In this document: one piece after another, positions 1 through 64,000 of the stretch
Layout of the letters: every line of letters starts with the position of its first letter
Numbering within the stretch: the first letter of the stretch is position 1
Source: Spartobacteria bacterium
Lineage (GTDB): Bacteria > Verrucomicrobiota > Verrucomicrobiia > Chthoniobacterales > UBA10450
Assembly (NCBI GenBank): GCA_003167555.1
Contig: PMSN01000003.1
Coordinates: 1-64,000 of the forward strand
Direction: 5' to 3'
DNA length: 64,000 nucleotides
Program-made: the position numbers and the translations under genes
Notes under the pieces: generated by a model
Told to the model about the DNA's origin: nothing
What the model saw: the letters and a program-made list of their open reading frames with translations, nothing else
Database searches by the model: none

Positions 1-1197
1 TGGTGCCAGCAGCGCTTTTATGGATTCTGAATGTAAGTGTGCCTCGCGAACGATATCGCATATCTGCTCTATGGCGTCGGCTGTCACCCGTGCGCCGATG
101 GGTAGTTGAAACGTGCTGCGCGCCGCCGATTCGGTATTTTTCAGTTGGCCAGGCTCAAGCGCAATGTCGGAAAACGGACTAACTGTATGACTCGATGGAT
201 AGAAGTGCCGGTCGGCCGCCACGTTTTCGGCTCTCAGCACCACTAGTAGCTCGTCGCGAGTAAGCCCGAACTCCGAGCTGTCAACCACGCCTACTAAATT
301 TTGGAAATTGGAGTTCGTCACGTCCGAGTGCTTCAGTATCCTGATACCGGGAACAGCGCTCAATCGTTTTTCGTAACTATGGTGCTGCTGTTGGTTATTT
401 CGACGATTGCGGTCGAAGTCATCAAGCATCATCAGGCCGATCGCCGCCTGAATTTCCGACATCCGTGCGGTGGCCGACTGCATCGCCACGCCAGTTCCGG
501 ACACATGATCCCCGCGCATCGCCCGCAGCTTGGCCGCAAGCGCGTCGTCATCGGTCGTGATGCAGCCGCCTTCTGCCGTGCTTAGGATATTTGTTGCATG
601 GAACGAAAAGGTTTCCGCTCGTCCGAATGTACCGATAGCTCTGTCCTTCACTCGGCACCCAAATGCATGGGCCGCGTCGTAGTACAGCGCTACACCGTAT
701 TCCTCGGCCAGCATTTCGAGCTCGTAAACAGGCAAGGCGTTTCCCCAAAGGTGCACACCGAGAATGCCTTTGAACTCGCCGCCCTCGAGCAGGCGCCTGA
801 CCGACCCAAGCGACATTTGCTGGGATTCGGGGTCGATGTCGCAAAACACAGGCTGACAGTTTGACCACAGCAGCGACTGAATGGTACCGATGAACGTCCA
901 GGACGGCACGATGACCTTTCCCGGTGCTCCAAGCGTGTGGGTCGCAATCATCAGTCCGTTCGTGGCATTGCGGACGGCGATGGCGTGCTTTACCCCGAGA
1001 AACTCCTGCAGACGCTGCTGAAACTGAACGACCAGTGGACCTGCGAAGCGCTGTGCCGTGTAGTACCGTCTCGAAAAAATGCCTCGCGCCGCTTTCTCGT
1101 ATCCTTCCCATTGCGGCCAGTAAAACTGACCAACCGGCAGGAGTTCGCCGAACCTCGGTTCCGCACCCAGAACGGTCAAAGACGGCTTGGCGGTCAT
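1..1197 (-). CDS. DegT/DnrJ/EryC1-family aminotransferase homolog lacking the PLP lysine (partial)
   Basis: The frame is open from an ATG at 1197 to the window edge (399 codons, no stop), so only the last few residues may be missing. The fold pattern is that of sugar-nucleotide aminotransferases: an N-terminal substrate loop, AVRNATNG near residue 90, an acidic DAAHAFG segment, and the SFHAT...EGG lysine loop. In that loop the usual Schiff-base Lys is Asn (residue 203, codon AAT at 589-591). Without the Lys, ordinary transamination is not expected; it may be a dehydratase-like, regulatory or decayed enzyme. The start overlaps the stop of the upstream aminotransferase as ATGA, so the two are coupled. 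Family assignment is firm; function is uncertain. Confidence 0.85.
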   Translation of the reverse strand, partial: MTAKPSLTVLGAEPRFGELLPVGQFYWPQWEGYEKAARGIFSRRYYTAQRFAGPLVVQFQQRLQEFLGVKHAIAVRNATNGLMIATHTLGAPGKVIVPSWTFIGTIQSLLWSNCQPVFCDIDPESQQMSLGSVRRLLEGGEFKGILGVHLWGNALPVYELEMLAEEYGVALYYDAAHAFGCRVKDRAIGTFGRAETFSFHATNILSTAEGGCITTDDDALAAKLRAMRGDHVSGTGVAMQSATARMSEIQAAIGLMMLDDFDRNRRNNQQQHHSYEKRLSAVPGIRILKHSDVTNSNFQNLVGVVDSSEFGLTRDELLVVLRAENVAADRHFYPSSHTVSPFSDIALEPGQLKNTESAARSTFQLPIGARVTADAIEQICDIVREAHLHSESIKALLAP

Positions 1198-2384
1198 TCC
1201 GCTTTCGAAGGCGGCGGCAGCGCCGAGCCGTGCCGACGGATCGTTGTCAGAAGGTCGATGATCTTCTCAACATCGTCTTCGGAGACGTGCGCACCGGACG
1301 GCAGCACCATGAAGTCTTGAAAGATCGCTTCGGTGACAGGCAAGTCCGGGCAGACTCGGGGATATTCGACTACTTTGTTGGTCAGTGGGGCATAGTACGG
1401 TCTTGCGAGCACATTCTCGGCTTCCAACAGGCTAAGCGTATCCTCACGTGACAGCGGCCATGAATCGCCGATTCTGACGACGATGAGCCGATAATCCGGG
1501 CGCTGCGATTCCCTATGCTCTAAAATTCTCAACCCATCGATACTCCGCAGGCCGGCCACATACAGGTCATGCTTTCTACGATGAAGGGCAACTTGTTCAT
1601 CCACTTCGTCAAGCGACGCCAGCGCCATCGCAGCATGTACTTCGTTGAGCTTTGCATTGAGCGCGTGTCCGTCTTGGACCGTTTCTGCGCCGACGAGCCC
1701 GAAGCGCTTCATATGGTCCAGCCGGTCAGCCAACTGTCCGTTATTGGTGGTGATGTATCCGCCTTCGAATGAGTTGAGCAGCTTAGTTGAGTGCGTCGAG
1801 AATACTTCCGCATCGCCAAATCCGCCGCACCTCCTGTTATTGTAATTGCGGTAGGCGGCTTCCACTGAATCGAACACCACCGGTATGCCATGTTCACGAC
1901 CGACATCTTCTATGCCCTGCGCATCACAACAATTGACCATTGGATGGGGCGCGAGAATGAGCGCCGTCCTGTCATTCAACTCCGCCTTGATGGTATTGAC
2001 ACTGATACCAAGCGTTTCCGGGTCGACGTCGCAAAAATGTGGAACAAAACCGGCCCACGCGATCATATCGTCGCTCCTGCGGTAGCCAAAAGCAGGAGCG
2101 ATGATCTCGCTTCGATGCGGCAGCGCCAAGGCGGCCATCGCCAGCACGTGCCCCCAGAAACCACTGCTCACGCAAACGGCGCGCTCGACCCCATGAAATT
2201 CCGCAAGGCGCAATTCCAGGAGGCGGCACAGTTCACCGTCATCGGTGTAGCACTTGTTCTGATAGAACACGCGCGAATAACCGAGAAACTTGTCGATACT
2301 CGGTCGATAAAGGTTGCCGGTGGGCTTCGCTTCCGCAAACAACGGCTTTTCGCCGAACACCGCAAATCGAGGCAGCCCATTCAT
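1194..2384 (-). CDS. DegT/DnrJ/EryC1-family PLP aminotransferase
   Basis: This 396-residue protein has the whole fold of the family that transfers an amino group to keto sugars of NDP-hexoses. Visible marks are CVSSGFWGH (phosphate-binding region), the acidic FDSVEAAY segment, and the lysine loop HSTKLLNSFEGGY with the Schiff-base Lys intact. It overlaps the methyltransferase before it and the lysine-less homolog after it by ATGA junctions, forming a three-gene unit. The pairing of an active with an inactive-looking paralog suggests a heterodimer or a divided task, but that is inference. The exact sugar substrate cannot be read from sequence. Confidence 0.9.
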   Translation of the reverse strand: MNGLPRFAVFGEKPLFAEAKPTGNLYRPSIDKFLGYSRVFYQNKCYTDDGELCRLLELRLAEFHGVERAVCVSSGFWGHVLAMAALALPHRSEIIAPAFGYRRSDDMIAWAGFVPHFCDVDPETLGISVNTIKAELNDRTALILAPHPMVNCCDAQGIEDVGREHGIPVVFDSVEAAYRNYNNRRCGGFGDAEVFSTHSTKLLNSFEGGYITTNNGQLADRLDHMKRFGLVGAETVQDGHALNAKLNEVHAAMALASLDEVDEQVALHRRKHDLYVAGLRSIDGLRILEHRESQRPDYRLIVVRIGDSWPLSREDTLSLLEAENVLARPYYAPLTNKVVEYPRVCPDLPVTEAIFQDFMVLPSGAHVSEDDVEKIIDLLTTIRRHGSALPPPSKAE

Positions 2385-3094
2385 GATCCTGGACGCCCCA
2401 GCGTTACATCGAACCGATATTTGGAAGCGTCAAACTCCGCCGGCATGTACGAACATGACGCATGCCAGCCGGCTTCCCGAGCCAGCGCCTCGAATTCCTC
2501 GGGCAGATACCACACGCCCATGCGTGCCTCATGATCGTTCAACTCGGCTGCCGTCGGATTTAGTTCCCCGAAGAATCGATCGGCGCGTCGTCGATTTGGA
2601 ATATTTCCGATGAACACTTTCTGCACTCCAGAGAATCTTTCCTTGAGCGCTTTGAGCATTGCAACGCCATCATCTCTGGCAAAATATTGGAATGCACCGT
2701 AGATCAAGCCTTTGGTGAAGATCGAAGCATTGCCCGCCCGCACCAGGTACGAAACTGCATCCTCTGCGCAGAAGCGGTAGTTCGGCGACCGGGCAAAATT
2801 CTTCTGGGCGATCTCTATGAGATACGGAGATATATCGATGCCGACGAGGCCGGCGCATTTATCGAACAGATAGGATGACAGCGCTCCGTTGCCGCAAGCC
2901 AGATCAAGAACCAAATCGCTTGGCGCCAAGGACAGTCCGCTTACAACTGCATTGACGATGAGCATGATTTGCGCTTCAGCAATTGGCTCACCGTTGACCG
3001 TTCGCCTGACTTGCTTCCAATACGCATCTGCCGCTACGGATCGTGCATGAGCGTCATAATTCGCAGGGTAGTTCCTAGTCAATTTGTCATTCAA
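2381..3094 (-). CDS. class I SAM-dependent methyltransferase
   Basis: This 237-residue protein has the SAM-binding glycine-rich motif VLDLACGNGALS after about 60 residues, followed by an acidic strand (GIDISPYLIEIA) typical of class I methyltransferases. It heads a unit with two DegT-type proteins (ATGA overlap at 2381-2384), so it probably methylates the amino or keto sugar made by this group, or its product. A frameshifted WbqC-like remnant on the opposite strand lies just upstream. The acceptor is unknown. Confidence 0.85.
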   Translation of the reverse strand: MNDKLTRNYPANYDAHARSVAADAYWKQVRRTVNGEPIAEAQIMLIVNAVVSGLSLAPSDLVLDLACGNGALSSYLFDKCAGLVGIDISPYLIEIAQKNFARSPNYRFCAEDAVSYLVRAGNASIFTKGLIYGAFQYFARDDGVAMLKALKERFSGVQKVFIGNIPNRRRADRFFGELNPTAAELNDHEARMGVWYLPEEFEALAREAGWHASCSYMPAEFDASKYRFDVTLGRPGS

Positions 3095-3129
3095 TCACAT
3101 TCTCCTTGCGGCACCGCCCGTGCGCCCTG

Positions 3130-3470
3130 GGCTGCCATTTCATTTACCGCATTTGCTCGCAGCTTGCCATGGACCGACCGGACGGGCTTCCCGCCGGACG
3201 GCGGGCCCTGGATTTGCGCCAAGCTCTCTGCGAACGTTTACATCAATCTGGTCGGGGGTCGCAAGCTGTTCGATCCCGCGGACTTCGCCGATGCGGGAGT
3301 AGCCTGGCGTTTTTGGATTTTGCGCCGTTCATCTACGACACAGACCTCCACAATTTCGAGAAGGATTTGTCGATATTGGATCTGCTCATGTGGAACAGTC
3401 CCGACGCGGTCGTGCAGGGGATTCGTAGGAATTCGTCCTTGATTTCGGGTCAGGAGTCGAGCGCAGAAAC
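3130..3470 (+). pseudogene. frameshifted remnant of a WbqC-family protein
   Basis: Between the methyltransferase and the beta-helix gene, the plus strand encodes pieces of a WbqC-like C-terminus in two frames. One frame gives ANVYINLVGGRKLFDPADF; after a T-run at about 3309-3313 the next frame gives FEKDLSILDLLMWNSPDAV. WbqC proteins carry exactly this order: YINxxGG..L(Y/F), F...G, then LSI.DLLM.NS. One extra T in the T-run would join the frames, and another shift is likely near 3180-3215. No intact start or N-terminus is present. WbqC proteins belong to O-antigen loci, so a decayed copy fits here. Boundaries are approximate. Confidence 0.6.
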
Positions 3471-3502
3471 GTCGCGATATCCAGAGATAAGCTTTGGGAA
3501 GA

Positions 3503-3555
3503 CAAAAACGACAGGCCGGCCACACTGGCGCTTGGCAGCGCAGTGTGCCGGCCTG
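3503..3555 (-). terminator. intrinsic terminator of the beta-helix gene
   Basis: On the minus strand a GC-rich stem is formed by 3541-3555 and 3512-3527 (15 pairs with one bulged base). It is followed by a run of five T (3504-3508). It starts 14 bases after the stop codon at 3569, so it should end transcription of the beta-helix gene and insulate it from the methyltransferase operon. Confidence 0.8.
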
Positions 3556-3568
3556 ACGGATCAAACTG

Positions 3569-4477
3569 CTATTGCTTCGTGATGGACCCGTTGGGAATGG
3601 TGGCACCGTTGACGGCTACAATATTGTCGCCGCTTGTGGCGATCGTTCCGCCCGCGATCGTGTAGTTGGTGGTGTTGTCGTAGATGACGTTGCGGGAAAT
3701 GCGGATCACCCCGCCGGAAGTCGCGAACGCCGTATTGTTGCTTGAGACCGACGAGGAATCGACGCCAAGTACAGGGCCGGCTCCGCCCGCGTTCACGCCG
3801 ATCCCCGCGGCGTTCAGGACATTGGAATTGGTCACGGTAGCAAAGACGGAGCCGGTAGCCGTGATTCCGTTGCCCGTGAGTTTTTGGATCGTCGTATGAT
3901 CGACCTCACTGACCACGGTGCCGGCGGACGGCGCCAAGTTGATGCCATTGGCCGTGTTTGTTATGTTGGAGTTCGTGACATTCAGCGTCGCGTTGGCCGA
4001 CGTAGCTACGTTGATGCCAGCCTGGCTGAAGCCGAAGATCGAGCAGTTTTCGACGCTGAGCACCCGGCCCGAAGTGAAGTTGATGCCGTTGAGGCCGGGA
4101 CCGGCTGTCTGAAGCAGGCCATTGATCCGTATGTTGCGGATGATCACGACATCGGTTGGTCCCGCCGCAACAACGATTCCGTTGGTGCCCGCCACCAGAG
4201 TCGAGGCAACTTGCCCGCCGCCGCCGTCAAGCGTGATCGCCTTGGTGATTGTCAATGCGCCGAAGCCGCCTGGATCGAGGGCGTCGATCTCGCCGCCTGC
4301 CGCGGTCTTCGAGATGGCGCCCGGCCAGGTCTTGCAGGGCGCGGTGCGGCTGCATGGATTTGCGTCGTCGCCGACGCCCGACACCCAGGTACGGGTGGCT
4401 TGTGCTTGCGCGGCCGTGGCGAGCCCGGCCGTGATGGTAACAATCGCCAAGAAGCGAACGATTTTAGAGGATATCAT
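3569..4477 (-). CDS. secreted right-handed parallel beta-helix protein
   Basis: Starting at the ATG at 4477 gives 302 residues with a clear signal peptide (MISSKIVRFLAIV..., cleavage near AQA-QA). An upstream in-frame start at 4615 would bury the signal peptide and is unlikely. The mature part begins with TRTWVSGVGDDANPCSR and then shows beta-helix turns rich in Asn, Gly, Val and Ile (NGINFTSG, SNITNTANGINL, NGITATG). Such proteins are exported and fold as parallel beta-helices; many bind or cut polysaccharides, but no catalytic residues can be assigned. It has its own promoter and terminator, so it is a single-gene unit. Confidence 0.85.
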   Translation of the reverse strand: MISSKIVRFLAIVTITAGLATAAQAQATRTWVSGVGDDANPCSRTAPCKTWPGAISKTAAGGEIDALDPGGFGALTITKAITLDGGGGQVASTLVAGTNGIVVAAGPTDVVIIRNIRINGLLQTAGPGLNGINFTSGRVLSVENCSIFGFSQAGINVATSANATLNVTNSNITNTANGINLAPSAGTVVSEVDHTTIQKLTGNGITATGSVFATVTNSNVLNAAGIGVNAGGAGPVLGVDSSSVSSNNTAFATSGGVIRISRNVIYDNTTNYTIAGGTIATSGDNIVAVNGATIPNGSITKQ

Positions 4478-4522
4478 AGTTTGTTGTTTGGGGTTGAGAT
4501 TTCTGATCACTGACGAGACGTG

Positions 4523-4552
4523 AAAATACGAAACTTTTCGCAGCCGCGTCAA
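4523..4552 (-). promoter_or_regulatory. sigma70-type promoter of the beta-helix gene
   Basis: On the minus strand TTGACG (4547-4552) and TATTTT (4523-4528) are separated by 18 bases. The predicted transcript would start near 4515, about 40 bases before the ATG at 4477, which supports that start over the longer reading frame. The remaining gap to 4754 holds nothing I can recognise. Confidence 0.55.
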
Positions 4553-4754
4553 CCTTTTTTTTGCCGCTGTTCGCCACACCTCGCGCCTTAACCCAACGGC
4601 GCAACCCCACCGCACTCTTCTGCGATCAAAACCATCCCCTTCTCGCGCCTTTGTTGGTCACGGGACGAAAATTGATCCAGGGTGGTCTACTGCGGGAGCC
4701 CGTCGAAAGAGCGTTGGCCCCTAGAAACGGCCCTTATGTTCCGCATGCCGCCCA

Positions 4755-6938
4755 TCAGAGGCGCTTCATGATCTCCCGAATGCGCTCGACCATCCGTTGA
4801 CCCGCGGCTTGGAGCGAAAGAGTTTTCAGCATTTCCGTTTTGGCGTGCGCGCCCAGGATGGAAGCGGCAGCGCGGTCCTCGAACACCTGTCGCATATAAG
4901 TCGCCGCCTGATCAACTGACGGCTCCGCCCAGAAATTTCCTTTTGTGTAATTCCCGTGATTCTCGGTGATCTCCACGCGGCGATAGTCGACCAGCATGCT
5001 ATTTTCTGAACTCATGAAGTCGAGATTGCCCGAATACCTCGTGGCGATCACCGGTTTCCCCAGCGACATCGCTTCTGCCATTCCGAGACCGAAACCCTCG
5101 GACCGGTGCAAGGACACAAAGCAGTCGCACAGCTGAATCAGCCCAAGAGAGGCGGAACGCGAAAATAACCGATGGATCAAGACGATATTGGCGCCGCGGG
5201 CGATTTGCTCCAGCTCCGCCAGGGCCGGCGTATGCTCGCCGCCGCTCGCCTTGATCGCCAACGTCACTTTTTCGTCCGGAGAAAATGCCTGTTGAAACGC
5301 CCGGATCACGCCGTGCGGATTCTTTCGGCGGATCTGGCTGTGCAGATCGAAAGCAAATAGGAAAACGCAGTGGTCCTCGGGGATGCCAAGCGTCGCCCGT
5401 GGGATGCGCTCGACCTCACCGATTTCGACCCCGGGCGCCATTTGATAGACTGGAACGGGCATTCGCGCGCGCATGGCCGCCGCGACAAACTCTGTGGGCG
5501 CCCAGATTTCATTGATGAGCGGCGCGAGCTGGACCCAATCTTCCGGAATGGTTTCCAACTCCCAGTACCAGTACGCGATCCGGTAAACATTGTTTCGCCG
5601 GAAGAGCCCACTCCGTTCGTAGGCAGTTACGAAATGCGGAGTGGGCGCGTTAGTTAGCAACGTAATCGGATAAATTTCGAGTCCGAGCCAATCGGTGCGC
5701 TCGCCCGTCCTGCTGGCCACATCGACGGGGACATCCCGGCAGGACGTGCCTACGCCGCAGTTTTCCAAGGATTTTTTGGTGGCCAGGGCGGCCTGCCGAA
5801 GTCCCGACGAATAACAAAAGTGACTGAGAATATTAACGCCTCCGACCTCCGTCCTGGCGGATGCAGGTGAGGGTCTCTGGAAACGTCGCGCCAACGAACG
5901 TGGTTCCGCCCCGGAGAAAACTCCGGTCACTCTCCGAGGCGAAATTCGCGCGAAATCTGATGAAAAATGGCTCGTGAACCAGTGTCTGAACGGCTTCCAG
6001 CCCCTCGACGTGAAAGCTAGGGGGAACTGCTCCTGCCATGCAGGGTTCAGAAGATAAGTGAGCGATAGGCCGTGCATCAGATCCTCCGCTGACGCGTGCA
6101 AGAACCAAAGAATTTCCTCGTCGGTGAGGGCGTGAATAGCGCGCCCAAACGTCGTTAGCCAGGACAGAAAATCTCGCTGCCCCATAGGCAAGAGTCCCAA
6201 CGGGAAGAAGCGCTGTAGCGCCGGATCGTTGACGTAGAGGTCGTAAATGCGTTTATCTGGTCGATGGTCGAAAGCTTCCACAATCTGAAAGATGGCAAGG
6301 TCCGAGAGCCCGAATTGGCGACGGCCGTTTCGGATGACCCAGTGAAAGAACTTCCCGTCAGCGCCGTCTGAGATCGCACGCGGAAATCGCCATCGCAGCG
6401 AAGAGTTTTCCCACAGCATCCTGACTACGAATCGTGCAGCCGACCCCTTGCCTTCCTCGACCTGCCTGGCAGGAACCGCGCGAAAATCGAGATCATTTTC
6501 CCGAGCGATCGAGACGAACGACGGATCCCAAATCACGAGGCGGCACGGCCTCAGCGAATCGCGCTTCTGCCGCAGCCGATCGCTCGGCACGCTCTGCGTC
6601 CCGAAACGGTCGCCATATTCCGGGCTGTTGACGAGCTGCTCCATGGCCGCCCCCCAATCCGTGCTCGCACCGCCGGCCACGAATTGGTTCCAAGCCTGGC
6701 GGTCAGGGGCCCTGGCCAAAACGCAATCATACATTGCCGTCACAATCTCCGGCGGACTTCGACCTTCGATAAATCGGCCCTTCCATTCGTCGCTCTGGAG
6801 CAATTGCTTGATCAAATCGCCAACGCTCATCGCGCCGCTTGTGAGAACCGTGGCATAGATTTCCAGGCCGACAGGTTCGACCTCCCGCTTCAAGACCTGT
6901 CTGTATGCTGCTCGAACGATCTCTTCGGCGGACAACAT
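4755..6938 (-). CDS. DUF4214-containing GT4-family glycosyltransferase
   Basis: The start at 6938 (MLSAEEIVRAAYRQVL) is preferred because AAGGAGG lies just before it; an in-frame ATG at 7019 would add 27 residues. The N-terminal ~100 residues hold two DUF4214-like helical units (AYRQVLKRE...DEWKGRF and MYDCVLAR...SPEYGDRF). A middle region of unknown fold (about 115-360) follows, then a GT-B glycosyltransferase: AYWYWELETIP, the helix NEIWAPTEFV, and the donor-site motif SEGFGLGMAEAMSLGKPVIA. It should transfer a sugar from an NDP donor to a glycan in the cytoplasm. It is divergent from the aminotransferase at 7169. The acceptor is unknown. Confidence 0.85.
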   Translation of the reverse strand: MLSAEEIVRAAYRQVLKREVEPVGLEIYATVLTSGAMSVGDLIKQLLQSDEWKGRFIEGRSPPEIVTAMYDCVLARAPDRQAWNQFVAGGASTDWGAAMEQLVNSPEYGDRFGTQSVPSDRLRQKRDSLRPCRLVIWDPSFVSIARENDLDFRAVPARQVEEGKGSAARFVVRMLWENSSLRWRFPRAISDGADGKFFHWVIRNGRRQFGLSDLAIFQIVEAFDHRPDKRIYDLYVNDPALQRFFPLGLLPMGQRDFLSWLTTFGRAIHALTDEEILWFLHASAEDLMHGLSLTYLLNPAWQEQFPLAFTSRGWKPFRHWFTSHFSSDFARISPRRVTGVFSGAEPRSLARRFQRPSPASARTEVGGVNILSHFCYSSGLRQAALATKKSLENCGVGTSCRDVPVDVASRTGERTDWLGLEIYPITLLTNAPTPHFVTAYERSGLFRRNNVYRIAYWYWELETIPEDWVQLAPLINEIWAPTEFVAAAMRARMPVPVYQMAPGVEIGEVERIPRATLGIPEDHCVFLFAFDLHSQIRRKNPHGVIRAFQQAFSPDEKVTLAIKASGGEHTPALAELEQIARGANIVLIHRLFSRSASLGLIQLCDCFVSLHRSEGFGLGMAEAMSLGKPVIATRYSGNLDFMSSENSMLVDYRRVEITENHGNYTKGNFWAEPSVDQAATYMRQVFEDRAAASILGAHAKTEMLKTLSLQAAGQRMVERIREIMKRL

Positions 6939-7168
6939 CGGGCCGCCTTCCTCCTTATGGTGTCTGGCGGCCTTGACAGGTTCCCCACCAGGCTCGGAAT
7001 GGAACGGCTTCTTGATCATGCTGCGGCTAGACTTCGTTTAGTCATCCTCTATTTTGCAACTATCTTCCAATGCGCTCGCAGAAAGCCAAGCCCATTGCTT
7101 TGCTGAGTCGCGCTTTATTGGCGTATGGTGAAATTTTCCTGAGACCGCTCGAACCAGGCAATAAGTAA

Positions 7169-8272
7169 ATGAATGTCCCATTCCTTGATCTCAAGGCTGC
7201 ATATCGGGAATTACGAACTGAACTGAACGCGGCTTCAAGGCGCGTCATGGAGTCGGGATGGTATATCCTGGGAGAAGAGATCGAGGCGTTCGAACGCGAG
7301 TTTGCCCTCTACTGCGGAGCGAAACATTGTGTGGGTGTCGGCAATGGATTGGACGCACTCATTCTTATCTTGCGAGGCTATGGCATAGGTCCGGGCGACG
7401 ATGTCGTAGTGCCCGCGAATACTTATATCGCGAGCTGGCTGGCCGTCTCTTACGTGGGCGCTACACCTCTTCCGGTTGAGCCGAATCCAGAGACCTCTAA
7501 CATTGATCCCGATAAGATCGAAGACGCGCTTACGCCGCGCACGAAGGCAATCATGGCCGTTCACCTATATGGACAACCGGCCGAAATGCAGAAGATCGTG
7601 GCGATCGGACGTCGTCACGGATTGCGCGTGGTGGAGGATGCGGCGCAAGCACACGGGGCGGCTTCTCAAGGTGGGCGCACGGGTAATCTCGGGGATGGCG
7701 CTGGCTTCAGCTTCTATCCCACGAAAAATCTGGGGGCCTTCGGCGATGCAGGTGCGGTAGCGACCAATGATGACGAACTAGCTGATCGCATTCGGGTGCT
7801 GCGCAACTACGGTTCGCGAGCCAAATACCAGAATGAGGTCAAAGGGATAAACTCCCGGCTCGATCCGCTCCAGGCGGCGTTTCTGCGAGTCAAGCTCAAA
7901 CACTTGGATGAATGGAATGAGCGACGGCAAACCATCGCGCGTCGTTATTTGGAAGAACTGGCTGACGTCCCGGACCTGAAGCTGCCCCGCGCAGCCGAGG
8001 GCGCCGAATCGTGCTGGCATCTCTTCGTCGTGCGACACCCAAGACGCGATGCGTTGCAGCAACACTTGAAGGAGGCCGGCATTGCCACTCTGGTCCATTA
8101 CCCGATCCCCCCTCATCTCTCCGGCGCTTACGCCGGGAGCGGATGGAAGCTCGGAGATTTTCCTATTACAGAAGACCTTGCCGCGACCGTGCTAAGTCTC
8201 CCAATAGGCCCGCATCTCGCTGCCGAAGCGGTGATGCGGATTATCGGATCGCTCCATGAGTTCAATGGATAA
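7169..8272 (+). CDS. dTDP-keto-6-deoxyhexose aminotransferase (FdtB/QdtB-like DegT family)
   Basis: This 367-residue protein begins [15 protein letters not shown], a typical start for 3-aminotransferases acting on dTDP-3-keto-6-deoxyhexoses. The PLP lysine loop is [15 protein letters not shown] and the acidic motif is [11 protein letters not shown]; both are intact. It would use PLP and glutamate to make a 3-amino-3,6-dideoxy sugar for surface glycan synthesis. It stands alone on the plus strand, with a divergent glycosyltransferase upstream and a convergent SDR only two bases downstream, so there is no room for a terminator between the last two. The position of amination (C3 or C4) is not certain. 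Confidence 0.88.
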
Positions 8273-8274
8273 GC

Positions 8275-9258
8275 TCACAAGTAGTGAGCGATAGACTTAC
8301 GGTAGTAAGCCAGGGTAGATTCGATTGTCTCACGCAGCGCCCTTTTCGGCGTCCAACCAAGCTCAGATCGGATCTTTGCGAAATCAGCGTAGTAGTCACC
8401 GATGTCGATGGCACGGCGCTCCGCCGGGAATTCAGAGACGGCGTACTGGCCACTGCCGTGAATTTCCACCATGAGCTTGGCGAGGCCCGCCAACTCTATG
8501 ACCTCGCTGCCACCCAAATTATAGACTTGTCCTTTAGTAGCAGGGTTACTTGCCGCCAGAAGGAAGGCGTCCACTGCATCGTCCACGTCGGTAAAATCGC
8601 GCAGCTGCTTTCCGCCCCAGACTTCGATTGGCTTGTTCTCGAGCAGCTGACGAATCCAGAGACCGACAAAGGTCTGGCGCGCATCCTTTATCCGCATCCT
8701 GGGTCCAATCGTGTTGGTTAATCTTAGAGCCGTGGCGTGCAAACCATAGACGTCGCTGTAGAGTAAGTGATATTTCTCGGCCGCCATTTTGTTGATCCCA
8801 TTGATATCGACTGGCTGGAGGGGATGGGTTTCGGTGACGGGGAGTGAGACGGGCCGGCCGTAGATCTGGCGCGTGCTGGCAAAGACGATTTTAACGCCTG
8901 GGTTGCAGATCCGGCAAGCCTCCAGGATCGAAAGCTGCGCCAGACAATTGATCTCCAGATCAGGCACAGGATTGTGCATGGAATCGAGATGGCTGGTTTG
9001 GCCGGCTAGATTGAAGAGGTAATCCTTGTCCTGAACCAGGTTTCGCATGCTGTAGATATCCCGCACATCGGAGACGTTGACGTGCAGCTGGTCGCGGACT
9101 CCTTCGATATTGAAAAGATTGCCGCCATACTCCGGGATCAAGCTATCCACGAGCGTCAGGTCCGCCCCGAGACCGGCCAGGCGGCGTGCGAGATTGGAGC
9201 CAATAAAGCCCAAGCCTCCGGTGATTAAAACTCGGGCCCCTTTAAAATCGCTAGTCAT
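8275..9258 (-). CDS. NAD-dependent epimerase/dehydratase (extended SDR) with Asn at the catalytic Tyr position
   Basis: This 327-residue protein has the extended-SDR Rossmann motif GGLGFIG (residues 14-20) and the family segment RLTNTIGPRM. At the active site the YxxxK motif reads NGINK (Asn153, Lys157), so the usual acid-base Tyr is absent. It resembles UDP-glucose 4-epimerase relatives, and I recall a subgroup that shares this Asn, so it may be a real specialised enzyme rather than a dead one. It is convergent with the DegT gene at 7169 and divergent from the WecE-like gene at 9459, and probably supplies or modifies an NDP-sugar. Confidence 0.85.
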   Translation of the reverse strand: MTSDFKGARVLITGGLGFIGSNLARRLAGLGADLTLVDSLIPEYGGNLFNIEGVRDQLHVNVSDVRDIYSMRNLVQDKDYLFNLAGQTSHLDSMHNPVPDLEINCLAQLSILEACRICNPGVKIVFASTRQIYGRPVSLPVTETHPLQPVDINGINKMAAEKYHLLYSDVYGLHATALRLTNTIGPRMRIKDARQTFVGLWIRQLLENKPIEVWGGKQLRDFTDVDDAVDAFLLAASNPATKGQVYNLGGSEVIELAGLAKLMVEIHGSGQYAVSEFPAERRAIDIGDYYADFAKIRSELGWTPKRALRETIESTLAYYRKSIAHYL

Positions 9259-9458
9259 CGGTGTGCAGGCAGGTTGGGGAAGACCATGGGCGATGCAACG
9301 CGGTCTGTAAAGACGTTCAAACGCGGCCAGAACGCGGCGACCGCCGAAGCTACGGCAGACAAGCTGGCGGGACTTGCGCCGCGCGATGTAAATGCGATAA
9401 CAGGGCCATGACGATCAGCCGATCCGGTTCGAAGAAGGCCTACTGCTGAAGCCTACCC

Positions 9459-10598
9459 ATGTACCTTCGCTTTAATCGCCCATCCCTTTCTGGAAAAGAA
9501 TTTGAGTTTATGCAGCATGCGGTCGTCGATGGGAAGCTGTCTGGCGATGGTCAGTTTACCCAAAAATGCCATGCCTTGCTCGAAAACCAGCTTGGCGTCG
9601 GCAAGGCGCTGTTGACGACCTCCTGCACACATGCGCTCGAGATGGCGGCGATCCTTCTTGAGATCAAACCGGGGGACGAAGTCATCATTCCGTCCTTTAC
9701 GTTCGTTTCCGCGGCTAATGCTTTTGTGCTGCGTGGAGCCCGGCCGGTTTTCGCAGACATAAGGGCGGATACCTTAAACCTCGACGAAACCAAACTGGAA
9801 GAGCTTATCACGTCGCGGACGAAAGCGATCGTGGTGGTGCATTACGCGGGCGTTGGTTGCGAGATGGACGCTATTTTGGAGATAGCCGGCCGTCACGGCG
9901 TCCCCGTTGTAGAGGACAATGCGCATGGGTTGCTCGGAAAGTATAAGGAACGATACCTGGGGACGATGGGTTGCCTTGCTACCCTGAGCTTTCACGAGAC
10001 CAAGAATTTTACCTGTGGAGAAGGCGGGGCGTTGTTGATTAACGACCCTCGGTATGTGGAACGAGCTGAGATTATTCGGGAGAAAGGGACGCAGCGCAGC
10101 CGGTTCTTTCGGGGCGAGGTGGATAAGTATACCTGGATGGACATCGGCTCGAGTTACTTGCCTTCAGAGATTCTGGCGGCCTTTCTCTACGCTCAATTGG
10201 AAGCGCGTGAAGTCATTCAATCCACGCGAAAAAGGATTTGGGAGTACTACCACGAACACCTCAAAGATTGGGCGAGAGATCGTAATGTGCAGCTACCAGC
10301 AGTGCCGTCTCACTGCGAACAACCCTACCACATGTTTTACCTCCTCGTGTCATCCCTGGCCGAGCGCCAAGCCTTGATCGCACATCTCAGTGCCTGTGAG
10401 ATCAACAGTGTCTTTCATTACCTGCCTCTTCATCTCTCAAGCATGGGCCGGGGATTCGCCGGGAAGGAAGGTGATTGCCCGGTTACAGAGGATGTAAGCG
10501 ATCGCTTGGTGCGGCTGCCGTTCTATAACGAACTCACCGAGGCGGACCAGACCCGAGTGGTCGCTGCCCTGAAAGATTTTAAGCGGATCTCAGGATAG
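9459..10598 (+). CDS. wecE: dTDP-4-amino-4,6-dideoxygalactose transaminase
   Basis: This 379-residue DegT-fold protein fits WecE/RffA closely: FNRPSLSGKEFEFM at the start, TTSCTHALEMAAILL, IIPSFTFVSAANAF, and the lysine loop LSFHETKNFTCGEGGAL. WecE uses PLP and glutamate to convert dTDP-4-keto-6-deoxyglucose to dTDP-4-amino-4,6-dideoxygalactose, the precursor of Fuc4NAc. It is transcribed alone on the plus strand; the 200 bases before it separate it from a divergent SDR, and a palindromic element lies just after its stop. Its donor-making enzymes RmlA and RmlB are not in the window. Confidence 0.9.
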   Translation: MYLRFNRPSLSGKEFEFMQHAVVDGKLSGDGQFTQKCHALLENQLGVGKALLTTSCTHALEMAAILLEIKPGDEVIIPSFTFVSAANAFVLRGARPVFADIRADTLNLDETKLEELITSRTKAIVVVHYAGVGCEMDAILEIAGRHGVPVVEDNAHGLLGKYKERYLGTMGCLATLSFHETKNFTCGEGGALLINDPRYVERAEIIREKGTQRSRFFRGEVDKYTWMDIGSSYLPSEILAAFLYAQLEAREVIQSTRKRIWEYYHEHLKDWARDRNVQLPAVPSHCEQPYHMFYLLVSSLAERQALIAHLSACEINSVFHYLPLHLSSMGRGFAGKEGDCPVTEDVSDRLVRLPFYNELTEADQTRVVAALKDFKRISG

Positions 10599-10622
10599 TT
10601 CTTGTTCGCTGCTCCATTAATT

Positions 10623-10745
10623 AGAAGCGGTTTCAAAAGTCCTTTTGACCTAATTTGTAGGGCGTCTGTGTCAGACGCCACCCTGGGGCTGCTCGATTGG
10701 CGTTTCACAGAAACGCCCTACAAATCGACTTTTGAAACCGCTTCT
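10623..10745. repeat. 123-bp palindromic MITE/REP-like element
   Basis: The ends are perfect 19-bp inverted repeats (AGAAGCGGTTTCAAAAGTC and its complement). An inner inverted pair of 12 bp (TTTGTAGGGCGT) and a short hairpin GGCGTCTGTGTCAGACGCC follow. It fills the space between wecE (stop 10598) and the convergent membrane-protein gene, whose stop codon (10744-10746) overlaps the last two bases. Such elements are non-coding; here it may also work as a bidirectional terminator. Confidence 0.8.
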
Positions 10746-11745
10746 AGGGCACACCTTCGGACGTTGCAGGGGGAGCCGCCACCGCCTGCGGCGGCCGGTA
10801 GAAAACATAAAGGATACCTCCTATCACGCAAACGGTCAGAATCATCGCGAACGTAACAAACGATGCTGCCAGCGCGCGCGCGCCGTCTACTTGTGCGAGG
10901 ACACCCAGGAACAAGACGAGAAGGTATTCGCGCACGCCAAAGCCGGCCACGGTAATGGGTAGAGCACCTGAGGCGAGGAGAATGGGAAGAAAGCTAAGCC
11001 AGACAAGGAATGGCATTCGGATACCAACTGCAAAACCCGCGAGATAGAAGAGAACGCAAAGCAATAACTGGGAGACAGTGGCGGCCGCGATAACCTGGGC
11101 GAGCGTTTTTTTGTTCGCGCATAACAGACCCCATATCCGGGTGATCTCGTCTCGCCAGGAGTGGGCTGGCAAAGAACGCAGGCGTTTTTCAAACCATTGG
11201 TGGGTGGGGTGGCCGGCGAGAAAGAATAAAACACCGCAGAGGCAGACGACGCCGCCCGCGCTGACGAGAACCACGGCTAACCAGTGCGTCTGAGGCGATG
11301 TCGCGAGGACGTTCCATTGCCATGGGACACAAAGCACCGCCAGCAAGAGCACACTGGCTAGACCAATGCAGCGATCGAGCAGGACCGTGGTGCAAGCTTC
11401 CGCCACGCGCCCCGGCGCAAGACGCGAAATGTAAAGCATACGGGTAAGATCGTCCCCCGTCGGGCCAGGCAGGAACATAACAAAGAACTGTCCGATCTGG
11501 GCGATGCAAATCAGCGGCAGCAGCTTCACCGGGATTTGAAAGACGCGCAGCAGGCGCTGCCAGCGCCAGCCGCTGATCGCCACCGTCCCGAGGCATAACA
11601 GGATGCCCAACAAGATAGGCGGACGCTCAGCGTCGCGGATACTGATCCAGACGTGCGACAGGTCGACTTTGCGACAGATCAACGTGATGACCGCTGCGGC
11701 GAAAAGAATCTTCCCGATTAGAAACGCCGTTTGTTTTTTGCTCAT
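10744..11745 (-). CDS. YbhN/UPF0104-type membrane protein (LPG-synthase TM-domain family)
   Basis: This 333-residue protein is a polytopic inner-membrane protein with about eight hydrophobic segments. It shows the family marks RKVDL near the first membrane span, GQFFVMFLPGPTGDD, DRCIGL and a C-terminal GFGVREYLLV. Members of this family (AglD/YbhN, the membrane half of lysylphosphatidylglycerol synthase) are found in glycan loci and are thought to handle lipid-linked substrates. It overlaps the upstream methyltransferase by ATGA. A second family member lies at 30740-31714; no flippase of the Wzx type was seen, so a transport role is possible but unproven. Confidence 0.85.
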   Translation of the reverse strand: MSKKQTAFLIGKILFAAAVITLICRKVDLSHVWISIRDAERPPILLGILLCLGTVAISGWRWQRLLRVFQIPVKLLPLICIAQIGQFFVMFLPGPTGDDLTRMLYISRLAPGRVAEACTTVLLDRCIGLASVLLLAVLCVPWQWNVLATSPQTHWLAVVLVSAGGVVCLCGVLFFLAGHPTHQWFEKRLRSLPAHSWRDEITRIWGLLCANKKTLAQVIAAATVSQLLLCVLFYLAGFAVGIRMPFLVWLSFLPILLASGALPITVAGFGVREYLLVLFLGVLAQVDGARALAASFVTFAMILTVCVIGGILYVFYRPPQAVAAPPATSEGVP

Positions 11746-12878
11746 GAGCTTGCTGGAACCGGATGGTAGCGAGTCCTGCCGGATCCCAGACGCGCGGCGA
11801 CGACGGCGGAGATTTTCGGCGGAAGAACGACATAGACGTCGCTGCCGGCGGGAACTTCGCTTGCGCGATAGATCGGCAGTTCAAGATGTTGGCCTCCGGC
11901 GCGATCTGGATCTTCATCCACAAAAAAACCGGCTTTCCCATCTAGCTCACTGAAAAGCCAGGTGGCGGCAATCGAAGTGCCGAAGATGCCGAAGTGCGCC
12001 GAGCGTTGCGCCAGGGCTATGGCATCGCGACGAACAGCATCAAGCCAGCGCATAGCTAAACTGAGATGATCTCCTGACATTGGTCGTGTTCGCTCAGCGA
12101 TAGGCGGAAGCGCGCGTGCAACGACCGATAGCTCCTTCGGTATCCATTCACCAGTGACGTGGAGCGATTTGAACCCAGCCTTCGCGAGCAACGCTTCGAT
12201 CGTAGCAGGTTCGAAGTGCGTGGCGTGGTCGGCGATGAGCAATTCAAATGGATTCTGCCGGAACGATGGCAGCTCGACGATCAACAATCCGCCCGCCTTC
12301 AATTTGCTTCGCACCGATCCGAGAAATTTTCTCGGCGCCTCGATGTGTTCGAGAACATGGATGAGCGAGCAGATATCGAACTCGCCTGGCAAGTCGCGCA
12401 CGTCGCCCGAGAAGAATTCCTCGAAGCCCGGGATAGTTTCGATGTTGGCACGGTGTTTCTCGTCGAACTCGGAGCCGCACAGGCGCCAGCCGGGATGCCG
12501 GCGGATGAAACTGCGAAGGAATCCGCCGTTGCCGCAACCGATATCGATGAGACGTCCCTGCTTTGGAATGCCGGCAACTTCCGCGAGCCGGTCGAGGAGT
12601 TGATCGGAGCGCGAAGCGGAAGCGCCGGAAGAAGAATCAAAGACGCGTTGCTCGGCGCCACCGCCTTGAGCATAGATAGCGTAAGACTGGTAGATCTCCC
12701 GGCACTCGGCCTGCCATTGCGCGTCGACCACAGTCTGCACCGTGGCGCAAGACTCACAGGTGCCCAGTCGCCCGCCGGCGCTCCAGGGCCGGCAGTCCGA
12801 GGTAACGCGCCTCAACTGCGAAAACTCCGGAACCAACTCCACATTTCCTTCTCCACAAATGTGACAGCGCGGTTTCAT
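11742..12878 (-). CDS. SAM-dependent C-methyltransferase-like protein with zinc-ribbon N-terminus and extra C-terminal domain
   Basis: This 378-residue protein opens with a Cys-rich segment (CHICGE ... CESCA) as in sugar C-methyltransferases. It follows with a SAM domain (IDIGCGNGGFL; SLIHVLEHIEAPRKFL). The last ~100 residues form a nucleotide-binding-like domain (FGIFGTSIAATWLF ... FFVDEDPDRAGG) also seen on the methyltransferase at 34948. C-methyltransferases of this type methylate keto-deoxy NDP-sugars. It is coupled by ATGA overlaps to the SDR upstream and the membrane protein downstream. Confidence 0.85.
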   Translation of the reverse strand: MKPRCHICGEGNVELVPEFSQLRRVTSDCRPWSAGGRLGTCESCATVQTVVDAQWQAECREIYQSYAIYAQGGGAEQRVFDSSSGASASRSDQLLDRLAEVAGIPKQGRLIDIGCGNGGFLRSFIRRHPGWRLCGSEFDEKHRANIETIPGFEEFFSGDVRDLPGEFDICSLIHVLEHIEAPRKFLGSVRSKLKAGGLLIVELPSFRQNPFELLIADHATHFEPATIEALLAKAGFKSLHVTGEWIPKELSVVARALPPIAERTRPMSGDHLSLAMRWLDAVRRDAIALAQRSAHFGIFGTSIAATWLFSELDGKAGFFVDEDPDRAGGQHLELPIYRASEVPAGSDVYVVLPPKISAVVAARLGSGRTRYHPVPASS

Positions 12879-13720
12879 TTCACTGTGGAGAGCAATTCGC
12901 GAATGGTCTCCGCGGCCGCTGGCGGTTTCAAAAGAGCGGCATCTTCCGTCCGCAGGCGCAGAGTGCCGAAGCGTGGCGTAGGGGCGGGAGCGAGCTGTGG
13001 CTGGATCACGTCAGGAGAAACATCCAGACGGGTCGCTAATGAATGGGCCAGCGATTCATAGGAAATATCAGTCTCCGCGGAAAGATGGATGACACCTCCT
13101 GTCTGGCACGAGGCAATCGATTGCAGAGCGCGCGAGACGTATTCGAGCGGAATCGGACTAAAGACCATGTCGGAATAAGGATGGATAACTTCTCGGCGCC
13201 GCAGCGCTCCCGCCCAGTCCAATAACAGGGGCATCGCGGGATGGACCACTTTCGTCAGGCGCACAATAGCCACGCGCTCTCCGAGTTCGCGCAGGATTTT
13301 CTCAGCCTCTGCCTTCTGCTGGCCATAAGAGGTCGTAGGATTCGGCGCGTCGTCGACCGTAGGAAAGGCCTTGTTCCCATCGAAGACCAGGTTCGTCGAA
13401 AGAAAGACAATGAACGCGCCGCGCTCACCTAATTTTCGAGCAAGCTCGATTGTCCTCGTCACGTTGATCAGTGCAGTTTCCGCGGGATATGCTTCGCAGT
13501 CGGCAAGCTTCGTGCGGCCCGCGCAGAGAAATGCGGCCCGGTAGCTATCCGCTAACTCCCACGTCTCCGGCAAAGCAGCGAGATCGAGCCGCGGATGTTG
13601 TCCAGCGCGCCGGCTCGTCGCAAGACAAGGCACACCCGCCGCGCGATAGCTCTCGTGCAAGGCGCGCCCGATCAAACCGTCGCCGCCGACGATGAGGACG
13701 GGATGGTCAGCGCTTGCCAC
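12875..13720 (-). CDS. RmlD-like NAD(P)-dependent sugar-nucleotide reductase (SDR)
   Basis: This protein of about 281 residues has the RmlD pattern: VGGDGLIG near the N-terminus, FLSTNLVFDG, and the catalytic YGQQK motif (YxxxK). RmlD-type enzymes reduce 4-keto groups of dTDP-sugars. The start is uncertain: a GTG at 13720 gives a 14-base overlap with the upstream methyltransferase, while TTG codons at 13726 and 13732 are alternatives. It ends in an ATGA overlap with the next gene. The keto sugar reduced here is unknown. Confidence 0.8.
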   Translation of the reverse strand: MASADHPVLIVGGDGLIGRALHESYRAAGVPCLATSRRAGQHPRLDLAALPETWELADSYRAAFLCAGRTKLADCEAYPAETALINVTRTIELARKLGERGAFIVFLSTNLVFDGNKAFPTVDDAPNPTTSYGQQKAEAEKILRELGERVAIVRLTKVVHPAMPLLLDWAGALRRREVIHPYSDMVFSPIPLEYVSRALQSIASCQTGGVIHLSAETDISYESLAHSLATRLDVSPDVIQPQLAPAPTPRFGTLRLRTEDAALLKPPAAAETIRELLSTVK

Positions 13721-14381
13721 ATCCAATCCCAATGACGTAGTGCGCCATGGGATAAAACCCAGTGTGGACGACTTCGTCGTTCATCGAGAACACAAACACG
13801 TTGTGAAAAAAACGTTGCAGCAGCTCCCTCATCGCCGGGCCGTCTTTGCAGTTCACATGGCCTGCCTTGCTCGGCGGAGAAGCGTGTGGCTGCGACGCGA
13901 GCGATGGGCAGCCCAGGATCACGATACCATGCGCGCCCAATGATTTGACGATGTTGCCGACGAACACGTCTTCGTGCGCGGCATTGATGTGTTCGATCAC
14001 ATCGAGTGCGTAGGCGGCGTCGAAGTTTTCCGTGATCGGACCGTTCAGCATGTCGTGAACCTTCGCGGCATACGGCCAGCGCTCGTCCATGGTCTCGATG
14101 GCGTTGTCGATGAAGATCTGGTCGAAGTCAGTTACCGTCATCCGCTTCACCTCCTGTTTCACGATGCGCGTTCCAAAAGCATCGGCGCATCCGATTTCGA
14201 GGACGTGATCGAGGCCGCTGAGCATTTTCGCGACGAACTTGTAACGGGCCAGAAGGAAAGCGAGGCGGCGGGGATCGTCCTGCCAGACCTGGCTGCTCAT
14301 GAGCCCGAATTTGGCGAGACCCTTCCGGCGGCGCTCGAGAAGGAATTGATACTGCTTTTCGCGAGTTTGCGGTTCTTTCAT
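13707..14381 (-). CDS. class I SAM-dependent methyltransferase
   Basis: The 224-residue form from the ATG at 14381 is chosen because it makes the ATGA overlap seen all along this operon; a TTG at 14432 would add 17 residues. The SAM motif is VLEIGCADAFGT and a second marker is AAYALDVIEHI. The acceptor is not evident. It lies between a sugar-kinase-like gene and an RmlD-like reductase, so a sugar or glycan substrate is likely. Confidence 0.82.
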   Translation of the reverse strand: MKEPQTREKQYQFLLERRRKGLAKFGLMSSQVWQDDPRRLAFLLARYKFVAKMLSGLDHVLEIGCADAFGTRIVKQEVKRMTVTDFDQIFIDNAIETMDERWPYAAKVHDMLNGPITENFDAAYALDVIEHINAAHEDVFVGNIVKSLGAHGIVILGCPSLASQPHASPPSKAGHVNCKDGPAMRELLQRFFHNVFVFSMNDEVVHTGFYPMAHYVIGIGCGKR

Positions 14382-15370
14382 GGGAACGCAGTGTGATGGA
14401 ACTTTACCGCCTTTTCCAGTTGCTTGTCCCAACGGCTCTCATCCCGGAGGTCCGGGTTTGAGAAAGTCCGGCGCTGATTGCCCGCCGGGAGAAAATCGTT
14501 CAGCATGATGCAGCACCACTTTGTCTGGTAAACGGGGAGGAGCAACGCCGCGCGCGCCGCGAGGTCATCGCCACCGAACGCGCCGCGGATCTCGTCGAGG
14601 ACCGTCGCCAACCACTCGTTAGGCACGGGCACGGCCGGCTGACAAAAGAAATCGCAGACCGTTTTCGCGGGATCGTCCCAGCCGGCATATTCGAAATCGA
14701 AGAAGCGCAGCTGGCCGTCCAGAGAACGGATCGTGTTGTGAAATCCGAAGTCCGAGGGCGAGATGCAGCGCTCGCTCTGGGCCAGGGTGCGATCCATCCC
14801 CGCCACGGCGCGCTCGGTTTCGCGGCGCAGAACCGCCCATGCCGGCGCGAGTCGTTTGTGCACGAACGCGATCGCGGCTTCGTGCTGCGAATTTTCCGGA
14901 ACAATTCTCCCCAACCGTTCAACCCGGCGATCCACCGTCGCGAGATGTTCGGCGAAGCTGAAGCACGCTTCAGAGGCAACCGGCAACGAACTGGCCGCGA
15001 CCGCGTCTCGCCGCCGGTTGATTTCGATCAGAAAGCCAATTGCCTCCCGAACCAACTCGGGCGTCGCCGCGGTTGGTTTTTCACCACGCACGTACTCCAG
15101 CAAGGCAAGCCGCTCGTCCGGATACCACGCCATCGGCTCGGGGACGGCGCGGATGTTCGCGTCCCATAGAAATGTATAAAAGGCGCGTTCCGTTTCGAAC
15201 CGGTTACGCGGATCATCCGGGTGCTGAAAGTATTGCTTCACCAGAAACGTGCGATCGCCGGCTTGGACCATGAGCACATGATTGTTCCCCGTGCCGCCGA
15301 GCGGTTCGAGGCGAATGTCATCACCCCAGCCGATGCGCTCAAGCGTCGCAAGCACCAGAGATTCACTCAT
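14378..15370 (-). CDS. aminoglycoside-phosphotransferase-fold kinase
   Basis: This 330-residue protein has the APH/choline-kinase fold: an N-terminal nucleotide loop (LGGTGNNHVLMV), the catalytic loop SPSDFGFHNTI (Asp and Asn in the positions of HGDxxxxN) and the metal-binding FFDFEYAGWDDP. Such kinases phosphorylate small molecules such as sugars, choline or antibiotics. Its place between a HAD phosphatase and a methyltransferase, with ATGA overlaps on both sides, suggests a sugar or a glycan-linked group as substrate rather than an antibiotic. Confidence 0.82.
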   Translation of the reverse strand: MSESLVLATLERIGWGDDIRLEPLGGTGNNHVLMVQAGDRTFLVKQYFQHPDDPRNRFETERAFYTFLWDANIRAVPEPMAWYPDERLALLEYVRGEKPTAATPELVREAIGFLIEINRRRDAVAASSLPVASEACFSFAEHLATVDRRVERLGRIVPENSQHEAAIAFVHKRLAPAWAVLRRETERAVAGMDRTLAQSERCISPSDFGFHNTIRSLDGQLRFFDFEYAGWDDPAKTVCDFFCQPAVPVPNEWLATVLDEIRGAFGGDDLAARAALLLPVYQTKWCCIMLNDFLPAGNQRRTFSNPDLRDESRWDKQLEKAVKFHHTAFP

Positions 15371-15975
15371 ACTGCAAAGATCGTTCGCACCTCAGGCCAC
15401 GATGCCACCACGGTCAGGCCCGGCTTCGCTCGGACCGCGCGCGCCGGATCGAAGAGAATGCGGTGCAAATCCGGCGGAAGGAGTGGCTCAGCCAGAAATT
15501 CCGGAAGGTCATCGATGAAATGAGTGCAACCAGTTTCGCGCACCCGCGCGACTTTCTCCGCGCGGGTTTCTCGAAAATGAATCGCGTCGCGCGAAATGAG
15601 ATCCACGAAGCCATTCGCCTCGAGCCAGCGGAACGCGGCGGCGTGCAAATCGCATGGCGCGCCCGCGATCGGTTGCCGCGTGCGATGGCTGAGGATCGAC
15701 ACGCGCAGCGATCGCTCGGCGCACGCCGCGAAAAAATCGAGCACGCCGGGAAACGGCCGCGCCTCCGGCATGCGTTCGCCATAAACCACTGCCTGCATCG
15801 CTGTCCAACGATCCTCCTGCCCCGCCGCGCGGAGAAAGTCTCGGACGGATGTCTTGTCGCAAGGCACCGTGGTCGGAATCAACCCTTCGGCGAGAGCCAT
15901 CCGATGGAACACTTCATCGTAACAGACGATGGTGTTATCAAAGTCGGCTCCAAGGTGAAGCTCAGCTGCGGCCAT
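15367..15975 (-). CDS. HAD-superfamily hydrolase
   Basis: Starting at the ATG at 15975 (MAAAELHLGADFDNT) gives 202 residues; a start at 16005 is possible but overlaps the upstream gene more. The HAD motif I is DFDNT, motif II lies in SILSHRTRQP, and motif III/IV in HFIDDLPEFL. HAD enzymes of this size are phosphatases or phosphonatases. Next to a kinase-like gene and near heptose-like genes it may remove a phosphate from a sugar intermediate. The second Asp of the usual DxD appears as Asn (DFDNT), so the exact activity is uncertain. Confidence 0.8.
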   Translation of the reverse strand: MAAAELHLGADFDNTIVCYDEVFHRMALAEGLIPTTVPCDKTSVRDFLRAAGQEDRWTAMQAVVYGERMPEARPFPGVLDFFAACAERSLRVSILSHRTRQPIAGAPCDLHAAAFRWLEANGFVDLISRDAIHFRETRAEKVARVRETGCTHFIDDLPEFLAEPLLPPDLHRILFDPARAVRAKPGLTVVASWPEVRTIFAV

Positions 15976-16690
15976 ACACGAGTTTCGACATCCGCCGAAT
16001 GACAAGCGTCAGCAGCGAGTGCGCGACCGAGCCCATGTTGCGGAGAGTGAGGGCCGTCGAGTTGCCGGCGGCGCGTTCGTGGCCTTCGACTGGAATTTCG
16101 AGGTAACTAACGCCGCGATCCAGCAGCCGCGTGATCAGGTCGGCCTGAAAACCAAACCCATGCGTATTCGAGTGCCATCGCATGACATAATAACGGCGAG
16201 TTAACGGCAGGCCGTTGTAGTAACGAATGTGGTGGCCGCTGGTGAAGTTAACGAGCCAGGTGAAAATCTTGGAGACGAACTGTCTGAATCCCGAGCGGCT
16301 GCTTTCGTCCGGACGATATGGGATGATCAAATCGGCCTTGCCTGTCTGGCTGAAGACCTTCACCAGCGTTTCCTTCGGCTCGACGTTGTCACCGCAAACA
16401 AGGCGATACCATGTCCCGTGTCCAAGGAAGGCGGCTTCGGCATAATTATTGCCCAGTCCCTCGTTCGCCGCGTTGACCTTCAGAATAAATCGCACGTCCG
16501 GATGACTCTTCTGGAACGCTTGAATGATCTCGACCGAGTGATCCTTCGAGGCGTCGTCTATTACGACAATCTCGAAGCTTATCCCAACCTCGCGGCTGGC
16601 TGCTACCACCGTCTCCAGCGTTTTTAGGATGTTCGGTTCCTCGTTATAGCAGGCAACAAAAACGGTCAGCTGAATTTCTTCTTCGGTCAT
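15962..16690 (-). CDS. GT2-family glycosyltransferase
   Basis: This 242-residue protein has a GT-A fold of the DPM1/polyprenyl-phosphate type: VFVACYNEEPNIL at the N-terminus, IVVIDDASKDHS, and GDNVEP as the metal-binding position. It has no membrane spans at its C-terminus except perhaps a short amphipathic end. It should transfer a sugar to a lipid or glycan acceptor at the inner face of the membrane. It follows the two membrane/winged-helix genes and overlaps the HAD gene by 14 bases. Confidence 0.88.
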   Translation of the reverse strand: MTEEEIQLTVFVACYNEEPNILKTLETVVAASREVGISFEIVVIDDASKDHSVEIIQAFQKSHPDVRFILKVNAANEGLGNNYAEAAFLGHGTWYRLVCGDNVEPKETLVKVFSQTGKADLIIPYRPDESSRSGFRQFVSKIFTWLVNFTSGHHIRYYNGLPLTRRYYVMRWHSNTHGFGFQADLITRLLDRGVSYLEIPVEGHERAAGNSTALTLRNMGSVAHSLLTLVIRRMSKLVYGRS

Positions 16691-16704
16691 ACAGAAGCAG
16701 CAAC

Positions 16705-17226
16705 CTACTCGAATTCGCTTCCCTTGCCGAGGATAAGGCGCTTGATCCCAAAGATCACTTTGGCAATGGGTACGAACCGCTTTCGGCCGAGGAAATAACG
16801 TCCGTCCCGCAACACCAGGTCGCCGCTTTCCACCAGACGCTGGAGCCGCATCTCCATCAGCATCGCTTCATTGTATTCGCGGGCGATCTCCGAAACCGAA
16901 ACTCCGTCGGATCGAGCGGCCACTCTGGCGTAAATGCGGACCCGGATGGAGGACTGGCCCAGGTTGGCAAAATTAAAGAAGCAGTAAGAAAGCGCGGCGT
17001 AGCACGGCAGATTAACGAGGAGCGCCTTCGACCAAGCTTCGAACGGATCCGAGCCGGGCGGGTAAATGCATTGCGCGATCATCAGCGCCGCTCCACCCAA
17101 AAGAAATCCCAGTGCAATCGAGCGGAGGAAATGGCGTCCATGTTGCCACCGAAAGACAACGATCTGTCCCAGGACATTGATCGCCAGCGCGGCTACCGGA
17201 GCTATCAGAGGCCACCAGATAACCAT
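16705..17226 (-). CDS. unrecognised membrane protein with C-terminal winged-helix-like domain (paralog 2)
   Basis: I do not recognise a family. The 173-residue protein has three to four hydrophobic segments in the first ~95 residues. A hydrophilic part then looks like a winged helix (SVSEIAREYNE, LQRLVESGDLVLRDGRYFL), followed by a short amphipathic tail (IFGIKRLILG). It is a paralog of the protein encoded directly upstream, whose tail has the matching GRYF...RKLYG pattern. The upstream stop codon and this ATG touch (TAGATG). Both sit inside the glycan operon, so a membrane-anchored partner or regulator of glycan synthesis is possible, without evidence for DNA binding. Confidence 0.8.
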   Translation of the reverse strand: MVIWWPLIAPVAALAINVLGQIVVFRWQHGRHFLRSIALGFLLGGAALMIAQCIYPPGSDPFEAWSKALLVNLPCYAALSYCFFNFANLGQSSIRVRIYARVAARSDGVSVSEIAREYNEAMLMEMRLQRLVESGDLVLRDGRYFLGRKRFVPIAKVIFGIKRLILGKGSEFE

Positions 17227-17718
17227 CTAACCTCCCTCTTGGATCGGCCCGTAGAGTTTTCGAAACATCAGGATCCCGCGAAAGAAGATCGAGCCGCCGC
17301 CCACTGCGAAGTAGCGGCCATTCTCCTCGCGCACGAGACCGTCATGGGTCAGTGCCGCCAGCCTTGCCTTTACGAAAGGACGCTTCTCGAGAAAAAGATG
17401 AACTTCCTCGGACGACATGCCCTGGCCGGCGGCATCATGCGCATGGCGGATAAGGCTAAGTGTGGGACTGTCCGCTTCAAAGGCGGAATAGGTGATCACA
17501 TAGCACAAGCTCAAAGAAGTGTAGAAGAGGCAGACATGGACTACGTCAGGCCAGGGCATCGGCCGAACGGTCAAAGTCAGCAACCACATTCCCAGTCCAA
17601 ACGCAAAAAGCAGCAGCAGCGTTCGTGTCTGGAACCTGGGCAGGCGAATCTTCCAGACAATGAGATGCAACCCCAGGGCGGCCAGAAACAAAACCAGGGT
17701 TGTCAGGAAGACGGCCAT
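17227..17718 (-). CDS. unrecognised membrane protein with C-terminal winged-helix-like domain (paralog 1)
   Basis: I do not recognise a family. The 163-residue protein has hydrophobic segments at about residues 3-22, 31-50 and 58-80. A soluble domain follows with a helix-turn-helix-like SSEEVHLFLEKRPFVKARL, the wing-like DGLVREENGRYFAV, and an amphipathic tail (GILMFRKLYG). It is paralogous to the next gene: same layout, same size and the same GRYF core. It overlaps the upstream dehydrogenase stop by TGATG. The pair probably arose by tandem duplication and may form a heterodimer. Confidence 0.8.
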   Translation of the reverse strand: MAVFLTTLVLFLAALGLHLIVWKIRLPRFQTRTLLLLFAFGLGMWLLTLTVRPMPWPDVVHVCLFYTSLSLCYVITYSAFEADSPTLSLIRHAHDAAGQGMSSEEVHLFLEKRPFVKARLAALTHDGLVREENGRYFAVGGGSIFFRGILMFRKLYGPIQEGG

Positions 17719-18752
17719 CAGTCGAAGTGAATCAGTGCGTGAATAACCTCACCCGATCGCATCTTCGCGATCGTCTCATTGATCTCTTCGAGCTTTGTCC
17801 GATGAGAGATGAAACCCAGCGGATCGAATCGGCCCGCCTGGATCATCCGGGCGATTCGGGGAATATCGAGATGCGGGCGGCTCCCGCCACCTTCCGAGCC
17901 GGTCAAGACCTTGCCGTGATGTAGTGGCAGCGTGTGCAGCGTCACCTTCTTATCGTGAGGCATCACGCCGAAGAGGATGCAGCGGCCTTTCGCGGCCGCC
18001 AGCTCGTAGCATGCCTCAATGATTTGCGGCACGCCGGTTCCGTCGATTGTTATGTCCGCTCCACCCAGGCCTACGATCTCCCGGATGGCAGTGCTGACGT
18101 TTGGATCGCGGCCATTGATAGTGTGTGTGGCGCCTACTTCGCGCGCCTTGGCCAGCTTATGATCGAATAGGTCTACCGCCACGATCGGGTGCGCGCCGGC
18201 CAGTCGGGCGGCCAGCACAACCCCGAGACCTATCCCGCCGCAGCCGAAGATAACCAATGATTCGCCGATCTTAACCCGGGCATCGTTATTGATAATGCCG
18301 AAGCCGGTGGTAAGAGTGTCCGCCAGAAGGGGCGCTATCTCGAAGTCGAGGTCTTTTGGAATAACGGTAAGTCTGTTCTCCGTTACGACCGCGAGTTGAT
18401 TGAAAGTCGTTACCCATCCGGCGTTGAGGTTCTTCCCGCGCCAGCGGTAAACGGGCGCCTGCACTTGCAATCCCTCCGCGGGACGCCAATGCAAAACCAC
18501 GTGATCGCCCGTGCGGACCCGCGTTACTCCGGGCCCCACTTCCTGAACAATGCCGCCACCTTCGTGGCCGAGTAAGTGTGGCAGGTAATGGTCGGGTCCC
18601 TTCACTCCGTCTATCTCGCCGATCTGCGAGCCGCAAATCCGGCTCGTCTTGAGCTCGACCAACACCTGGCCGAGGGACAAGGAAGGCAGCTCCACCTCGT
18701 CCACCACGAGAGGTTGATGCTGCTCGACGAGAATGGCTGCGCGCGTTTTCAT
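17718..18752 (-). CDS. zinc-type alcohol dehydrogenase (MDR family)
   Basis: This 344-residue medium-chain dehydrogenase has the catalytic-zinc residues in SRICGSQIGE (Cys) and GHEGGG (His-Glu), and the NAD(P) site FGCGGIGLG. The four-Cys structural zinc loop of classic alcohol dehydrogenases is missing: the region after HWRPAEG has no Cys. Members in glycan loci oxidise sugar alcohols or reduce keto sugars. It overlaps the upstream methyltransferase stop by one base (TAATG). The substrate is unknown, but the adjoining transketolase genes suggest a sugar or polyol. Confidence 0.87.
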   Translation of the reverse strand: MKTRAAILVEQHQPLVVDEVELPSLSLGQVLVELKTSRICGSQIGEIDGVKGPDHYLPHLLGHEGGGIVQEVGPGVTRVRTGDHVVLHWRPAEGLQVQAPVYRWRGKNLNAGWVTTFNQLAVVTENRLTVIPKDLDFEIAPLLADTLTTGFGIINNDARVKIGESLVIFGCGGIGLGVVLAARLAGAHPIVAVDLFDHKLAKAREVGATHTINGRDPNVSTAIREIVGLGGADITIDGTGVPQIIEACYELAAAKGRCILFGVMPHDKKVTLHTLPLHHGKVLTGSEGGGSRPHLDIPRIARMIQAGRFDPLGFISHRTKLEEINETIAKMRSGEVIHALIHFD

Positions 18753-19414
18753 TACTCGAAATAAATAAAGCTACAGTCGCCCGTATAACCGGTAAGCTTG
18801 AACCACCACTCCCATTCCGCCGGCGTATTGAAGGCCTCACAAGTAAGCTGCCAGTAAAGCAGGTTCGCCTTTTCTTCTTCGTTCCGATACGATTCCACGC
18901 AAATGTATTTCTGCTTCGTGCCAACACGCTCGATCTCCTTCAGTGCCGCAAAGAGGTCGTAGCAATAAAGATTATGCAGGGTGTTGATGGAAACCACGAG
19001 GTCGAATGTGCGGTCGGCAAAAGGCAGCACGTTCGCGGAACCGACCTGGAGCCGGTCTTTGATCTCCGGCTTGGCGTTCTCGATCGCATAGCTGGAAATG
19101 TCCAGCCCGCTTACTTCGAGACCGGGCAGGACCTGGGTGAAATCGTACAGGAGAAATCCTTTTCCGCATCCTATGTCCAGCACCTTGTCTCCTGCCTTCA
19201 ATCGATAATGATCCACCATCGCCTGGGCGACCTTGCGCCAGCGGCCATCGTAGTGCATCCCGCCATATCCAATCCGGCGATCGCCGTCCCAGTAGTCGTA
19301 ACCCCACTCCTTGGCGCGCGTCGCCGCCTCCGCCTTGGGATAACCGGTTACGCGACCGAGGTAGTCGCGTTTCGTCGACTTATGAACGAGGGAGACGAAG
19401 TCGACTATTGCCAT
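18752..19414 (-). CDS. class I SAM-dependent methyltransferase
   Basis: This 220-residue protein has the SAM motif VLDIGCGKGFLLYDF at about residues 79-93 and a second motif NVLPFADRTFDLVVSINTLHN. An N-terminal ~70 residues carry an aromatic segment (EWGYDYWDGDRRIGYGG) that probably binds the acceptor. It overlaps the end of the split transketolase by 10 bases and the dehydrogenase by one, so the three are likely used together on one carbohydrate. The acceptor atom is unknown. Confidence 0.85.
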   Translation of the reverse strand: MAIVDFVSLVHKSTKRDYLGRVTGYPKAEAATRAKEWGYDYWDGDRRIGYGGMHYDGRWRKVAQAMVDHYRLKAGDKVLDIGCGKGFLLYDFTQVLPGLEVSGLDISSYAIENAKPEIKDRLQVGSANVLPFADRTFDLVVSINTLHNLYCYDLFAALKEIERVGTKQKYICVESYRNEEEKANLLYWQLTCEAFNTPAEWEWWFKLTGYTGDCSFIYFE

Positions 19415-20325
19415 AACGCCTTAAGTCGCGCGGAAATGTTCTCCGCGGTGAGGCCAAAAATCTTGCGGGCGGACTCCTGCTCGCACGTCTCGTGCAAGAA
19501 TTCGTCTTTCGTCCCGAAACGAATCAGCCGGGCCCGCGGCGCTGGCTGATCCGAAAGCCATTCGGCGACGCTGCCGCCGAGACCGCCTAGGACGCTGTGC
19601 TCTTCCACCGTGGCGACAACCGCAAATTTGCCGAAGGCCTCCGCCAGGCACGCTTCATCGAGCGGCTTGATCGTATGAAAGCTTACCACTCGCGCCGAGC
19701 AGCCATTCGCCGCGAGAAGGTCGGCTGCTTGGAGGCAGGTGGGCAGCATGTTACCGGCGCTCAGAATGCAAACATCCGTGCCTTCTCGCACGACGATTGC
19801 CTTACCGATCATTAGGTCAGGAGTAGTTTCGTGAATAACCGGCTCGCCCTTCTTTCCAATGCGCATGTAGACGGGGCTTGTTTGTCCCAAGGCCGCGCGT
19901 AATGCCCCGCGCACTTCCATCGCGTCCGCCGGAGCCATTACTGCCAGGCCTGGAAGTAAACGAAGCATCCCCATCTCCTCGCAGGAATGATGCGTGCCCC
20001 CGAGCGAGGCATAGGAAAGCCCGGAGCCGGTCCCGACGATAATAACCGGCTGATGATGATAACAAACGTCGACGCGGATCTGCTCGATACAGCGGTAGGT
20101 AATAAAATTCGTGATGGTGTAACAAACAGGACGCATTCCAGCCATGGCCAGGCCCGTCGCCACGCCAACCATGTTCGCCTCGGCGACGCCACAGTTGTAG
20201 AACCGGCCCGGGCATTTCGCCTTGAAATCCTCGAAGAGCCGATTGCCGATGTCAGCCGAGAGCAGGACGACTCTTTCGTCCTCGACTCCGAGCTTCGTGA
20301 TCTCGCTGGCGAACGCATTCCTCAT
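19405..20325 (-). CDS. transketolase, C-terminal subunit
   Basis: Starting at the ATG at 20325 gives 306 residues and an ATGA overlap with the N-terminal subunit gene; the longer frame to 20388 would run inside that gene. The protein holds the pyrimidine-binding and C-terminal domains of transketolase: SADIGNRLFEDF, NCGVAEANMVGVATGLA, and ATVEEHSVLGGLGG. It pairs with the product of 20322-21146 to make a TPP enzyme that moves two-carbon units between sugar phosphates. Split transketolases inside polysaccharide loci are often specialised for unusual sugars. Confidence 0.9.
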   Translation of the reverse strand: MRNAFASEITKLGVEDERVVLLSADIGNRLFEDFKAKCPGRFYNCGVAEANMVGVATGLAMAGMRPVCYTITNFITYRCIEQIRVDVCYHHQPVIIVGTGSGLSYASLGGTHHSCEEMGMLRLLPGLAVMAPADAMEVRGALRAALGQTSPVYMRIGKKGEPVIHETTPDLMIGKAIVVREGTDVCILSAGNMLPTCLQAADLLAANGCSARVVSFHTIKPLDEACLAEAFGKFAVVATVEEHSVLGGLGGSVAEWLSDQPAPRARLIRFGTKDEFLHETCEQESARKIFGLTAENISARLKALWQ

Positions 20326-21146
20326 AACAAGCCTAGCTCCCGTCGCGCCGCGGTTACTTCCTCGCTCTTGGGAATGCGATAATGCCAATTGTTATCGTCT
20401 TCCATGAACGAGATCCCTTTGCCTTTCACGGTGTGAGCAATGATAGCAGTGGGCTTGTCGTTGTCTGTCTTGCGCAACTCGCGCGTGATGGCCTCGATAT
20501 CGTGCCCGTCGACCTCGGACGTTTTCCATCCAAACGCCGACCACTTGGCCGGGAGCGATTCGAGAGCCATGATTTCGTTGCTGCGGCCCGTAGCCTGCCA
20601 CTTGTTGTAATCGATAACGACGGTAAGCCGTCCGAGTTTCTGGGCCGGTGCGAACAGAGCTGCTTCCCAGACCGAGCCTTCGTTGCATTCGCCATCGCTC
20701 ATCGTGACGAAGACGCGATAATCCATTTTCCTGATCCGCGCCGCCAGAGCGAGACCTATCCCCACCGGCAGCCCGTGACCTAGCGAGCCAGTCGCCAGTT
20801 CAACGCCCGGAGCGCAGTTCGGGCTAGGTTGTTCGGCGAGCGGGCTGCCTTCCTGGGCAAAGGAGTCGAGCAACTCCTTCGGGAAAAAGCCGCGCAGGGC
20901 CAGAGTCACGTAGAGAGCGGTAGCGGCATGTCCCTTACTGAGGATAAAGCGATCCCGGGTCTCATCGCCGGGCTTTTTCGCATCAATCTTGAGCACATTC
21001 CAGTAAGCCGCTACCAGAATGTCTACAACCGAAAGCGCCGAACCAAGGTGCGGCGTGCCTGCGTTATGAGACATCTCGACCAGCTTGCCTCGAATCTCGC
21101 GCGAGATCCTGGATAGGTCCTCGGTCGTGGTCAATGAAGAAGCCAT
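20322..21146 (-). CDS. transketolase, N-terminal (TPP-binding) subunit
   Basis: This 274-residue protein carries the TPP-binding half of transketolase: GTPHLGSALSVVDIL, the SKGHAATALYV helix, GSLGHGLPVGIGLAL and the diphosphate/metal motif GDGECNEGSVWEA. It starts with the ATG at 21146, overlapping the previous stop as TGATG. With the C-terminal subunit it should form an active tetramer in the cytoplasm. Its neighbours (SIS isomerase, cytidylyltransferase/kinase) fit a heptose- or branched-sugar-forming pathway. Confidence 0.9.
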   Translation of the reverse strand: MASSLTTTEDLSRISREIRGKLVEMSHNAGTPHLGSALSVVDILVAAYWNVLKIDAKKPGDETRDRFILSKGHAATALYVTLALRGFFPKELLDSFAQEGSPLAEQPSPNCAPGVELATGSLGHGLPVGIGLALAARIRKMDYRVFVTMSDGECNEGSVWEAALFAPAQKLGRLTVVIDYNKWQATGRSNEIMALESLPAKWSAFGWKTSEVDGHDIEAITRELRKTDNDKPTAIIAHTVKGKGISFMEDDNNWHYRIPKSEEVTAARRELGLL

Positions 21147-22684
21147 CAAAAGTTAAGCAGCGACATGCCGCTCTTGAGCAGCACCTGTTTCGAGATCGGC
21201 TGCTGGTTTCCAATCAACTTGACCGCTTGTCCTCCCGCGAGCTGTCCGAGAAAGGTCGCAAGATCGATCGGGAGCTGACGGACCGCAGCGAGTGACGCCA
21301 CGGAGAAGAAGGCGTCCCCGGCTCCGACTGTATCGACGACGGCCGTCTCAAAAGGCAGGCAAAGACTGGGCTCCTGCTCATTGCGCAGGCCTATCGTTTC
21401 AACCGCGCCCCGAGTCAGCCAGGCGTATTGAGCAGAGAAGCTTTGCCGGAGGTTGTCCAACTCCTGCATGTACTCGATCGGACGGCGGGCGCAGGAAAGA
21501 AGCAGCTCCTGCTCATCGAGCGAGAAGGCATGGGCGCGCTCGTATTGCCGCGAGATGATGTTAAAGCCGTGGTTGTTGCTGTTGGTCTGGCAGTTCAAGC
21601 TCATGAACGGCGCGAGTTGCTGGACAAGGGCGCGCTGCTCCTTCTGCATCAGCCCATGGCCGAAGTCGGCTACCACCACGAGGTCGAACTCCGCGATGTG
21701 CTCAGCCATCTTCCGGGATAAGGCGGTTTGCGTCTCCGGCTTTGGTGGAATGTTATCGATGTAGTTAACGGCAAACAGCTTCGTCAGCTCCTTTCCTGTG
21801 ATGTAGGGCTCGACAAAGCGCTGCTTCACGATGGTCGTGAACTCGGGGTCGCGAATGGTCCAGTCGTCCTCCGGGTCAAGTAATGTTTGCAATGCCTCCT
21901 TCGCCCAAGGCTCGGTCCCGGCCACGCTGACGAAGCTGACATGGTCGCAGAATTGTTTGAGATGCCGGTAGATGGCGAGGGCGCCGCCCGGTTGCGTCTC
22001 CTCATTCAAGAACCTTCCCGAAATGATGCGGTTCTTGGAGGTAAGCCCTTGCATCTTCACATTGGAGTAGCGGTCGAAAATGATGTCCCCGATGAGCAGC
22101 ACCTTGAGGTTGGAGAAGCTCTCAACCGTTTTCTTGAATTCCTCGGGAGGACACGATTGGGCGACAGTACGGCAAAAGGCCTTGGCCGGCGCGGCCATGT
22201 TATCGAAGAAGTTGTTGATTAACTTGGAGGAACTAAAAACGACCGAGCCGAGGTAACGCACTTCGCCGCCCAGCCTGTTCACCGTTGCTACGTCGTCGCC
22301 GATATTGCCTGTCACGTCATTAGCCGGGTCGGCGTATTCTTTTCCTTTGCAGTAGATGGCGGGTTTGACGCACTCGATTGCTTCCACCGCGGCGGCATAC
22401 GGAACTACCACGACATGATCGACGCAGACCAGCGCCGCGAGGCTCCTTGCTCTTAGCTCGTCATTGAAGAAAGGCCGGCCCGGTCCTTTGTTAACATGCT
22501 TCTCGGCCGTAACTGTCACGATGAGCAGGTCGCCAAGCGCGCGCGCTTCTTCCAGATGATGAATGTGACCGGGATGAAGCAGATCGAACGTCCCATGGCA
22601 TTGGACAATCTTTTTGCCCTGGGCGCGGAGCTGGTCGAAAACAGCCGGCGCTGTTTCAAACGGAAGAATCTTTTCGAGTGACAC
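21146..22684 (-). CDS. cytidylyltransferase/PfkB-kinase fusion (HldE-like, domains in reverse order)
   Basis: This 512-residue protein begins with a nucleotidyltransferase domain (QCHGTFDLLHPGHIHHLE, residues ~28-160). It ends with a PfkB-type kinase domain showing the signature DTVGAGDAFFS near residue 460. In E. coli HldE the kinase comes first and the nucleotidyltransferase second, so the order here is reversed. HldE phosphorylates heptose-7-phosphate at C1 and activates heptose-1-phosphate with nucleotide; a similar job is plausible because a GmhA-like isomerase is three genes upstream. The start is GTG at 22684, overlapping the preceding TAG. Confidence 0.85.
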   Translation of the reverse strand: MSLEKILPFETAPAVFDQLRAQGKKIVQCHGTFDLLHPGHIHHLEEARALGDLLIVTVTAEKHVNKGPGRPFFNDELRARSLAALVCVDHVVVVPYAAAVEAIECVKPAIYCKGKEYADPANDVTGNIGDDVATVNRLGGEVRYLGSVVFSSSKLINNFFDNMAAPAKAFCRTVAQSCPPEEFKKTVESFSNLKVLLIGDIIFDRYSNVKMQGLTSKNRIISGRFLNEETQPGGALAIYRHLKQFCDHVSFVSVAGTEPWAKEALQTLLDPEDDWTIRDPEFTTIVKQRFVEPYITGKELTKLFAVNYIDNIPPKPETQTALSRKMAEHIAEFDLVVVADFGHGLMQKEQRALVQQLAPFMSLNCQTNSNNHGFNIISRQYERAHAFSLDEQELLLSCARRPIEYMQELDNLRQSFSAQYAWLTRGAVETIGLRNEQEPSLCLPFETAVVDTVGAGDAFFSVASLAAVRQLPIDLATFLGQLAGGQAVKLIGNQQPISKQVLLKSGMSLLNF

Positions 22685-23724
22685 TAGCGTGAAAAAAAGT
22701 TGTAAGCGCTTGGGTTCCGCGCCAACTCCATGAACTTCATGTTATAATGTTCCGGCGCGTCGATGTCGGGAAATTGGCCGGCTTCGAGTGCGGCGCGCAG
22801 CGTGGCGACTTCATGGCTGATCGAGCTGACCGGCTGGTAATGGAGCGCTTCCAGGATTTTTTTGGACGAGATGTGGTAATCGCGCTGATCGAGCGTCTCT
22901 GTCACCTTGATCTCCACCGGGAGGTCGGATAGCTCGCCCTGAATCAGCTTGGCAATCTCGATGACCTTGTGATTCTCGAAGCCGAAGTTAAAGGTCCGTC
23001 CATTGATCACGGCAGCGTCGATGTCCACGAGCAACCCGTACAAGTTAATCATGTCGGTCATCCCGACATTCGGCCGGCGCTGGTTACCGCCGTGCACGGT
23101 GATCACTCGCTTGGTGATCGCATCGGCGGTCAGCTTGTTCACGGTCAAGTCGAAGCGCTGCCGGGGTGAAGTGCCGCAGATGGTGGCGGGACGGATATTG
23201 ACCGTGCAGAAGTCCTTTGAGGACGCGGCGGTGACCAGCCATTCCGCCAGCATCTTATACTTGGAGTAGAAGGTGAGCGGGGCAGGTTCGAGGCGCTCGT
23301 CGATCTCACTTTCGCCCCGCGCGCCGAAGACACTGCTCGAAGAAGCATTGATAAAGCGCTGGACGCCCGCCTCCCGGGCCAGAGCCAGAAGCAATCCCAC
23401 CGCGTCGAAGTTTACCTGCCGCGTCAAAGCCTCATCGATCTCACCTGTGGGGTCGTTCGAGATGGCTGCCAGATGAATAACCACATCGATGTCCTTCAGC
23501 GCAGCCTTGACCGCTTCTGCATCGCGGATGTCGCTCTGCACCAGCTCAAATCGGGAAGACCATTCCGAGTAGCCTGGCATCTTGCGGAGCGCGGCCACCC
23601 CCGCGTCGGTGTAGAGTAACAAATCGATCACGCGCACGTGATGCCCTAGCTCGAGCAGATGCGGAGTCAGACGGCTGCCAACATAGCCGAACCCGCCGGT
23701 AACAAGAATGCGTTTGCTGCTCAT
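22684..23724 (-). CDS. NAD-dependent sugar-nucleotide epimerase/dehydratase (extended SDR)
   Basis: This 346-residue extended SDR has the NAD motif VTGGFGYVG, the loop VIHLAAISNDPTG, NASSSSVFG and the catalytic YSKYK (YxxxK) motif, all intact. It lies between a dehydratase-like SDR and the cytidylyltransferase/kinase. It probably epimerises, reduces or dehydrates a nucleotide-activated sugar made by the same set of genes. The exact reaction cannot be read from sequence. Confidence 0.87.
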   Translation of the reverse strand: MSSKRILVTGGFGYVGSRLTPHLLELGHHVRVIDLLLYTDAGVAALRKMPGYSEWSSRFELVQSDIRDAEAVKAALKDIDVVIHLAAISNDPTGEIDEALTRQVNFDAVGLLLALAREAGVQRFINASSSSVFGARGESEIDERLEPAPLTFYSKYKMLAEWLVTAASSKDFCTVNIRPATICGTSPRQRFDLTVNKLTADAITKRVITVHGGNQRRPNVGMTDMINLYGLLVDIDAAVINGRTFNFGFENHKVIEIAKLIQGELSDLPVEIKVTETLDQRDYHISSKKILEALHYQPVSSISHEVATLRAALEAGQFPDIDAPEHYNMKFMELARNPSAYNFFSR

Positions 23725-23731
23725 CGCGTGC

Positions 23732-24727
23732 TTAGGGTTTGTGAATGTAATCGAGCGGTTGCTGCTTCAAGGTATCAATATTGTCCCGGACCCAGGCGAT
23801 TGTCTCCTGAATCCCGGTTTCGAGTTCGTATTCGCTCTTCCATCCCAGCAAGCTCCGGGCCTTTGAGCTATCGAGCAAGTAAGCCTCGTCTTTCCCCGGC
23901 CGATCGTCGACGACTTCGGCCACGTCGTCGAACTTTGCGCCCATCATCTCGCAGATCATCTCCACGACCTTGCGGATCGAAATATTCCGCGTCGTGGAAA
24001 AGTGGTAAGCCTCGCCGATCGCTCCTTTTCGCGCGACGCGGAGCGTGCCATCGGCTACGTCGCGAATGTGAATGAAGGAACGCACCGAGTGGCCGCCACC
24101 GTGGAGCGGAAGTCTCCGGCCCAGGAGAATGTAAAGGATGGTGCGCGGGATGATGCGATAGAGCTGCTGGCCCGGCCCAAAGACATTGGCGGAGCGCGTG
24201 AACACGACCGGGAAGCGATAGTTCCTTATGAACGTCCGCAGATGCAGTTCGCAGCCGGCGCGCGAAGCCGCATAAGGCGTGCTGGGGTTAAACGGCGCGT
24301 CCTCAGTCACGTTCCCGCTACAGCTTCCGTAAACTTCCGGCGTGGAAACGTGGACATACTTCTTCAGGAAATCGAACCGGCGCAGCCGATCGTGCAGTTG
24401 CACGTTCGCGACGATGTTCGTCTGATACCAATGCTCGGGATGAAGCCAGCTCTCTGCGACCATGCCTTGCGCGACGAAATTCACGACGTAGTCCGGTTTG
24501 AAATCGCCGACGCATTCCGCGGCCTTGTCCATGTCGCGGTTCAAATCGAGTTGCTCGAAGCGAAACTCACCGGTCTCATGTTCGTGCCCTAAGTAAGGAA
24601 GGAAAACGCGGCTGGGCTCCGGCGAACGGCTGATGCCGAGGACATCCAGTCCCTCGCCCAGCAGGTAATCGACGAAATGACTCCCGGAAAACGAATTGCT
24701 TCCCAGGACAACGGCTTTCTCTGCCAC
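23732..24727 (-). CDS. sugar-nucleotide dehydratase-like SDR with YxxxR active site
   Basis: This 331-residue SDR resembles GDP-mannose or dTDP-glucose 4,6-dehydratases: an altered nucleotide motif VLGSNSFSGSHF, HVSTPEVYG, and TPYAASRAGCEL. The last has Tyr152 but Arg156 where YxxxK normally has Lys (codon CGC). The Glu in STPEVYG, which supports dehydration in this family, is present. The start is GTG at 24727, overlapping the upstream TAG. With the Arg swap it may keep activity with changed properties, or act differently; I cannot tell. Confidence 0.83.
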   Translation of the reverse strand: MAEKAVVLGSNSFSGSHFVDYLLGEGLDVLGISRSPEPSRVFLPYLGHEHETGEFRFEQLDLNRDMDKAAECVGDFKPDYVVNFVAQGMVAESWLHPEHWYQTNIVANVQLHDRLRRFDFLKKYVHVSTPEVYGSCSGNVTEDAPFNPSTPYAASRAGCELHLRTFIRNYRFPVVFTRSANVFGPGQQLYRIIPRTILYILLGRRLPLHGGGHSVRSFIHIRDVADGTLRVARKGAIGEAYHFSTTRNISIRKVVEMICEMMGAKFDDVAEVVDDRPGKDEAYLLDSSKARSLLGWKSEYELETGIQETIAWVRDNIDTLKQQPLDYIHKP

Positions 24728-25314
24728 TAGGTCGTCCCCGAGTTTTGCGTTTGGCAGAGAGCTTGGAGAAGCATGTGGCCGACGATGAGCTGCATGTCTT
24801 CAACCACCTGCATGTCGTCGATGGGGAAGTGGAGGACGACGTCAGCCAGATCTTTGCAGGCGCCGCCGGAGTAACCGAGAAGCGCGAAGCTTTTCATTTT
24901 ACACACCTTCGCCTGTTCGAGCGCCTTGACGACATTCGGTGAGTTTCCGCTGCCGGAGAGAACAATGAGCACATCGCCCGGGTCGGCTTCCGTGGCGAGT
25001 TGGGCGGCGAAAACGTTGTCGTAGCCGATGTCGTTCGCGAGACAGGTGAGGACCGAGACGTTCGCGGGCAGGGCCGACATCTTCATTCCTTTCCCGCCTG
25101 ACTTCGCGACGGGGTAGAGGAAATCGTTGGCCCAGTGAATGGCGTTCGCGGCGCTGCCGCCGTTGCCGCAGATGAACACGCGGCGGCCATCGCGCCACGC
25201 CGCGGCCAGCTCGTCCGCGAGCAAGGTCCCACTCTGCCAATCCTGGCGCGCGAGAGCGTCGGTCAGCTTGGCAGCGTAATCTTGAAACGCCGAGATGGTG
25301 AAGGCGCGAGACAT
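24727..25314 (-). CDS. GmhA-like sugar isomerase (SIS domain)
   Basis: Starting at the ATG at 25314 gives 195 residues, the usual length of sedoheptulose-7-phosphate isomerase. The SIS phosphosugar-binding motif is CGNGGSAANAIHWAND and the second is LSGSGNSPNVVKAL. GmhA turns sedoheptulose-7-phosphate into D-glycero-D-manno-heptose-7-phosphate, the first step of heptose synthesis. The HldE-like fusion and two SDRs follow in the same operon, supporting an activated heptose or related sugar. A second SIS protein lies at 43195. Confidence 0.88.
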   Translation of the reverse strand: MSRAFTISAFQDYAAKLTDALARQDWQSGTLLADELAAAWRDGRRVFICGNGGSAANAIHWANDFLYPVAKSGGKGMKMSALPANVSVLTCLANDIGYDNVFAAQLATEADPGDVLIVLSGSGNSPNVVKALEQAKVCKMKSFALLGYSGGACKDLADVVLHFPIDDMQVVEDMQLIVGHMLLQALCQTQNSGTT

Positions 25315-25391
25315 TGGCCTACGTGATACTGCAACCGTGCAAAAATCCAGTGCATATTTGCCACATTCCCACTCGACGTTAGATGCATGGC

Positions 25392-27767
25392 TTAAGGCGA
25401 GGACGAATGGACGGCGGGATGAAATTTGGCGAGAGGCTGATAATTGGGCGGATACGGAATCTCGCCCGTCTCCTTGATGCCCAATCGCTTGCAATCTTCC
25501 ACATCGCGCAGGCGGCCTTTCACGCCGCGGAACGGACCGAAGACATGCGCGATCTTGATGTCGATTTCGCCATCGAAAAGGACGCCGGTTTCCAGCAGAT
25601 TCACGCGCAGCATTTTAATGGGAACGCGTTTGGAGTCGGTGCGCGTGGAAATAATCTCGAGCGAATTCGAAAACTGGAGCGGTAGAACCAATAAAGCAGG
25701 TCCATGACTGCGGCCTCGAATTCGCACGCCGCCTTTTTTGAAATTGATCGCGCCCGAGTCCGCGGGAGTTAGCCCGGTCAAGTTCGCCTCGTGCACCACG
25801 GCCGTCTCATTGAAGGCGAAAGTCGGCGAAGTCATTAGCGCAATCGTTTCGGCGGCATTTCCCGAAAGGACAGTGTGGGTCGGGGACAGGCCGCCCGTGT
25901 TAGCTCCCGCGATCTCGTAGACATACACAGTTATGCCCTCGCCATTCGTTTGCTGCGTGCGCAGAGTAAGCAACGGGTCTCGCAGTTGCTTGTCTGCCAG
26001 GAGGAAACGAGAACCTAGCGCGGCCATAAGCTTGGGATTAGCCTTGGTTATCATCGCCCAGTTGCGCGAATGGAAATCCTGTGGCCGGGAAAGCGCGCGG
26101 CTCAGGAGGAAGTGGAAGGGCGGCGTGACCAGGTGATTGTTATCCTCGAGCGTGGGAATCCGCAGGTTCCAGAAGCCTGTCATGAAGAAATTGGAATCGA
26201 AGCTCCGAAAGTAATCCTCGACAACACCAATGTTATCCTTGTCGAATGGCGCATCCTCGGGGACGCCACGATGGCCCATCAAGGTTCCGCCCGGCACGCC
26301 CGCAATGGAAACAACCGATCCACGAAAGAGACCATCCTGCGGAAGGGCCAGCTCGTCCTGCAGGTATTTGACAATCCCCAGGGGCGGAGCGGTGTTGGCA
26401 GCGGTTTGAGAATTAGCGAGGACAGGCTTGCCCTTAGCCTGCCGCTCTCTTATCTCGCCCATCGTTTCCGCCAAGCCAAGCAAAGGCAGCGCGAGGACCG
26501 AAGCATAGACGAGACTTAGCCGGACCATCGGACTTAAAACAAGATGTTTCGCGAGAAATTCTCTTTGCGAAAACCATGCGCCCAGCTTTGTGCACGCAAT
26601 CCAAATTCCGAGGAAACCAGCGACGAGGTAGGCTGGAAACGCTCCGTACTCGAAATAAGCTGGGGTAGGTAGGTTCCAGCGCATGCCGCTGTAAACGTAA
26701 GCTAGACTGGTCCCGATCATAACCAACTGAAAGGCCAGGACGGAAGCAGCGAAGCCACGCATTTCCGCCTTGCCAAAGCAGCATGCCAGGATGCAACCGA
26801 TCATCACCAGCATCGCCAAGGGTGTGGAAAGACCTCCCCGAAAAATGAGGTTAGTGAGAAAGTCCCATTTTTGGACCTCGACATATAATTCATTTGGGAA
26901 AACAGCGCGCGCCGCATAGGCAAAGAGCGCGAGATTGAAGCCATAAATATTAAGCAGAAGGCAAACAATCAGACAGAAGCCCGCTCCGCTCGCTCGCCAA
27001 AACAGGGCGTGCTTCGAACGAACCCCGCCAAAAAAAACGCCTGCCAGGTAGAAGCCAACCGGAACGAAGAACATCGGGGTGTAGAGCGGATTGCAGAGAA
27101 TGGAGTAAACGATCAGCAACGGCGCCGCCATGACGCAGAGCGCGTTTTTCTTCGGGGACAGCTTTCCCAGCCAGGCAAACACCGCCACGAGCAAAGTGCC
27201 CAATGTCGTGCAGATCGCTATCCCCGGGCGGCAGAAGACATAGAGCGGAAATAGGTTGAAACGCGTCGTGTAAACCCACCAGGACAACATGGGTGGGAGC
27301 GATAACATTACGACTAATTGGCCGCTAATGATCGACAGATGGTGAGGCAGCCCGATGGCGCGTCCAAGAAAGAACGTCGCCAGAAACAACAGGAGCGACG
27401 TTATCAAAAACCCCCAGAGGCGTGGATCCGTGCTCGAGTGGATAAGATGCGGCAGAAGGTCGCTCGGGTTGAGCCAGACTCCGAGTGGCTGCATAAGACC
27501 GCCCAACCCCTCGAAAGGACTGATAACGCTCAGGTCAATCGGCGACGACGCGTAGGTGAAATTGCTCGTCGTCCAATGATCCCAGTTTATCGTATCTGGT
27601 ATCATTTGTGGAAGTGGGACGAAGAATAGCCCAAAGCATACGTAAAGCGCGAAGATGCCAAAGCCAAAGGCGACAATGGAGCGCGGGCTGGAAAGGAATT
27701 TCAATAAACGCGTTTGCGTCCCATTCCTCTTATTTTCTTCCACCTCCTGGGTCTCTTGCGGATTCAT
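25392..27767 (-). CDS. large polytopic membrane protein, YfhO/GT-C-like
   Basis: This 791-residue protein has about a dozen hydrophobic segments up to residue ~430, then a large soluble C-terminal part. The layout and the GSRFLLADKQL stretch recall YfhO-type membrane proteins, which are linked to glycosylation of surface polymers; the N-terminal loop (PDTINWDHW) may hold an acidic GT-C residue pair. The family call is by layout only. It follows the second large membrane protein and precedes the heptose-like genes, so transfer of a lipid-linked sugar is a reasonable guess. Confidence 0.75.
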   Translation of the reverse strand: MNPQETQEVEENKRNGTQTRLLKFLSSPRSIVAFGFGIFALYVCFGLFFVPLPQMIPDTINWDHWTTSNFTYASSPIDLSVISPFEGLGGLMQPLGVWLNPSDLLPHLIHSSTDPRLWGFLITSLLLFLATFFLGRAIGLPHHLSIISGQLVVMLSLPPMLSWWVYTTRFNLFPLYVFCRPGIAICTTLGTLLVAVFAWLGKLSPKKNALCVMAAPLLIVYSILCNPLYTPMFFVPVGFYLAGVFFGGVRSKHALFWRASGAGFCLIVCLLLNIYGFNLALFAYAARAVFPNELYVEVQKWDFLTNLIFRGGLSTPLAMLVMIGCILACCFGKAEMRGFAASVLAFQLVMIGTSLAYVYSGMRWNLPTPAYFEYGAFPAYLVAGFLGIWIACTKLGAWFSQREFLAKHLVLSPMVRLSLVYASVLALPLLGLAETMGEIRERQAKGKPVLANSQTAANTAPPLGIVKYLQDELALPQDGLFRGSVVSIAGVPGGTLMGHRGVPEDAPFDKDNIGVVEDYFRSFDSNFFMTGFWNLRIPTLEDNNHLVTPPFHFLLSRALSRPQDFHSRNWAMITKANPKLMAALGSRFLLADKQLRDPLLTLRTQQTNGEGITVYVYEIAGANTGGLSPTHTVLSGNAAETIALMTSPTFAFNETAVVHEANLTGLTPADSGAINFKKGGVRIRGRSHGPALLVLPLQFSNSLEIISTRTDSKRVPIKMLRVNLLETGVLFDGEIDIKIAHVFGPFRGVKGRLRDVEDCKRLGIKETGEIPYPPNYQPLAKFHPAVHSSSP

Positions 27768-27857
27768 GCGCGATGCGATTACGTCGATAGTGCAGCGTTG
27801 TGCGATTTACAAGCTATGAGTCTGCCGCTTGAGTAAGGTGCTGGACGACTTGAATGC

Positions 27858-29528
27858 TTAGCGAGCTTTCGCCTGGTAGATGCGAATACCGGCGACGTCC
27901 TCCTTTAGTTCGTAGTGTTCCTGAATGTAAGCAGCGAGCGCCGGGAAACTCTCGTGCCCCTGCGAGGCGCGATCCACCAGGATAAAGGCACCCGGCCCGA
28001 CGGCGTCCACGAAGACGGCCGGCTTCCACGCTTCCAGGTCGCGCAGGAATCGGTCGCGAAAGTAATCCCGGTACGGGTTGGGATAAACCTGCCGCGACGT
28101 TTCGGCGTCGCGGGTAGCCATGATGGTTTGCGTCTCGACATAGAACCGGGGCGCCCAGCCCCAGATGGAGATCACGTCGCCCGGTTTGGCGTAACGTTCG
28201 ATCGCCAGGCCTCCCGCGCTCCGCAACACATGAACGTGGTTTCGGATGGTTCTGACAAACTCATTCCTGGAAGACAAGGAGACGGCGATCATCGGGACTG
28301 CAAACAAGGCGATGTAGCAGATCGCCATGATGGTTTTGTGTTTTTCCCAGATGGCGCCTTGCCGGATAAGACCCAGCGCGCCGGCCACGCAACAAGCAAT
28401 CGGGACCACCGAGAACAAGAGATAGTGCTCAAAGTATCGATGCGGCTGGTAGATGGAATACAAGGTCGCCAGGAGCAGCAGGAGGGAAGCCACCAGCGCC
28501 CAACGGGTAAGCCGGGTCAAGTTCCTTCTCCAAGCCAACGACAGAGCGCCAAGAAGACCCACAACAATGGCTCCCTTGAGAAATGCCGGATACAGGTCGG
28601 TGCTCCGGAAGAAAAAAGCCAGATCGATCGTAGCGGAGGCGCCGGCAATGTAGCCACCCGCCATGTAACCGAACGCCACCCGAATGTAAGAAGTCAAGGC
28701 ATCGTCCCATACTCCGGTTAATGAAACGGAGAGCGCGAAGGCCCCCGGCACAAGGCAGAGCGCCGCGGTAAAGGCTTTTATCAAGCGGTTCCTATCGCCT
28801 GCGGAGCGGCCTGATGAGAGCAGCGCCATGGTCGCGATAACGAAAACGGCGAACGCAATCGGCGCGGCTTGCAGTTTCGCAAACGGAGCAGCTCCAAGGC
28901 ACAAGCCGGCAAGCGTAGCTGCCATTAGCCGCGCCGACGTGGAACCTCTCCCGCTGGTCAGGAAGGCGCTGGCTCCGAGCGCGACCGTCGTCAAGCAGAT
29001 CGAAAGGTGCTCGCTCGTGTAGTGAACGAAATTGAAATCCGTCGTTAAGGAAAGGAGCAGGACCGGCGGCACGATGGAAAGCCGGGCGACATCACTTCCG
29101 TAAATCCACTTCACGGCATAGTAGAGCGCCAGGATGGTTGTCAGCATCAGGAGAAGGCCGACGATTCGGACCGAGGTAAAATTTATCGGCAGACCTATCA
29201 AAGCAGGCAGCGCCAGGATGTAGCAGTTCAGCGGGCCACTGGTGCCCGCGTCAAAGTTACGCCACGGAGCAAGGTCCTTCGTGATTTTGAGGGCATCGGC
29301 CGTGAGCGAAGCTTCATCAGGACCCAGTTGGAACGGAACAATGAACACCGGCCAGCGGAACGCGAATAGCGTCAAGCCAATGACTAGTAGGAACGTAAGT
29401 TCAGAGCGCCGTTCCCTGAGACAGGGACCTGGTCGCGCGGCAAGGATGAGTAAGGTCGCGAGAGCGCCGAATGCGATCAGGTAATAATAGATCGGTTCTT
29501 CGCCGAACCACTCGAGGAGGGTGACCAT
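27858..29528 (-). CDS. GT-C-type membrane glycosyltransferase
   Basis: The 556-residue form from the ATG at 29528 is chosen because it starts eight bases past the upstream stop codon; a start at 29570 overlaps more. It has about eleven hydrophobic segments and the first large loop carries an acidic motif (FQLGPDEASLTADAL) typical of GT-C enzymes that use polyprenyl-phosphate sugars outside the cytoplasm. The C-terminal ~120 residues are a soluble domain (ISIWGWAPRFYVETQ). It probably adds a sugar to a glycan or lipid carrier on the outer face of the inner membrane. Confidence 0.78.
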   Translation of the reverse strand: MVTLLEWFGEEPIYYYLIAFGALATLLILAARPGPCLRERRSELTFLLVIGLTLFAFRWPVFIVPFQLGPDEASLTADALKITKDLAPWRNFDAGTSGPLNCYILALPALIGLPINFTSVRIVGLLLMLTTILALYYAVKWIYGSDVARLSIVPPVLLLSLTTDFNFVHYTSEHLSICLTTVALGASAFLTSGRGSTSARLMAATLAGLCLGAAPFAKLQAAPIAFAVFVIATMALLSSGRSAGDRNRLIKAFTAALCLVPGAFALSVSLTGVWDDALTSYIRVAFGYMAGGYIAGASATIDLAFFFRSTDLYPAFLKGAIVVGLLGALSLAWRRNLTRLTRWALVASLLLLLATLYSIYQPHRYFEHYLLFSVVPIACCVAGALGLIRQGAIWEKHKTIMAICYIALFAVPMIAVSLSSRNEFVRTIRNHVHVLRSAGGLAIERYAKPGDVISIWGWAPRFYVETQTIMATRDAETSRQVYPNPYRDYFRDRFLRDLEAWKPAVFVDAVGPGAFILVDRASQGHESFPALAAYIQEHYELKEDVAGIRIYQAKAR

Positions 29529-29535
29529 GACGTAA

Positions 29536-30750
29536 CTAACTTCCGAACAAAGGTGCGGCGCGGTCGACAATTTCCTCGGCGATCGCCAACGAGGCCGTGG
29601 CGGCGGGCGAGGGTGCGTTACAGACGTGGAGCGAGCGCGGCTTTTCGACGATCAGAAAGTCATCGACGAGAAGGCCACTGGGCAAGAGTGCTTGCGCGCG
29701 GACGCCGGCGGGGGCGGGAATAAGATCGTCTTCCATGATTTCGGGAACGAGAGTCGCAAGCGCTTTTACGAAAGCGCGTTTGCTAAACGAGCGAAAGACT
29801 TCGCCCGCCGCCGTGCGCCAGTGTCGCGCAAGTAACTTCCAAACGCCCGGATAGGTGAGTGCCTCGGCGAGATCACGCACATTGATGTCCCGTTTGCGAT
29901 ATCCTTCGCGAGCCAGGGCCAGAACGGCGTTGGGCCCGGCTTCCACGCCATTGTCGATTACGCGCGTGAAGTGAACACCGAGAAAGGGAAAACGTGGATC
30001 AGGCACCGGGTAGATAAGCCCGCGGACAAGATGATGTCGTTTCGGCACCAGCTCGAAGTATTCTCCGCGAAATGGAACTATCCTCGCGTCCGGGCGCGAT
30101 CCGGAAAGTCGCACCACGCGATCCGAGTGCAGTCCCGCGCATGCTATGTAATGGCGGACCCGCACGTCGCCTGCCGTGGTTTGGAGTAATACTTCGGTCT
30201 CGGTTTCTCGAATCGCGGTCACACCGGCGCTCGTTTGAATCTCCCCGCCCCCTTCGGTGACTCGACGGGCCAGCGCTTCCGAGACCTTTCGGTAATCGAT
30301 AATCGCCGCGTTCGGAACATGCAGAGCGCGCAAGCCCGTCGCATGCGGCTCGACTTCCCGAAGCTCTTCGGCGGATAAAAGAGCGAGGCGCGGCACGCCA
30401 TTCGCCGTTCCACGCCGGTGCAATTCCTCGAGCATCGGTATCTCGGAGGCATCACGGGCCACGATGATCTTGCCGCACTCGTGATAGTGCACCGTGTTTT
30501 CGTCGCAGAATTGCCGAAGCAATTGATTTCCCCGCGCGCAAGTGCGCGCCTTGGCCGATCCCGGTTTGTAATAGACTCCGGAATGAATCACACCGCTGTT
30601 GTGACCCGTTTGGTGGTGGGCAAGGTCGCGTTCCTTTTCGAGCATGATAACCGACGTCCCGGGATAACGTCGCGTCAACTCATGAGCCGTCGCGAGACCT
30701 ATTATTCCGCCACCGATAACGGCCACATCAAATCGGGTGTCAGTTGACAT
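29536..30750 (-). CDS. lhgO: L-2-hydroxyglutarate oxidase-like FAD enzyme
   Basis: Starting at the ATG at 30750 gives 404 residues and an 11-base overlap with the upstream gene; the longer frame reads through that gene. The FAD site is DVAVIGGGIIGLATAHEL and the family motif HHQTGHNSGVIHSGVYY follows, as in LhgO. LhgO oxidises L-2-hydroxyglutarate to 2-oxoglutarate and passes electrons to quinone. Relatives are often found inside polysaccharide loci, where they may act on another hydroxy acid; the substrate here is therefore uncertain. Confidence 0.85.
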   Translation of the reverse strand: MSTDTRFDVAVIGGGIIGLATAHELTRRYPGTSVIMLEKERDLAHHQTGHNSGVIHSGVYYKPGSAKARTCARGNQLLRQFCDENTVHYHECGKIIVARDASEIPMLEELHRRGTANGVPRLALLSAEELREVEPHATGLRALHVPNAAIIDYRKVSEALARRVTEGGGEIQTSAGVTAIRETETEVLLQTTAGDVRVRHYIACAGLHSDRVVRLSGSRPDARIVPFRGEYFELVPKRHHLVRGLIYPVPDPRFPFLGVHFTRVIDNGVEAGPNAVLALAREGYRKRDINVRDLAEALTYPGVWKLLARHWRTAAGEVFRSFSKRAFVKALATLVPEIMEDDLIPAPAGVRAQALLPSGLLVDDFLIVEKPRSLHVCNAPSPAATASLAIAEEIVDRAAPLFGS

Positions 30751-31714
30751 CTCGGATGGGAGTTTTGAAGCGGGCCATGTACCAGATTCCTCCGGGAATG
30801 CTCCAAAGAAGATCGTTTGCGACGAGGAGGAGAGAAAATGCGACCGCGATTTCCCGCACACCGCTTCCACCGAAGCCGTCGATGCCAATGCCCACCTGGG
30901 TAAAATAGGCGATCAAGAGTAACTCACGCAGCCCATGGCCATTGATCGTAACCGGTAACATGATAAGGAGCATAACCACCGCCACGATGACTGCGATTTG
31001 CAGGTAAGTGACTGCCAGGCCAAGGGCTTTGGCAAAGAGATAGGCAATCAGGAAGTTTAAAAGGTGCAGGGCGAACGCCAGCGAAGCCGCAGCCAGCACC
31101 TTTGGGTTTAAGGAAAGGTGGTTCTTCGCCGCACCGAGTGTTCGAATCAGACGCCCTCCCCATAACGTGGAGCGGATCGTGCGGAACAAAATCGAAGCGG
31201 CAAGAACTCCGATCAGGAGCAATCCGAGAAGCCACTCAAGCATTCTGGTCGAAAAGGACTGGGCCGAGAGGATGCGCAACGGGACTGGGTCGATGACCAA
31301 GGCGATTCCGGCGAGCACAAGGAGCGCCAGCAGCGCCGAGAGGCGATCGACAAAAACCGTGGCGGCCGCGGCCGCTTTCCGGTCTGGCACCAGGCGGCAA
31401 AGCTGGTAGATCTTCACTACATCGCCACCGGTAGCTCCGGGCAGGATCGAGTTAAAGAATTGTCCCGCCCAAGTCAGCGAGAAAACAGTGATGAAGGGAA
31501 GCTGGATGGCTTGTTGCCGGAGGAAGAGTTGCCATCGGAGGGCAAGACCGGCGATAAGGAGCAAACTCAAGGCCCAGCCGAGCGCGGCCCAGCGGGCGTC
31601 GAGGTGGGACAGGACGGCAGCAAGCGCTTTCCAATCCACCTTGCGCAGAATAAAAACGATCAGCGCGAGGGAGACAAAGCACCGGAAAAGGAACTTGAGT
31701 CTGCGTGCCGTCAG
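30740..31714 (-). CDS. YbhN/UPF0104-type membrane protein with probable CTG start
   Basis: The conventional start is GTG at 31639, but that cuts off the first membrane span. The open frame continues upstream without a stop to CTG at 31714, which overlaps the previous gene's TGA as CTGA, matching the ATGA and GTGA joints of this operon. The added residues (TARRLKFLFRCFVSLALIV) align with the N-terminus of the paralog at 10744, including RKVD. From CTG the protein has 324 residues and about eight membrane spans, with GQFFNSILPGATGGD and GHGLRELLL. It is likely involved in handling lipid-linked glycan intermediates. Confidence 0.85.
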   Translation of the reverse strand: MTARRLKFLFRCFVSLALIVFILRKVDWKALAAVLSHLDARWAALGWALSLLLIAGLALRWQLFLRQQAIQLPFITVFSLTWAGQFFNSILPGATGGDVVKIYQLCRLVPDRKAAAAATVFVDRLSALLALLVLAGIALVIDPVPLRILSAQSFSTRMLEWLLGLLLIGVLAASILFRTIRSTLWGGRLIRTLGAAKNHLSLNPKVLAAASLAFALHLLNFLIAYLFAKALGLAVTYLQIAVIVAVVMLLIMLPVTINGHGLRELLLIAYFTQVGIGIDGFGGSGVREIAVAFSLLLVANDLLWSIPGGIWYMARFKTPIRDVN

Positions 31715-32640
31715 AAGTTAATGCGTTCCTTTTCCACGACGAGCGGGCGGCGCAGCACCTGGGTATGGATCGCTCCGATGTATTCGCCGACAATGCCGAT
31801 GAAAAAGAGCTGGACGGAGGAGAAAAGGAAGAGACCGATGATGATCGGCGCCTGACCTACCGGGAAGCTATACCAGAAGATAAGCTTGTAGAGGAAGTAC
31901 GCGACTGCGACCAAGAAGCTGCAGAGCGACATCGTGAAACCCAGCATGGTGGCAAGGCGAAGCGGTATTTTGGAATGGCTGGTAAAGCCCAGCATCGCCA
32001 GGTCATAGAGGGTGTAGAAGTTATTTTTGGTAAGACCGCGTTTGCGGCGAGGCTGAGTGAAAGGGACCTTGGCGCTTTCAAATCCGATCTCGGCGATCAA
32101 ACCTCGCGCATAGGGATACGGGTCGTCGATTTTGCGAAGAATTTGGACGACCTCCTGATCATAAAGCCCGAAACCGGTGCTATGCTCGTTTAACTGGATG
32201 TCCGCCAATCGGTTTACCAGCTTGTAATAGGCGCCTCGGATCAGATGCAGCAATTTGGAGTCGTTGGATTCCGTCTTGATTGCGAGCACAACCTTGTAAC
32301 CCTTCTCCCACTGTGCCACGAAGCTCCCGATCAGCTCCGGAGGATCTTGAAGATCGGAGGCCATCGCGATGACAGCATCGCCCTGCGCTTGCAACAAGGC
32401 GTGATAACCAGATCGGACGGCGCCGAAGTTGCGGGCATTAAGGATTACCTTGAGTCGCGGCTCATCCGCGGCAAGACGTCGCAAAATGTCCTGCGTGCCA
32501 TCCGTGGAAGCATTATCGATTATGATAATCTCATAAGTGTAATCGGTAAGTGGTTCAACGGCCGCGCACACGCGCGATATGAATTCCGCGATATTCTCCG
32601 CCTCATTGAAGCAGCCAGAGACAATGCTAATCGATTTCAC
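31711..32640 (-). CDS. GT2-family polyprenyl-phosphate glycosyltransferase
   Basis: From a GTG at 32640 (VKSISIVSGCFNEAENI) the protein has 309 residues; the longer frame up to 32997 lies inside the NeuB-fusion gene. It has the GT-A motifs IIIIDNASTDGTQDIL and MASDLQDPPELI and two C-terminal membrane spans, the pattern of GtrB/DPM1-like enzymes that load a sugar onto polyprenyl phosphate. Such lipid-linked sugars are the donors for GT-C enzymes like those encoded at 27858 and 25392. The start lies 14 bases past the upstream stop. Confidence 0.88.
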   Translation of the reverse strand: MKSISIVSGCFNEAENIAEFISRVCAAVEPLTDYTYEIIIIDNASTDGTQDILRRLAADEPRLKVILNARNFGAVRSGYHALLQAQGDAVIAMASDLQDPPELIGSFVAQWEKGYKVVLAIKTESNDSKLLHLIRGAYYKLVNRLADIQLNEHSTGFGLYDQEVVQILRKIDDPYPYARGLIAEIGFESAKVPFTQPRRKRGLTKNNFYTLYDLAMLGFTSHSKIPLRLATMLGFTMSLCSFLVAVAYFLYKLIFWYSFPVGQAPIIIGLFLFSSVQLFFIGIVGEYIGAIHTQVLRRPLVVEKERINF

Positions 32641-32653
32641 GGCGATCTGGCAG

Positions 32654-34903
32654 TTAGAATAAACCTTCCAGTCTGCTTGCGGCCAGCCAGAATCCTTCGC
32701 CCTCATTCTTGTGCCCCTGCCAAATCTCCGGGATAAAACTGGCTTTCGGACAGGTGCTATCGAGGGCCTTCGCGATGGCAGCGAAGTCCATATCGCCCTC
32801 ACCGATCTGTAGCCCCTCGCCGTCGACTCCACCGGCATCGGCAACATGAAGGTGCCCCGAGTAAGGCCCAATTCTCTCCACATAATCGAGAAAGGAGGTG
32901 CCAAAGTGATTGCAGGCAAGTTTCGAATGGCATAGGTCGAAGCAAAGCCGGTAGCCATAGGTTCGGCTAAATTCCGCAGTGTCTTTGGCTTGAACAAAAC
33001 AGTTAGCGAAAAGCTGACCGCCGAAATACCACGGGAATGGCGGCAACGTTTGAGGCATTACTTCTATGCCGTCGGTCGTAAGCTGCGAAAGGCTTTCACC
33101 CGCGATCACGTACAGGCGCTGGATTTCGTCTAGGTCTAATGGGGCTTCCTTCGAGAAGCCCCCAATGCTTGCGATCAAGATCGTGCGCGGTGAAACGTTC
33201 GCGAAGAAGTCACGCATCGATCTTGTCAGATCAAGCACTCGTTGCAGCTCCCGCAGAGAACGCTTTCGGTATTCGGCATCCTTGGAGCAAAGGTTTAACA
33301 AGTGATCTCCTTCAAACAGATCTGGACTGTGCACCACCAGATCAAAAGCGAGCTTCTCCTGGAAATGGTCGTGAACATTCTCATCCACGTCTTTGAAGCT
33401 AAGATGAAACTCGAGGAAGTCCGGATTCGATTTGGCCATGATCTTCCGGAAGTCATGGTACCGCACCGGAATTCCCCAAGGACGCTTGAATTGATAATTC
33501 CGGGCCTGAAAGTGTTCGTCCTCCAGGTCGCTCTCGAAGAAAAAATCACCGCTGCTGAAAGCGCGCTTCGCTCGCCGGCCAATGAGATCACGTTTGCGAT
33601 TGGGCTGAACTCCGCGGCCAGGGCTTCGCACAATCACCATCTCGGCGGTAATGATTTCGCCGGGCGCGAGGTCGCGATTAATGATAAGGCTCTTCGCCAG
33701 GTTATTGCGATTCATCATCTCGCCTTGAGTCATCTTTCTCTCCGCGGCGGACCCAAGAGCTGCCTCGACTTGTCTAATGCTCTTGACCATCTCCGTCATT
33801 TCGGCCGGAAGAAGACTTACCTTGTGATCGTTGCCCTCCATGGTCTTATCGACGGTAAAATGTTTCTCGATAACGCGAGCGCCACTGGCCACGGCAGCCA
33901 GGACAACGCTGTGTCCGCGCTCATGACCCGAATAACCTACAACGCAGCGGCCTATCTCTTTTAGGCGATGCAGGTAGCGCAGGTTCACATCCTTGAAGGG
34001 GGCAGGATAGGTCGAATTACAATGCATCAGGATGTAAGGAGCGCGCTGTTCCCGAAGGACGTCCACCGCCTGAATGATTTCCTGCTCCATCGACATGCCG
34101 GTGGAGCAGATGATGACCTTGTGCGTTTCTGCCATCGCCTTGAGTAGATCGTGGTTGGTCAGGTCGGCTGAAGCGACCTTGTAGGCTTCCATCCCATACT
34201 CCTGCAATCGCTCGAGGCTTTCGAAGTCCCACGGAGTGCACATTGGGACGATGTTGCGGGACTTACAATGATCGAAGGCTTCGAACATCTGCTCGGGCTT
34301 CAACTCGAAGCGTTCGAGTAACCCCAGTGTGTATTGCGTCCCGAGATCTTCGGACGTCGTTGCCATATTTGGCGCGTGTCGATAAAGGGTCTTCAGATTC
34401 CGCATCTGGAATTTCGCGGAGTCGGCGCCAACTCCAACGGCGAGATCGATCAGCTCCTTTGCGAGATCGAGGCTACCGTTATGATTCAGACCGATCTCAG
34501 CAATAACGAAGGTGGGAGCGTCATCGGCAATGACGCGGCCACCGATCTTGATTACCTCTGCTGCCGATCGTTGCGCTATCGCCACGAGATGTTCGTTCCG
34601 ATCCAGAAGCGGTATGCATGTGTGATCCCCCATTGCTGCGGAAATACGGTCCGGCTCGTCGTCGAGATAGGCCCACTTGTAGTTCTTGTTGGAGATGCGT
34701 GAAACAGGTCGCGTGATATCGAAGTCGGGATTGTTGGCCAGCCAGCGCCGGAAATCGCCATTGGTTAGGACTCCCTCGATCGTACCCCTGTCGCTAACGG
34801 AAAAGACGATGCGTCCGGCGTTCTTGCTGATTTTTTTAAGCGCTTCGCCAATGGTGTCCTCGCAATAAACCATGAAGTTGGTGAGGTTACGTTCGATGAT
34901 CAT
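32654..34903 (-). CDS. four-domain CBS-NeuB-SAF-sugar isomerase/epimerase fusion
   Basis: The ATG at 34903 (MIIERNLTNFMVYCEDT) gives 749 residues. Residues ~8-118 look like a CBS pair (RGTIEGVLTNGDFRRWL). Residues ~131-372 form a NeuB-type TIM barrel (FVIAEIGLNHNGSLDLAKE; YKVASADLTNHDLL; GYSGHERGHSVVLAA), and ~400-456 a SAF/antifreeze-like lid (INRDLAPGEIITAEMVIV). Residues ~470-749 look like a xylose-isomerase-type barrel (CFDLCHSKLACNHFGT). NeuB enzymes join phosphoenolpyruvate to an amino sugar to make nonulosonic acids. The last domain may make or remodel the substrate. No NeuA or NeuC was found in the window. Confidence 0.88.
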   Translation of the reverse strand: MIIERNLTNFMVYCEDTIGEALKKISKNAGRIVFSVSDRGTIEGVLTNGDFRRWLANNPDFDITRPVSRISNKNYKWAYLDDEPDRISAAMGDHTCIPLLDRNEHLVAIAQRSAAEVIKIGGRVIADDAPTFVIAEIGLNHNGSLDLAKELIDLAVGVGADSAKFQMRNLKTLYRHAPNMATTSEDLGTQYTLGLLERFELKPEQMFEAFDHCKSRNIVPMCTPWDFESLERLQEYGMEAYKVASADLTNHDLLKAMAETHKVIICSTGMSMEQEIIQAVDVLREQRAPYILMHCNSTYPAPFKDVNLRYLHRLKEIGRCVVGYSGHERGHSVVLAAVASGARVIEKHFTVDKTMEGNDHKVSLLPAEMTEMVKSIRQVEAALGSAAERKMTQGEMMNRNNLAKSLIINRDLAPGEIITAEMVIVRSPGRGVQPNRKRDLIGRRAKRAFSSGDFFFESDLEDEHFQARNYQFKRPWGIPVRYHDFRKIMAKSNPDFLEFHLSFKDVDENVHDHFQEKLAFDLVVHSPDLFEGDHLLNLCSKDAEYRKRSLRELQRVLDLTRSMRDFFANVSPRTILIASIGGFSKEAPLDLDEIQRLYVIAGESLSQLTTDGIEVMPQTLPPFPWYFGGQLFANCFVQAKDTAEFSRTYGYRLCFDLCHSKLACNHFGTSFLDYVERIGPYSGHLHVADAGGVDGEGLQIGEGDMDFAAIAKALDSTCPKASFIPEIWQGHKNEGEGFWLAASRLEGLF

Positions 34904-34947
34904 TCGTGTGAGAAAATTGCCGTGGCAGGAGCGGGATGTTTGTTTCG

Positions 34948-36156
34948 TTACATTCCTTCGGAGTAGAAAAGGATCAAGGGGTTGTCCAGCTTTGCCTCGT
35001 TTCTGATCGTGTTCACGATATCGGACTGAAAGGCGCGCGAAGAAACAAGAATGGGTTCGTGACGTGAAGCCATTTCTCGCGGAGAAATAATCGGCCGGCC
35101 GAAAAGTTCCTTTCCGTGGTATTTGGAATTTACGTCCACGAAGACAGTGATGTGGGCCTCCTGGAGAGGAGTCGATTCCATCAGATGCAACGTGTGCGTG
35201 CCAACGCCCCACACCGCGATTTCCTGTCGCGCCTGAATCAACTCCGCGATTTTTCCGGAAATGCGCTTCTCCTCATTCATAGACTGGGCGATGTAGGCGG
35301 ACAGGCCCTGCTCGCTCTCCGCATCGCGCGAGATAGGCAGCGGCTGGTCGCCCGTTCGGCGGAAAAGGCCCGCGGCGCTGGGCATGACGGTCGTCCGCGT
35401 GAATTGGCGCGGCGGCCGATCCATTTTGATGAGTTCGTAGCCAGCGAGCTTCAGCAGATTTTCGAGCGAGCTTGGGCCGAAGAAATTGACGTGCTCGATG
35501 CTGAATTCCTGATAGGGCGCATCCGGCCATTCGGAAAAGGCGGTGGCATCGGGCACCTCCGCGAAGATCATTCCGGAGGGTGAAACCAGATCGCCCAGTT
35601 TTGCCACGGCCGCGCTAACATCGCGGATGTGTTCGAGCACACCCACGACAATGACAAGATCGTAACTGCGTTTTGGAAGATCGTTCTCAAAGGCCGTGCC
35701 GGTATGCACAGATAAGTCGTAGACTTGTTTCGCCAACTTCGCGCAGGCGGGCGACGGATCTAGGCCGGTGACATTCGCGTAGCCCAGCCGCCGCAATCGA
35801 TCGAGCAATCCACCAGTAGCGCAACCGACATCCAGCATGCGTGTCTCGCGGTTTTCGATCTGCTCGCTGAGATATTTCGCGATGATGTCAAAACGGGCCG
35901 CGTCGAAAGGAGATTCTTCGCCGCCCCGGTGGGCATATTCATATTTCGACATGCGCGAATAATGCTCGTCGAAGACGGATTGCTCGGGAATGCGATCCGC
36001 GAAAGCGCAGCCGCACCCAGCACAAACGACCACATCATATCCGGCGAGCAGGCTGCCTTCCGAGAGCGTTCCGAAGCGCTGTTCGAAAAGCACTCTCGAC
36101 GAGGTGTCGTGACAAACCGGACAGGGTCGAGAAGAAAACGGCAGCGGCTTTATCAC
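34948..36156 (-). CDS. SAM-dependent C-methyltransferase-like protein with accessory C-terminal domain
   Basis: This 402-residue protein opens with a zinc-ribbon-like CPVCHD...CAGCGCAF, as in sugar C-methyltransferases. It follows with a SAM domain (LDVGCATGGLLDRL; VVGVLEHIRDV) and a C-terminal nucleotide-fold-like domain (IAVWGVGTHTLHLM ... VDVNSKYHGKELFG). It is a relative of the protein at 11742. It sits between FkbM and the NeuB fusion, so its acceptor is probably a keto-deoxy NDP-sugar in the same pathway. Confidence 0.85.
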   Translation of the reverse strand: MIKPLPFSSRPCPVCHDTSSRVLFEQRFGTLSEGSLLAGYDVVVCAGCGCAFADRIPEQSVFDEHYSRMSKYEYAHRGGEESPFDAARFDIIAKYLSEQIENRETRMLDVGCATGGLLDRLRRLGYANVTGLDPSPACAKLAKQVYDLSVHTGTAFENDLPKRSYDLVIVVGVLEHIRDVSAAVAKLGDLVSPSGMIFAEVPDATAFSEWPDAPYQEFSIEHVNFFGPSSLENLLKLAGYELIKMDRPPRQFTRTTVMPSAAGLFRRTGDQPLPISRDAESEQGLSAYIAQSMNEEKRISGKIAELIQARQEIAVWGVGTHTLHLMESTPLQEAHITVFVDVNSKYHGKELFGRPIISPREMASRHEPILVSSRAFQSDIVNTIRNEAKLDNPLILFYSEGM

Positions 36157-36190
36157 GAGCAGGTGCTTGTGTAGCAGGAAACAGACATCG

Positions 36191-37402
36191 TCAAGCGGGA
36201 TAGCTTCCGGTTGGTGTCACGGCACGCTCGGCTGGGATGGCGTAGAGAACGAGATCCCATCCTTCGAGATCGTGCGGTCGCAAAAAGAAACGGTAATGAT
36301 GGAGGCGCTCCGCGAGACAAAGCGGCAGTTCCCAAAGGTGTTCTTGCAGATGATATGCGCTCACGGCAAGAATCGGGCGCGCGTCCGAAAACAGACTGGC
36401 GCAGCCTTCCAGCGCCGCGGGTTCGGCGCCTTCAATGTCCATCTTGATGAAGGATGGACGTGTCGTACCGAGCAATGAATCGAGTCGTTCGCCTTGCACC
36501 TCGAGATCGCCCGCCGGGTCCAGGGTCGACGAAGCCGTGGCATCTCCGGCGAAACGCAATGTTTCTTTGCGGTCGCTCACTGCGATCGGGAAAATTTTTA
36601 TCCGCTGCTTTGCGGGGCCATCCATTGTGTCAATGAGAGTTTGAAGTTTCGCGAAGTTTCCGGGATCAGGCTCCAGGGCCCAGTAGCTTTCGAAGCGTCC
36701 CCCCGAAGCGCTTAGAAAATCACGGAGAGTGTCACCATCGAACGCGCCGCAGTCGACAAAGCGCTCATCCGTTTTCAGCCTAACGATATCTTTCGGGAAA
36801 TACGCCGGGCCGATGACTGGCGCGGGCAGTCCGTCGAAATCCAGTTGGGTCCGCCAGCGGACTTGTGCGTTGAACTCTGCGCGTGAAATGTCGTCGGCCC
36901 AGAGCCGGCTTGCCCTCGCCACGCTCTGAGATTGTTCAAAGACTTTGTGCGGTAAATCACACAAGTAATGAGGCAGATACGCTTTCGGGAATTTCCAGAA
37001 GAGCGGCATGAATGATACAACCGTCTCGCAGCCGAGCGCACTCCACTGCCACTTGCGCTCCGCGAGGCGGTCCCTCGAGTGCGCGCCCCACACGGTGACG
37101 ACGAAAGCCGCCTCGCGACGGAATTCATTCGCCGCTTCAGTCGATGCGAGGACGCGAAGACCTTCGACGCTCTGGCCCGCCAGCGCCGCGCTGTTATCGG
37201 CGAAACAAAGCGGCTCGATGCCGGCAAGACGCAGGCCCGCCAGGATCTTCCGTCCCAAACCGCCCGCGCCACAGAGAACCAACTTGTCCCGTTTATCTCC
37301 GGTGAGCTGATCGAAGAGAGAACCTTCCCAGCGACGCACCTCCGCCGGGTCGCGTGCGAGAATTCCTGCGAGTTCTCTTTCCCGTGAGTCCTGCGAACTC
37401 AC
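36191..37402 (-). CDS. FkbM-family methyltransferase with N-terminal Rossmann-like domain
   Basis: The start is GTG at 37402, overlapping the upstream stop as GTGA, giving 403 residues. An N-terminal part (LVLCGAGGLGRKILAGLRL ... CFADNSAAL) is a nucleotide-binding-like domain. The FkbM SAM domain follows: FVDCGAFDGDTLRDFL, ALEPDPGNFAKL, FIKMDIEGAEPAALEG. FkbM enzymes O-methylate hydroxyls of sugars and polyketides. The position after two oxidoreductases suggests a glycan sugar as acceptor. Confidence 0.87.
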   Translation of the reverse strand: MSSQDSRERELAGILARDPAEVRRWEGSLFDQLTGDKRDKLVLCGAGGLGRKILAGLRLAGIEPLCFADNSAALAGQSVEGLRVLASTEAANEFRREAAFVVTVWGAHSRDRLAERKWQWSALGCETVVSFMPLFWKFPKAYLPHYLCDLPHKVFEQSQSVARASRLWADDISRAEFNAQVRWRTQLDFDGLPAPVIGPAYFPKDIVRLKTDERFVDCGAFDGDTLRDFLSASGGRFESYWALEPDPGNFAKLQTLIDTMDGPAKQRIKIFPIAVSDRKETLRFAGDATASSTLDPAGDLEVQGERLDSLLGTTRPSFIKMDIEGAEPAALEGCASLFSDARPILAVSAYHLQEHLWELPLCLAERLHHYRFFLRPHDLEGWDLVLYAIPAERAVTPTGSYPA

Positions 37403-38238
37403 CAACAGCTCTTGCCTCCGTCGACGACAAGGTTGGCGCCAGTCAGGAAGGCAGAGGCGTCCGAACAAAGATAAAGGATTGTGCCCTGATAATCCTCCGG
37501 CTCCGCCATGCGGCCGAGCGGCACTTGCTCGATATAACGCCGCACGAATTCCTCAGGCTGATCCTGCCGCACGCCTCCGAGCGAGACGGCGTTGACGCGC
37601 ACCCCGCGCTGCGCCCAATAGAGAGCGAAATATCTGCTCATACCGATGAGCCCGCTCTTAACGACCGTGTAAGTAATCGGTTTGACCGGCTGCGCTTCCT
37701 CTGCGATGCCCGGCTGCCGATACAGACGCTGGTCTGGCCCGTTGACACCATACTCCGAGCCGATGTTGACAATGACGCCTTTTCCACGGCGGGCCATCTC
37801 GCCGCCGAGGATCTGCGAACAAAGAAAAGCGCCTTTCAAACCAACTTCGAGATCGGCTTCCCATTGTTCCATCGGAAAATTCTCCACGCGCGAGAGCGAA
37901 GCCGTCGCGTCGCCTCTTACCTTCGGATCCCGCGCCGCGTTGTTGATCAAAATATCGAGCCGCCCGTGGCGTTCGAGGATCTGTTCCAAGAGGCCGCGGA
38001 TTTGTTCCGCTTTTGTAATGTCGGTTTCAGTTGCCCAGGCTTGGACGCCGAAGGTGTTTGCGATCTCTTTCGCGCGCGCTTCCGCTCGAGGCCCGTCAAT
38101 ATCCACGAGCACCGGGATGCCGCCCGCCGAGGCGATGATTTCCGCGTGCTTCACGCCGAGAAGGCCGGCGCCGCCGCTGACTACTGCGACGCGATCCTGC
38201 AGCGAGAAAAGCCGGCGGGCTAGGTCGCGCTCGCTCAT
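37399..38238 (-). CDS. short-chain dehydrogenase/reductase
   Basis: The ATG at 38238 gives 279 residues and an ATGA overlap with the Gfo/Idh gene; a start at 38250 is also open. The NAD motif is VVSGGAGLLGVKHAE, followed by ILINNAARDP, NIGSEYG and YTVVK (YxxxK), then a typical classic-SDR C-terminus ending in LVVDGGKSC. It oxidises or reduces a hydroxyl or keto group. Together with the Gfo/Idh oxidoreductase upstream it may perform an oxidation-reduction pair that changes the stereochemistry of a sugar. Confidence 0.87.
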   Translation of the reverse strand: MSERDLARRLFSLQDRVAVVSGGAGLLGVKHAEIIASAGGIPVLVDIDGPRAEARAKEIANTFGVQAWATETDITKAEQIRGLLEQILERHGRLDILINNAARDPKVRGDATASLSRVENFPMEQWEADLEVGLKGAFLCSQILGGEMARRGKGVIVNIGSEYGVNGPDQRLYRQPGIAEEAQPVKPITYTVVKSGLIGMSRYFALYWAQRGVRVNAVSLGGVRQDQPEEFVRRYIEQVPLGRMAEPEDYQGTILYLCSDASAFLTGANLVVDGGKSCW

Positions 38239-39284
38239 GCTACGTCGCAAGCGACAATCTTTCCGGTGGTCATCGATTCACGAGCGGCGAGTGCAACTTG
38301 CAGGCTTCGCGCGCCTTCGCGGGCTGTCACGCGCGATGTTTCCGTGCCATCGAGGCAAGCGAGAAAGTGCTTGAGTTCTTCGAGAAAAATTTGATTCCGG
38401 TCGATCATGTCAAATCGCTCCTGGCTGGCGAGTTTACCACCCGCCGTCCACACCTGCAAAATACCGTCCGCCAGATTCGCGGAGATTTTCCCGCTCTCGC
38501 CGACTACCTCGCAGCTGCGTTCGCCCGGATTCGTCAGATAATCCTGCTGGAGGTGTATCGGCACAGTCCGGCCTGCCACTTCGCATTCCATGAGTGTGCT
38601 CGCCGTGTCTTCCACATCAATCTCGAGGTTGCTCAGTTTTCCACCGATGCAAAACAACCGCCGCGGCCAGCCGAAGAGCCAACCGAGATAATCGAAATCG
38701 TGAATCTGTGTGAGCAACACGCCGCCTCCGAGCTCGCGCCGGGCCGCATAGCTCTGCCGATAGTCTTCGTACGGATGCCAGCTCGGAAGGTATTCGCCAA
38801 ACTTCGCGCGCACCGCGATCACACGGCCGATCGTGTTCGCCTGCAAGACATCACGCAAAGCTATCAGGCAAGGATGAAAGCGCCATTGGTAGCCGACCAG
38901 CGTCACCAGCTTCTTGCTCTCGATGAGATCGAGAAGATCGGCGACGCCGTTCATTTCGTGTGCGAGCGGCTTTTCGATGAAGAGATGACAACCGGCTCCC
39001 GCGGCCGCGCGCGCGACGGCAAGATGCAGGCTTGTTGGATTTGAAATGATAACGACTTCCGGCCGCTCCATTAGAGCCTCATTGAGATCAGCAAAAACAC
39101 GCAGACGATATTTGGATTCCAGGTCGCTTCCGCTCTCGACCTCCATCTCATCGGTCAACACCTGAGAGCTGCGTTGTTGACGATAGGCGTGAAACTCGAC
39201 CTCATCGCCGAGCAGCGTTCGCAAATTCCGGAGATGCCGCTGTCCGATTCCACCAAGCCCAACGAACAAAAACCGTCGCGCCAT
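38235..39284 (-). CDS. Gfo/Idh/MocA-family NAD(P)-dependent oxidoreductase
   Basis: This 349-residue protein has the N-terminal Rossmann motif FVGLGGIGQRHLRNL, the loop VVIISNPTSLH and the EKPLAHEMNG motif typical of the family. The C-terminal alpha/beta domain carries the catalytic HDFDYLGW region. Members oxidise or reduce ring hydroxyls of sugars and NDP-sugars. Only four bases separate it from the TPP-enzyme gene upstream, and it overlaps the SDR downstream by ATGA, so the three act together. Confidence 0.88.
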   Translation of the reverse strand: MARRFLFVGLGGIGQRHLRNLRTLLGDEVEFHAYRQQRSSQVLTDEMEVESGSDLESKYRLRVFADLNEALMERPEVVIISNPTSLHLAVARAAAGAGCHLFIEKPLAHEMNGVADLLDLIESKKLVTLVGYQWRFHPCLIALRDVLQANTIGRVIAVRAKFGEYLPSWHPYEDYRQSYAARRELGGGVLLTQIHDFDYLGWLFGWPRRLFCIGGKLSNLEIDVEDTASTLMECEVAGRTVPIHLQQDYLTNPGERSCEVVGESGKISANLADGILQVWTAGGKLASQERFDMIDRNQIFLEELKHFLACLDGTETSRVTAREGARSLQVALAARESMTTGKIVACDVA

Positions 39285-39288
39285 GACT

Positions 39289-41079
39289 TTAGTCCGCGAC
39301 CGGAGGGATGATCATATTGGAAAGGAACTCTCCCCGATCCAGAAATGGGAACATGTCTTCGAGCGGTTTGGAAACCATGGTGCCGTCGGGTTTCTGCATC
39401 GACGAGACGCGCGGTTGCCGCGGCTCATCTTCAATCACGAGCACTTCGCAGAGACAGGGCCCCTCGGTTGAAAGCACGTCGCGGATTTCCTGGCGAAGAT
39501 TCTTTTGATTCGCGATGCGCGCGGTCGGCACACCGTAGGCGGCGGCGACTTTAGTTATGTCGGGAAGAGTCAATCCGCTGCTCGCATCGGCTCCGACCAA
39601 CCGCCCGAAGTAAACTTTTTGGGAGGCGACGATGGAGCCATAGCCATTGTTGTTGATGACGAAAATCTTGAGCGGCAACTGCAAGCGCTTCACCGTTTCC
39701 AGTTCTTGAATGTTCATCTGGATTCCACCATCGCCATCCACGCAAATCGTGCGCCGGTTGCTGGCAACGCATGCCCCGATGCTCGCCGGCAATCCGAACC
39801 CCATCGGACCCAGGGCGGTGGTAATAAAAATCCGCTGACCGCGCTTGATCTTGAATGCAAGCAGCAGGGTCTCGATCGCGTTGCCCGAGCTGGCGGGCAC
39901 GATCACGTCGGTTGCCGCCAGTTCCTCACAAAGGATTTCGGTGAAGTTAAACATACTTACCCGGCCGGAACCTTCCCGATGCTGCGGCAGGACGATGGGG
40001 TATTTGATTTTCCACTCGGCGCAGCGGCGCAGCCATTCCGTCCGAGGTTTCGCTTGAAGCTTCGATTGTTGGCGGAGCAACTCCCGCAGGAATTCTCTCG
40101 CATCAACACAGACAGGCAGTTCGATGACGCCCTTGAGTTTTTCGAGTTCTTTCGGATCGATATCCACCATGATCTTGCGCGCGGCGCGGGCCAATCTATC
40201 GGGAGCAAAAGCGGTGGCGACGAGATCGAGGCGCGCGCCGATCGTGAGCAGCAAATCGGAGTTTTGCAGTGCGAAATTTGCGCCGCGCGGCGCCATCGGT
40301 CCCGGGCGACCGACCAACAAGGGATGATCCTCCGGGATCAGATCCATGGCGGGCCATGTAAGTCCGAACGGGACGCCGAGGCGCTCGACGGCTTCTTGTA
40401 ATTCGGTCTTCGCGCCCGCGATCCGAACGCCATTGCCAAAGAGAATGAAGGGACGTTCCGAGCTATTCAACATCTCGATCACGCGCTCGACGAGATGTCC
40501 TATTCCCGTGTCGCCGGGCGTTCTCTCCTCCGGTGTGAAACCCGAGAGCTTTTCTGGTTCCACCTGAGACGCCTGGACATCGAGCGGAATGTCGATCCAG
40601 ACCGGACCGGGGCGCCCCGACAAAGCGAGGTGAATGGCTTTCTCCAGGTGAAGTCGCACCGTCGAGGGATCGGTGATGGTGGCGGCATATTTTGTAATGG
40701 AGCGGACCATCGGCACGATATCGATTTCCTGGACGCCGCGGTTGCGAACACCTGAGTCGCCCTTCAGATCGGCGCGCTTGACCTGTCCCGAGATAACGAT
40801 CATGGGCGATGAGTCGAGCCAGCCGCCGGCCACACCTGTGATAGCGTTCGTGGCGCCGGGGCCGCCAGTCACCATGAGTGCGCCGAGCCGGTTGTCATAC
40901 TTGGCGTAAGCTTCGGCTGCGATCGCGCAGGCTTGCTCGTGCAGATTGCAGACAAAGGCAATCTCTTTCCGGAGCCCGAGAGCATCGTTTAGGTGCATCG
41001 CCATTCCCCCGGTAAGCAGGAAGAAATGCTGCACGCCGGCTTCGCTGAGTCGCTGCATTACGTAATCGGCGACACGCAT
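39289..41079 (-). CDS. acetolactate-synthase-like TPP-dependent enzyme
   Basis: From the ATG at 41079 (MRVADYVMQRL) the protein has 596 residues; a GTG at 41085 is an alternative. It has the three domains of the POX/acetolactate synthase family: catalytic Glu in VCNLHEQACAIAAEAYA, a middle nucleotide-fold domain, and the TPP-metal motif GDGGIQMNIQEL...NNNGYG. In glycan loci such enzymes form or break C-C bonds on keto sugars, for example YerE in yersiniose synthesis, which adds an acetyl branch to a CDP-3,6-dideoxy-4-hexulose. rfbFGH lie in the same locus, so this role is possible here; it is inference. Confidence 0.88.
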   Translation of the reverse strand: MRVADYVMQRLSEAGVQHFFLLTGGMAMHLNDALGLRKEIAFVCNLHEQACAIAAEAYAKYDNRLGALMVTGGPGATNAITGVAGGWLDSSPMIVISGQVKRADLKGDSGVRNRGVQEIDIVPMVRSITKYAATITDPSTVRLHLEKAIHLALSGRPGPVWIDIPLDVQASQVEPEKLSGFTPEERTPGDTGIGHLVERVIEMLNSSERPFILFGNGVRIAGAKTELQEAVERLGVPFGLTWPAMDLIPEDHPLLVGRPGPMAPRGANFALQNSDLLLTIGARLDLVATAFAPDRLARAARKIMVDIDPKELEKLKGVIELPVCVDAREFLRELLRQQSKLQAKPRTEWLRRCAEWKIKYPIVLPQHREGSGRVSMFNFTEILCEELAATDVIVPASSGNAIETLLLAFKIKRGQRIFITTALGPMGFGLPASIGACVASNRRTICVDGDGGIQMNIQELETVKRLQLPLKIFVINNNGYGSIVASQKVYFGRLVGADASSGLTLPDITKVAAAYGVPTARIANQKNLRQEIRDVLSTEGPCLCEVLVIEDEPRQPRVSSMQKPDGTMVSKPLEDMFPFLDRGEFLSNMIIPPVAD

Positions 41080-41223
41080 TGTCACAAAGCCATTCTTAGT
41101 TTCGCGGCCGTCTTCATGGCAGACATCTTATGTAAGGCTGACCGCGAAACAACCAGCGAACTCTGCCGCTAATGCTTTCGCGATTGCCAATTAAGCGGGC
41201 ACCTGTTCAATGCACCCAGCGCC

Positions 41224-43188
41224 ATGAAAAATCTTTGGGACCCAGCGGCAGCGAGGCAATGCGCGTCCGATCTCGAGTTGCGGGTCTACAGCTCACGATT
41301 GTTAGGGCAGGACACCACCCTCGTGCTGCACGGCGGAGGCAATACCTCGGTCAAGATCAGGGAGCGGAATGTGGTCGGCGAGGAGGAAGAGATTCTTTAC
41401 GTGAAAGGCAGCGGCTGGGACCTGGAGACGATCGAAGTGAATGGCTTCACGCCGGTGCGAATGGCGCACCTGCTCAAGCTCGCGCGGCTCGAGGCGTTGT
41501 CCGACCCGCAAATGGTGAGCGAGCTGGCGACGCAAATCGCGCGGCCGGGCGCGCCGGCGCCATCGGTCGAAACGATTTTGCACGCAGTCTTGCCGCACAA
41601 ATTCGTCGACCACACTCATGCCGACGCCGTTCTCGCCATCACCAACACCGCGGACGGCGAAGCGCGCATTCGCGAAGTCTATGGCGACGACGTCGTGGTC
41701 GTTCCGTATGTCATGCCGGGATTCGATCTGGCGAAAATTTGCGCGAGAAAGTTCCAGGCGGAGGCGAAACCGGCGACGATCGGGATGGTTCTGCTGAACC
41801 ACGGCATCTTCTCATTCGGCGCGACGGCGGAGGAATCGTACGGCCGCATGATCGCGCTCGTGGGCCGCGCGGAGGAATATCTGAAGCGGCAGAAGGCTTG
41901 GGAGCTTGCGGTTCCAGAAGCGCATAGCAGCGCGAAGCCGATGCGGCTCGAACTTGCTCAACTCAGACGGGACATCGCCGCGGCGGGTGATGTTCCGGTG
42001 GTGATGTCGACGCATTGCGATTCGAAGTCTCTCGCTTTTGCGCGGGCGGAGAATATTCATGATATCTCACAGCGCGGTCCGGCGACGCCCGATCACATCC
42101 TGCGCACGAAACGCCTGCCGATGTTGGGCCGCGATGTCGCCGCGTATGCGCAGACCTACCGCGAATACTTTGCGCGCAATGTCTCAAGCGCGAAAGAGAC
42201 CAAGACAATGCTCGATCCCGCGCCGCGCGTTGTTTTGGATCCGCAACTCGGCATGTGCTGCGTGGGACGTTCGGCAAAGGAGGCCGGCATCGTGCGCGAT
42301 CTTTACTCGCACACGATCGATGTGATCCGGAGAGCGGAGGCGCTCGGCGGTTATCGAGCGCTCTCGGAGCAGGAGTTGTTCGAATTCGAATACTGGGACC
42401 TCGAGCAGGCGAAGTTGCGCCGCGCCGGCGCGCCCCCAATTTTTTCCGGCGAAATCGCATTAGTCACCGGAGCTGCGTCGGGAATAGGGAAGGCTTGTGT
42501 GGCGGCTTTGCTGAAACGTGGCGCCGCGGTCGTAGGCCTCGATCGCGATCCAGGTGTTGCCAGCTCTGCGGACTTTCTCGGCTTGCAGTGCGACATCACT
42601 TCCGAACAGGCGGTGGCGAACGCGTTGGAGGCCGCGGTCCGTGCCTACGGCGGATTGGACATGCTAATCTTGAACGCTGGTATTTTTCCGGCCGGCAAGC
42701 CGATCGCTGAGCTAAAACTGGAAGAGTGGCGGCGTGTCTTCGATGTGAATCTCGACGCCAATCTCACGTTGCTGCGCGAATGCTATCCGCTCCTGAAACT
42801 GGCGCCGAAGGGTGGACGCGTAGTGATCATCGGATCGAAGAACGTCGCCGCTCCCGGCCCGGGCGCGGCTGCTTACTCGGCCTCGAAGGCCGCGCTCACG
42901 CAGCTGGCGCGCGTGGCCGCGCTCGAATGGGGCGGCGCGGGCATTCGCGTGAACACGCTTCATCCGAATGCGGTCTTCGACACAGGTATCTGGACTGAAG
43001 AAGTGTTGAAGGCGCGGGCGGAGAGCTACGGCTTGTCGGTCGAGGATTACAAGCGCAACAACGTTCTTAAGACCGAAGTCCGAAGCAGCGATGTGGCCGA
43101 GCTGGCGGCGGAGTTATGCGGCCCTCTCTTTGCGAAAACCACCGGGGCGCAGATTCCGATCGATGGTGGGAATGACAGAGTGATCTAG
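41224..43188 (+). CDS. bifunctional class II aldolase / short-chain dehydrogenase
   Basis: This 654-residue protein has an N-terminal class II aldolase/adducin domain with zinc-binding His pairs (FVDHTHADAV) and LLNHGIFSFG. A C-terminal classic SDR domain follows (LVTGAASGIGKACVAALLK; YSASK; DGGNDRVI). Fusions of this layout (rhamnulose-1-phosphate aldolase/lactaldehyde dehydrogenase type) cleave a ketose-1-phosphate and process the aldehyde. It is the only plus-strand gene in the middle of the locus, divergent from the TPP enzyme with 144 bases between starts and convergent with the SIS gene. It may recycle or divert a deoxy-sugar phosphate. Confidence 0.88.
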   Translation: MKNLWDPAAARQCASDLELRVYSSRLLGQDTTLVLHGGGNTSVKIRERNVVGEEEEILYVKGSGWDLETIEVNGFTPVRMAHLLKLARLEALSDPQMVSELATQIARPGAPAPSVETILHAVLPHKFVDHTHADAVLAITNTADGEARIREVYGDDVVVVPYVMPGFDLAKICARKFQAEAKPATIGMVLLNHGIFSFGATAEESYGRMIALVGRAEEYLKRQKAWELAVPEAHSSAKPMRLELAQLRRDIAAAGDVPVVMSTHCDSKSLAFARAENIHDISQRGPATPDHILRTKRLPMLGRDVAAYAQTYREYFARNVSSAKETKTMLDPAPRVVLDPQLGMCCVGRSAKEAGIVRDLYSHTIDVIRRAEALGGYRALSEQELFEFEYWDLEQAKLRRAGAPPIFSGEIALVTGAASGIGKACVAALLKRGAAVVGLDRDPGVASSADFLGLQCDITSEQAVANALEAAVRAYGGLDMLILNAGIFPAGKPIAELKLEEWRRVFDVNLDANLTLLRECYPLLKLAPKGGRVVIIGSKNVAAPGPGAAAYSASKAALTQLARVAALEWGGAGIRVNTLHPNAVFDTGIWTEEVLKARAESYGLSVEDYKRNNVLKTEVRSSDVAELAAELCGPLFAKTTGAQIPIDGGNDRVI

Positions 43189-43194
43189 CCGTCT

Positions 43195-43833
43195 CTATTC
43201 GGCGAAGAAGGTCTCTTCCAACTCTGTCGATAACCAATGGTAGACTGGCAGATGCAGCTCTTGTATTTCGGCTACGCTATCGGCGGGGACCTTGATCGCC
43301 ACGTCGGCCATGGGCGCGAGCGCGCCGCCGGCCCCTCCCGTCAGGATGATTGTTCGTAGTCCGAACGCTCTGGCTACAACCACGGCGTTCACGACATCCC
43401 TCGAGTTCCCCGAGGTGCTGATTCCAAGCAAGACGTCGCCCGGGCGGCCGAGTCCGTAGACCTGCTGGGCGAAGATCATGTCGAAGCCTGTGTCATTGCC
43501 GATTGCAGTAATCAGTGACACGTGCGAGACCAACGAAACAGCGGCCAGACTTCCTTGCAGACGCCCGGCAACCGCCTTGCCATCGGCTTGACCGGCTTGT
43601 TCCAACTGAGTCGCGTGTTCGGCAGGGATAGGGCGTCGTTTAAAAAATCCTTTCATCAACTCCGCCACGATGTGCTCACTATCCGCGGCGCTGCCGCCAT
43701 TGCCGCAGACGAGTAGCTTGTTCCCGGCCTTGTATGCCGCGATCAGGATGCCGAGCGCCGCGGTCAAATGATCCGCGCATGGCTTTAGAATGGGATAGCG
43801 ATCGAGAAGCTGTGGTAGATGGTTGTTGGTCAT
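43195..43833 (-). CDS. SIS-domain sugar isomerase (GmhA-like)
   Basis: This 212-residue SIS protein has the phosphosugar motif CGNGGSAADSEHIVAELM and LGISTSGNSRDVVNAV, closely following GmhA/DiaA. Its length is slightly above GmhA's usual ~195. It is the second SIS protein of the window; the first (24727) is with the HldE-like fusion. Located just after the CDP-sugar SDR, it may supply a heptose-like phosphate or a related ketose isomerisation. It begins seven bases before the next stop codon upstream. Confidence 0.86.
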   Translation of the reverse strand: MTNNHLPQLLDRYPILKPCADHLTAALGILIAAYKAGNKLLVCGNGGSAADSEHIVAELMKGFFKRRPIPAEHATQLEQAGQADGKAVAGRLQGSLAAVSLVSHVSLITAIGNDTGFDMIFAQQVYGLGRPGDVLLGISTSGNSRDVVNAVVVARAFGLRTIILTGGAGGALAPMADVAIKVPADSVAEIQELHLPVYHWLSTELEETFFAE

Positions 43834-43840
43834 AGCGATG

Positions 43841-44911
43841 TTACTCAGGGATGGCTTTTACAGTTCGCCTGATGGCATCGGCAAGATCGATGTGCTGTTC
43901 CAGTCCCAGTTCCTCGCGCGCGCGCCGGCACGACGGGATATAACGCTCCGCGGGCCGGGCCGGATCCGGTTTCTCCTTAACATGAACTGCCGGTGCGTGA
44001 CACACTTCGGCGACAAGCTTCGCCAGGGAATGAATGGTGTGCGCTTCTTCGGAGCCGACGTTGTAGGCGCGGCCAGTTTTGCCTCTTAGCAGCATGGTCC
44101 AAAGCCAAATCACAAGATCGGCGGAGTATAAGTAGGAGCGATAAGGAGTGCCATCGCCATTAACCTCGATAGGTCTGCCAGCCACGGCGTCGCGGATGAA
44201 GTTGCCAATGGCGAAATGGACATCGAGTGGGAGGAAGGGACCTACAAAGGCGAAGCCGCGCGCGATCACGGGCTCTATTCCATGTTGCTGATGGTAAGCG
44301 GAACAAAGCTCTTCGGCTTTCCATTTCGCCTCTCCGTAAAGCGACCTCGTTTTCACCTCAGCGTCGTCCAGGTAGCTTTCCGGAATGTGTGTCATGTCAC
44401 CTGGTTGCCGGCCATAGACAGCGCCCGAGCTTGTGAAGAGGAAACGTTCGGCGCCAGTCTCAACAGTGAATTCAAGAGCGGCCCGCGTTCCTTCCACGAT
44501 TGTGTCTACAATGAGAGAGGGGGTTTCGATGTAAGCGCTCCCGCTCGAGGCCGTGGCGGCGTGAATCACGAAACCAAAATGCTCGGAAGTCTCCGATCCG
44601 AGTTGTCTCCGAACTTCGCTTGCTTTGAGCGTTAGAACATTGCCCCGGACAAGTGTGATCGCGGGATTCGCGGATAGCTCTGGCGCCTTCGCCATAAAGG
44701 ATTCGGGGTTACGGGTCAGCGCTACCATTCGCGCGCCGAGACTTAGCGCCTCGTTCCCGTGCGCGAAACTCTCCAGCAGCCAGCGGCCGAAGAAACCAGT
44801 GCCACCAGTAACGAAAATGCTTTGTCCGCGCAATGGCTCCCATAGTCCCTCGGTGTGTGTCAGGACGTGCTCCAAATCCGCGGCGAGCGGATTCTGACTA
44901 TCAGGACTCAC
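43841..44911 (-). CDS. NAD-dependent CDP-sugar reductase/epimerase-like SDR
   Basis: The GTG at 44911 overlaps the rfbH stop as GTGA (a TTG at 44923 is the longest option), giving 356 residues. It has VTGGTGFFGRWLLESF, FTSSGAVYG and the catalytic LYGEAKWKAEE (YxxxK). In O-antigen loci an SDR after rfbFGH makes the final reduction or epimerisation of CDP-3,6-dideoxyhexoses such as abequose, paratose or tyvelose. Which end product forms here cannot be read from the sequence. The helper reductase of RfbH (AscD/E3) was not found. Confidence 0.84.
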   Translation of the reverse strand: MSPDSQNPLAADLEHVLTHTEGLWEPLRGQSIFVTGGTGFFGRWLLESFAHGNEALSLGARMVALTRNPESFMAKAPELSANPAITLVRGNVLTLKASEVRRQLGSETSEHFGFVIHAATASSGSAYIETPSLIVDTIVEGTRAALEFTVETGAERFLFTSSGAVYGRQPGDMTHIPESYLDDAEVKTRSLYGEAKWKAEELCSAYHQQHGIEPVIARGFAFVGPFLPLDVHFAIGNFIRDAVAGRPIEVNGDGTPYRSYLYSADLVIWLWTMLLRGKTGRAYNVGSEEAHTIHSLAKLVAEVCHAPAVHVKEKPDPARPAERYIPSCRRAREELGLEQHIDLADAIRRTVKAIPE

Positions 44912-46398
44912 GCCTTCTTGCAAAACGCGCTGACAGTTTCCACGATGTAATCGAGCATGGCGCGGGTGAGCCCGGGATAAACACCCACGAAGATGGCTTC
45001 GTTCATAAGCCGATCGGCGCCGCTCAGGTCACTCATGACGCGCATCGCGCCGGGATTCTCCTTGCGCACTTGGACGAAGGCAGGCTGCCGTAAGAGGTTT
45101 CCGCCGAAAAGCATTCGATTGCCGATTCTATTTTTGTCGAGATGACGGGCCAGCTCAGTCCGGCTAAAAGGCGCGGCCGGTTTTACCAGCATCATAAAGC
45201 CGAACCACGAGGGCGAACAACGCGGTCCTTCCTGGGTGCGCCATTCGAAGCCTCGCGGTGTCCACTTACTCGCATGAGTAGGTAGATGAAAGTCGAAGAA
45301 CTCTTCGAGACCAGCGAGGCCGCGACGCAGGTATTCCCAATTAGCTCGGCGCGCCTCAATGAAGGCAGGTAGCTTCTTGATCTGCTGCCGGCCAATTGCC
45401 GCCTGGATGTCGAGCGGCTTCAGGTTGTAACCCAGATGCGAGTAGATGTATTTGTGGTCGTAACCCAGTGGTAGCTCGCCGAGTTGCCATTGAAAGCGTT
45501 TGTTACAAGTGTTTTCTTTGCCACTCGCGCACCAGCAATCGCGCCCCCAATCGCGAAAGCTTTCGACCAACACCTTGAGCAGCATCTTGCCGACGATGTT
45601 GACGGCGCCTCCTTCCCCCAGCGTAAGGTGATGAGGCGGGTAGAAGGATTGCGTCGACAGATCGCCGAAAGTGCCGGTGAAGCGGGGAAGTTGAGGGGTC
45701 GATCCGCCTTCGCCTTGCTTCGGCGCGACAGGGGGGTCGAGGAGTTGAGAGGAAGGAAGGGTGTAGGTAGCGCCAAGCGCGTCGCAGTTATCCTCGATGA
45801 GCCAAAGCTCGTGTTGCCGGCAAAAGTTCGTAATTGTTTCCAGGTCGAACGGGTTTCCGAGCGTGTGCGCCATCATGACAGCTTTGGTTTTGCCGGGAAC
45901 AACTGCTTCCTCCAGTCGTTCGAGATGCGCGTTGAGCGTCAAAGGATCGGCATCCAGAAAAACGGGCACAGCATTGTTTTGGAGGATGGGCGCGACGGTA
46001 GTTGGAAACCCGGCGGCGCAAGTGATCACTTCGTCGCCAGGACGGATGCGGCGATCACCAAGCTTGTGACTAGTGAGCGCCGAGAAGGCGACAAGATTGG
46101 CCGAGGAACCTGAGTTAACCAGGATGGAGCGCTTGACGCCGAGGAATTGTGCCAACTCTTCTTCAAAGCATTCGCCTTCCTTGCCGAGAGTAAGCCAGAA
46201 ATCGAGCGTGGCTGAGATGGCGGCTTCCACTTCGTCTTCGGTAAAGACGCGGCCGGCATATGGGATCAACGTCTCGCCGGGAACAAACGCCCGCTGCGCG
46301 CCTTCGCCATAACCAGGGCGGTTGACGCCGTGCGTCAACGCAGAGTAGGCGCGAGTGAGGCCGAGGATTTCGGCTTTGAGTTCAGCGGCGGTTTTCAT
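44908..46398 (-). CDS. rfbH: CDP-6-deoxy-L-threo-D-glycero-4-hexulose-3-dehydrase (RfbH/E1) with internal insertion
   Basis: The ATG at 46398 gives 496 residues (usual length about 435-440). E1 enzymes use pyridoxamine phosphate and a [2Fe-2S] cluster. The Lys of DegT enzymes is replaced here by His256 in SFYPPHHLTLGEGG, as in E1, and a Cys-rich iron-sulfur motif (CWCASGKENTC) follows. Residues ~213-240 are an extra Gly/Pro/Ser/Gln-rich stretch in a surface loop where close relatives have only a few residues. It overlaps the downstream SDR by GTGA. The recognition is firm; the insertion probably does not stop function. Confidence 0.92.
   Translation of the reverse strand: MKTAAELKAEILGLTRAYSALTHGVNRPGYGEGAQRAFVPGETLIPYAGRVFTEDEVEAAISATLDFWLTLGKEGECFEEELAQFLGVKRSILVNSGSSANLVAFSALTSHKLGDRRIRPGDEVITCAAGFPTTVAPILQNNAVPVFLDADPLTLNAHLERLEEAVVPGKTKAVMMAHTLGNPFDLETITNFCRQHELWLIEDNCDALGATYTLPSSQLLDPPVAPKQGEGGSTPQLPRFTGTFGDLSTQSFYPPHHLTLGEGGAVNIVGKMLLKVLVESFRDWGRDCWCASGKENTCNKRFQWQLGELPLGYDHKYIYSHLGYNLKPLDIQAAIGRQQIKKLPAFIEARRANWEYLRRGLAGLEEFFDFHLPTHASKWTPRGFEWRTQEGPRCSPSWFGFMMLVKPAAPFSRTELARHLDKNRIGNRMLFGGNLLRQPAFVQVRKENPGAMRVMSDLSGADRLMNEAIFVGVYPGLTRAMLDYIVETVSAFCKKA
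45679..45762. repeat. in-frame repeat-derived insertion inside rfbH
   Basis: The plus strand contains GATCCGCCTTCGCCTTG and a GCTTCGGCGCGACAGG tail between two copies of a TCGA-CCCC-type motif. It resembles the CCGCCTTCGCCTTG core of non-coding repeats at 58130-58185 and 54174-54240. It encodes the unusual extra loop of RfbH without breaking the frame. Boundaries are approximate. Confidence 0.55.
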
Positions 46399-46412
46399 CC
46401 GGTCGCGGAAAC

Positions 46413-47531
46413 CTAGCCGGAGTTCGCCGCCCATGCCATCCCGAGATTGCGAGCGTGCTCCGCGTATGCGCCGATCTGCGCGCGAGTGAGTTGCGCCGTG
46501 TGGTTGCTCGCGGCGGTGGAGCGATACCAATGCATAGTCACAGCAACGGCTTGCTCGAAACTCCAAATCGACCGCCAGCCGAGCAGGTTGTCAGCCTTAT
46601 CAGTCGCGAGGTTAAGCAGCTCAGCCTCGTGCGGAGCGCCGGGCTCGTGCCGATCCAGCCAACTGCCCGGCCAATGCTTCAAGATTTCTTCAATTAATTC
46701 CTGGACCGTTCGGTTCGATTCCAGAGCAGGGCCGAAGTTAAAGGCGCCGCTGAATTCGGCGGCGGCGTTTTGCGGCCGGAGTGATGGACGGGAAAGAACG
46801 GCGGCCAGCCACAAGTATCCGCTGAGCGGCTCGAGGACGTGCTGCCATGGGCGAGTTGCGCTCTTATTGCGAATCGGAATTGGTTCGCCGTGGCCTAACG
46901 AGCGGATGGCGTCCGGCACGATCCGGTGGGAAGCCCAATCGCCGCCGCCGATCACGTTCCCGGCGCGGGCGCTGGCGATTTTCACTGGCGAATTCGTGGC
47001 TGGATCGAAGAAGGAGCTGCGCCAGGCTGCAATCGCAATTTCGGCCGCGGCTTTGCTCGAGCTGTAGGGATCATGGCCGCCGAGCGCGTCCTCTTCGCGA
47101 TAGGCATGAGGCTGTCCGAGATTGAGGTAGCACTTATCGGTGGTAACGAAAACCGCGGCGCAGGCCCGATGCAATGACCGCAGGGCTTCCAGCACGTGCA
47201 CTGTTCCCATTACATTAGTCTCATAGGTCGCGACAGGTTCATGGTAGGACAACCTAACGAGTGGTTGGGCCGCGAGATGAAAGACATAATCGGGCGCGGC
47301 GGACAGGATTGATTTCTCGACCGTGCTTCTATCGCGGATATCGCCGGTCTCGTGCTCGAGCTCGGAAGCGAGGCCGAGCTGCTCGAACAAACTGGGCGTG
47401 GTGGGCGGTCCGAGCGAAAAGCCGTGGACGCGCGCGCCCAGTTGCAAAAGCCAGGTGGCGAGCCAGGAACCCTTGAAGCCAGTATGACCGGAGAGCCAGA
47501 CCTTCTTCTTTTCAAACAGGCCGCCGAACAT
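46413..47531 (-). CDS. rfbG: CDP-glucose 4,6-dehydratase
   Basis: The ATG at 47531 gives 372 residues, normal for RfbG. The family-specific start of the NAD motif (WLSGHTGFKGSWLATWLL), DYVFHLAAQPLVRLSY, VFVTTDKCY and the catalytic YSSSK motif are all present. It makes CDP-4-keto-6-deoxyglucose, the substrate of RfbH, which is encoded directly downstream. The three genes rfbF-rfbG-rfbH keep the order seen in O-antigen loci of enteric bacteria. The longer frame to 47738 lies in rfbF. Confidence 0.93.
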   Translation of the reverse strand: MFGGLFEKKKVWLSGHTGFKGSWLATWLLQLGARVHGFSLGPPTTPSLFEQLGLASELEHETGDIRDRSTVEKSILSAAPDYVFHLAAQPLVRLSYHEPVATYETNVMGTVHVLEALRSLHRACAAVFVTTDKCYLNLGQPHAYREEDALGGHDPYSSSKAAAEIAIAAWRSSFFDPATNSPVKIASARAGNVIGGGDWASHRIVPDAIRSLGHGEPIPIRNKSATRPWQHVLEPLSGYLWLAAVLSRPSLRPQNAAAEFSGAFNFGPALESNRTVQELIEEILKHWPGSWLDRHEPGAPHEAELLNLATDKADNLLGWRSIWSFEQAVAVTMHWYRSTAASNHTAQLTRAQIGAYAEHARNLGMAWAANSG

Positions 47532-47536
47532 GTGGC

Positions 47537-48319
47537 CTACCAGACTTTCCAGGGAGCGCGCCCTTCCTGCCAGAGCTTGTTGAGCAGAGTGAACTCTTGG
47601 AACGTATCCATCGGCTGCCAGAAGCCTTCGTGCTTGTAGGCGGCCATTTTGCCTTCCGCGGCCAGCTTGCGCAGGGGTTCTTGTTCCAGCATGACGGCAG
47701 GATTGCCTTCCAGGTAACCAAAGAGTAGCGAGCTGCACACCATGTAGCCGCCGTTGATGTAGCCGCTCTCGGTCTGCGGCTTTTCGTTAAAGCCTTGAAC
47801 GCTGAAGTCCTCCTTCAACCCAAGCTCGCCGAAGCGCCCAGGTGGATGCACGGCCGTGAGGGTGCAAACCTTGCCCGCGGCCCGATGGAATGCGATCGAC
47901 GCGGGTATGTCCATATTTCCGACTCCGTCGCCATAGGTAAGAAGGAAGGTGTCATCGGCGCCGAGATATTGTTTGATGCGATAAACCCGATCGCCAGTCA
48001 TCGAATCCTCGCCGGTCTCGGCCAGGGTCACCTGCCAGTCTTCTTCGTTGTGCCGGGTATGGAACTTCGCTTCCGGTTCGCGGCCGAGAAACAAAGTGGT
48101 GTCGCAAGTGTTCCAGAGATAGTTTCGGAAATATTCCTTGATCATCTCGCCTTTGTAACCCAGGCAGAGGACGAACTCGTTGAAGCCATAATGCGCGTAG
48201 GTCTTCATGATGTGCCAGAGGATGGGCCGATCGCCGATGGGCAGCATCGGTTTCGGGCGGAACTCCGTTTCCTCGCGCAGCCGCGTTCCTTTGCCGCCGC
48301 ATAGTATGACTACTTTCAT
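47537..48319 (-). CDS. rfbF: glucose-1-phosphate cytidylyltransferase
   Basis: The ATG at 48319 gives 260 residues, as in RfbF. The nucleotidyl-transferase motif LCGGKGTRLREETEFRPKPM, PILWHIMKTYAHYG, and the metal site YGDGVGN (residues ~130) are intact. It makes CDP-glucose from CTP and glucose-1-phosphate, the first committed step of CDP-3,6-dideoxyhexose synthesis, and leads the rfbFGH series. No special promoter was found in the 95 bases upstream. Confidence 0.94.
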   Translation of the reverse strand: MKVVILCGGKGTRLREETEFRPKPMLPIGDRPILWHIMKTYAHYGFNEFVLCLGYKGEMIKEYFRNYLWNTCDTTLFLGREPEAKFHTRHNEEDWQVTLAETGEDSMTGDRVYRIKQYLGADDTFLLTYGDGVGNMDIPASIAFHRAAGKVCTLTAVHPPGRFGELGLKEDFSVQGFNEKPQTESGYINGGYMVCSSLLFGYLEGNPAVMLEQEPLRKLAAEGKMAAYKHEGFWQPMDTFQEFTLLNKLWQEGRAPWKVW

Positions 48320-48414
48320 TGTCGCGTTTGGTTGCCGGACAAGGCTCGAAACTCTGCCAGGCACGGATGAGTTGATAACGGGCGGCGAAGATTAGTCAAG
48401 TTATCCGGCGATTG

Positions 48415-49944
48415 CTACGGCGCGCCGTCGACAGTCAAAAGCTCGTAGGGGCCGGCAGACAGGATGATGGAGGAGATCGGTCCGTGGAGCGCGTCTTCGA
48501 TGTAGGCGTGGTGATTTGGGACGCCGAGAAGGCGATTGATCAACACGATCTTTTTTCCCGGCAAATTACCCAGGCTATCGACCCTCTGGAACTTGACTTC
48601 TTTATTCAGATCGAACTCGACCGCGTGCGATTCCGCGCGATTCACGGTTCCGACGACCAGCGGTCCCTGCTCGCGCAGCCCTCGAATCGCGACCACGATC
48701 TTTTTCCGCGCATGTCGCTCGGCCGTCGCCTTGAACAAGCCGTGGTCCGCTGCCCGCGTGATTGTGGCGGGGATGCGTCGCATGCCTCCAGAAAAAGCTG
48801 CAACGCCGAAAACAAGAAACAAAAGGGCGTGGCGAAATTTGAGGAACCCGAAAATGGGAACACTCAGGGCGAAGCAAACCAGCGCCATCGCGATAACCAG
48901 ATATCTCGGCAGACCGATGGAAAAAAAGGTCCAATACAGCGCCAGAGAAAAGAACGAGAGGAGCAACCCGAGAAAAAGCCAGGTCCAGTTCTGCCTGATC
49001 CGCCTGATTACAACGAAGAGGCTGGCAAAAAAGAAGAGAACGAAAGCAGGGACATTAATCAGAAAATTATCCCGGAGAACTGTGATGCGTTGTCGAAGCA
49101 TTTCGAGAATTTCATGGTTTCCCGAGTTAAGACCTTGTAACTTCGCCAGCGCCAAAAACGCCGCCCAATTGGCGCTATAGCCATAGCTGCCTAGTTCCGT
49201 TAACTTCCAAAGCTCGAAAACCGCGGTCGGCGCCAGACAGCCAGTTAACCAGATGGCCACCTTGCCTAACGATAGCTTTGCTTCGTCCCGTGAATACTGC
49301 CATCGAAAAAAGAGAATGACGATGGCTCCGATCGTTCCGAAGGCCGCCAGGTATTTTGCCTGGACAGCCAAACCTAAACAGAGTCCCGAGAGGGAAAGCC
49401 ATTTCGAAGAAAGCTTTTCCATGGCAAGAATCCAATGCCCTAGAAGCAGCAGGGCCGCCGCCGTTACTTCACCGAGAAAGGCATACCATGCTCCAAACCG
49501 CCAGACGAAGGTCGCCAGGACTAAGAGAAGGAAGAAGGTTATGCCCAAGAGGAAGGAGGAACCGGTAACGTGTCGGCCTATTCGTAGGAACAAGAAGGTT
49601 AAGATGGTCGCCCAGACAAGAAGGGCTGACAGGCCTGGAACAGCTTCCTTTGTTCCGAATAGCTTGAGAAGGGTGGCGCAGGGAAGAATTAATGTAGGTC
49701 CCGCGCTGATGCCCGGCTGAAACTGCGTCATCTCCGTTATGTCGGCTTCAGGCGATGTCGAGTATCCGGTTCCGTGAGCGAGCGATTGCGCGACCAACGC
49801 CATCTCCGCATCGTCGAAGTAAGAGAGGCCCGTGCTCACGGACGTGCCGGCGCAAAGGATAAGGAAGGCGATCCAGAGGGCGAAGGCCAAGGCACGGCAA
49901 GCCTTGTCGCGGTAGTCCGCGGGTGAGGCTGGCGCGGATCTCAT
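48415..49944 (-). CDS. polytopic membrane glycosyltransferase-like protein (GT-C/GT39 type)
   Basis: The ATG at 49944 overlaps the WbsX stop as ATGA and gives 509 residues. About ten hydrophobic segments and a first loop with an acidic pair (GLSYFDDAEMALVAQSL) are typical of GT-C transferases. The C-terminal ~100 residues are soluble. It is expected to use a polyprenyl-phosphate sugar at the periplasmic face. The family is inferred from layout and the acidic loop. Confidence 0.78.
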   Translation of the reverse strand: MRSAPASPADYRDKACRALAFALWIAFLILCAGTSVSTGLSYFDDAEMALVAQSLAHGTGYSTSPEADITEMTQFQPGISAGPTLILPCATLLKLFGTKEAVPGLSALLVWATILTFLFLRIGRHVTGSSFLLGITFFLLLVLATFVWRFGAWYAFLGEVTAAALLLLGHWILAMEKLSSKWLSLSGLCLGLAVQAKYLAAFGTIGAIVILFFRWQYSRDEAKLSLGKVAIWLTGCLAPTAVFELWKLTELGSYGYSANWAAFLALAKLQGLNSGNHEILEMLRQRITVLRDNFLINVPAFVLFFFASLFVVIRRIRQNWTWLFLGLLLSFFSLALYWTFFSIGLPRYLVIAMALVCFALSVPIFGFLKFRHALLFLVFGVAAFSGGMRRIPATITRAADHGLFKATAERHARKKIVVAIRGLREQGPLVVGTVNRAESHAVEFDLNKEVKFQRVDSLGNLPGKKIVLINRLLGVPNHHAYIEDALHGPISSIILSAGPYELLTVDGAP

Positions 49945-51032
49945 TTCGAAATGCTGGCCAAAGCTCGCGCGGTGGCTTCGAGGTAGGCGCGGCCCCATTG
50001 CTGGCAAGGCTCGAGGTGGCACCCTTCCGCCCATTCATTCCAGGCATTGATGAAAACGAACTCGTTCGCGTTCTCAAGTGCGTTGCATTCATCGAGCACC
50101 CGCCGCAGCCAGCGTTCGTAGTCGGCGGGAGTCGCGTCGCGGATGCCGGCCCCGCCCGCGCCGCGCCGCGGAGTGTTGTCCCAGCCGGGCGATACGCCGG
50201 GAAAGCGAGGATAGTTTACCGAAGGACGCCGCAACATTGCGTCGACCACTTCCGGATACGAGAACCAGAGTTCGTCTTCACTCGAATGCCAGCGGCGGTC
50301 GGCGGGTAACTCGGCACTTAGCTCGAAGCCCTTTCTTAGTTGGTGAAGAGTTAACGCGTCGGGTTGAAATTCCACCGCCGCATCGAACCCAAGCGGCCGC
50401 GGATCGCCGCGTTCGCCGGCAAAGTTACTTTCCACCCGGACAAGAAACAGTTCGCCCACTCCAAGCTTCGCAGCTTCTTCGCGCCAAATGGCGGTAGTCC
50501 GGCGCGCCTCGGGCAAGGAAGCGGCGCGGTAAACGAGAAAGAGCGGTTTCCCTTCGACGCGAATGTAGCGCTCGTCGCGAAAGGCGTTGCACAACCAACG
50601 GATATGCGCGCGGTCATCTTCTTCGCTATAGGTCTGGGCCAGTAACACCTGATCGTCCAGGCCATCCCAGGTGCGGGTCCAGTTTTCGTTTGCCCAGGAG
50701 AGACAAAAGGGGAAATCGGGCCGGTCGCTCGCGAGGACTTCGTCGAAAGGCCGCTCGAGGATGCGGCGGCCGTGGAACCAATAATGATGGTAACAAAAGC
50801 CGTGGATGCCGTATTGGCGGGCGAGGTCGGCCTGCGCCTGGCGCGCCTCCGGCAGGCGCAAATCGTAGAAGCCGAGATCGGCCGGGAGATGGGGCTGATA
50901 ATGGCCGGCAAACAATGGACGGGCCTTGGCGACGTTGATCCATTCGGTGAAGCCTTTGCCCCACCAGGCATCGTTCTCCGGGATGGGATGAAACTGTGGA
51001 AGGTAGAAGGCGATGAGGCGCGGCGAGGACAT
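49941..51032 (-). CDS. WbsX-family glycan protein (glycosyl hydrolase 99-like fold)
   Basis: The ATG at 51032 gives 363 residues. The N-terminus reads RLIAFYLPQFHPIPENDAWW and continues with GKGFTEWINV, GIHGFCYHHYWFHGRRILER and WANENWTRTWDG, the signatures of the WbsX family found in O-antigen loci. WbsX has a GH99-like barrel; whether it is a transferase or hydrolase is unknown. The ending INAWNEWAEGCHLEPC is also conserved. It overlaps the downstream membrane protein by ATGA and may begin the operon. Confidence 0.88.
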   Translation of the reverse strand: MSSPRLIAFYLPQFHPIPENDAWWGKGFTEWINVAKARPLFAGHYQPHLPADLGFYDLRLPEARQAQADLARQYGIHGFCYHHYWFHGRRILERPFDEVLASDRPDFPFCLSWANENWTRTWDGLDDQVLLAQTYSEEDDRAHIRWLCNAFRDERYIRVEGKPLFLVYRAASLPEARRTTAIWREEAAKLGVGELFLVRVESNFAGERGDPRPLGFDAAVEFQPDALTLHQLRKGFELSAELPADRRWHSSEDELWFSYPEVVDAMLRRPSVNYPRFPGVSPGWDNTPRRGAGGAGIRDATPADYERWLRRVLDECNALENANEFVFINAWNEWAEGCHLEPCQQWGRAYLEATARALASISK

Positions 51033-51060
51033 GGCGGAGCGGCAACCTGCTGGCCGCCGA

Positions 51061-51099
51061 AACGTCCAACGTTCAACGTTCAACGTCCAACGTTCAACT
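51061..51099. repeat. tandem simple repeat
   Basis: Three to four tandem units alternate between CGTCCAACGTT and CAACGTTCAACG-type words just upstream of the wbsX-like gene. The sequence is built from the words AACGTTC and AACGTCC. It is non-coding. I have no function for it. Confidence 0.7.
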
Positions 51100-51164
51100 C
51101 AGAAAGAGAATGACAGCGCGACGGCCTAACGAGTGGCTGCCGCCCGAAATTATCCACCCTGCTT

Positions 51165-52070
51165 CTACTTCGCTTCGCCGCCCGGTCCGCGCACGAGCCA
51201 GCGCACGACCACACTCAGCAATGACAGCGCGATGATGACCTCGGCCCAAAAGAAAGCGAGGAAGTCGCTCCAGGTGCCGATCGGCGGAGTGCCGGGCTGG
51301 CTGTTGCGCAGCGCCGGGAAAGCAAAGAGGAGAGCGCCGAGGAACGAGAACATGCCGATCTCGATCTTGCGGTGCCCGGCCAAAACGCGAAAGACCAGGC
51401 AGACGACGCCGATGGCCAGCGCCCACATTGCCACCATGATGAAGAGCGAAAAGAACATCGTCGTGCGCGCCCGCGAAACGGAAATATCGACGGCCACGTT
51501 GTTGTCCTTGTTCTCTTCCGCGTAACTGGCGTCGATCCTGAGGCCGCTGACGGAGCCGCGCAGTTCCAGCGCCACCGGGATTTGTTCCGCCGTCGCTTCC
51601 GCGGCCTGGGCCGCGCCGGCCGGCTCAAAGAAGAAAGCCAGCTCGCCTGCGTGTTTGTCGAAAGGAAAATCCATCGGCTCGCCGTCGTACATATCCACGA
51701 TCACCTCGACCGGATCCATCTTCCGGCCCTTCTTGAATTCAATAACATGCTTGCCGGTCGCGGCGCTGACATCCAGGACGAGGTCCCGCGCGAGTTTGCC
51801 ATCAGCCGTGGCCAATGAGCCTTGCGGCGTAAAAACGAGACGGATCGCGATGTCGCCTTTCATCGGATCGGCGGTAACGATCTTGGCGTCGGCGGCGATG
51901 CGATTCTTATCGAGCTTCTCCAGTTTGTCGGCGTCGTAGGATAACTCGGTCTTCCGTGTTTCCCCTTCACTTTGGTACGCTAAAAGGACGAAGGTGTAGG
52001 CTCCGGCGAAGACGAGCAGAAGGACGATGCCAACGAGGAGCCCCTTTTTTGATTTCTTGGTTTCTTCCAT
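51165..52070 (-). CDS. DUF4436-family membrane protein
   Basis: This 301-residue protein has one N-terminal membrane segment (GLLVGIVLLLVFAGAYTFVLL), a periplasmic beta-rich domain of about 170 residues, and three further spans at the C-terminus. The pattern VDISVSRARTTMFFSLFIMV and later MWALAIGVVCLVFR matches DUF4436. No enzymatic motif is visible. It is separated from the glycan operon by a simple repeat and is probably its own unit. Function is unknown. Confidence 0.75.
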   Translation of the reverse strand: MEETKKSKKGLLVGIVLLLVFAGAYTFVLLAYQSEGETRKTELSYDADKLEKLDKNRIAADAKIVTADPMKGDIAIRLVFTPQGSLATADGKLARDLVLDVSAATGKHVIEFKKGRKMDPVEVIVDMYDGEPMDFPFDKHAGELAFFFEPAGAAQAAEATAEQIPVALELRGSVSGLRIDASYAEENKDNNVAVDISVSRARTTMFFSLFIMVAMWALAIGVVCLVFRVLAGHRKIEIGMFSFLGALLFAFPALRNSQPGTPPIGTWSDFLAFFWAEVIIALSLLSVVVRWLVRGPGGEAK

Positions 52071-52145
52071 GGGATGAGTCTCTGTTTTGGTTGCCGAATG
52101 CTGGCTATCAGTGCGCGCTCTGGCAAGATTTCTTTGGAAATGTCT

Positions 52146-52256
52146 GGTAGGGACGCCGCGCTGCGGCGTCCGGGGCGCGTAGTGGTGCCAAAGACGGGAT
52201 GCTTAGAGAAATTCTCCACCCTGGCACTTCGGACGGCGCAGCGCGCCGTCCCTACC
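52146..52256. repeat. 111-bp palindromic element with paired hairpins
   Basis: The outer arms (GGTAGGGACG and its complement) match over 24 of 26 bases. Each arm also folds on itself into a 9-bp hairpin around a GCT loop. The two mismatches lie in one stem pair (C-G on the left, G-C on the right), so both hairpins keep full pairing. It lies between the DUF4436 gene and the GYF-domain gene, which are divergent. Confidence 0.8.
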
Positions 52257-52334
52257 ATGGAGAGGCTGCCATCAAGCTTCTGCCCGTTTCCTTTCTGCTT
52301 GACGCTTGTCTGAGCGGTTCAACAAACTTGCCGC

Positions 52335-52874
52335 ATGCAAATCCATGTCGCGCGCAATGGACAGAAAATGGGGCCTTTCTCACTCGAGGAGGTCAACCGA
52401 CAGTTGGCGGCGGGAACCCTGAGCCTTTCCGATTTGGCGTGGTATGAAGGCGCGGCCGGCTGGGCGGCTCTCTCCACCGTCCCCGGTGTGAGCGCGGGCG
52501 CCGCGCCGGCGGCCGCCGCGAGTGTGAGCACGCCGGCAATCACCCCATCCCCGAGCGGACCTGTGATCCCAGCGGCTTCAGTTGTGACGGCAAAGACCGA
52601 GCCGCTCGCCATCCTGTCGCTCATCTTCAGCGGGCTCGGCGTGTTCGGATTTTGCTGCGGCTTCTTTCTCATGATGGCAATTGCCGGGGTGGTCTGCGGC
52701 CATCTCGCACTTTCGAAAATCAAGAAGAACCCGGAGTTGCAGGGACACGGCCTTGCCATGTCCGGAGTGATCGTCGGCTATGCCGCGATCGCGGTCTGGC
52801 TGGTTTGGATTGTCCTTTTCGGCGGCCTGGCTGTTTTGCAGGGCATCACCGAAAGCATGAAGTCGAAGCACTAG
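52335..52874 (+). CDS. GYF_2 (DUF4339)/DUF4190 membrane protein
   Basis: This 179-residue protein starts with a GYF_2 domain (MQIHVARNGQKMGPFS...LAWYEGAAGWAAL, residues 1-50). A low-complexity Ala/Pro/Ser linker (50-90) follows, then a DUF4190-like pair of membrane spans (LAILSLIFSGLGVFGFCCG; MSGVIVGYAAIAVWLVWI) with GHLALSKIKKNPEL between. GYF_2 proteins often accompany secretion or envelope functions; no precise role can be given. The start is near the edge of a palindromic element. Confidence 0.8.
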   Translation: MQIHVARNGQKMGPFSLEEVNRQLAAGTLSLSDLAWYEGAAGWAALSTVPGVSAGAAPAAAASVSTPAITPSPSGPVIPAASVVTAKTEPLAILSLIFSGLGVFGFCCGFFLMMAIAGVVCGHLALSKIKKNPELQGHGLAMSGVIVGYAAIAVWLVWIVLFGGLAVLQGITESMKSKH

Positions 52875-52904
52875 ACCTGAAGGAAAATTCTCTAAATTAT
52901 TGCG

Positions 52905-52934
52905 TTGACAGTTTCTCGCGAAACCTTGTAATCA
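52905..52934 (+). promoter_or_regulatory. promoter for a near-leaderless transcript (first of twin promoters)
   Basis: TTGACA (52905-52910) and TAATCA (52929-52934) are 18 bases apart, and the ATG at 52942 follows only seven bases after the -10 box. The transcript would have almost no leader. The same arrangement, with TTGACA exactly 37 bases before the ATG, is found before the paralog at 53423. Confidence 0.5.
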
Positions 52935-52941
52935 AACGTCC

Positions 52942-53277
52942 ATGAAGCGACTCCTAGCCGGTTTACCACTCCTTTTCTTCACTGCCGCCAATTTGCTGGC
53001 GCAAGCAAGTCCGAGCCCAGAGGACAGCGCGACTCCACCGCAGATCAGCGGCGGAGCCCTGGCGGGTGTCTTCGGAGCCATCTGCCTGTTCTATCTGGTC
53101 CTCATCGCGATCTGGCTCTTTATCGCGATCTGGATCATGCGCGACGCCAAGCGGCGCCAGTCGCCTAACGCGACCCTGGTAACCATCCTGGGATGGATTC
53201 CGGCGACGACGATTATTGGACTGATCGTCCATCTCGTCACGCGGCCCAAGACGATCCCGGGCGCGCCTAATCCGTAA
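52942..53277 (+). CDS. small secreted/membrane protein (paralog of 53423)
   Basis: This 111-residue protein has an N-terminal signal-like segment (MKRLLAGLPLLFFTAANLLAQ). A Ser/Pro-rich stretch and a membrane span (GVFGAICLFYLVLIAIWLF) follow. It then has the conserved WIMRDAKRRQSPNATLVTIL and GLIVHLVTRPK. I do not recognise a named family. The next gene is a clear paralog with an added zinc-ribbon tail. Function is unknown. Confidence 0.75.
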   Translation: MKRLLAGLPLLFFTAANLLAQASPSPEDSATPPQISGGALAGVFGAICLFYLVLIAIWLFIAIWIMRDAKRRQSPNATLVTILGWIPATTIIGLIVHLVTRPKTIPGAPNP

Positions 53278-53385
53278 GGGTAAGGCTTCGGGATCAAATT
53301 AATTTTCGCCGCGGTTGCATTCGCTCGCAGCCGCGGCGATGCCGCGTACAGAGGCGCCGGTTGCCAACACCGAATGCTTATTACG

Positions 53386-53410
53386 TTGACAGCGGATGGG
53401 AGAAATCCGT
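53386..53410 (+). promoter_or_regulatory. promoter-like site, second of twin promoters
   Basis: TTATTACGTTGACAG mirrors TTATTGCGTTGACAG at the first paralog. TTGACA starts at 53386, 37 bases before the ATG at 53423, the same distance as in the first copy. The -10 region (GTAAGCA) is weaker. The match suggests that the promoter was copied with the gene. Confidence 0.45.
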
Positions 53411-53422
53411 AAGCAAGTGCAC

Positions 53423-53851
53423 ATGAAACGAGTTTTGGCTGGGCTTCCTCTTTTTTTCACGATGGGCGCTCTGTTTGCTCAGAGAGTGGCGCCGACCGCC
53501 ACTCCCACGCCCATTAGCACGCCGGATGCCGCGGCAGCTGCCGTTGCAACCACGGCGATGGCGGGGATCTTTGGAGTGTATGGGGTCTGTTGTATTGCCT
53601 ATGTGCTCGTGATCGCCACCGCGATCGCGGCCTGGATTTACACGGCCGTTTGGATCATGGGGGATGCCAAGAGCCGTCAGTCTGAAAATGCTCAGTTGGT
53701 TACCGTGCTCGGCTGGGTTCCGGTTACCTGGGTAATTGGTCTAATCGTCCATCTGGCAACGCGGCCCAAAGGCAATCTAATCGCATGCCCGCACTGCAAG
53801 AAGAAGCGCCTCGAAGGCAGCGCAATCTGTCCACATTGCGGCCAGCCATAA
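53423..53851 (+). CDS. small membrane protein with C-terminal zinc ribbon (paralog of 52942)
   Basis: The ATG at 53423 (MKRVLAGLPLFF) gives 142 residues. Like its paralog it has a signal-like N-terminus, a Thr/Pro-rich stretch, a long hydrophobic segment (AYVLVIATAIAAWIYTAVW) and WIMGDAKSRQSENAQLVTVL. It adds a C-terminal zinc-ribbon-like pair CPHCKKKRLEGSAICPHCG. Function is unknown. The tail overlaps the yidD frame. Confidence 0.78.
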   Translation: MKRVLAGLPLFFTMGALFAQRVAPTATPTPISTPDAAAAAVATTAMAGIFGVYGVCCIAYVLVIATAIAAWIYTAVWIMGDAKSRQSENAQLVTVLGWVPVTWVIGLIVHLATRPKGNLIACPHCKKKRLEGSAICPHCGQP

Positions 53852-54165
53852 AAAAACGCCAGCGCTGGATTTTCGTCGCTGCAGCTGTGCTGGCCATCGC
53901 GGCCATTTGCGATTGGACGCGGCCACCACGGTCGCAGGTCTCGGTTTTTGCCTACAACAAAATCGTTATCGGCGGATATCGTCTGATCCTTCAACCGCTC
54001 GGCCGCCATTTCATCCGGTGCCGGTTCCGGCCGACGTGCTCCGTCTATTCCGAGGAAGCGATGCTCGCGCACGGTTTCCCGAAAGGAGTCTGGCTGACGA
54101 CGTCGCGATTGTTCCGCTGCATGCCGTGGGTGCCGCTGGGGACGAGCGATCCGGTGCCGGATTGA
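53785..54165 (+). CDS. yidD: membrane protein insertion efficiency factor YidD
   Basis: This 126-residue protein contains the YidD core: YNKIVIGGYRLILQPLGRH, FRPTCSVYSEEAM and the C-terminal MPWVPLGTSDPVPD. YidD helps YidC insert inner-membrane proteins. The ATG at 53785 overlaps the upstream zinc-ribbon gene by 67 bases; a TTG at 53836 would cut the overlap to 16 bases. An extra hydrophobic segment (WIFVAAAVLAIAAICDW) precedes the core. YidD is often next to rnpA and yidC, but here it is not. Confidence 0.85.
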   Translation: MPALQEEAPRRQRNLSTLRPAIKKRQRWIFVAAAVLAIAAICDWTRPPRSQVSVFAYNKIVIGGYRLILQPLGRHFIRCRFRPTCSVYSEEAMLAHGFPKGVWLTTSRLFRCMPWVPLGTSDPVPD

Positions 54166-54173
54166 GGATAGCT

Positions 54174-54240
54174 CGCTACCCGCCTCCGCCTTCGACGGGC
54201 TGCGCCGTGGACTTGGTGTGAGGTCCCCAAGCAGCCGGTT
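54174..54240. repeat. dispersed non-coding repeat fragment
   Basis: GCTACCCGCCTCCGCCTTCG, GGCTGCGCCGTGG and GGACTTGGTGTGAGGTCCC occur here. The last word returns at 54898-54916 with one change, and the first part recurs in reverse orientation at 58130-58185. It is non-coding and probably an old copy of a mobile palindrome. Confidence 0.55.
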
Positions 54241-54275
54241 TACAAATCGCGCCGCATCGTGTAGAAAGCGCGAAC

Positions 54276-54773
54276 ATGAAAAAATTATCGCTCGCACTTC
54301 TATTGGCTCTTGCTCTCGTCGCCCCAGCCTTCGCCAAGACGTTCAACCTTCCGGACGAAGGCTCCTTTGCGTCGATCACGATTCCGGATTCGTGGAAATC
54401 GAAGGAGATCGACAAGGGCGTGGAATCGCAATCGAGCGACAGCGAGGTTTATTTCGCCGTCGAAGCCACCGATGCCAAGGGCGTGGACAAAACCATCGAG
54501 GACGCGATCGATTTCCTGAAGGAACAGGGCGTGACGATCGATCCGAAAACGGTGAAGCAGAGCGAGGGAAAAATTAATGGGATGGACGGGGTCGACATTA
54601 CCTGGAGCGGCAAAGACAAGGAAGGCGACGCGATCATCGCCCTCACCATTCTGGCCGTGACGCCGAACAAGGTCCTCCTCATGACCTATTGGGGCTCGCC
54701 CGCGGGCACCAAGAACCACGCCAAGGAAATTGGCGACATCCTCAACAGCACGAAGAGCCTCGTGATGAAGTGA
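54276..54773 (+). CDS. secreted hypothetical protein (signal peptide)
   Basis: This 165-residue protein has a textbook signal peptide (MKKLSLALLLALALVAPAFA) and a mature domain rich in Asp, Glu and Lys. The mature part (SFASITIPDSWKSKEI, DIWS-like DITWSGKDKEGDAI, TYWGSPAGTKNH) looks like a small alpha/beta periplasmic domain. I do not recognise a family. It stands alone between yidD and repeat-rich DNA. Confidence 0.78.
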   Translation: MKKLSLALLLALALVAPAFAKTFNLPDEGSFASITIPDSWKSKEIDKGVESQSSDSEVYFAVEATDAKGVDKTIEDAIDFLKEQGVTIDPKTVKQSEGKINGMDGVDITWSGKDKEGDAIIALTILAVTPNKVLLMTYWGSPAGTKNHAKEIGDILNSTKSLVMK

Positions 54774-54782
54774 GAAAAAGAG

Positions 54783-54920
54783 AACCGCGGATTACACGGA
54801 TGCCGCGGATGGGGAAGAAGATCAGGAGAGCTGTGAATGAATTCTCTTTTATCCGTGCTATCCGCGTGATCCGCGGTTGAATCCTTTGTGACCTTTGCGG
54901 ACTTGGTGTGAGCTCCCGCC
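54783..54920. repeat. palindromic repeat with AACCGCGGAT arms, plus GGACTTGGTGTGAG repeat
   Basis: Arms at 54783-54810 and 54851-54878 are inverted and match at 23 of 28 bases, both starting with AACCGCGGAT. After the right arm follow TTTGTGACCTTTGCGG and GGACTTGGTGTGAGCTCCC, which recur elsewhere in the window. The rest of the gap to 55131 is A-rich at 54920-54945 and contains no gene I can support. Confidence 0.7.
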
Positions 54921-55131
54921 CCCCGAAAAAAATTTCTAAAAAAAAGCTGGACACGTTTTTGTGCTCCAGATAACAAGGAAGTCATGCGTTTCCCCCAAAG
55001 AGGACGCCGCTTCAACCCGCAAGGGAAAAAAAGTTTTCTGGCTGAAGACACCGCGAAAAAACAGCAAATAGCGATGCGAACTCGACTCACGGCTGAAGCT
55101 TCTCCGATAAACTCAACCCGCCTCACACACC

Positions 55132-55632
55132 ATGGCTGAACCATTCCTTGGCGAAATAAAAATTATTTCCTGGAACTTCGCCCCCAAAGGGTGGTCGTTC
55201 TGCAACGGTCAGCTTCTGCCGATCAACCAGAACCAGGCCCTCTTCTCCATCCTGGGCACGACTTATGGCGGCGATGGCCGCGTGAACTTTGCCCTTCCGG
55301 ATTTCCGCGGCAGGGTGCCGATCTACCAGGGCGGGGGTTGGCTCATCGGCCAGACCTCCGGCGAGGAGTTTCACACACTCACTCAGCAAGAGATGACGCT
55401 GCATCAGCACCAAGCCATGGCCCAAGCGGCGGCCGCGAACTCGCCGGATCCCACGAACTCGTTCCTCGCGGATGTTTCGACGAAGGCTTACGGCCCGCCC
55501 GTTGCATTGCTAGCCCTGGCTGCTTCCAGCGTGAGCAACGTCGGCCAAAGCCAGCCCCACGAGAACCGTCAGCCATTCCTCGTCCTTAATTTTATCATTG
55601 CCCTCCAAGGCATATTCCCGTCGCGGAACTAA
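55132..55632 (+). CDS. phage tail collar domain protein (copy 1)
   Basis: This 166-residue protein has the tail-collar/microcystin-dependent-protein pattern: FLGEIKIISWNFAPKGWSFC, NGQLLPINQNQALFSILG, TTYGGDGRVNFALPDFRGRV, then a C-terminus ending ENRQPFLVLNFIIALQGIF. Related proteins in phage form short tail fibres; bacterial versions without other phage genes are widespread and of unclear role. Copies 2 and 3 follow with 18 and 21 bases between them and a clear ribosome-binding site each, so the three form one operon. Confidence 0.9.
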   Translation: MAEPFLGEIKIISWNFAPKGWSFCNGQLLPINQNQALFSILGTTYGGDGRVNFALPDFRGRVPIYQGGGWLIGQTSGEEFHTLTQQEMTLHQHQAMAQAAAANSPDPTNSFLADVSTKAYGPPVALLALAASSVSNVGQSQPHENRQPFLVLNFIIALQGIFPSRN

Positions 55633-55650
55633 CCGGAGAAAGGGAGAAAA

Positions 55651-56169
55651 ATGTCTCAACCATTTGTCGGTGAAATCAGAATGTTCGGCGGCAATTTCGC
55701 GCCATCGGGGTGGGCGATGTGCCAGGGTCAGCTCATAGCGATCTCGGAGAACGATACTCTCTTCCAGCTGATCGGAACCACCTACGGCGGAGACGGGCAG
55801 TCGACGTTTGCCTTGCCGGACCTGCAAGGGCGCGTTCCCATACACCAGGGCCAGGGTCCCGGAATTACGCAAAATTATACTATCGGCGAGAAAGCCGGGG
55901 TCGAGAACGTCACCTTGACAACCGGACAGTTACCCGTGCACACCCACAGTCTGCTCGCCTCGACCAATAACGCGCTGAACACCTCGCCGACCAATAACGT
56001 TCTGGCGGCTGGCATTACCACGAAAATGTATACGGAAGACGTCGCCAACCAGGCGATGAATGCCGGGGCGATCACTCCGGTCGGCGGCAGCCAGCCGCAT
56101 GATAATATGCAGCCCTTCCTCGTCCTCACATTTATCATTTCGCTCTTCGGCGTCTTCCCGAGTCAGTAG
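55651..56169 (+). CDS. phage tail collar domain protein (copy 2)
   Basis: This 172-residue paralog shares MFGGNFAPSGWAMCQGQL, TTYGGDGQSTFALPDLQGRV and the C-terminal DNMQPFLVLTFIISLFGVF. Between, it has a variable region with HTHSLLASTNNALNTS. It is preceded by GGAGAAAGGGAG as ribosome-binding site. The copies differ most in the middle, as expected for parts that face a partner. Confidence 0.9.
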   Translation: MSQPFVGEIRMFGGNFAPSGWAMCQGQLIAISENDTLFQLIGTTYGGDGQSTFALPDLQGRVPIHQGQGPGITQNYTIGEKAGVENVTLTTGQLPVHTHSLLASTNNALNTSPTNNVLAAGITTKMYTEDVANQAMNAGAITPVGGSQPHDNMQPFLVLTFIISLFGVFPSQ

Positions 56170-56190
56170 TTAGGAGAAAGGCGACAACCT

Positions 56191-56718
56191 ATGGCTAATC
56201 CATTTGTAGCAGAAATCAGAATGTTCGGGGGAAACTTCGCTCCCACTGGCTGGGCCAGTTGCGACGGACAGCTTCTGCCCATTTCGCAGAACACGGCGCT
56301 GTTCTCGCTTCTCGGCACGTCCTACGGCGGCGACGGCAAATCGAATTTCGCTCTGCCTAACCTCGCGGGTGCCGTTCCGATAGGGCAAGGTCAGGGGCCA
56401 GGCCTGTCCGAGCGCTTCCTCGGGGAGATGTCGGGTGAGACCAGTATAACCCTACTTACATCAGAGATCCCGCTGCACACCCACTCGATGAATGCCCACA
56501 CACCCGACAACGCCGACCTTCTGACGCCGACGGCCCTCGACGTTCTGGCCAAAGCCAATCCCGGCAACGCTTTCAACTCGACCACTTCCGGAGTGCAGGC
56601 CATGAACATCCAGGAACTCACGCTCGCGGGAGGCAGTCTCCCCCACAACAACATGATGTCGTTCCTGACGGTGTTCTTTATCATCGCGATGCAAGGCGTC
56701 TACCCGCCAAGGTCGTAG
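56191..56718 (+). CDS. phage tail collar domain protein (copy 3)
   Basis: This 175-residue third copy shows MFGGNFAPTGWASCDGQLL, TSYGGDGKSNFALPNLAG and the end NNMMSFLTVFFIIAMQGVY. It has a ribosome-binding site AGGAGAAAGG before the ATG. Its stop lies four bases before a 116-bp palindromic element that separates it from the GNAT gene. The trio plus DUF6916 at 57756 suggests a shared role in a secreted fibre or adhesin. Confidence 0.9.
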   Translation: MANPFVAEIRMFGGNFAPTGWASCDGQLLPISQNTALFSLLGTSYGGDGKSNFALPNLAGAVPIGQGQGPGLSERFLGEMSGETSITLLTSEIPLHTHSMNAHTPDNADLLTPTALDVLAKANPGNAFNSTTSGVQAMNIQELTLAGGSLPHNNMMSFLTVFFIIAMQGVYPPRS

Positions 56719-56722
56719 AGTT

Positions 56723-56838
56723 AGGTGGATCGAGCGCTCCGTCGCTCGATGTTATTGTTTCCTAGCGTCGCTGGCATTAGTTGTCATCGAGCGATCCGTT
56801 CGACTTCGCTCAGGATAAACTCAGCGCTCGATCCACCT
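56723..56838. repeat. palindromic element filling the gap before the GNAT gene
   Basis: Perfect 16-bp inverted ends (AGGTGGATCGAGCGCT and its complement) lie at 56723-56738 and 56823-56838, with inner hairpins. It contains a TCGACTTCGCTCAGGAT word shared with the repeats at 57341 and 57714. The right end touches the GNAT start codon at 56839, so the 5' region of that gene is made of repeat. Confidence 0.8.
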
Positions 56839-57306
56839 ATGACATCAATCGCTCTTCGCCCCATCACGCCGGAGGACGAATCATTTTTGCGCCGCTTGTT
56901 TGCCAGCACGCGCGCGGAGGAGCTGGCGATCACCGGCTGGAGCGAAGAGAAGAAGGCGGCCTTCTGCCGGATGCAATTCGACGCGCAGAGCGCCGATTAC
57001 CGGAAAAATTACGCCGATGCGTCCTTTGACATTATCGAGCGCGACGGTGTGGCAGCGGGAAGATTGCTGGTGTGGCGATCGGGAAAAGAAATTCTCATCG
57101 TCGACATCTCGCTTCGGCCCGAACACCGCGGTGCCGGCATCGGCACTAAGCTGCTAAGAGAGTTACAAGACGAAGCGCGCGCAGCCGGCAAGTCGCTGAC
57201 GATTCACGTCGAGCGTTACAATCCCGCGCTGCGGCTTTATAAGCGGCTCGGGTTCAAGACGGTCGAAGAGCAGGAGGTGTATCTGTTGATGGAGTGGATC
57301 GCGTAA
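56839..57306 (+). CDS. GNAT-family N-acetyltransferase
   Basis: The ATG at 56839 (MTSIALRPITPEDESFL) gives 155 residues. The acetyl-CoA-binding motif is LRPEHRGAGIGTKLLRELQ and the final strand is NPALRLYKRLGFKTVEE, as in GNAT enzymes. The acceptor is unknown. The gene's 5' boundary is a palindromic element with no visible ribosome-binding site, so its expression may depend on the upstream operon. Confidence 0.85.
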   Translation: MTSIALRPITPEDESFLRRLFASTRAEELAITGWSEEKKAAFCRMQFDAQSADYRKNYADASFDIIERDGVAAGRLLVWRSGKEILIVDISLRPEHRGAGIGTKLLRELQDEARAAGKSLTIHVERYNPALRLYKRLGFKTVEEQEVYLLMEWIA

Positions 57307-57340
57307 ACGCGCTCCCCCCTGTCATCCTGAGCTGAGAGCT

Positions 57341-57741
57341 TGTCATCCTGAGCGTCAGTCGAAGGATCTCTTGACAGGTATGGCGTTCGACTAGTCAAAC
57401 CAATCCGCCGCCAGATCATCCCAATCCGGATTCAGTGTCGCGATTAGCGCATTCTTTTTCTCGCGCCGCCATCCCTTGAGTTGCTTCTCACGTGCGATGG
57501 CATCGCGGATCTCACGAAAATGCTCATGATAGACGAGATGAACGCAATGATAACGCTCGGAAAAACTGCCGGGCTTGCCGGTAGTGGGATGCTGCCATAC
57601 GCGACCGCGCAATTCACTCGTGACGCCAATGTAGAGCGTCGAACGCGTATTGTTGCTGACGATGTAAACCCAATAATCGTTGTTAGCTCGACTCCTGGCC
57701 CTGGGGAGAAATTAGATCCTTCGACTTCGCTCAGGATGACA
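57341..57741. mobile_element. GIY-YIG cassette bounded by near-perfect inverted repeats
   Basis: A 29-bp left end (57341-57369, TGTCATCCTGAGCG... ...GTCGAAGGATCT) and a 28-bp right end (57714-57741) are inverted copies differing by one substitution and one extra base. A partial extra copy lies at 57320-57332. Between them is one small reading frame for a GIY-YIG nuclease. The layout is that of a small mobile unit; mobility itself is inferred. Confidence 0.6.
57391..57696 (-). pseudogene. GIY-YIG nuclease with lost start codon
   Basis: The frame from 57696 to the stop at 57391 encodes 101 residues of GIY-YIG type: NDYWVYIVSNN, LYIGVTSELRGR (the YIG half), REIRDAIAREKQLKGWRREKK and a Trp/Asp-rich end. 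The expected start codon is AGG (57694-57696), where ATG would give MSRANNDYW; no ATG, GTG or TTG lies between that point and the in-frame TAA at 57712. An internal ATG at 57612 loses the active site. So the gene may have decayed, or may use an unusual start. Small GIY-YIG proteins are often found inside repeats. Confidence 0.65.
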
Positions 57742-57755
57742 TTAGCGGCGGCGCA

Positions 57756-58055
57756 TCAATTAAAGACTGCTTCAAAGGTGCTGCTCGTTTGATCGGCGGC
57801 GATCTGGACCAGGAAAATTTCCATCTCGCCGAGCTGAGCGTTGCTCATCTGGTAGATGCCCTGGCGCAGACGCAGCGGCGGCGGACCGCGAAAGGTGAGC
57901 GCGAACGGCTCACGCTTCCCCTCACGTGGGGACGGTCCCAACCGGCGTGCCTCGGAAAGTTGCAGGATCAGCGTGCCGCCGCTGGTGATGACTTCGAAAT
58001 CCTGATCAACGCAGGCGGCGAATTCAGCGCATTGAACTTTGTCGAGGGGCAGCAT
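57756..58055 (-). CDS. DUF6916-family protein
   Basis: This 99-residue protein has the DUF6916 pattern: FEVITSGGTLILQLSEAR, FALTFRGPPPLRLRQGIYQM and LGEMEIFLVQIA. DUF6916 genes occur near tail-collar genes in other bacteria, as here where the tail-collar trio is 1 kb away. The function is unknown; a structural role in the same assembly is plausible. Confidence 0.75.
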   Translation of the reverse strand: MLPLDKVQCAEFAACVDQDFEVITSGGTLILQLSEARRLGPSPREGKREPFALTFRGPPPLRLRQGIYQMSNAQLGEMEIFLVQIAADQTSSTFEAVFN

Positions 58056-58065
58056 CGGAAGGAGA

Positions 58066-58190
58066 ATCTCACACGAAGGTCACAAAGGTCACAAAGTTTT
58101 TTTGTCCTTGGTGTCCGTTGTGACCTCCGCTCGCCACGGCGTAGCCCGTCCCAAGGCGAAGGCGGGTGCGAGGTCCCGATTCGCGGTCAC
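58066..58190. repeat. dispersed non-coding repeats upstream of the Tat-signal gene
   Basis: Adjacent words AAGGTCACAAAGGTCACAAAG and GTCCTTGGTGTCCGTTGTGAC are followed by CTCGCCACGGCGTAGCCCGT and CCAAGGCGAAGGCGGG. The second half is the reverse form of 54174-54240. There is no gene in this stretch. Confidence 0.6.
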
Positions 58191-58269
58191 TTTCCTTGAA
58201 ATCCCCTTGACTTCACCCCGCAATCCATGGTCAAACTAGCCCGCATTACTCCTGCTTCCGATTGATTAA

Positions 58270-59292
58270 ATGAATTCCGATCGCCGCTCTTTCCTTCGTC
58301 TCGGGTCATTGCTGGTTTGTGGCAGCCTCCTCCGTCCTCAGGCGCTCTTCGCCCTCGGGCAGGAGAAAAGCACCACGCTGGGCGTTCTCTCGTTTGACGC
58401 CACGGAGCTGAGCATGCTCGATTTCATCGCGAGCTATAGTTCCATCGCGCGGATCATCGGCGCCTCCGTCCTGGGCCGGATGCACCCCGACAGCGGCTGC
58501 GGCATGCACGTGCTCGTGGCGGTGAGCGATTTTCGCGAGCTCGCGGATGCCATTCCACGCGCGCCTTTCAAAAACATTTTCGCCAATGGGAACGCGCTTT
58601 CTTTTTCGTCGCTGGGTAGCGCCGATGTCATCGAGAACCTCTCGCCGGGAGATTTCGCGGCGCGCGTGGGTGGATTGAGCGCAAAGGACAAGATCGTCTT
58701 TGCCCACGATGCGATCGTCTATGATCCGATCGCGAAAACGTTGGACGATCCATTCGGCGGCCTGAGCGCCGGCGAGCTGAAGCTGATCAATCGCCCGTCG
58801 AAGACGCCGGCGGCTTTGGAGGTGGCGATGCGCGGCACGGCCGACGCCCGCACCGCGGCGCTGCCGGAGGGAAAAGATTTCGCAAAATGGAAAGCGCAAT
58901 TGGTGAAGTCGGTAGCGCATCCCAAAGCCGCGCAACCGATCGCGGCCGCATTTGTGAGACAACTCCCCGCGTTTTCCGCGCTCGCCGGAACGGACGACGT
59001 GAAAAGCGCGGTCGGGACGCCGCTAATTTCCAGCTCGATCAAAGCCGCGCTCGGACTGAACGCGCGGAGCGTGGTCTCGGAATTCGACCGGGTGCGCGAG
59101 ATCTTCGGCCAATCTTACTCCGACGGCGCGGTCTGGCTTTACGTAGTGCTCGGCAAGCAGATGAAGAAGGACACTCGCGGCTGGATCGACGCTGCTCTCC
59201 TGGAGGACGTCCATTGGCGCGACGCGTTCGACAACGCAATCAAGATCGAACAAGCGTTCCAATCGCCCGAGCTCAAATCCCAGGCCCCATAA
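58270..59292 (+). CDS. Tat-signal secreted protein of unknown function
   Basis: This 340-residue protein starts MNSDRRSFLRLGSLLVCGSLL, a twin-arginine (RRSFLRLG) signal peptide, so it is probably exported folded. The mature domain has no catalytic motif I recognise; helical segments (AFVRQLPAFSALAG, ALGLNARSVVSEFDRVREIFG) dominate the second half. It lies beside the DUF6916 gene and the tail-collar trio and may be part of the same secreted assembly. Function is unknown. Confidence 0.75.
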   Translation: MNSDRRSFLRLGSLLVCGSLLRPQALFALGQEKSTTLGVLSFDATELSMLDFIASYSSIARIIGASVLGRMHPDSGCGMHVLVAVSDFRELADAIPRAPFKNIFANGNALSFSSLGSADVIENLSPGDFAARVGGLSAKDKIVFAHDAIVYDPIAKTLDDPFGGLSAGELKLINRPSKTPAALEVAMRGTADARTAALPEGKDFAKWKAQLVKSVAHPKAAQPIAAAFVRQLPAFSALAGTDDVKSAVGTPLISSSIKAALGLNARSVVSEFDRVREIFGQSYSDGAVWLYVVLGKQMKKDTRGWIDAALLEDVHWRDAFDNAIKIEQAFQSPELKSQAP

Positions 59293-59387
59293 AAAATGTT
59301 TCCGGCGCAAAATAAATCTGGACACGTTTCCGCAATTCCTTTAAAAACCTCGCCGACGTTACAACCACCTTTGTTTAGTAACCGCTC

Positions 59388-62300
59388 TTGAAAATTCACC
59401 CCCCATTTACTCATCGCCCGATTGCCGCCCCACTTGGGAGGGACGACCTCCGTGTCGTCCGAAGAAATGGGACGGGACAGAGCCCGTCCCTCCACGCGTT
59501 TAGGAAAACCCTTCACGGCGTCCTCTTCGCCGCGCTTCTCTGCTTTGGCGGAAACCTTTTGGCCGTCGCTCCTGCCGCGCCGGACGTAAAGGCGACGCAG
59601 ACGGGCACGTTCCCGAGCCATCCTGATAGTCGCGCCCGGGAAGGCGACACGATCGATTACACCACCATCATCTCGAACGCGACCGGGACAGCGGATGCCA
59701 CCGGGGTTCAGCTCACCAACCCGACTCCGGCGAACACGACTGATACCGGCACTGTGACCGTCTCGCCGCTCGCGTTTCCCGATGCCTACAACGCGGGCAA
59801 AAACACCCCACTCAACGTCGCTGCCGCCCAGGGTGTGTTGGTCAATGATACCGGCATACCTGCGCCCACTGCGGTTCCGATAGTCGCCGGAGCGACCACC
59901 GCCGGCGGAACCGTCACGCTCAATGCCGATGGCAGTTTTAACTACACACCGGCGAACAACTTTACCGGGACCGATACTTTTACCTACACGGTCACCAATG
60001 CCAATACGCCGGACGATTCGGCCACGGTCACCATCACGGTCCTCCAGGCCCCGGTAGCCAACCCAGACACCTACAACGCTGCCCAGGACACGCAGCTTTC
60101 AGTGGTTGGCCCCGGCGTGCTCGGGAACGACACGCTGAACTCCGCTTCGATCACGAGTTATGGCGCGACGACGGGCAGCGAACAAACGACCATTGGCAGC
60201 TCAACACCGACCGCCGATGGCGGTAGTGTGAGCTTGAATGCGAACGGCAGCCTGACCTTCACGCCCAAGGCTGGCTCCACCACTCCCGACTCATTCAAGT
60301 ACACCATTACCAATCTCACCGGTAGCTCGACCGCGACGGTGAACTTCACGTTCCAAAACGCGCCCACGATCACAAGCGCGGATAACACGACCTTCAAGAC
60401 GAGCACGGCCGGCACCTTTACGGTCACGACGACCGGGACCCCGAGCGGCGCGTCGATGGTGATTAGCGAGAGCGGCGCGCTGCCCGCCAACGTCACCTTT
60501 ACTAATAACAACGACGGCACCGCCACGCTCGCGGGCACGCCGAATGCCGGCACAGGCGGCAGCTATTCCATTACCATCACCGCGAACAACGGCACTGCGC
60601 CGCAGGCACAGCAAAGCTTCACGCTCATTGTGCAGCAGCCGCCAGCCATTACGAGCGGGAACAGCACCACCTTCAAGGTTGGCACGGCTGGCACCTTCTC
60701 GGTCACTACGACTGGCTTCCCGACCAATGCTGGCATGGCCATCAGCGAGACTAGCGCGTTGCCCAGTGGAGTGACGTTCGTCAATAACAATAACGGCACG
60801 GCTACACTGGCGGGAACGCCGGACGTGGGCACTGGTGGCACTTACCCGATCACGATCACCGCCAGCAACGGAGTCGCGCCCGATGCGACGCAAAACTTCA
60901 CCCTGACCGTTCAACAAGCGCCGGCCATCACAAGCGCGAATAATACTGCTTTCAAACTTAATACGGCCGGAACCTTCACTGTAACCACGACTGGCTTCCC
61001 GACCGGAGCCAGCATGGCTATCAGCGAAACCGGAGCGCTGCCCGGTGGAGTAAGTTTCGTGAATAACAACGACGGCACGGCGACCCTGGCCGGAACTCCG
61101 ACCGCCAGTGGCAGTTTCCCAATCACCATTACGGCCAACAACGGCGTGGCGCCGAACGCAACGCAGAACTTCACCCTAACCGTTCAGCAAGCGCCCGCCA
61201 TCACGAGCGCGAATAACACCACCTTCAAGGTTGGCACGGCTGGCACCTTCTCGGTCACTACGACTGGCTTCCCGACCAATGCTGGCATGGCCATCAGCGA
61301 GACTGGCGCGTTGCCCAGTGGAGTGACGTTCGTCAATAACAATAACGGCACGGCTACACTGGCGGGAACGCCGGACGCGGGCACTGGTGGCACCTATCCC
61401 TTGACCATCATCGCGAGTAACGGAGTTGCGCCCGATGCGACCCAGAGCTTCACCCTGACCGTCCAACAAGCGCCGGCCATCACAAGCGCGAATAACGTAA
61501 CCTTCACGACGGGCATCGCCGGGACCTTCAGCGTGACGACGACGGGCTTCCCAACCGGCGCAAGCATGGTGATCACCCAGACGGGTGCATTGCCGGGCGG
61601 TGTGACGTTTGTGAACAACAACGACGGCACGGCGACGCTAGCCGGGACACCCGGCGCCAACAGCGGCGGCACTTACCCGCTTGTGATCACGGCCAATAAC
61701 GGAGTAACGCCAAATGCGACCCAGAACTTTACCCTTACTGTTAACCAGCCGCCCGTCGCCTCGGCTGACAATCCGGGCATAATCAATGCGAACACAACCC
61801 TGACTGGATTGTCCTCCGGCCCGACGAATCTGCTCACGAACGATTCGCGCGGATTCCCGATTGCCAACATCACCTCCTATGGCGGCGGATCGATGGGCGG
61901 CTCCGTGACCGACCATGCCGCGGGTACCACGACTACTCCGCTGCCAACCTTCGCCTCGGGCTCGATCGTGGTGAACGCCAACGGTAGCTATAGCTTTACT
62001 CCGCCGACCGGTTTCACTGGCACCTACACGTTCCAATATCGGCTAACGAATGTCGCGGGCACTTCAGACGCGACGGTTACGGTCCAGGTGCGACCGGTTG
62101 CGACAGCCGATACCTTTGGCCCTCCCAATGTTATCGGTAACGTCAGTATCGACATCGCCACCTCGGTCTTCCTCGCCAACGACATCTACAACAATCCGGT
62201 AACCTTTAATCTGGTCAGTAACACGACGACCCAGGGCGGAAGCATTACCATCGCCGGCAGCACCCTGACCTACAACCCGCCGAGAGGTTATGAAGGCGCC

Positions 62301-64000
62301 GATACCTTCACCTATACCATCACGGACAACAGTACGTTTACTTCTACCTCGGCCACCGTGACCATGAACGTGAGCGGGATGATCTGGTTTATCAACAACA
62401 ACGCCGGAGCCTGCTCGTCGAACTGCGATGGGCGTCTTTCGAATCCTTATACCACGCTTGCGGCCTTCAACACCGCCAATGGCTTGAGCGGCGGACTCAA
62501 TCCGGACAACAACGACAACATCTTTGTCTACGAGAGCGCCACCGCTTACGACAGCCCCAGCACCGGCGCGGTGACATTGCGCACTGGTCAGAAACTCATC
62601 GGGCAGGATGCGACGGCCAGCCTCGCGACCATTACCGGACTTACTCCACCGGCTGGCAGCGCTGCTCTGCCGGCGATGAACAGCGGCAACGCTACGGTTA
62701 CCAACATCACGAGCACGGTGACGCTGAACACCAATACGACTGTAAGAGGCCTTCAGATCAACTCAACAACGAGCACCGGCATGAATGATCCGGGAGGTGC
62801 CATCAGCGGCGTCAACGTCAGCGAAGTGAATGTCGCCAGCACGACAGGCACTGCTGTTTCCTTGTCGAACGTTGATGGGACCTTGTCCTTTATCAGCATT
62901 TCCGCCAACGGCGGCAGTAAAGGGATCGCGCTTAACAATGTGTGTAACACGTCCGGCAGCTTCACGGTCAACGGCGTGGGCACGACGGCCGGCAGCGGCG
63001 GCACGATCCAGAACATCAGTGCTCGCGGGATCGAGGTCATCTCGGCGAAGAACGTGACGCTGAAGAACATGAACTTCACGAACGCCAACACAACAAACGG
63101 AGCGGACCCAACCATCACGCCTTCGACCTGTGGCGACATTGCCAGTTCCACCGACGACAACATCGGCTGCAACGCGTCGATCTACTTGCAGACCGTGACC
63201 GGCGCGACCTTGGATCGAGTCGTGGTCGACACCGCGGCGCAGATGGGCATCAACGGAAACTCCGTGACGAACTTCTCACTCACCAACAGCACTGTGCAGA
63301 AGGCGGGGAACCAGGTGAAGGAGAGCGGCATCACCATCAAGAATCTTCTCGGCACTAACACCTTTACCAACGACACCCTACAACAGAACAACGAATGGCC
63401 TTTGCGGGTGCAGAACTGGACCGGCACATCGACCATCACAATCGATACCGTGACCTTCAACGGTCTGGGCAAGGCGAATGTCGCGGCCCAGGACGGCTTC
63501 CTCTTCGGCCTCTCCACTGGTGCGACCTCGGCGAACATCACCGTGCAGAACTCGAAGTTCTACAATAACCACGCTTATGGCTCTCAGATCGATACCGTCA
63601 GCGGTGCGATCACGGTTACCTTCGATAATAACGACTTCGGCCAGACCAATGGCACGACGATCAGTAACTCCAACAGCAACGGCATAGCCCTGACCATGTC
63701 GAACGGCGGCACGCTCGACTACACGGTCAATAACAATCGGCTCTACGGTCAGGATGTAGTAGGTATCGTTCTGGACGAATCAGGCTCGAGCACGGGCACG
63801 GCCCATATTAGCGGCACGATCAGCAACAACACCATCGGCGATAATGCTGTCGCGAACTCGGGCGCCGACACAAACGGCAATGGCATTCAGATCAACGGTC
63901 AGGGCGCCGGAACAGTGTCGGCAAACATCACCGGCAACACGATCTCGCAGGTGCAGAACACCGGCATCAACATCGAGACGATGACGAACAGCTCGAAGGG
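59388..64000 (+). CDS. giant secreted protein: cadherin-like domains, five Ig-like repeats, beta-helix region (unfinished at the window edge)
   Basis: The frame is open from a TTG at 59388 (no ATG available; in-frame stop TAA two codons before) to the last base (1537 codons). It starts MKIHPPF..., has a hydrophobic export segment (GVLFAALLCFGGNLLAVAPAA) and then cadherin/VCBS-like domains (59,740-60,360; motifs NADGSFNYTPANNFTG, DTFTYTVTN). Five Ig-like units of about 276 bp (60363-61751) follow, each with ISETGALP-type and NNNDGTATLAGTP motifs. Then come more cadherin-like domains to about 62,370 and a parallel beta-helix (MIWFINNNAG onward). It is a surface or secreted adhesin-like protein. 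A palindromic element lies inside its signal region. Confidence 0.85.
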   Translation, partial: MKIHPPFTHRPIAAPLGRDDLRVVRRNGTGQSPSLHAFRKTLHGVLFAALLCFGGNLLAVAPAAPDVKATQTGTFPSHPDSRAREGDTIDYTTIISNATGTADATGVQLTNPTPANTTDTGTVTVSPLAFPDAYNAGKNTPLNVAAAQGVLVNDTGIPAPTAVPIVAGATTAGGTVTLNADGSFNYTPANNFTGTDTFTYTVTNANTPDDSATVTITVLQAPVANPDTYNAAQDTQLSVVGPGVLGNDTLNSASITSYGATTGSEQTTIGSSTPTADGGSVSLNANGSLTFTPKAGSTTPDSFKYTITNLTGSSTATVNFTFQNAPTITSADNTTFKTSTAGTFTVTTTGTPSGASMVISESGALPANVTFTNNNDGTATLAGTPNAGTGGSYSITITANNGTAPQAQQSFTLIVQQPPAITSGNSTTFKVGTAGTFSVTTTGFPTNAGMAISETSALPSGVTFVNNNNGTATLAGTPDVGTGGTYPITITASNGVAPDATQNFTLTVQQAPAITSANNTAFKLNTAGTFTVTTTGFPTGASMAISETGALPGGVSFVNNNDGTATLAGTPTASGSFPITITANNGVAPNATQNFTLTVQQAPAITSANNTTFKVGTAGTFSVTTTGFPTNAGMAISETGALPSGVTFVNNNNGTATLAGTPDAGTGGTYPLTIIASNGVAPDATQSFTLTVQQAPAITSANNVTFTTGIAGTFSVTTTGFPTGASMVITQTGALPGGVTFVNNNDGTATLAGTPGANSGGTYPLVITANNGVTPNATQNFTLTVNQPPVASADNPGIINANTTLTGLSSGPTNLLTNDSRGFPIANITSYGGGSMGGSVTDHAAGTTTTPLPTFASGSIVVNANGSYSFTPPTGFTGTYTFQYRLTNVAGTSDATVTVQVRPVATADTFGPPNVIGNVSIDIATSVFLANDIYNNPVTFNLVSNTTTQGGSITIAGSTLTYNPPRGYEGADTFTYTITDNSTFTSTSATVTMNVSGMIWFINNNAGACSSNCDGRLSNPYTTLAAFNTANGLSGGLNPDNNDNIFVYESATAYDSPSTGAVTLRTGQKLIGQDATASLATITGLTPPAGSAALPAMNSGNATVTNITSTVTLNTNTTVRGLQINSTTSTGMNDPGGAISGVNVSEVNVASTTGTAVSLSNVDGTLSFISISANGGSKGIALNNVCNTSGSFTVNGVGTTAGSGGTIQNISARGIEVISAKNVTLKNMNFTNANTTNGADPTITPSTCGDIASSTDDNIGCNASIYLQTVTGATLDRVVVDTAAQMGINGNSVTNFSLTNSTVQKAGNQVKESGITIKNLLGTNTFTNDTLQQNNEWPLRVQNWTGTSTITIDTVTFNGLGKANVAAQDGFLFGLSTGATSANITVQNSKFYNNHAYGSQIDTVSGAITVTFDNNDFGQTNGTTISNSNSNGIALTMSNGGTLDYTVNNNRLYGQDVVGIVLDESGSSTGTAHISGTISNNTIGDNAVANSGADTNGNGIQINGQGAGTVSANITGNTISQVQNTGINIETMTNSSK
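59436..59493. repeat. palindromic element inside the start of the giant surface protein
   Basis: GGGAGGGACGAC opens a 58-bp unit with inverted ends (GGAGGGAC / GTCCCTCC) and two inner hairpins (GGACGAC...GTCGTCC and GGGACGGG...CCCGTCCC). It is read in frame as part of the n-region before the hydrophobic segment, where it adds about 19 residues. Confidence 0.75.
60363..61751 (+). repeat. five tandem Ig-like repeat units
   Basis: Units start at 60363, 60642, 60921, 61194 and 61473 and are 273-279 bp. Units 2 and 4 are nearly identical at DNA level over 178 bp (60665-60842 and 61217-61394, two differences), pointing to recent copying or gene conversion. They are coding. Confidence 0.85.

Follow-up and report, generated by a model that had tools for sequence, protein, structure and literature searches.

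GIY-YIG nuclease genes bounded by GTC-tagged palindromic repeats, from a Verrucomicrobiota genome to many bacterial phyla

Few repeats are as common in bacterial genomes as short palindromic ones, and for those tagged with GTAG (REPs) the known enzyme is RAYT. Another set of REPs, described by Di Nocera et al. in 2013 (PMC3733652), has a CGTC (often TGTC) tag and a stem starting with AT. According to that paper, these CGTC REPs are apparently without a dedicated transposase; it found no tyrosine transposase flanked by them, and it does not mention GIY-YIG.

Like the REP/RAYT system (REPtron) and its REPINs, the unit described here has a small enzyme gene in low copy number with inverted REPs on either side, comes with many REPs and REPINs that are non-autonomous, and has shown no target duplication. 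It differs in having a GIY-YIG nuclease and a GTC tag, whereas RAYT has HUH/Y1 chemistry and GTAG. Thus, one criterion of REP/RAYT is met (an enzyme gene bounded by inverted, genome-dispersed REPs) and the other, a Y1 HUH transposase, is not (PF01541 GIY-YIG only). Because its enzyme has another fold, the unit works like REP/RAYT without being a member of it, and there is a reasonable chance that the GIY-YIG/REP coupling is a new class. The criterion for classical IS/MITE (DDE) elements, target-site duplication with a DDE transposase, is also unmet. No report linking GIY-YIG with REP, RAYT, dRS3, Rickettsia palindromic elements, MITE or DUF559 was found in the open literature (preprints and subscription papers lay outside the scope), in which matches for these pairings concerned only fungal mitochondria or were unrelated. 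The 13-mer GTCATCCTGAGCG is absent from open paper texts, and no open papers citing the 2013 study were found when sought by its title phrase.

The unit in the window and the REPs of its genome

The window, the whole stretch of 64,000 nucleotides analysed from a 4.2-Mb Verrucomicrobiota genome, carries at 57341–57741 a GIY-YIG frame with a GTC-tagged palindrome on each side, the two copies facing outward. The left REP (TGTCATCCTGAGCGTCAGTCGAAGGATCT, 57341–57369, plus strand) and the right REP (TGTCATCCTGAGCGAAGTCGAAGGATCT, 57714–57741, minus strand) are both of the CCT stem type; their arms of 28–29 bp start with TGTCATCCTGAGCG, end with GTCGAAGGATCT, and are identical over 14 nt and 13 nt, with differences confined to the middle. 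Comparison of the arms and a profile match of the frame to PF01541 (E = 3.5e-13; 50 bits, with the cut-off at 22.6) confirm the near-perfect inverted pair around a GIY-YIG gene reported in the preliminary description. GIY-YIG is the only recognisable gene between the arms, and neither the list of frames nor the profile search revealed a transposase gene within the unit. An extra partial REP head (TGTCATCCTGAGC, 57320–57332, plus strand) lies outside the left REP, and the host flanks hold a GNAT acetyltransferase gene (56725–57306, plus strand; PF00583, E = 1.4e-13) and a DUF6916 gene (57756–58055, minus strand; PF21880, E = 2.4e-25), both outside the unit. Elsewhere in the window, at 55132–56718, three consecutive genes (55132–55632, 55651–56169 and 56191–56718) encode similar proteins of ~170 aa that, on a reading of their sequence only, are tail-collar/microcystin-dependent-protein-like.

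The frame (57391–57711, minus strand) is open for 106 codons and contains the GIY-YIG catalytic domain at 57454–57675. From the in-frame stop upstream to the GIY motif there is no ATG, GTG or TTG, and the copy is therefore probably dead and not expressed. The preliminary description had attributed this to a start codon changed from ATG to AGG. The absence of a start holds, but the specific change cannot be demonstrated because the site yielded no orthologous copy: in both relatives that were compared (G003 and G005) the sequence there is unrelated. Its further suggestion that the copy is a dead remnant of an intact unit is supported by the presence of such a unit in the same genome. This intact gene (L009; 107 codons, C16:30362–30682) is flanked by inverted arms of 66 nt that are 82% complementary and consist of the REP first and then CCCCGTCG, much like REPINs; the L009 unit is therefore a REPIN with a gene in its spacer. 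The L009 and window enzymes share 41–44% identity and stand apart on the enzyme tree.

The REP itself occurs in 66 copies in the source genome at ≤3 mismatches, against none for the pattern read backwards, so its occurrence in the window is not due to chance; with the commoner, closer CCC-type consensus the count is 104. The right window REP is one of only two matches without mismatch to the consensus genome-wide. Stems of the genomic REPs co-vary in pairs (ATCC..GGAT, ATTC..GAAT and ATGC..GCAT), and the REPs mostly form inverted pairs of 80–138 bp, commonly ~80–95 bp, with the GTC tags outside, that is, REPINs, with 33 pairs of REPIN size. Among the REP matches listed, no outward inverted pair other than that of the window has a spacing above ~150 bp and below 700 bp. 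In 31 of 35 elements of this genome, the GTC tag is preceded by T or C. In DNA folding, the GAGC-class REPs of the window form 5-bp stems; a single REP of this class folds weakly (−1.4 kcal/mol, no better than shuffles) and a whole REPIN folds strongly, as any inverted repeat would.

On balance, we read the window unit as a decayed copy of a two-part element, in which a GIY-YIG gene of ~95–110 aa occupies the spacer of a REP pair, and lone REPs and short-spacer REP pairs (REPINs) as non-autonomous derivatives of this REP-gene-REP unit; this account is favoured, not secured.

Nine GIY-YIG domains were found in the source genome. The preliminary description had held that GIY-YIG relatives without flanking repeats would speak against the coupling; those of this genome that lack the repeat form a separate clade, split off with 99/97 support, and some lie beside another palindrome. 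By eye, three GIY-YIG genes of this genome (L012, L014 and L015) adjoin tRNA-like sequence, and a second tRNA-like 3′ part comes after L012, a hint of tRNA-directed insertion (again by eye, without a tRNA search).

Residues Y9, Y21, G23, R31 and E68 are invariant or nearly so in 67–77 family sequences, and the criterion for the GIY-YIG superfamily (the GIY/YIG tyrosines, Arg and Glu) is met. AlphaFold2 gives a confident fold (pLDDT 85), which Foldseek places closest to the UPF0213 protein BH0048 (PDB 1zg2) and then, weakly, to Slx1 (2.3–2.4 Å r.m.s.d. over 72–73 columns; E about 0.02, low identity). By sequence, too, only UPF0213 proteins match among solved structures, with BH0048 best (E = 1.1e-7), making it the closest solved relative on both counts. 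For the enzyme, no defence-system or NCBIfam profile exceeded its cut-off, and profiles of group I intron endonucleases gave weak matches below theirs. We know of no association of UPF0213 proteins with palindromes. Slx1, a structure-selective nuclease that processes branched DNA, has the GIY-YIG fold in common with the enzyme, which by contrast is a nuclease domain alone.

GIY-YIG genes and GTC-tagged REPs across phyla

Relatives of the enzyme were taken as the best 80 from one scan on protein sequence only, so that flanks played no part in the choice. They come from Verrucomicrobiota, Kiritimatiellota, Bacteroidota, Bacillota, Actinomycetota, Fibrobacterota, Spirochaetota, Acidobacteriota, Chloroflexota, Pseudomonadota, several candidate phyla and others, and 76 of the 80 gave testable loci. 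Local alignment of each flank with the reverse complement of the opposite flank reached a score of at least 20 at 41 of the 76 GIY loci, against 5 of 528 shifted positions. Under a tag-and-stem rule (an outward GTCAT-NNN with N′N′N′-AT downstream, within 300 bp; tag plus 5-bp stem), GTCAT hairpins stood on both sides of 41/76 GIY loci compared with 1/499 shifted positions, and on at least one side of 64/76 compared with 22/499; ~16% of GIY loci had none on either side. Eight altered tags put through the same rule gave no GIY locus positive on both sides (0/76). Neighbouring ORFs were positive on both sides in 2 of 261 cases (Fisher p about 4e-29 against the GIY loci), and those of ≤200 aa in 1 of 98. 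The enrichment of GIY-YIG genes between inverted repeat copies that the preliminary description had proposed to look for in related genomes is thus massive, and it extends across phyla.

The stems point the same way: 139 of the 237 outward GTCATs near GIY genes have a complementary partner, against 18.7 ± 3.9 when stem letters were exchanged among loci, and elsewhere in the loci 46 of 539 do; the hairpins near GIY genes comprise 16 stem types. A test for perfect 7-bp stems (12/76 positive on both sides) was too strict, since GAGC-class stems are bulged, and was replaced by the tag plus 5-bp rule. The latter misses stems closing with GGAC and undercounts: only four of 15 family relatives with strong matches pass it, and most of the 15 have a best inverted match of TGTCATCC or TGTCATTCC type, REP-like with a stem that closes differently.

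Within genomes, among the matches listed, REP pairs have short spacings and rarely wide ones, and GIY-YIG genes lie inside wide ones. In one Hymenobacter genome (G044), REP pairs listed are ~127 bp apart except for C10:5952/6496, which encloses a GIY gene at 6067–6348; in another (G055), the listed pair C22:145874/146348 encloses a GIY gene at 146010–146288. A Bradyrhizobium-type REP, TGTCGTCCCTGCGAACGCAGGGACCCATA, was found only in the three Bradyrhizobium-type genomes among 29 searched, again among the matches listed, and REPs of this type bound the GIY genes in G057, G064 and G065. Within the window's genus, REP numbers are 104, 60, 178 and 8 where a strong gene is present, the last figure belonging to G002, which has the gene yet few REPs, and 1–6 in gene-less genomes. 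At family level, gene presence and REP number are moderately related (Spearman 0.58, p = 0.002; Mann-Whitney p = 0.054), which is suggestive only.

A GIY-YIG protein search of plasmid records led to species and genera named in the 2013 study. A REP pair was present at 8 of 10 loci from this search, those of Rhizobium tumorigenes and Photobacterium being without one, and canonical CGTC REPs were found in the units of Azospirillum lipoferum 4B (CGTCATCCCCGCGAAGGCGGGGATCCAGG), N. aromaticivorans pNL2 (CGTCGCCCCGTGCTTGACACGGGGCTTGG), S. meliloti (CGTCATCCTCGGGCTTGACCCGAGGATCCA) and N. gonorrhoeae (CGTCATTCCCGCGCAGGCGGGAATCTAG; Neisseria, dRS3-like). The REPs described here fit the CGTC/TGTC superfamily of Di Nocera et al. 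in having an unpaired CGTC/TGTC tag outside a stem that starts with complementary AT, and in occurring in many copies, mainly as inverted dimers (104 copies and 33 REPIN-size pairs in the source genome). The remaining criterion, an 8–9-bp stem with a 4–5-nt loop, is not met by the GAGC-class REPs of the window, whose stem is shorter (5 bp) and bulged, whereas the alphaproteobacterial and Neisseria units show this canonical form. A further difference is their occurrence in Verrucomicrobiota and many further phyla. Because the pairing recurs in many bacterial phyla, the GIY-YIG enzyme is a strong candidate for the missing partner of CGTC/TGTC REPs.

Occupied and empty sites and the proposed mechanism

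The unit of A. lipoferum 4B lies between sufB and sufC; the gap is without it in A. ramasamyi, A. oryzae and B510, although identity to the 4B flanks is 96.5, 95.3 and 94.7%, respectively. Shinella sp. PSBB067 has a different unit with different REPs in the same gap. In Sphingomonas parapaucimobilis (L235) a DUF559 gene lies there, independently of the GIY-YIG units of A. lipoferum and Shinella (L218 and L236): the gap is a recurrent landing site. Several Sphingobium strains have a unit between fnrL and a response regulator, a site that is empty in TomTYG72 and in TomTYG74 holds a single REP; the latter is perhaps a deletion footprint from recombination between the palindromes. This single REP (L241, about 25100–25160) keeps both outer GTC tags. 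In the window's genus, the L009 unit is common to G000 and G005; G002, G004 and G007 lack it, and G006 may retain a REP remnant. At the REPIN site L004, G000 and G004 carry the REPIN, and five congener loci are empty. Between G000 and G005 the intact gene of the L009 unit has a pN of 0.14 and a pS of 0.78 (saturated), showing that it is under purifying selection.

The comparison of occupied with empty sites that the preliminary description had proposed as a way to find target duplications is therefore possible, both kinds of site being at hand, but no flush duplication was seen in 35 elements of the source genome. At REPIN site L004 a suggestive duplication of ~13–16 bp was left uncounted.

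GIY-YIG enzymes are hydrolases, and strand joining by them is not known to us. In the mechanism we propose, the nuclease would recognise, near the GTC tag, a REP hairpin that is extruded or forms on single-stranded DNA during replication; it would cut at the REP near this tag, or at a target, and host repair would copy a REPIN, or rarely the whole unit, into the break. The GIY-YIG enzyme would then do for CGTC/TGTC REPs what RAYT does for GTAG REPs, by different chemistry. Cross-phylum coupling, co-variation of enzyme and REP class, presence/absence polymorphism and purifying selection on the intact gene are observed; that the enzyme recognises its REP, and that cutting and host repair spread REP, REPIN and unit, is inferred, and we regard it as the better bet with appreciable doubt remaining, given the absence of biochemical evidence, the hydrolytic nature of GIY-YIG enzymes, the lack of a flush target duplication, the weak hairpin of a single GAGC-class REP, the merely moderate relation of gene presence to REP number (with G002 as a gene-bearing genome of only 8 REPs) and the ~16% of GIY loci without a hairpin on either side. 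The interpretation of nuclease-driven spreading offered in the preliminary description is supported to this extent, the spreading itself remaining an inference.

The main rival is that a free-standing homing endonuclease parasitises the REPs, cutting REP-bearing sites and inserting itself by gene conversion while the REPs spread otherwise; the difference is whether the enzyme moves REPs or only itself. Like such endonucleases, the unit is a small nuclease gene at sites empty in relatives, and empty and occupied alleles both exist; cleavage of the empty allele and copying into it by repair, the criterion of homing, would have to be assumed. Apart from the gene in its spacer the unit is a REPIN, units recur in the sufB–sufC gap of Azospirillum and Shinella with different REPs, TomTYG74 has one REP at the site of its relatives' full unit, and the weak profile matches to group I intron endonucleases, below cut-off as they are, would also suit this reading. 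However, several empty sites contain no REP at all (Azospirillum, Sphingobium TomTYG72, G002, G004 and G007), and most genomes of the window's genus without an intact gene hold few REPs. The unit differs from free-standing homing endonucleases in being bounded by dispersed palindromes of its own with non-autonomous derivatives. The lack of biochemical data counts against both explanations. We consider homing unlikely, although it remains a serious contender.

Specificity of nuclease and palindrome

REP loop classes, defined by our own regular expressions, follow the enzyme tree: the largest class, GAGC, requires 6 changes against 18.8 when shuffled, and all classes together 10 against 20.3, with no shuffle as low as the observed number in either test. 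Shared host ancestry contributes to this tracking, yet GAGC-class REPs are found across many phyla. By itself, the label 'REP on both sides' shows no clustering on the tree; a structural column count was given up for mixed REPs, whose loops vary in length.

Genes for DUF559 nucleases have a palindrome family of their own (CCTCTCCC...GGGAGAGG...GAGGTGAGGG), with CCTCTCCC...GGGAGAGG palindromes on both sides in 9 of 12 relatives and 10 of 23 loci of other genomes, that is, in 19 of 35 loci (L242–L251, L260 and L267–L296). None of these 35 loci has GTCAT hairpins and none of the 80 GIY loci has the DUF559 palindrome on both sides, a double dissociation in which each nuclease goes with its own palindrome. 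A DUF559 gene/palindrome pairing was also noted at L235, 1029–1439. Members of the second GIY-YIG clade (L010, L144, L146, L156 and L157) adjoin CCGCGTAAAAGGCTTCGCCTCACGCGG palindromes, a possible third pairing of nuclease and palindrome. The source genome further has five Y1_Tnp genes; the three RAYT loci examined with full flanks carry other, different inverted repeats, and none is bounded by GTC-REPs. One RAYT/Y1 gene (L299) has a perfect 29-nt inverted repeat, AAATGTGGGAGGGGCCTCAGTGCCCCGAC, at 661–689 and 1198–1226. Since the repeats of DUF559, the second GIY-YIG clade and RAYT differ, different small DNA enzymes go with different palindromes.

This specificity bears on the view that REPs merely gather round a small dispensable gene, or in permissive intergenic sites, without any functional link. 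REPs and gene are both intergenic and the enzyme has no assigned function, as such a passenger association would have it. Small neighbouring ORFs, however, show the arrangement in only the single case in 98 noted above, DUF559 genes have their own palindrome and never the GTCAT hairpins, and loop class follows the enzyme tree, so we strongly disfavour a neutral association. That RAYT/Y1 transposases move the REPs while the GIY-YIG enzyme only resolves or trims their hairpins as a housekeeping nuclease is least credible of all, for although Y1_Tnp genes are present in the source genome, the three of its RAYT loci examined with full flanks have repeats of their own, and the 2013 study found no tyrosine transposase flanked by CGTC REPs (PMC3733652).

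Beyond the GTC-REPs, small non-transposase nucleases, each clade with a cognate palindrome, could make up a general class of minimal mobile elements. By cutting and host repair, and without the chemistry of a transposase, these would carry palindromic repeats through bacteria; we put this forward tentatively, as an idea whose chances fall a little short of even. Its proposed members are GIY-YIG clade 1 with GTC-REPs, DUF559 with CCTCTCCC and, perhaps, GIY-YIG clade 2 with CCGCGTAAAAGGCTTCGCC.

If the proposed mechanism is true, a dedicated GIY-YIG partner would answer the question of how CGTC/TGTC REPs, for which the 2013 report gave no enzyme, spread, and would explain repeats such as those of the Neisseria dRS3 type. 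It would also suggest that DNA can spread by means of a hydrolytic nuclease in place of a transposase, and it offers a simple, testable pair of enzyme and hairpin in many culturable bacteria.
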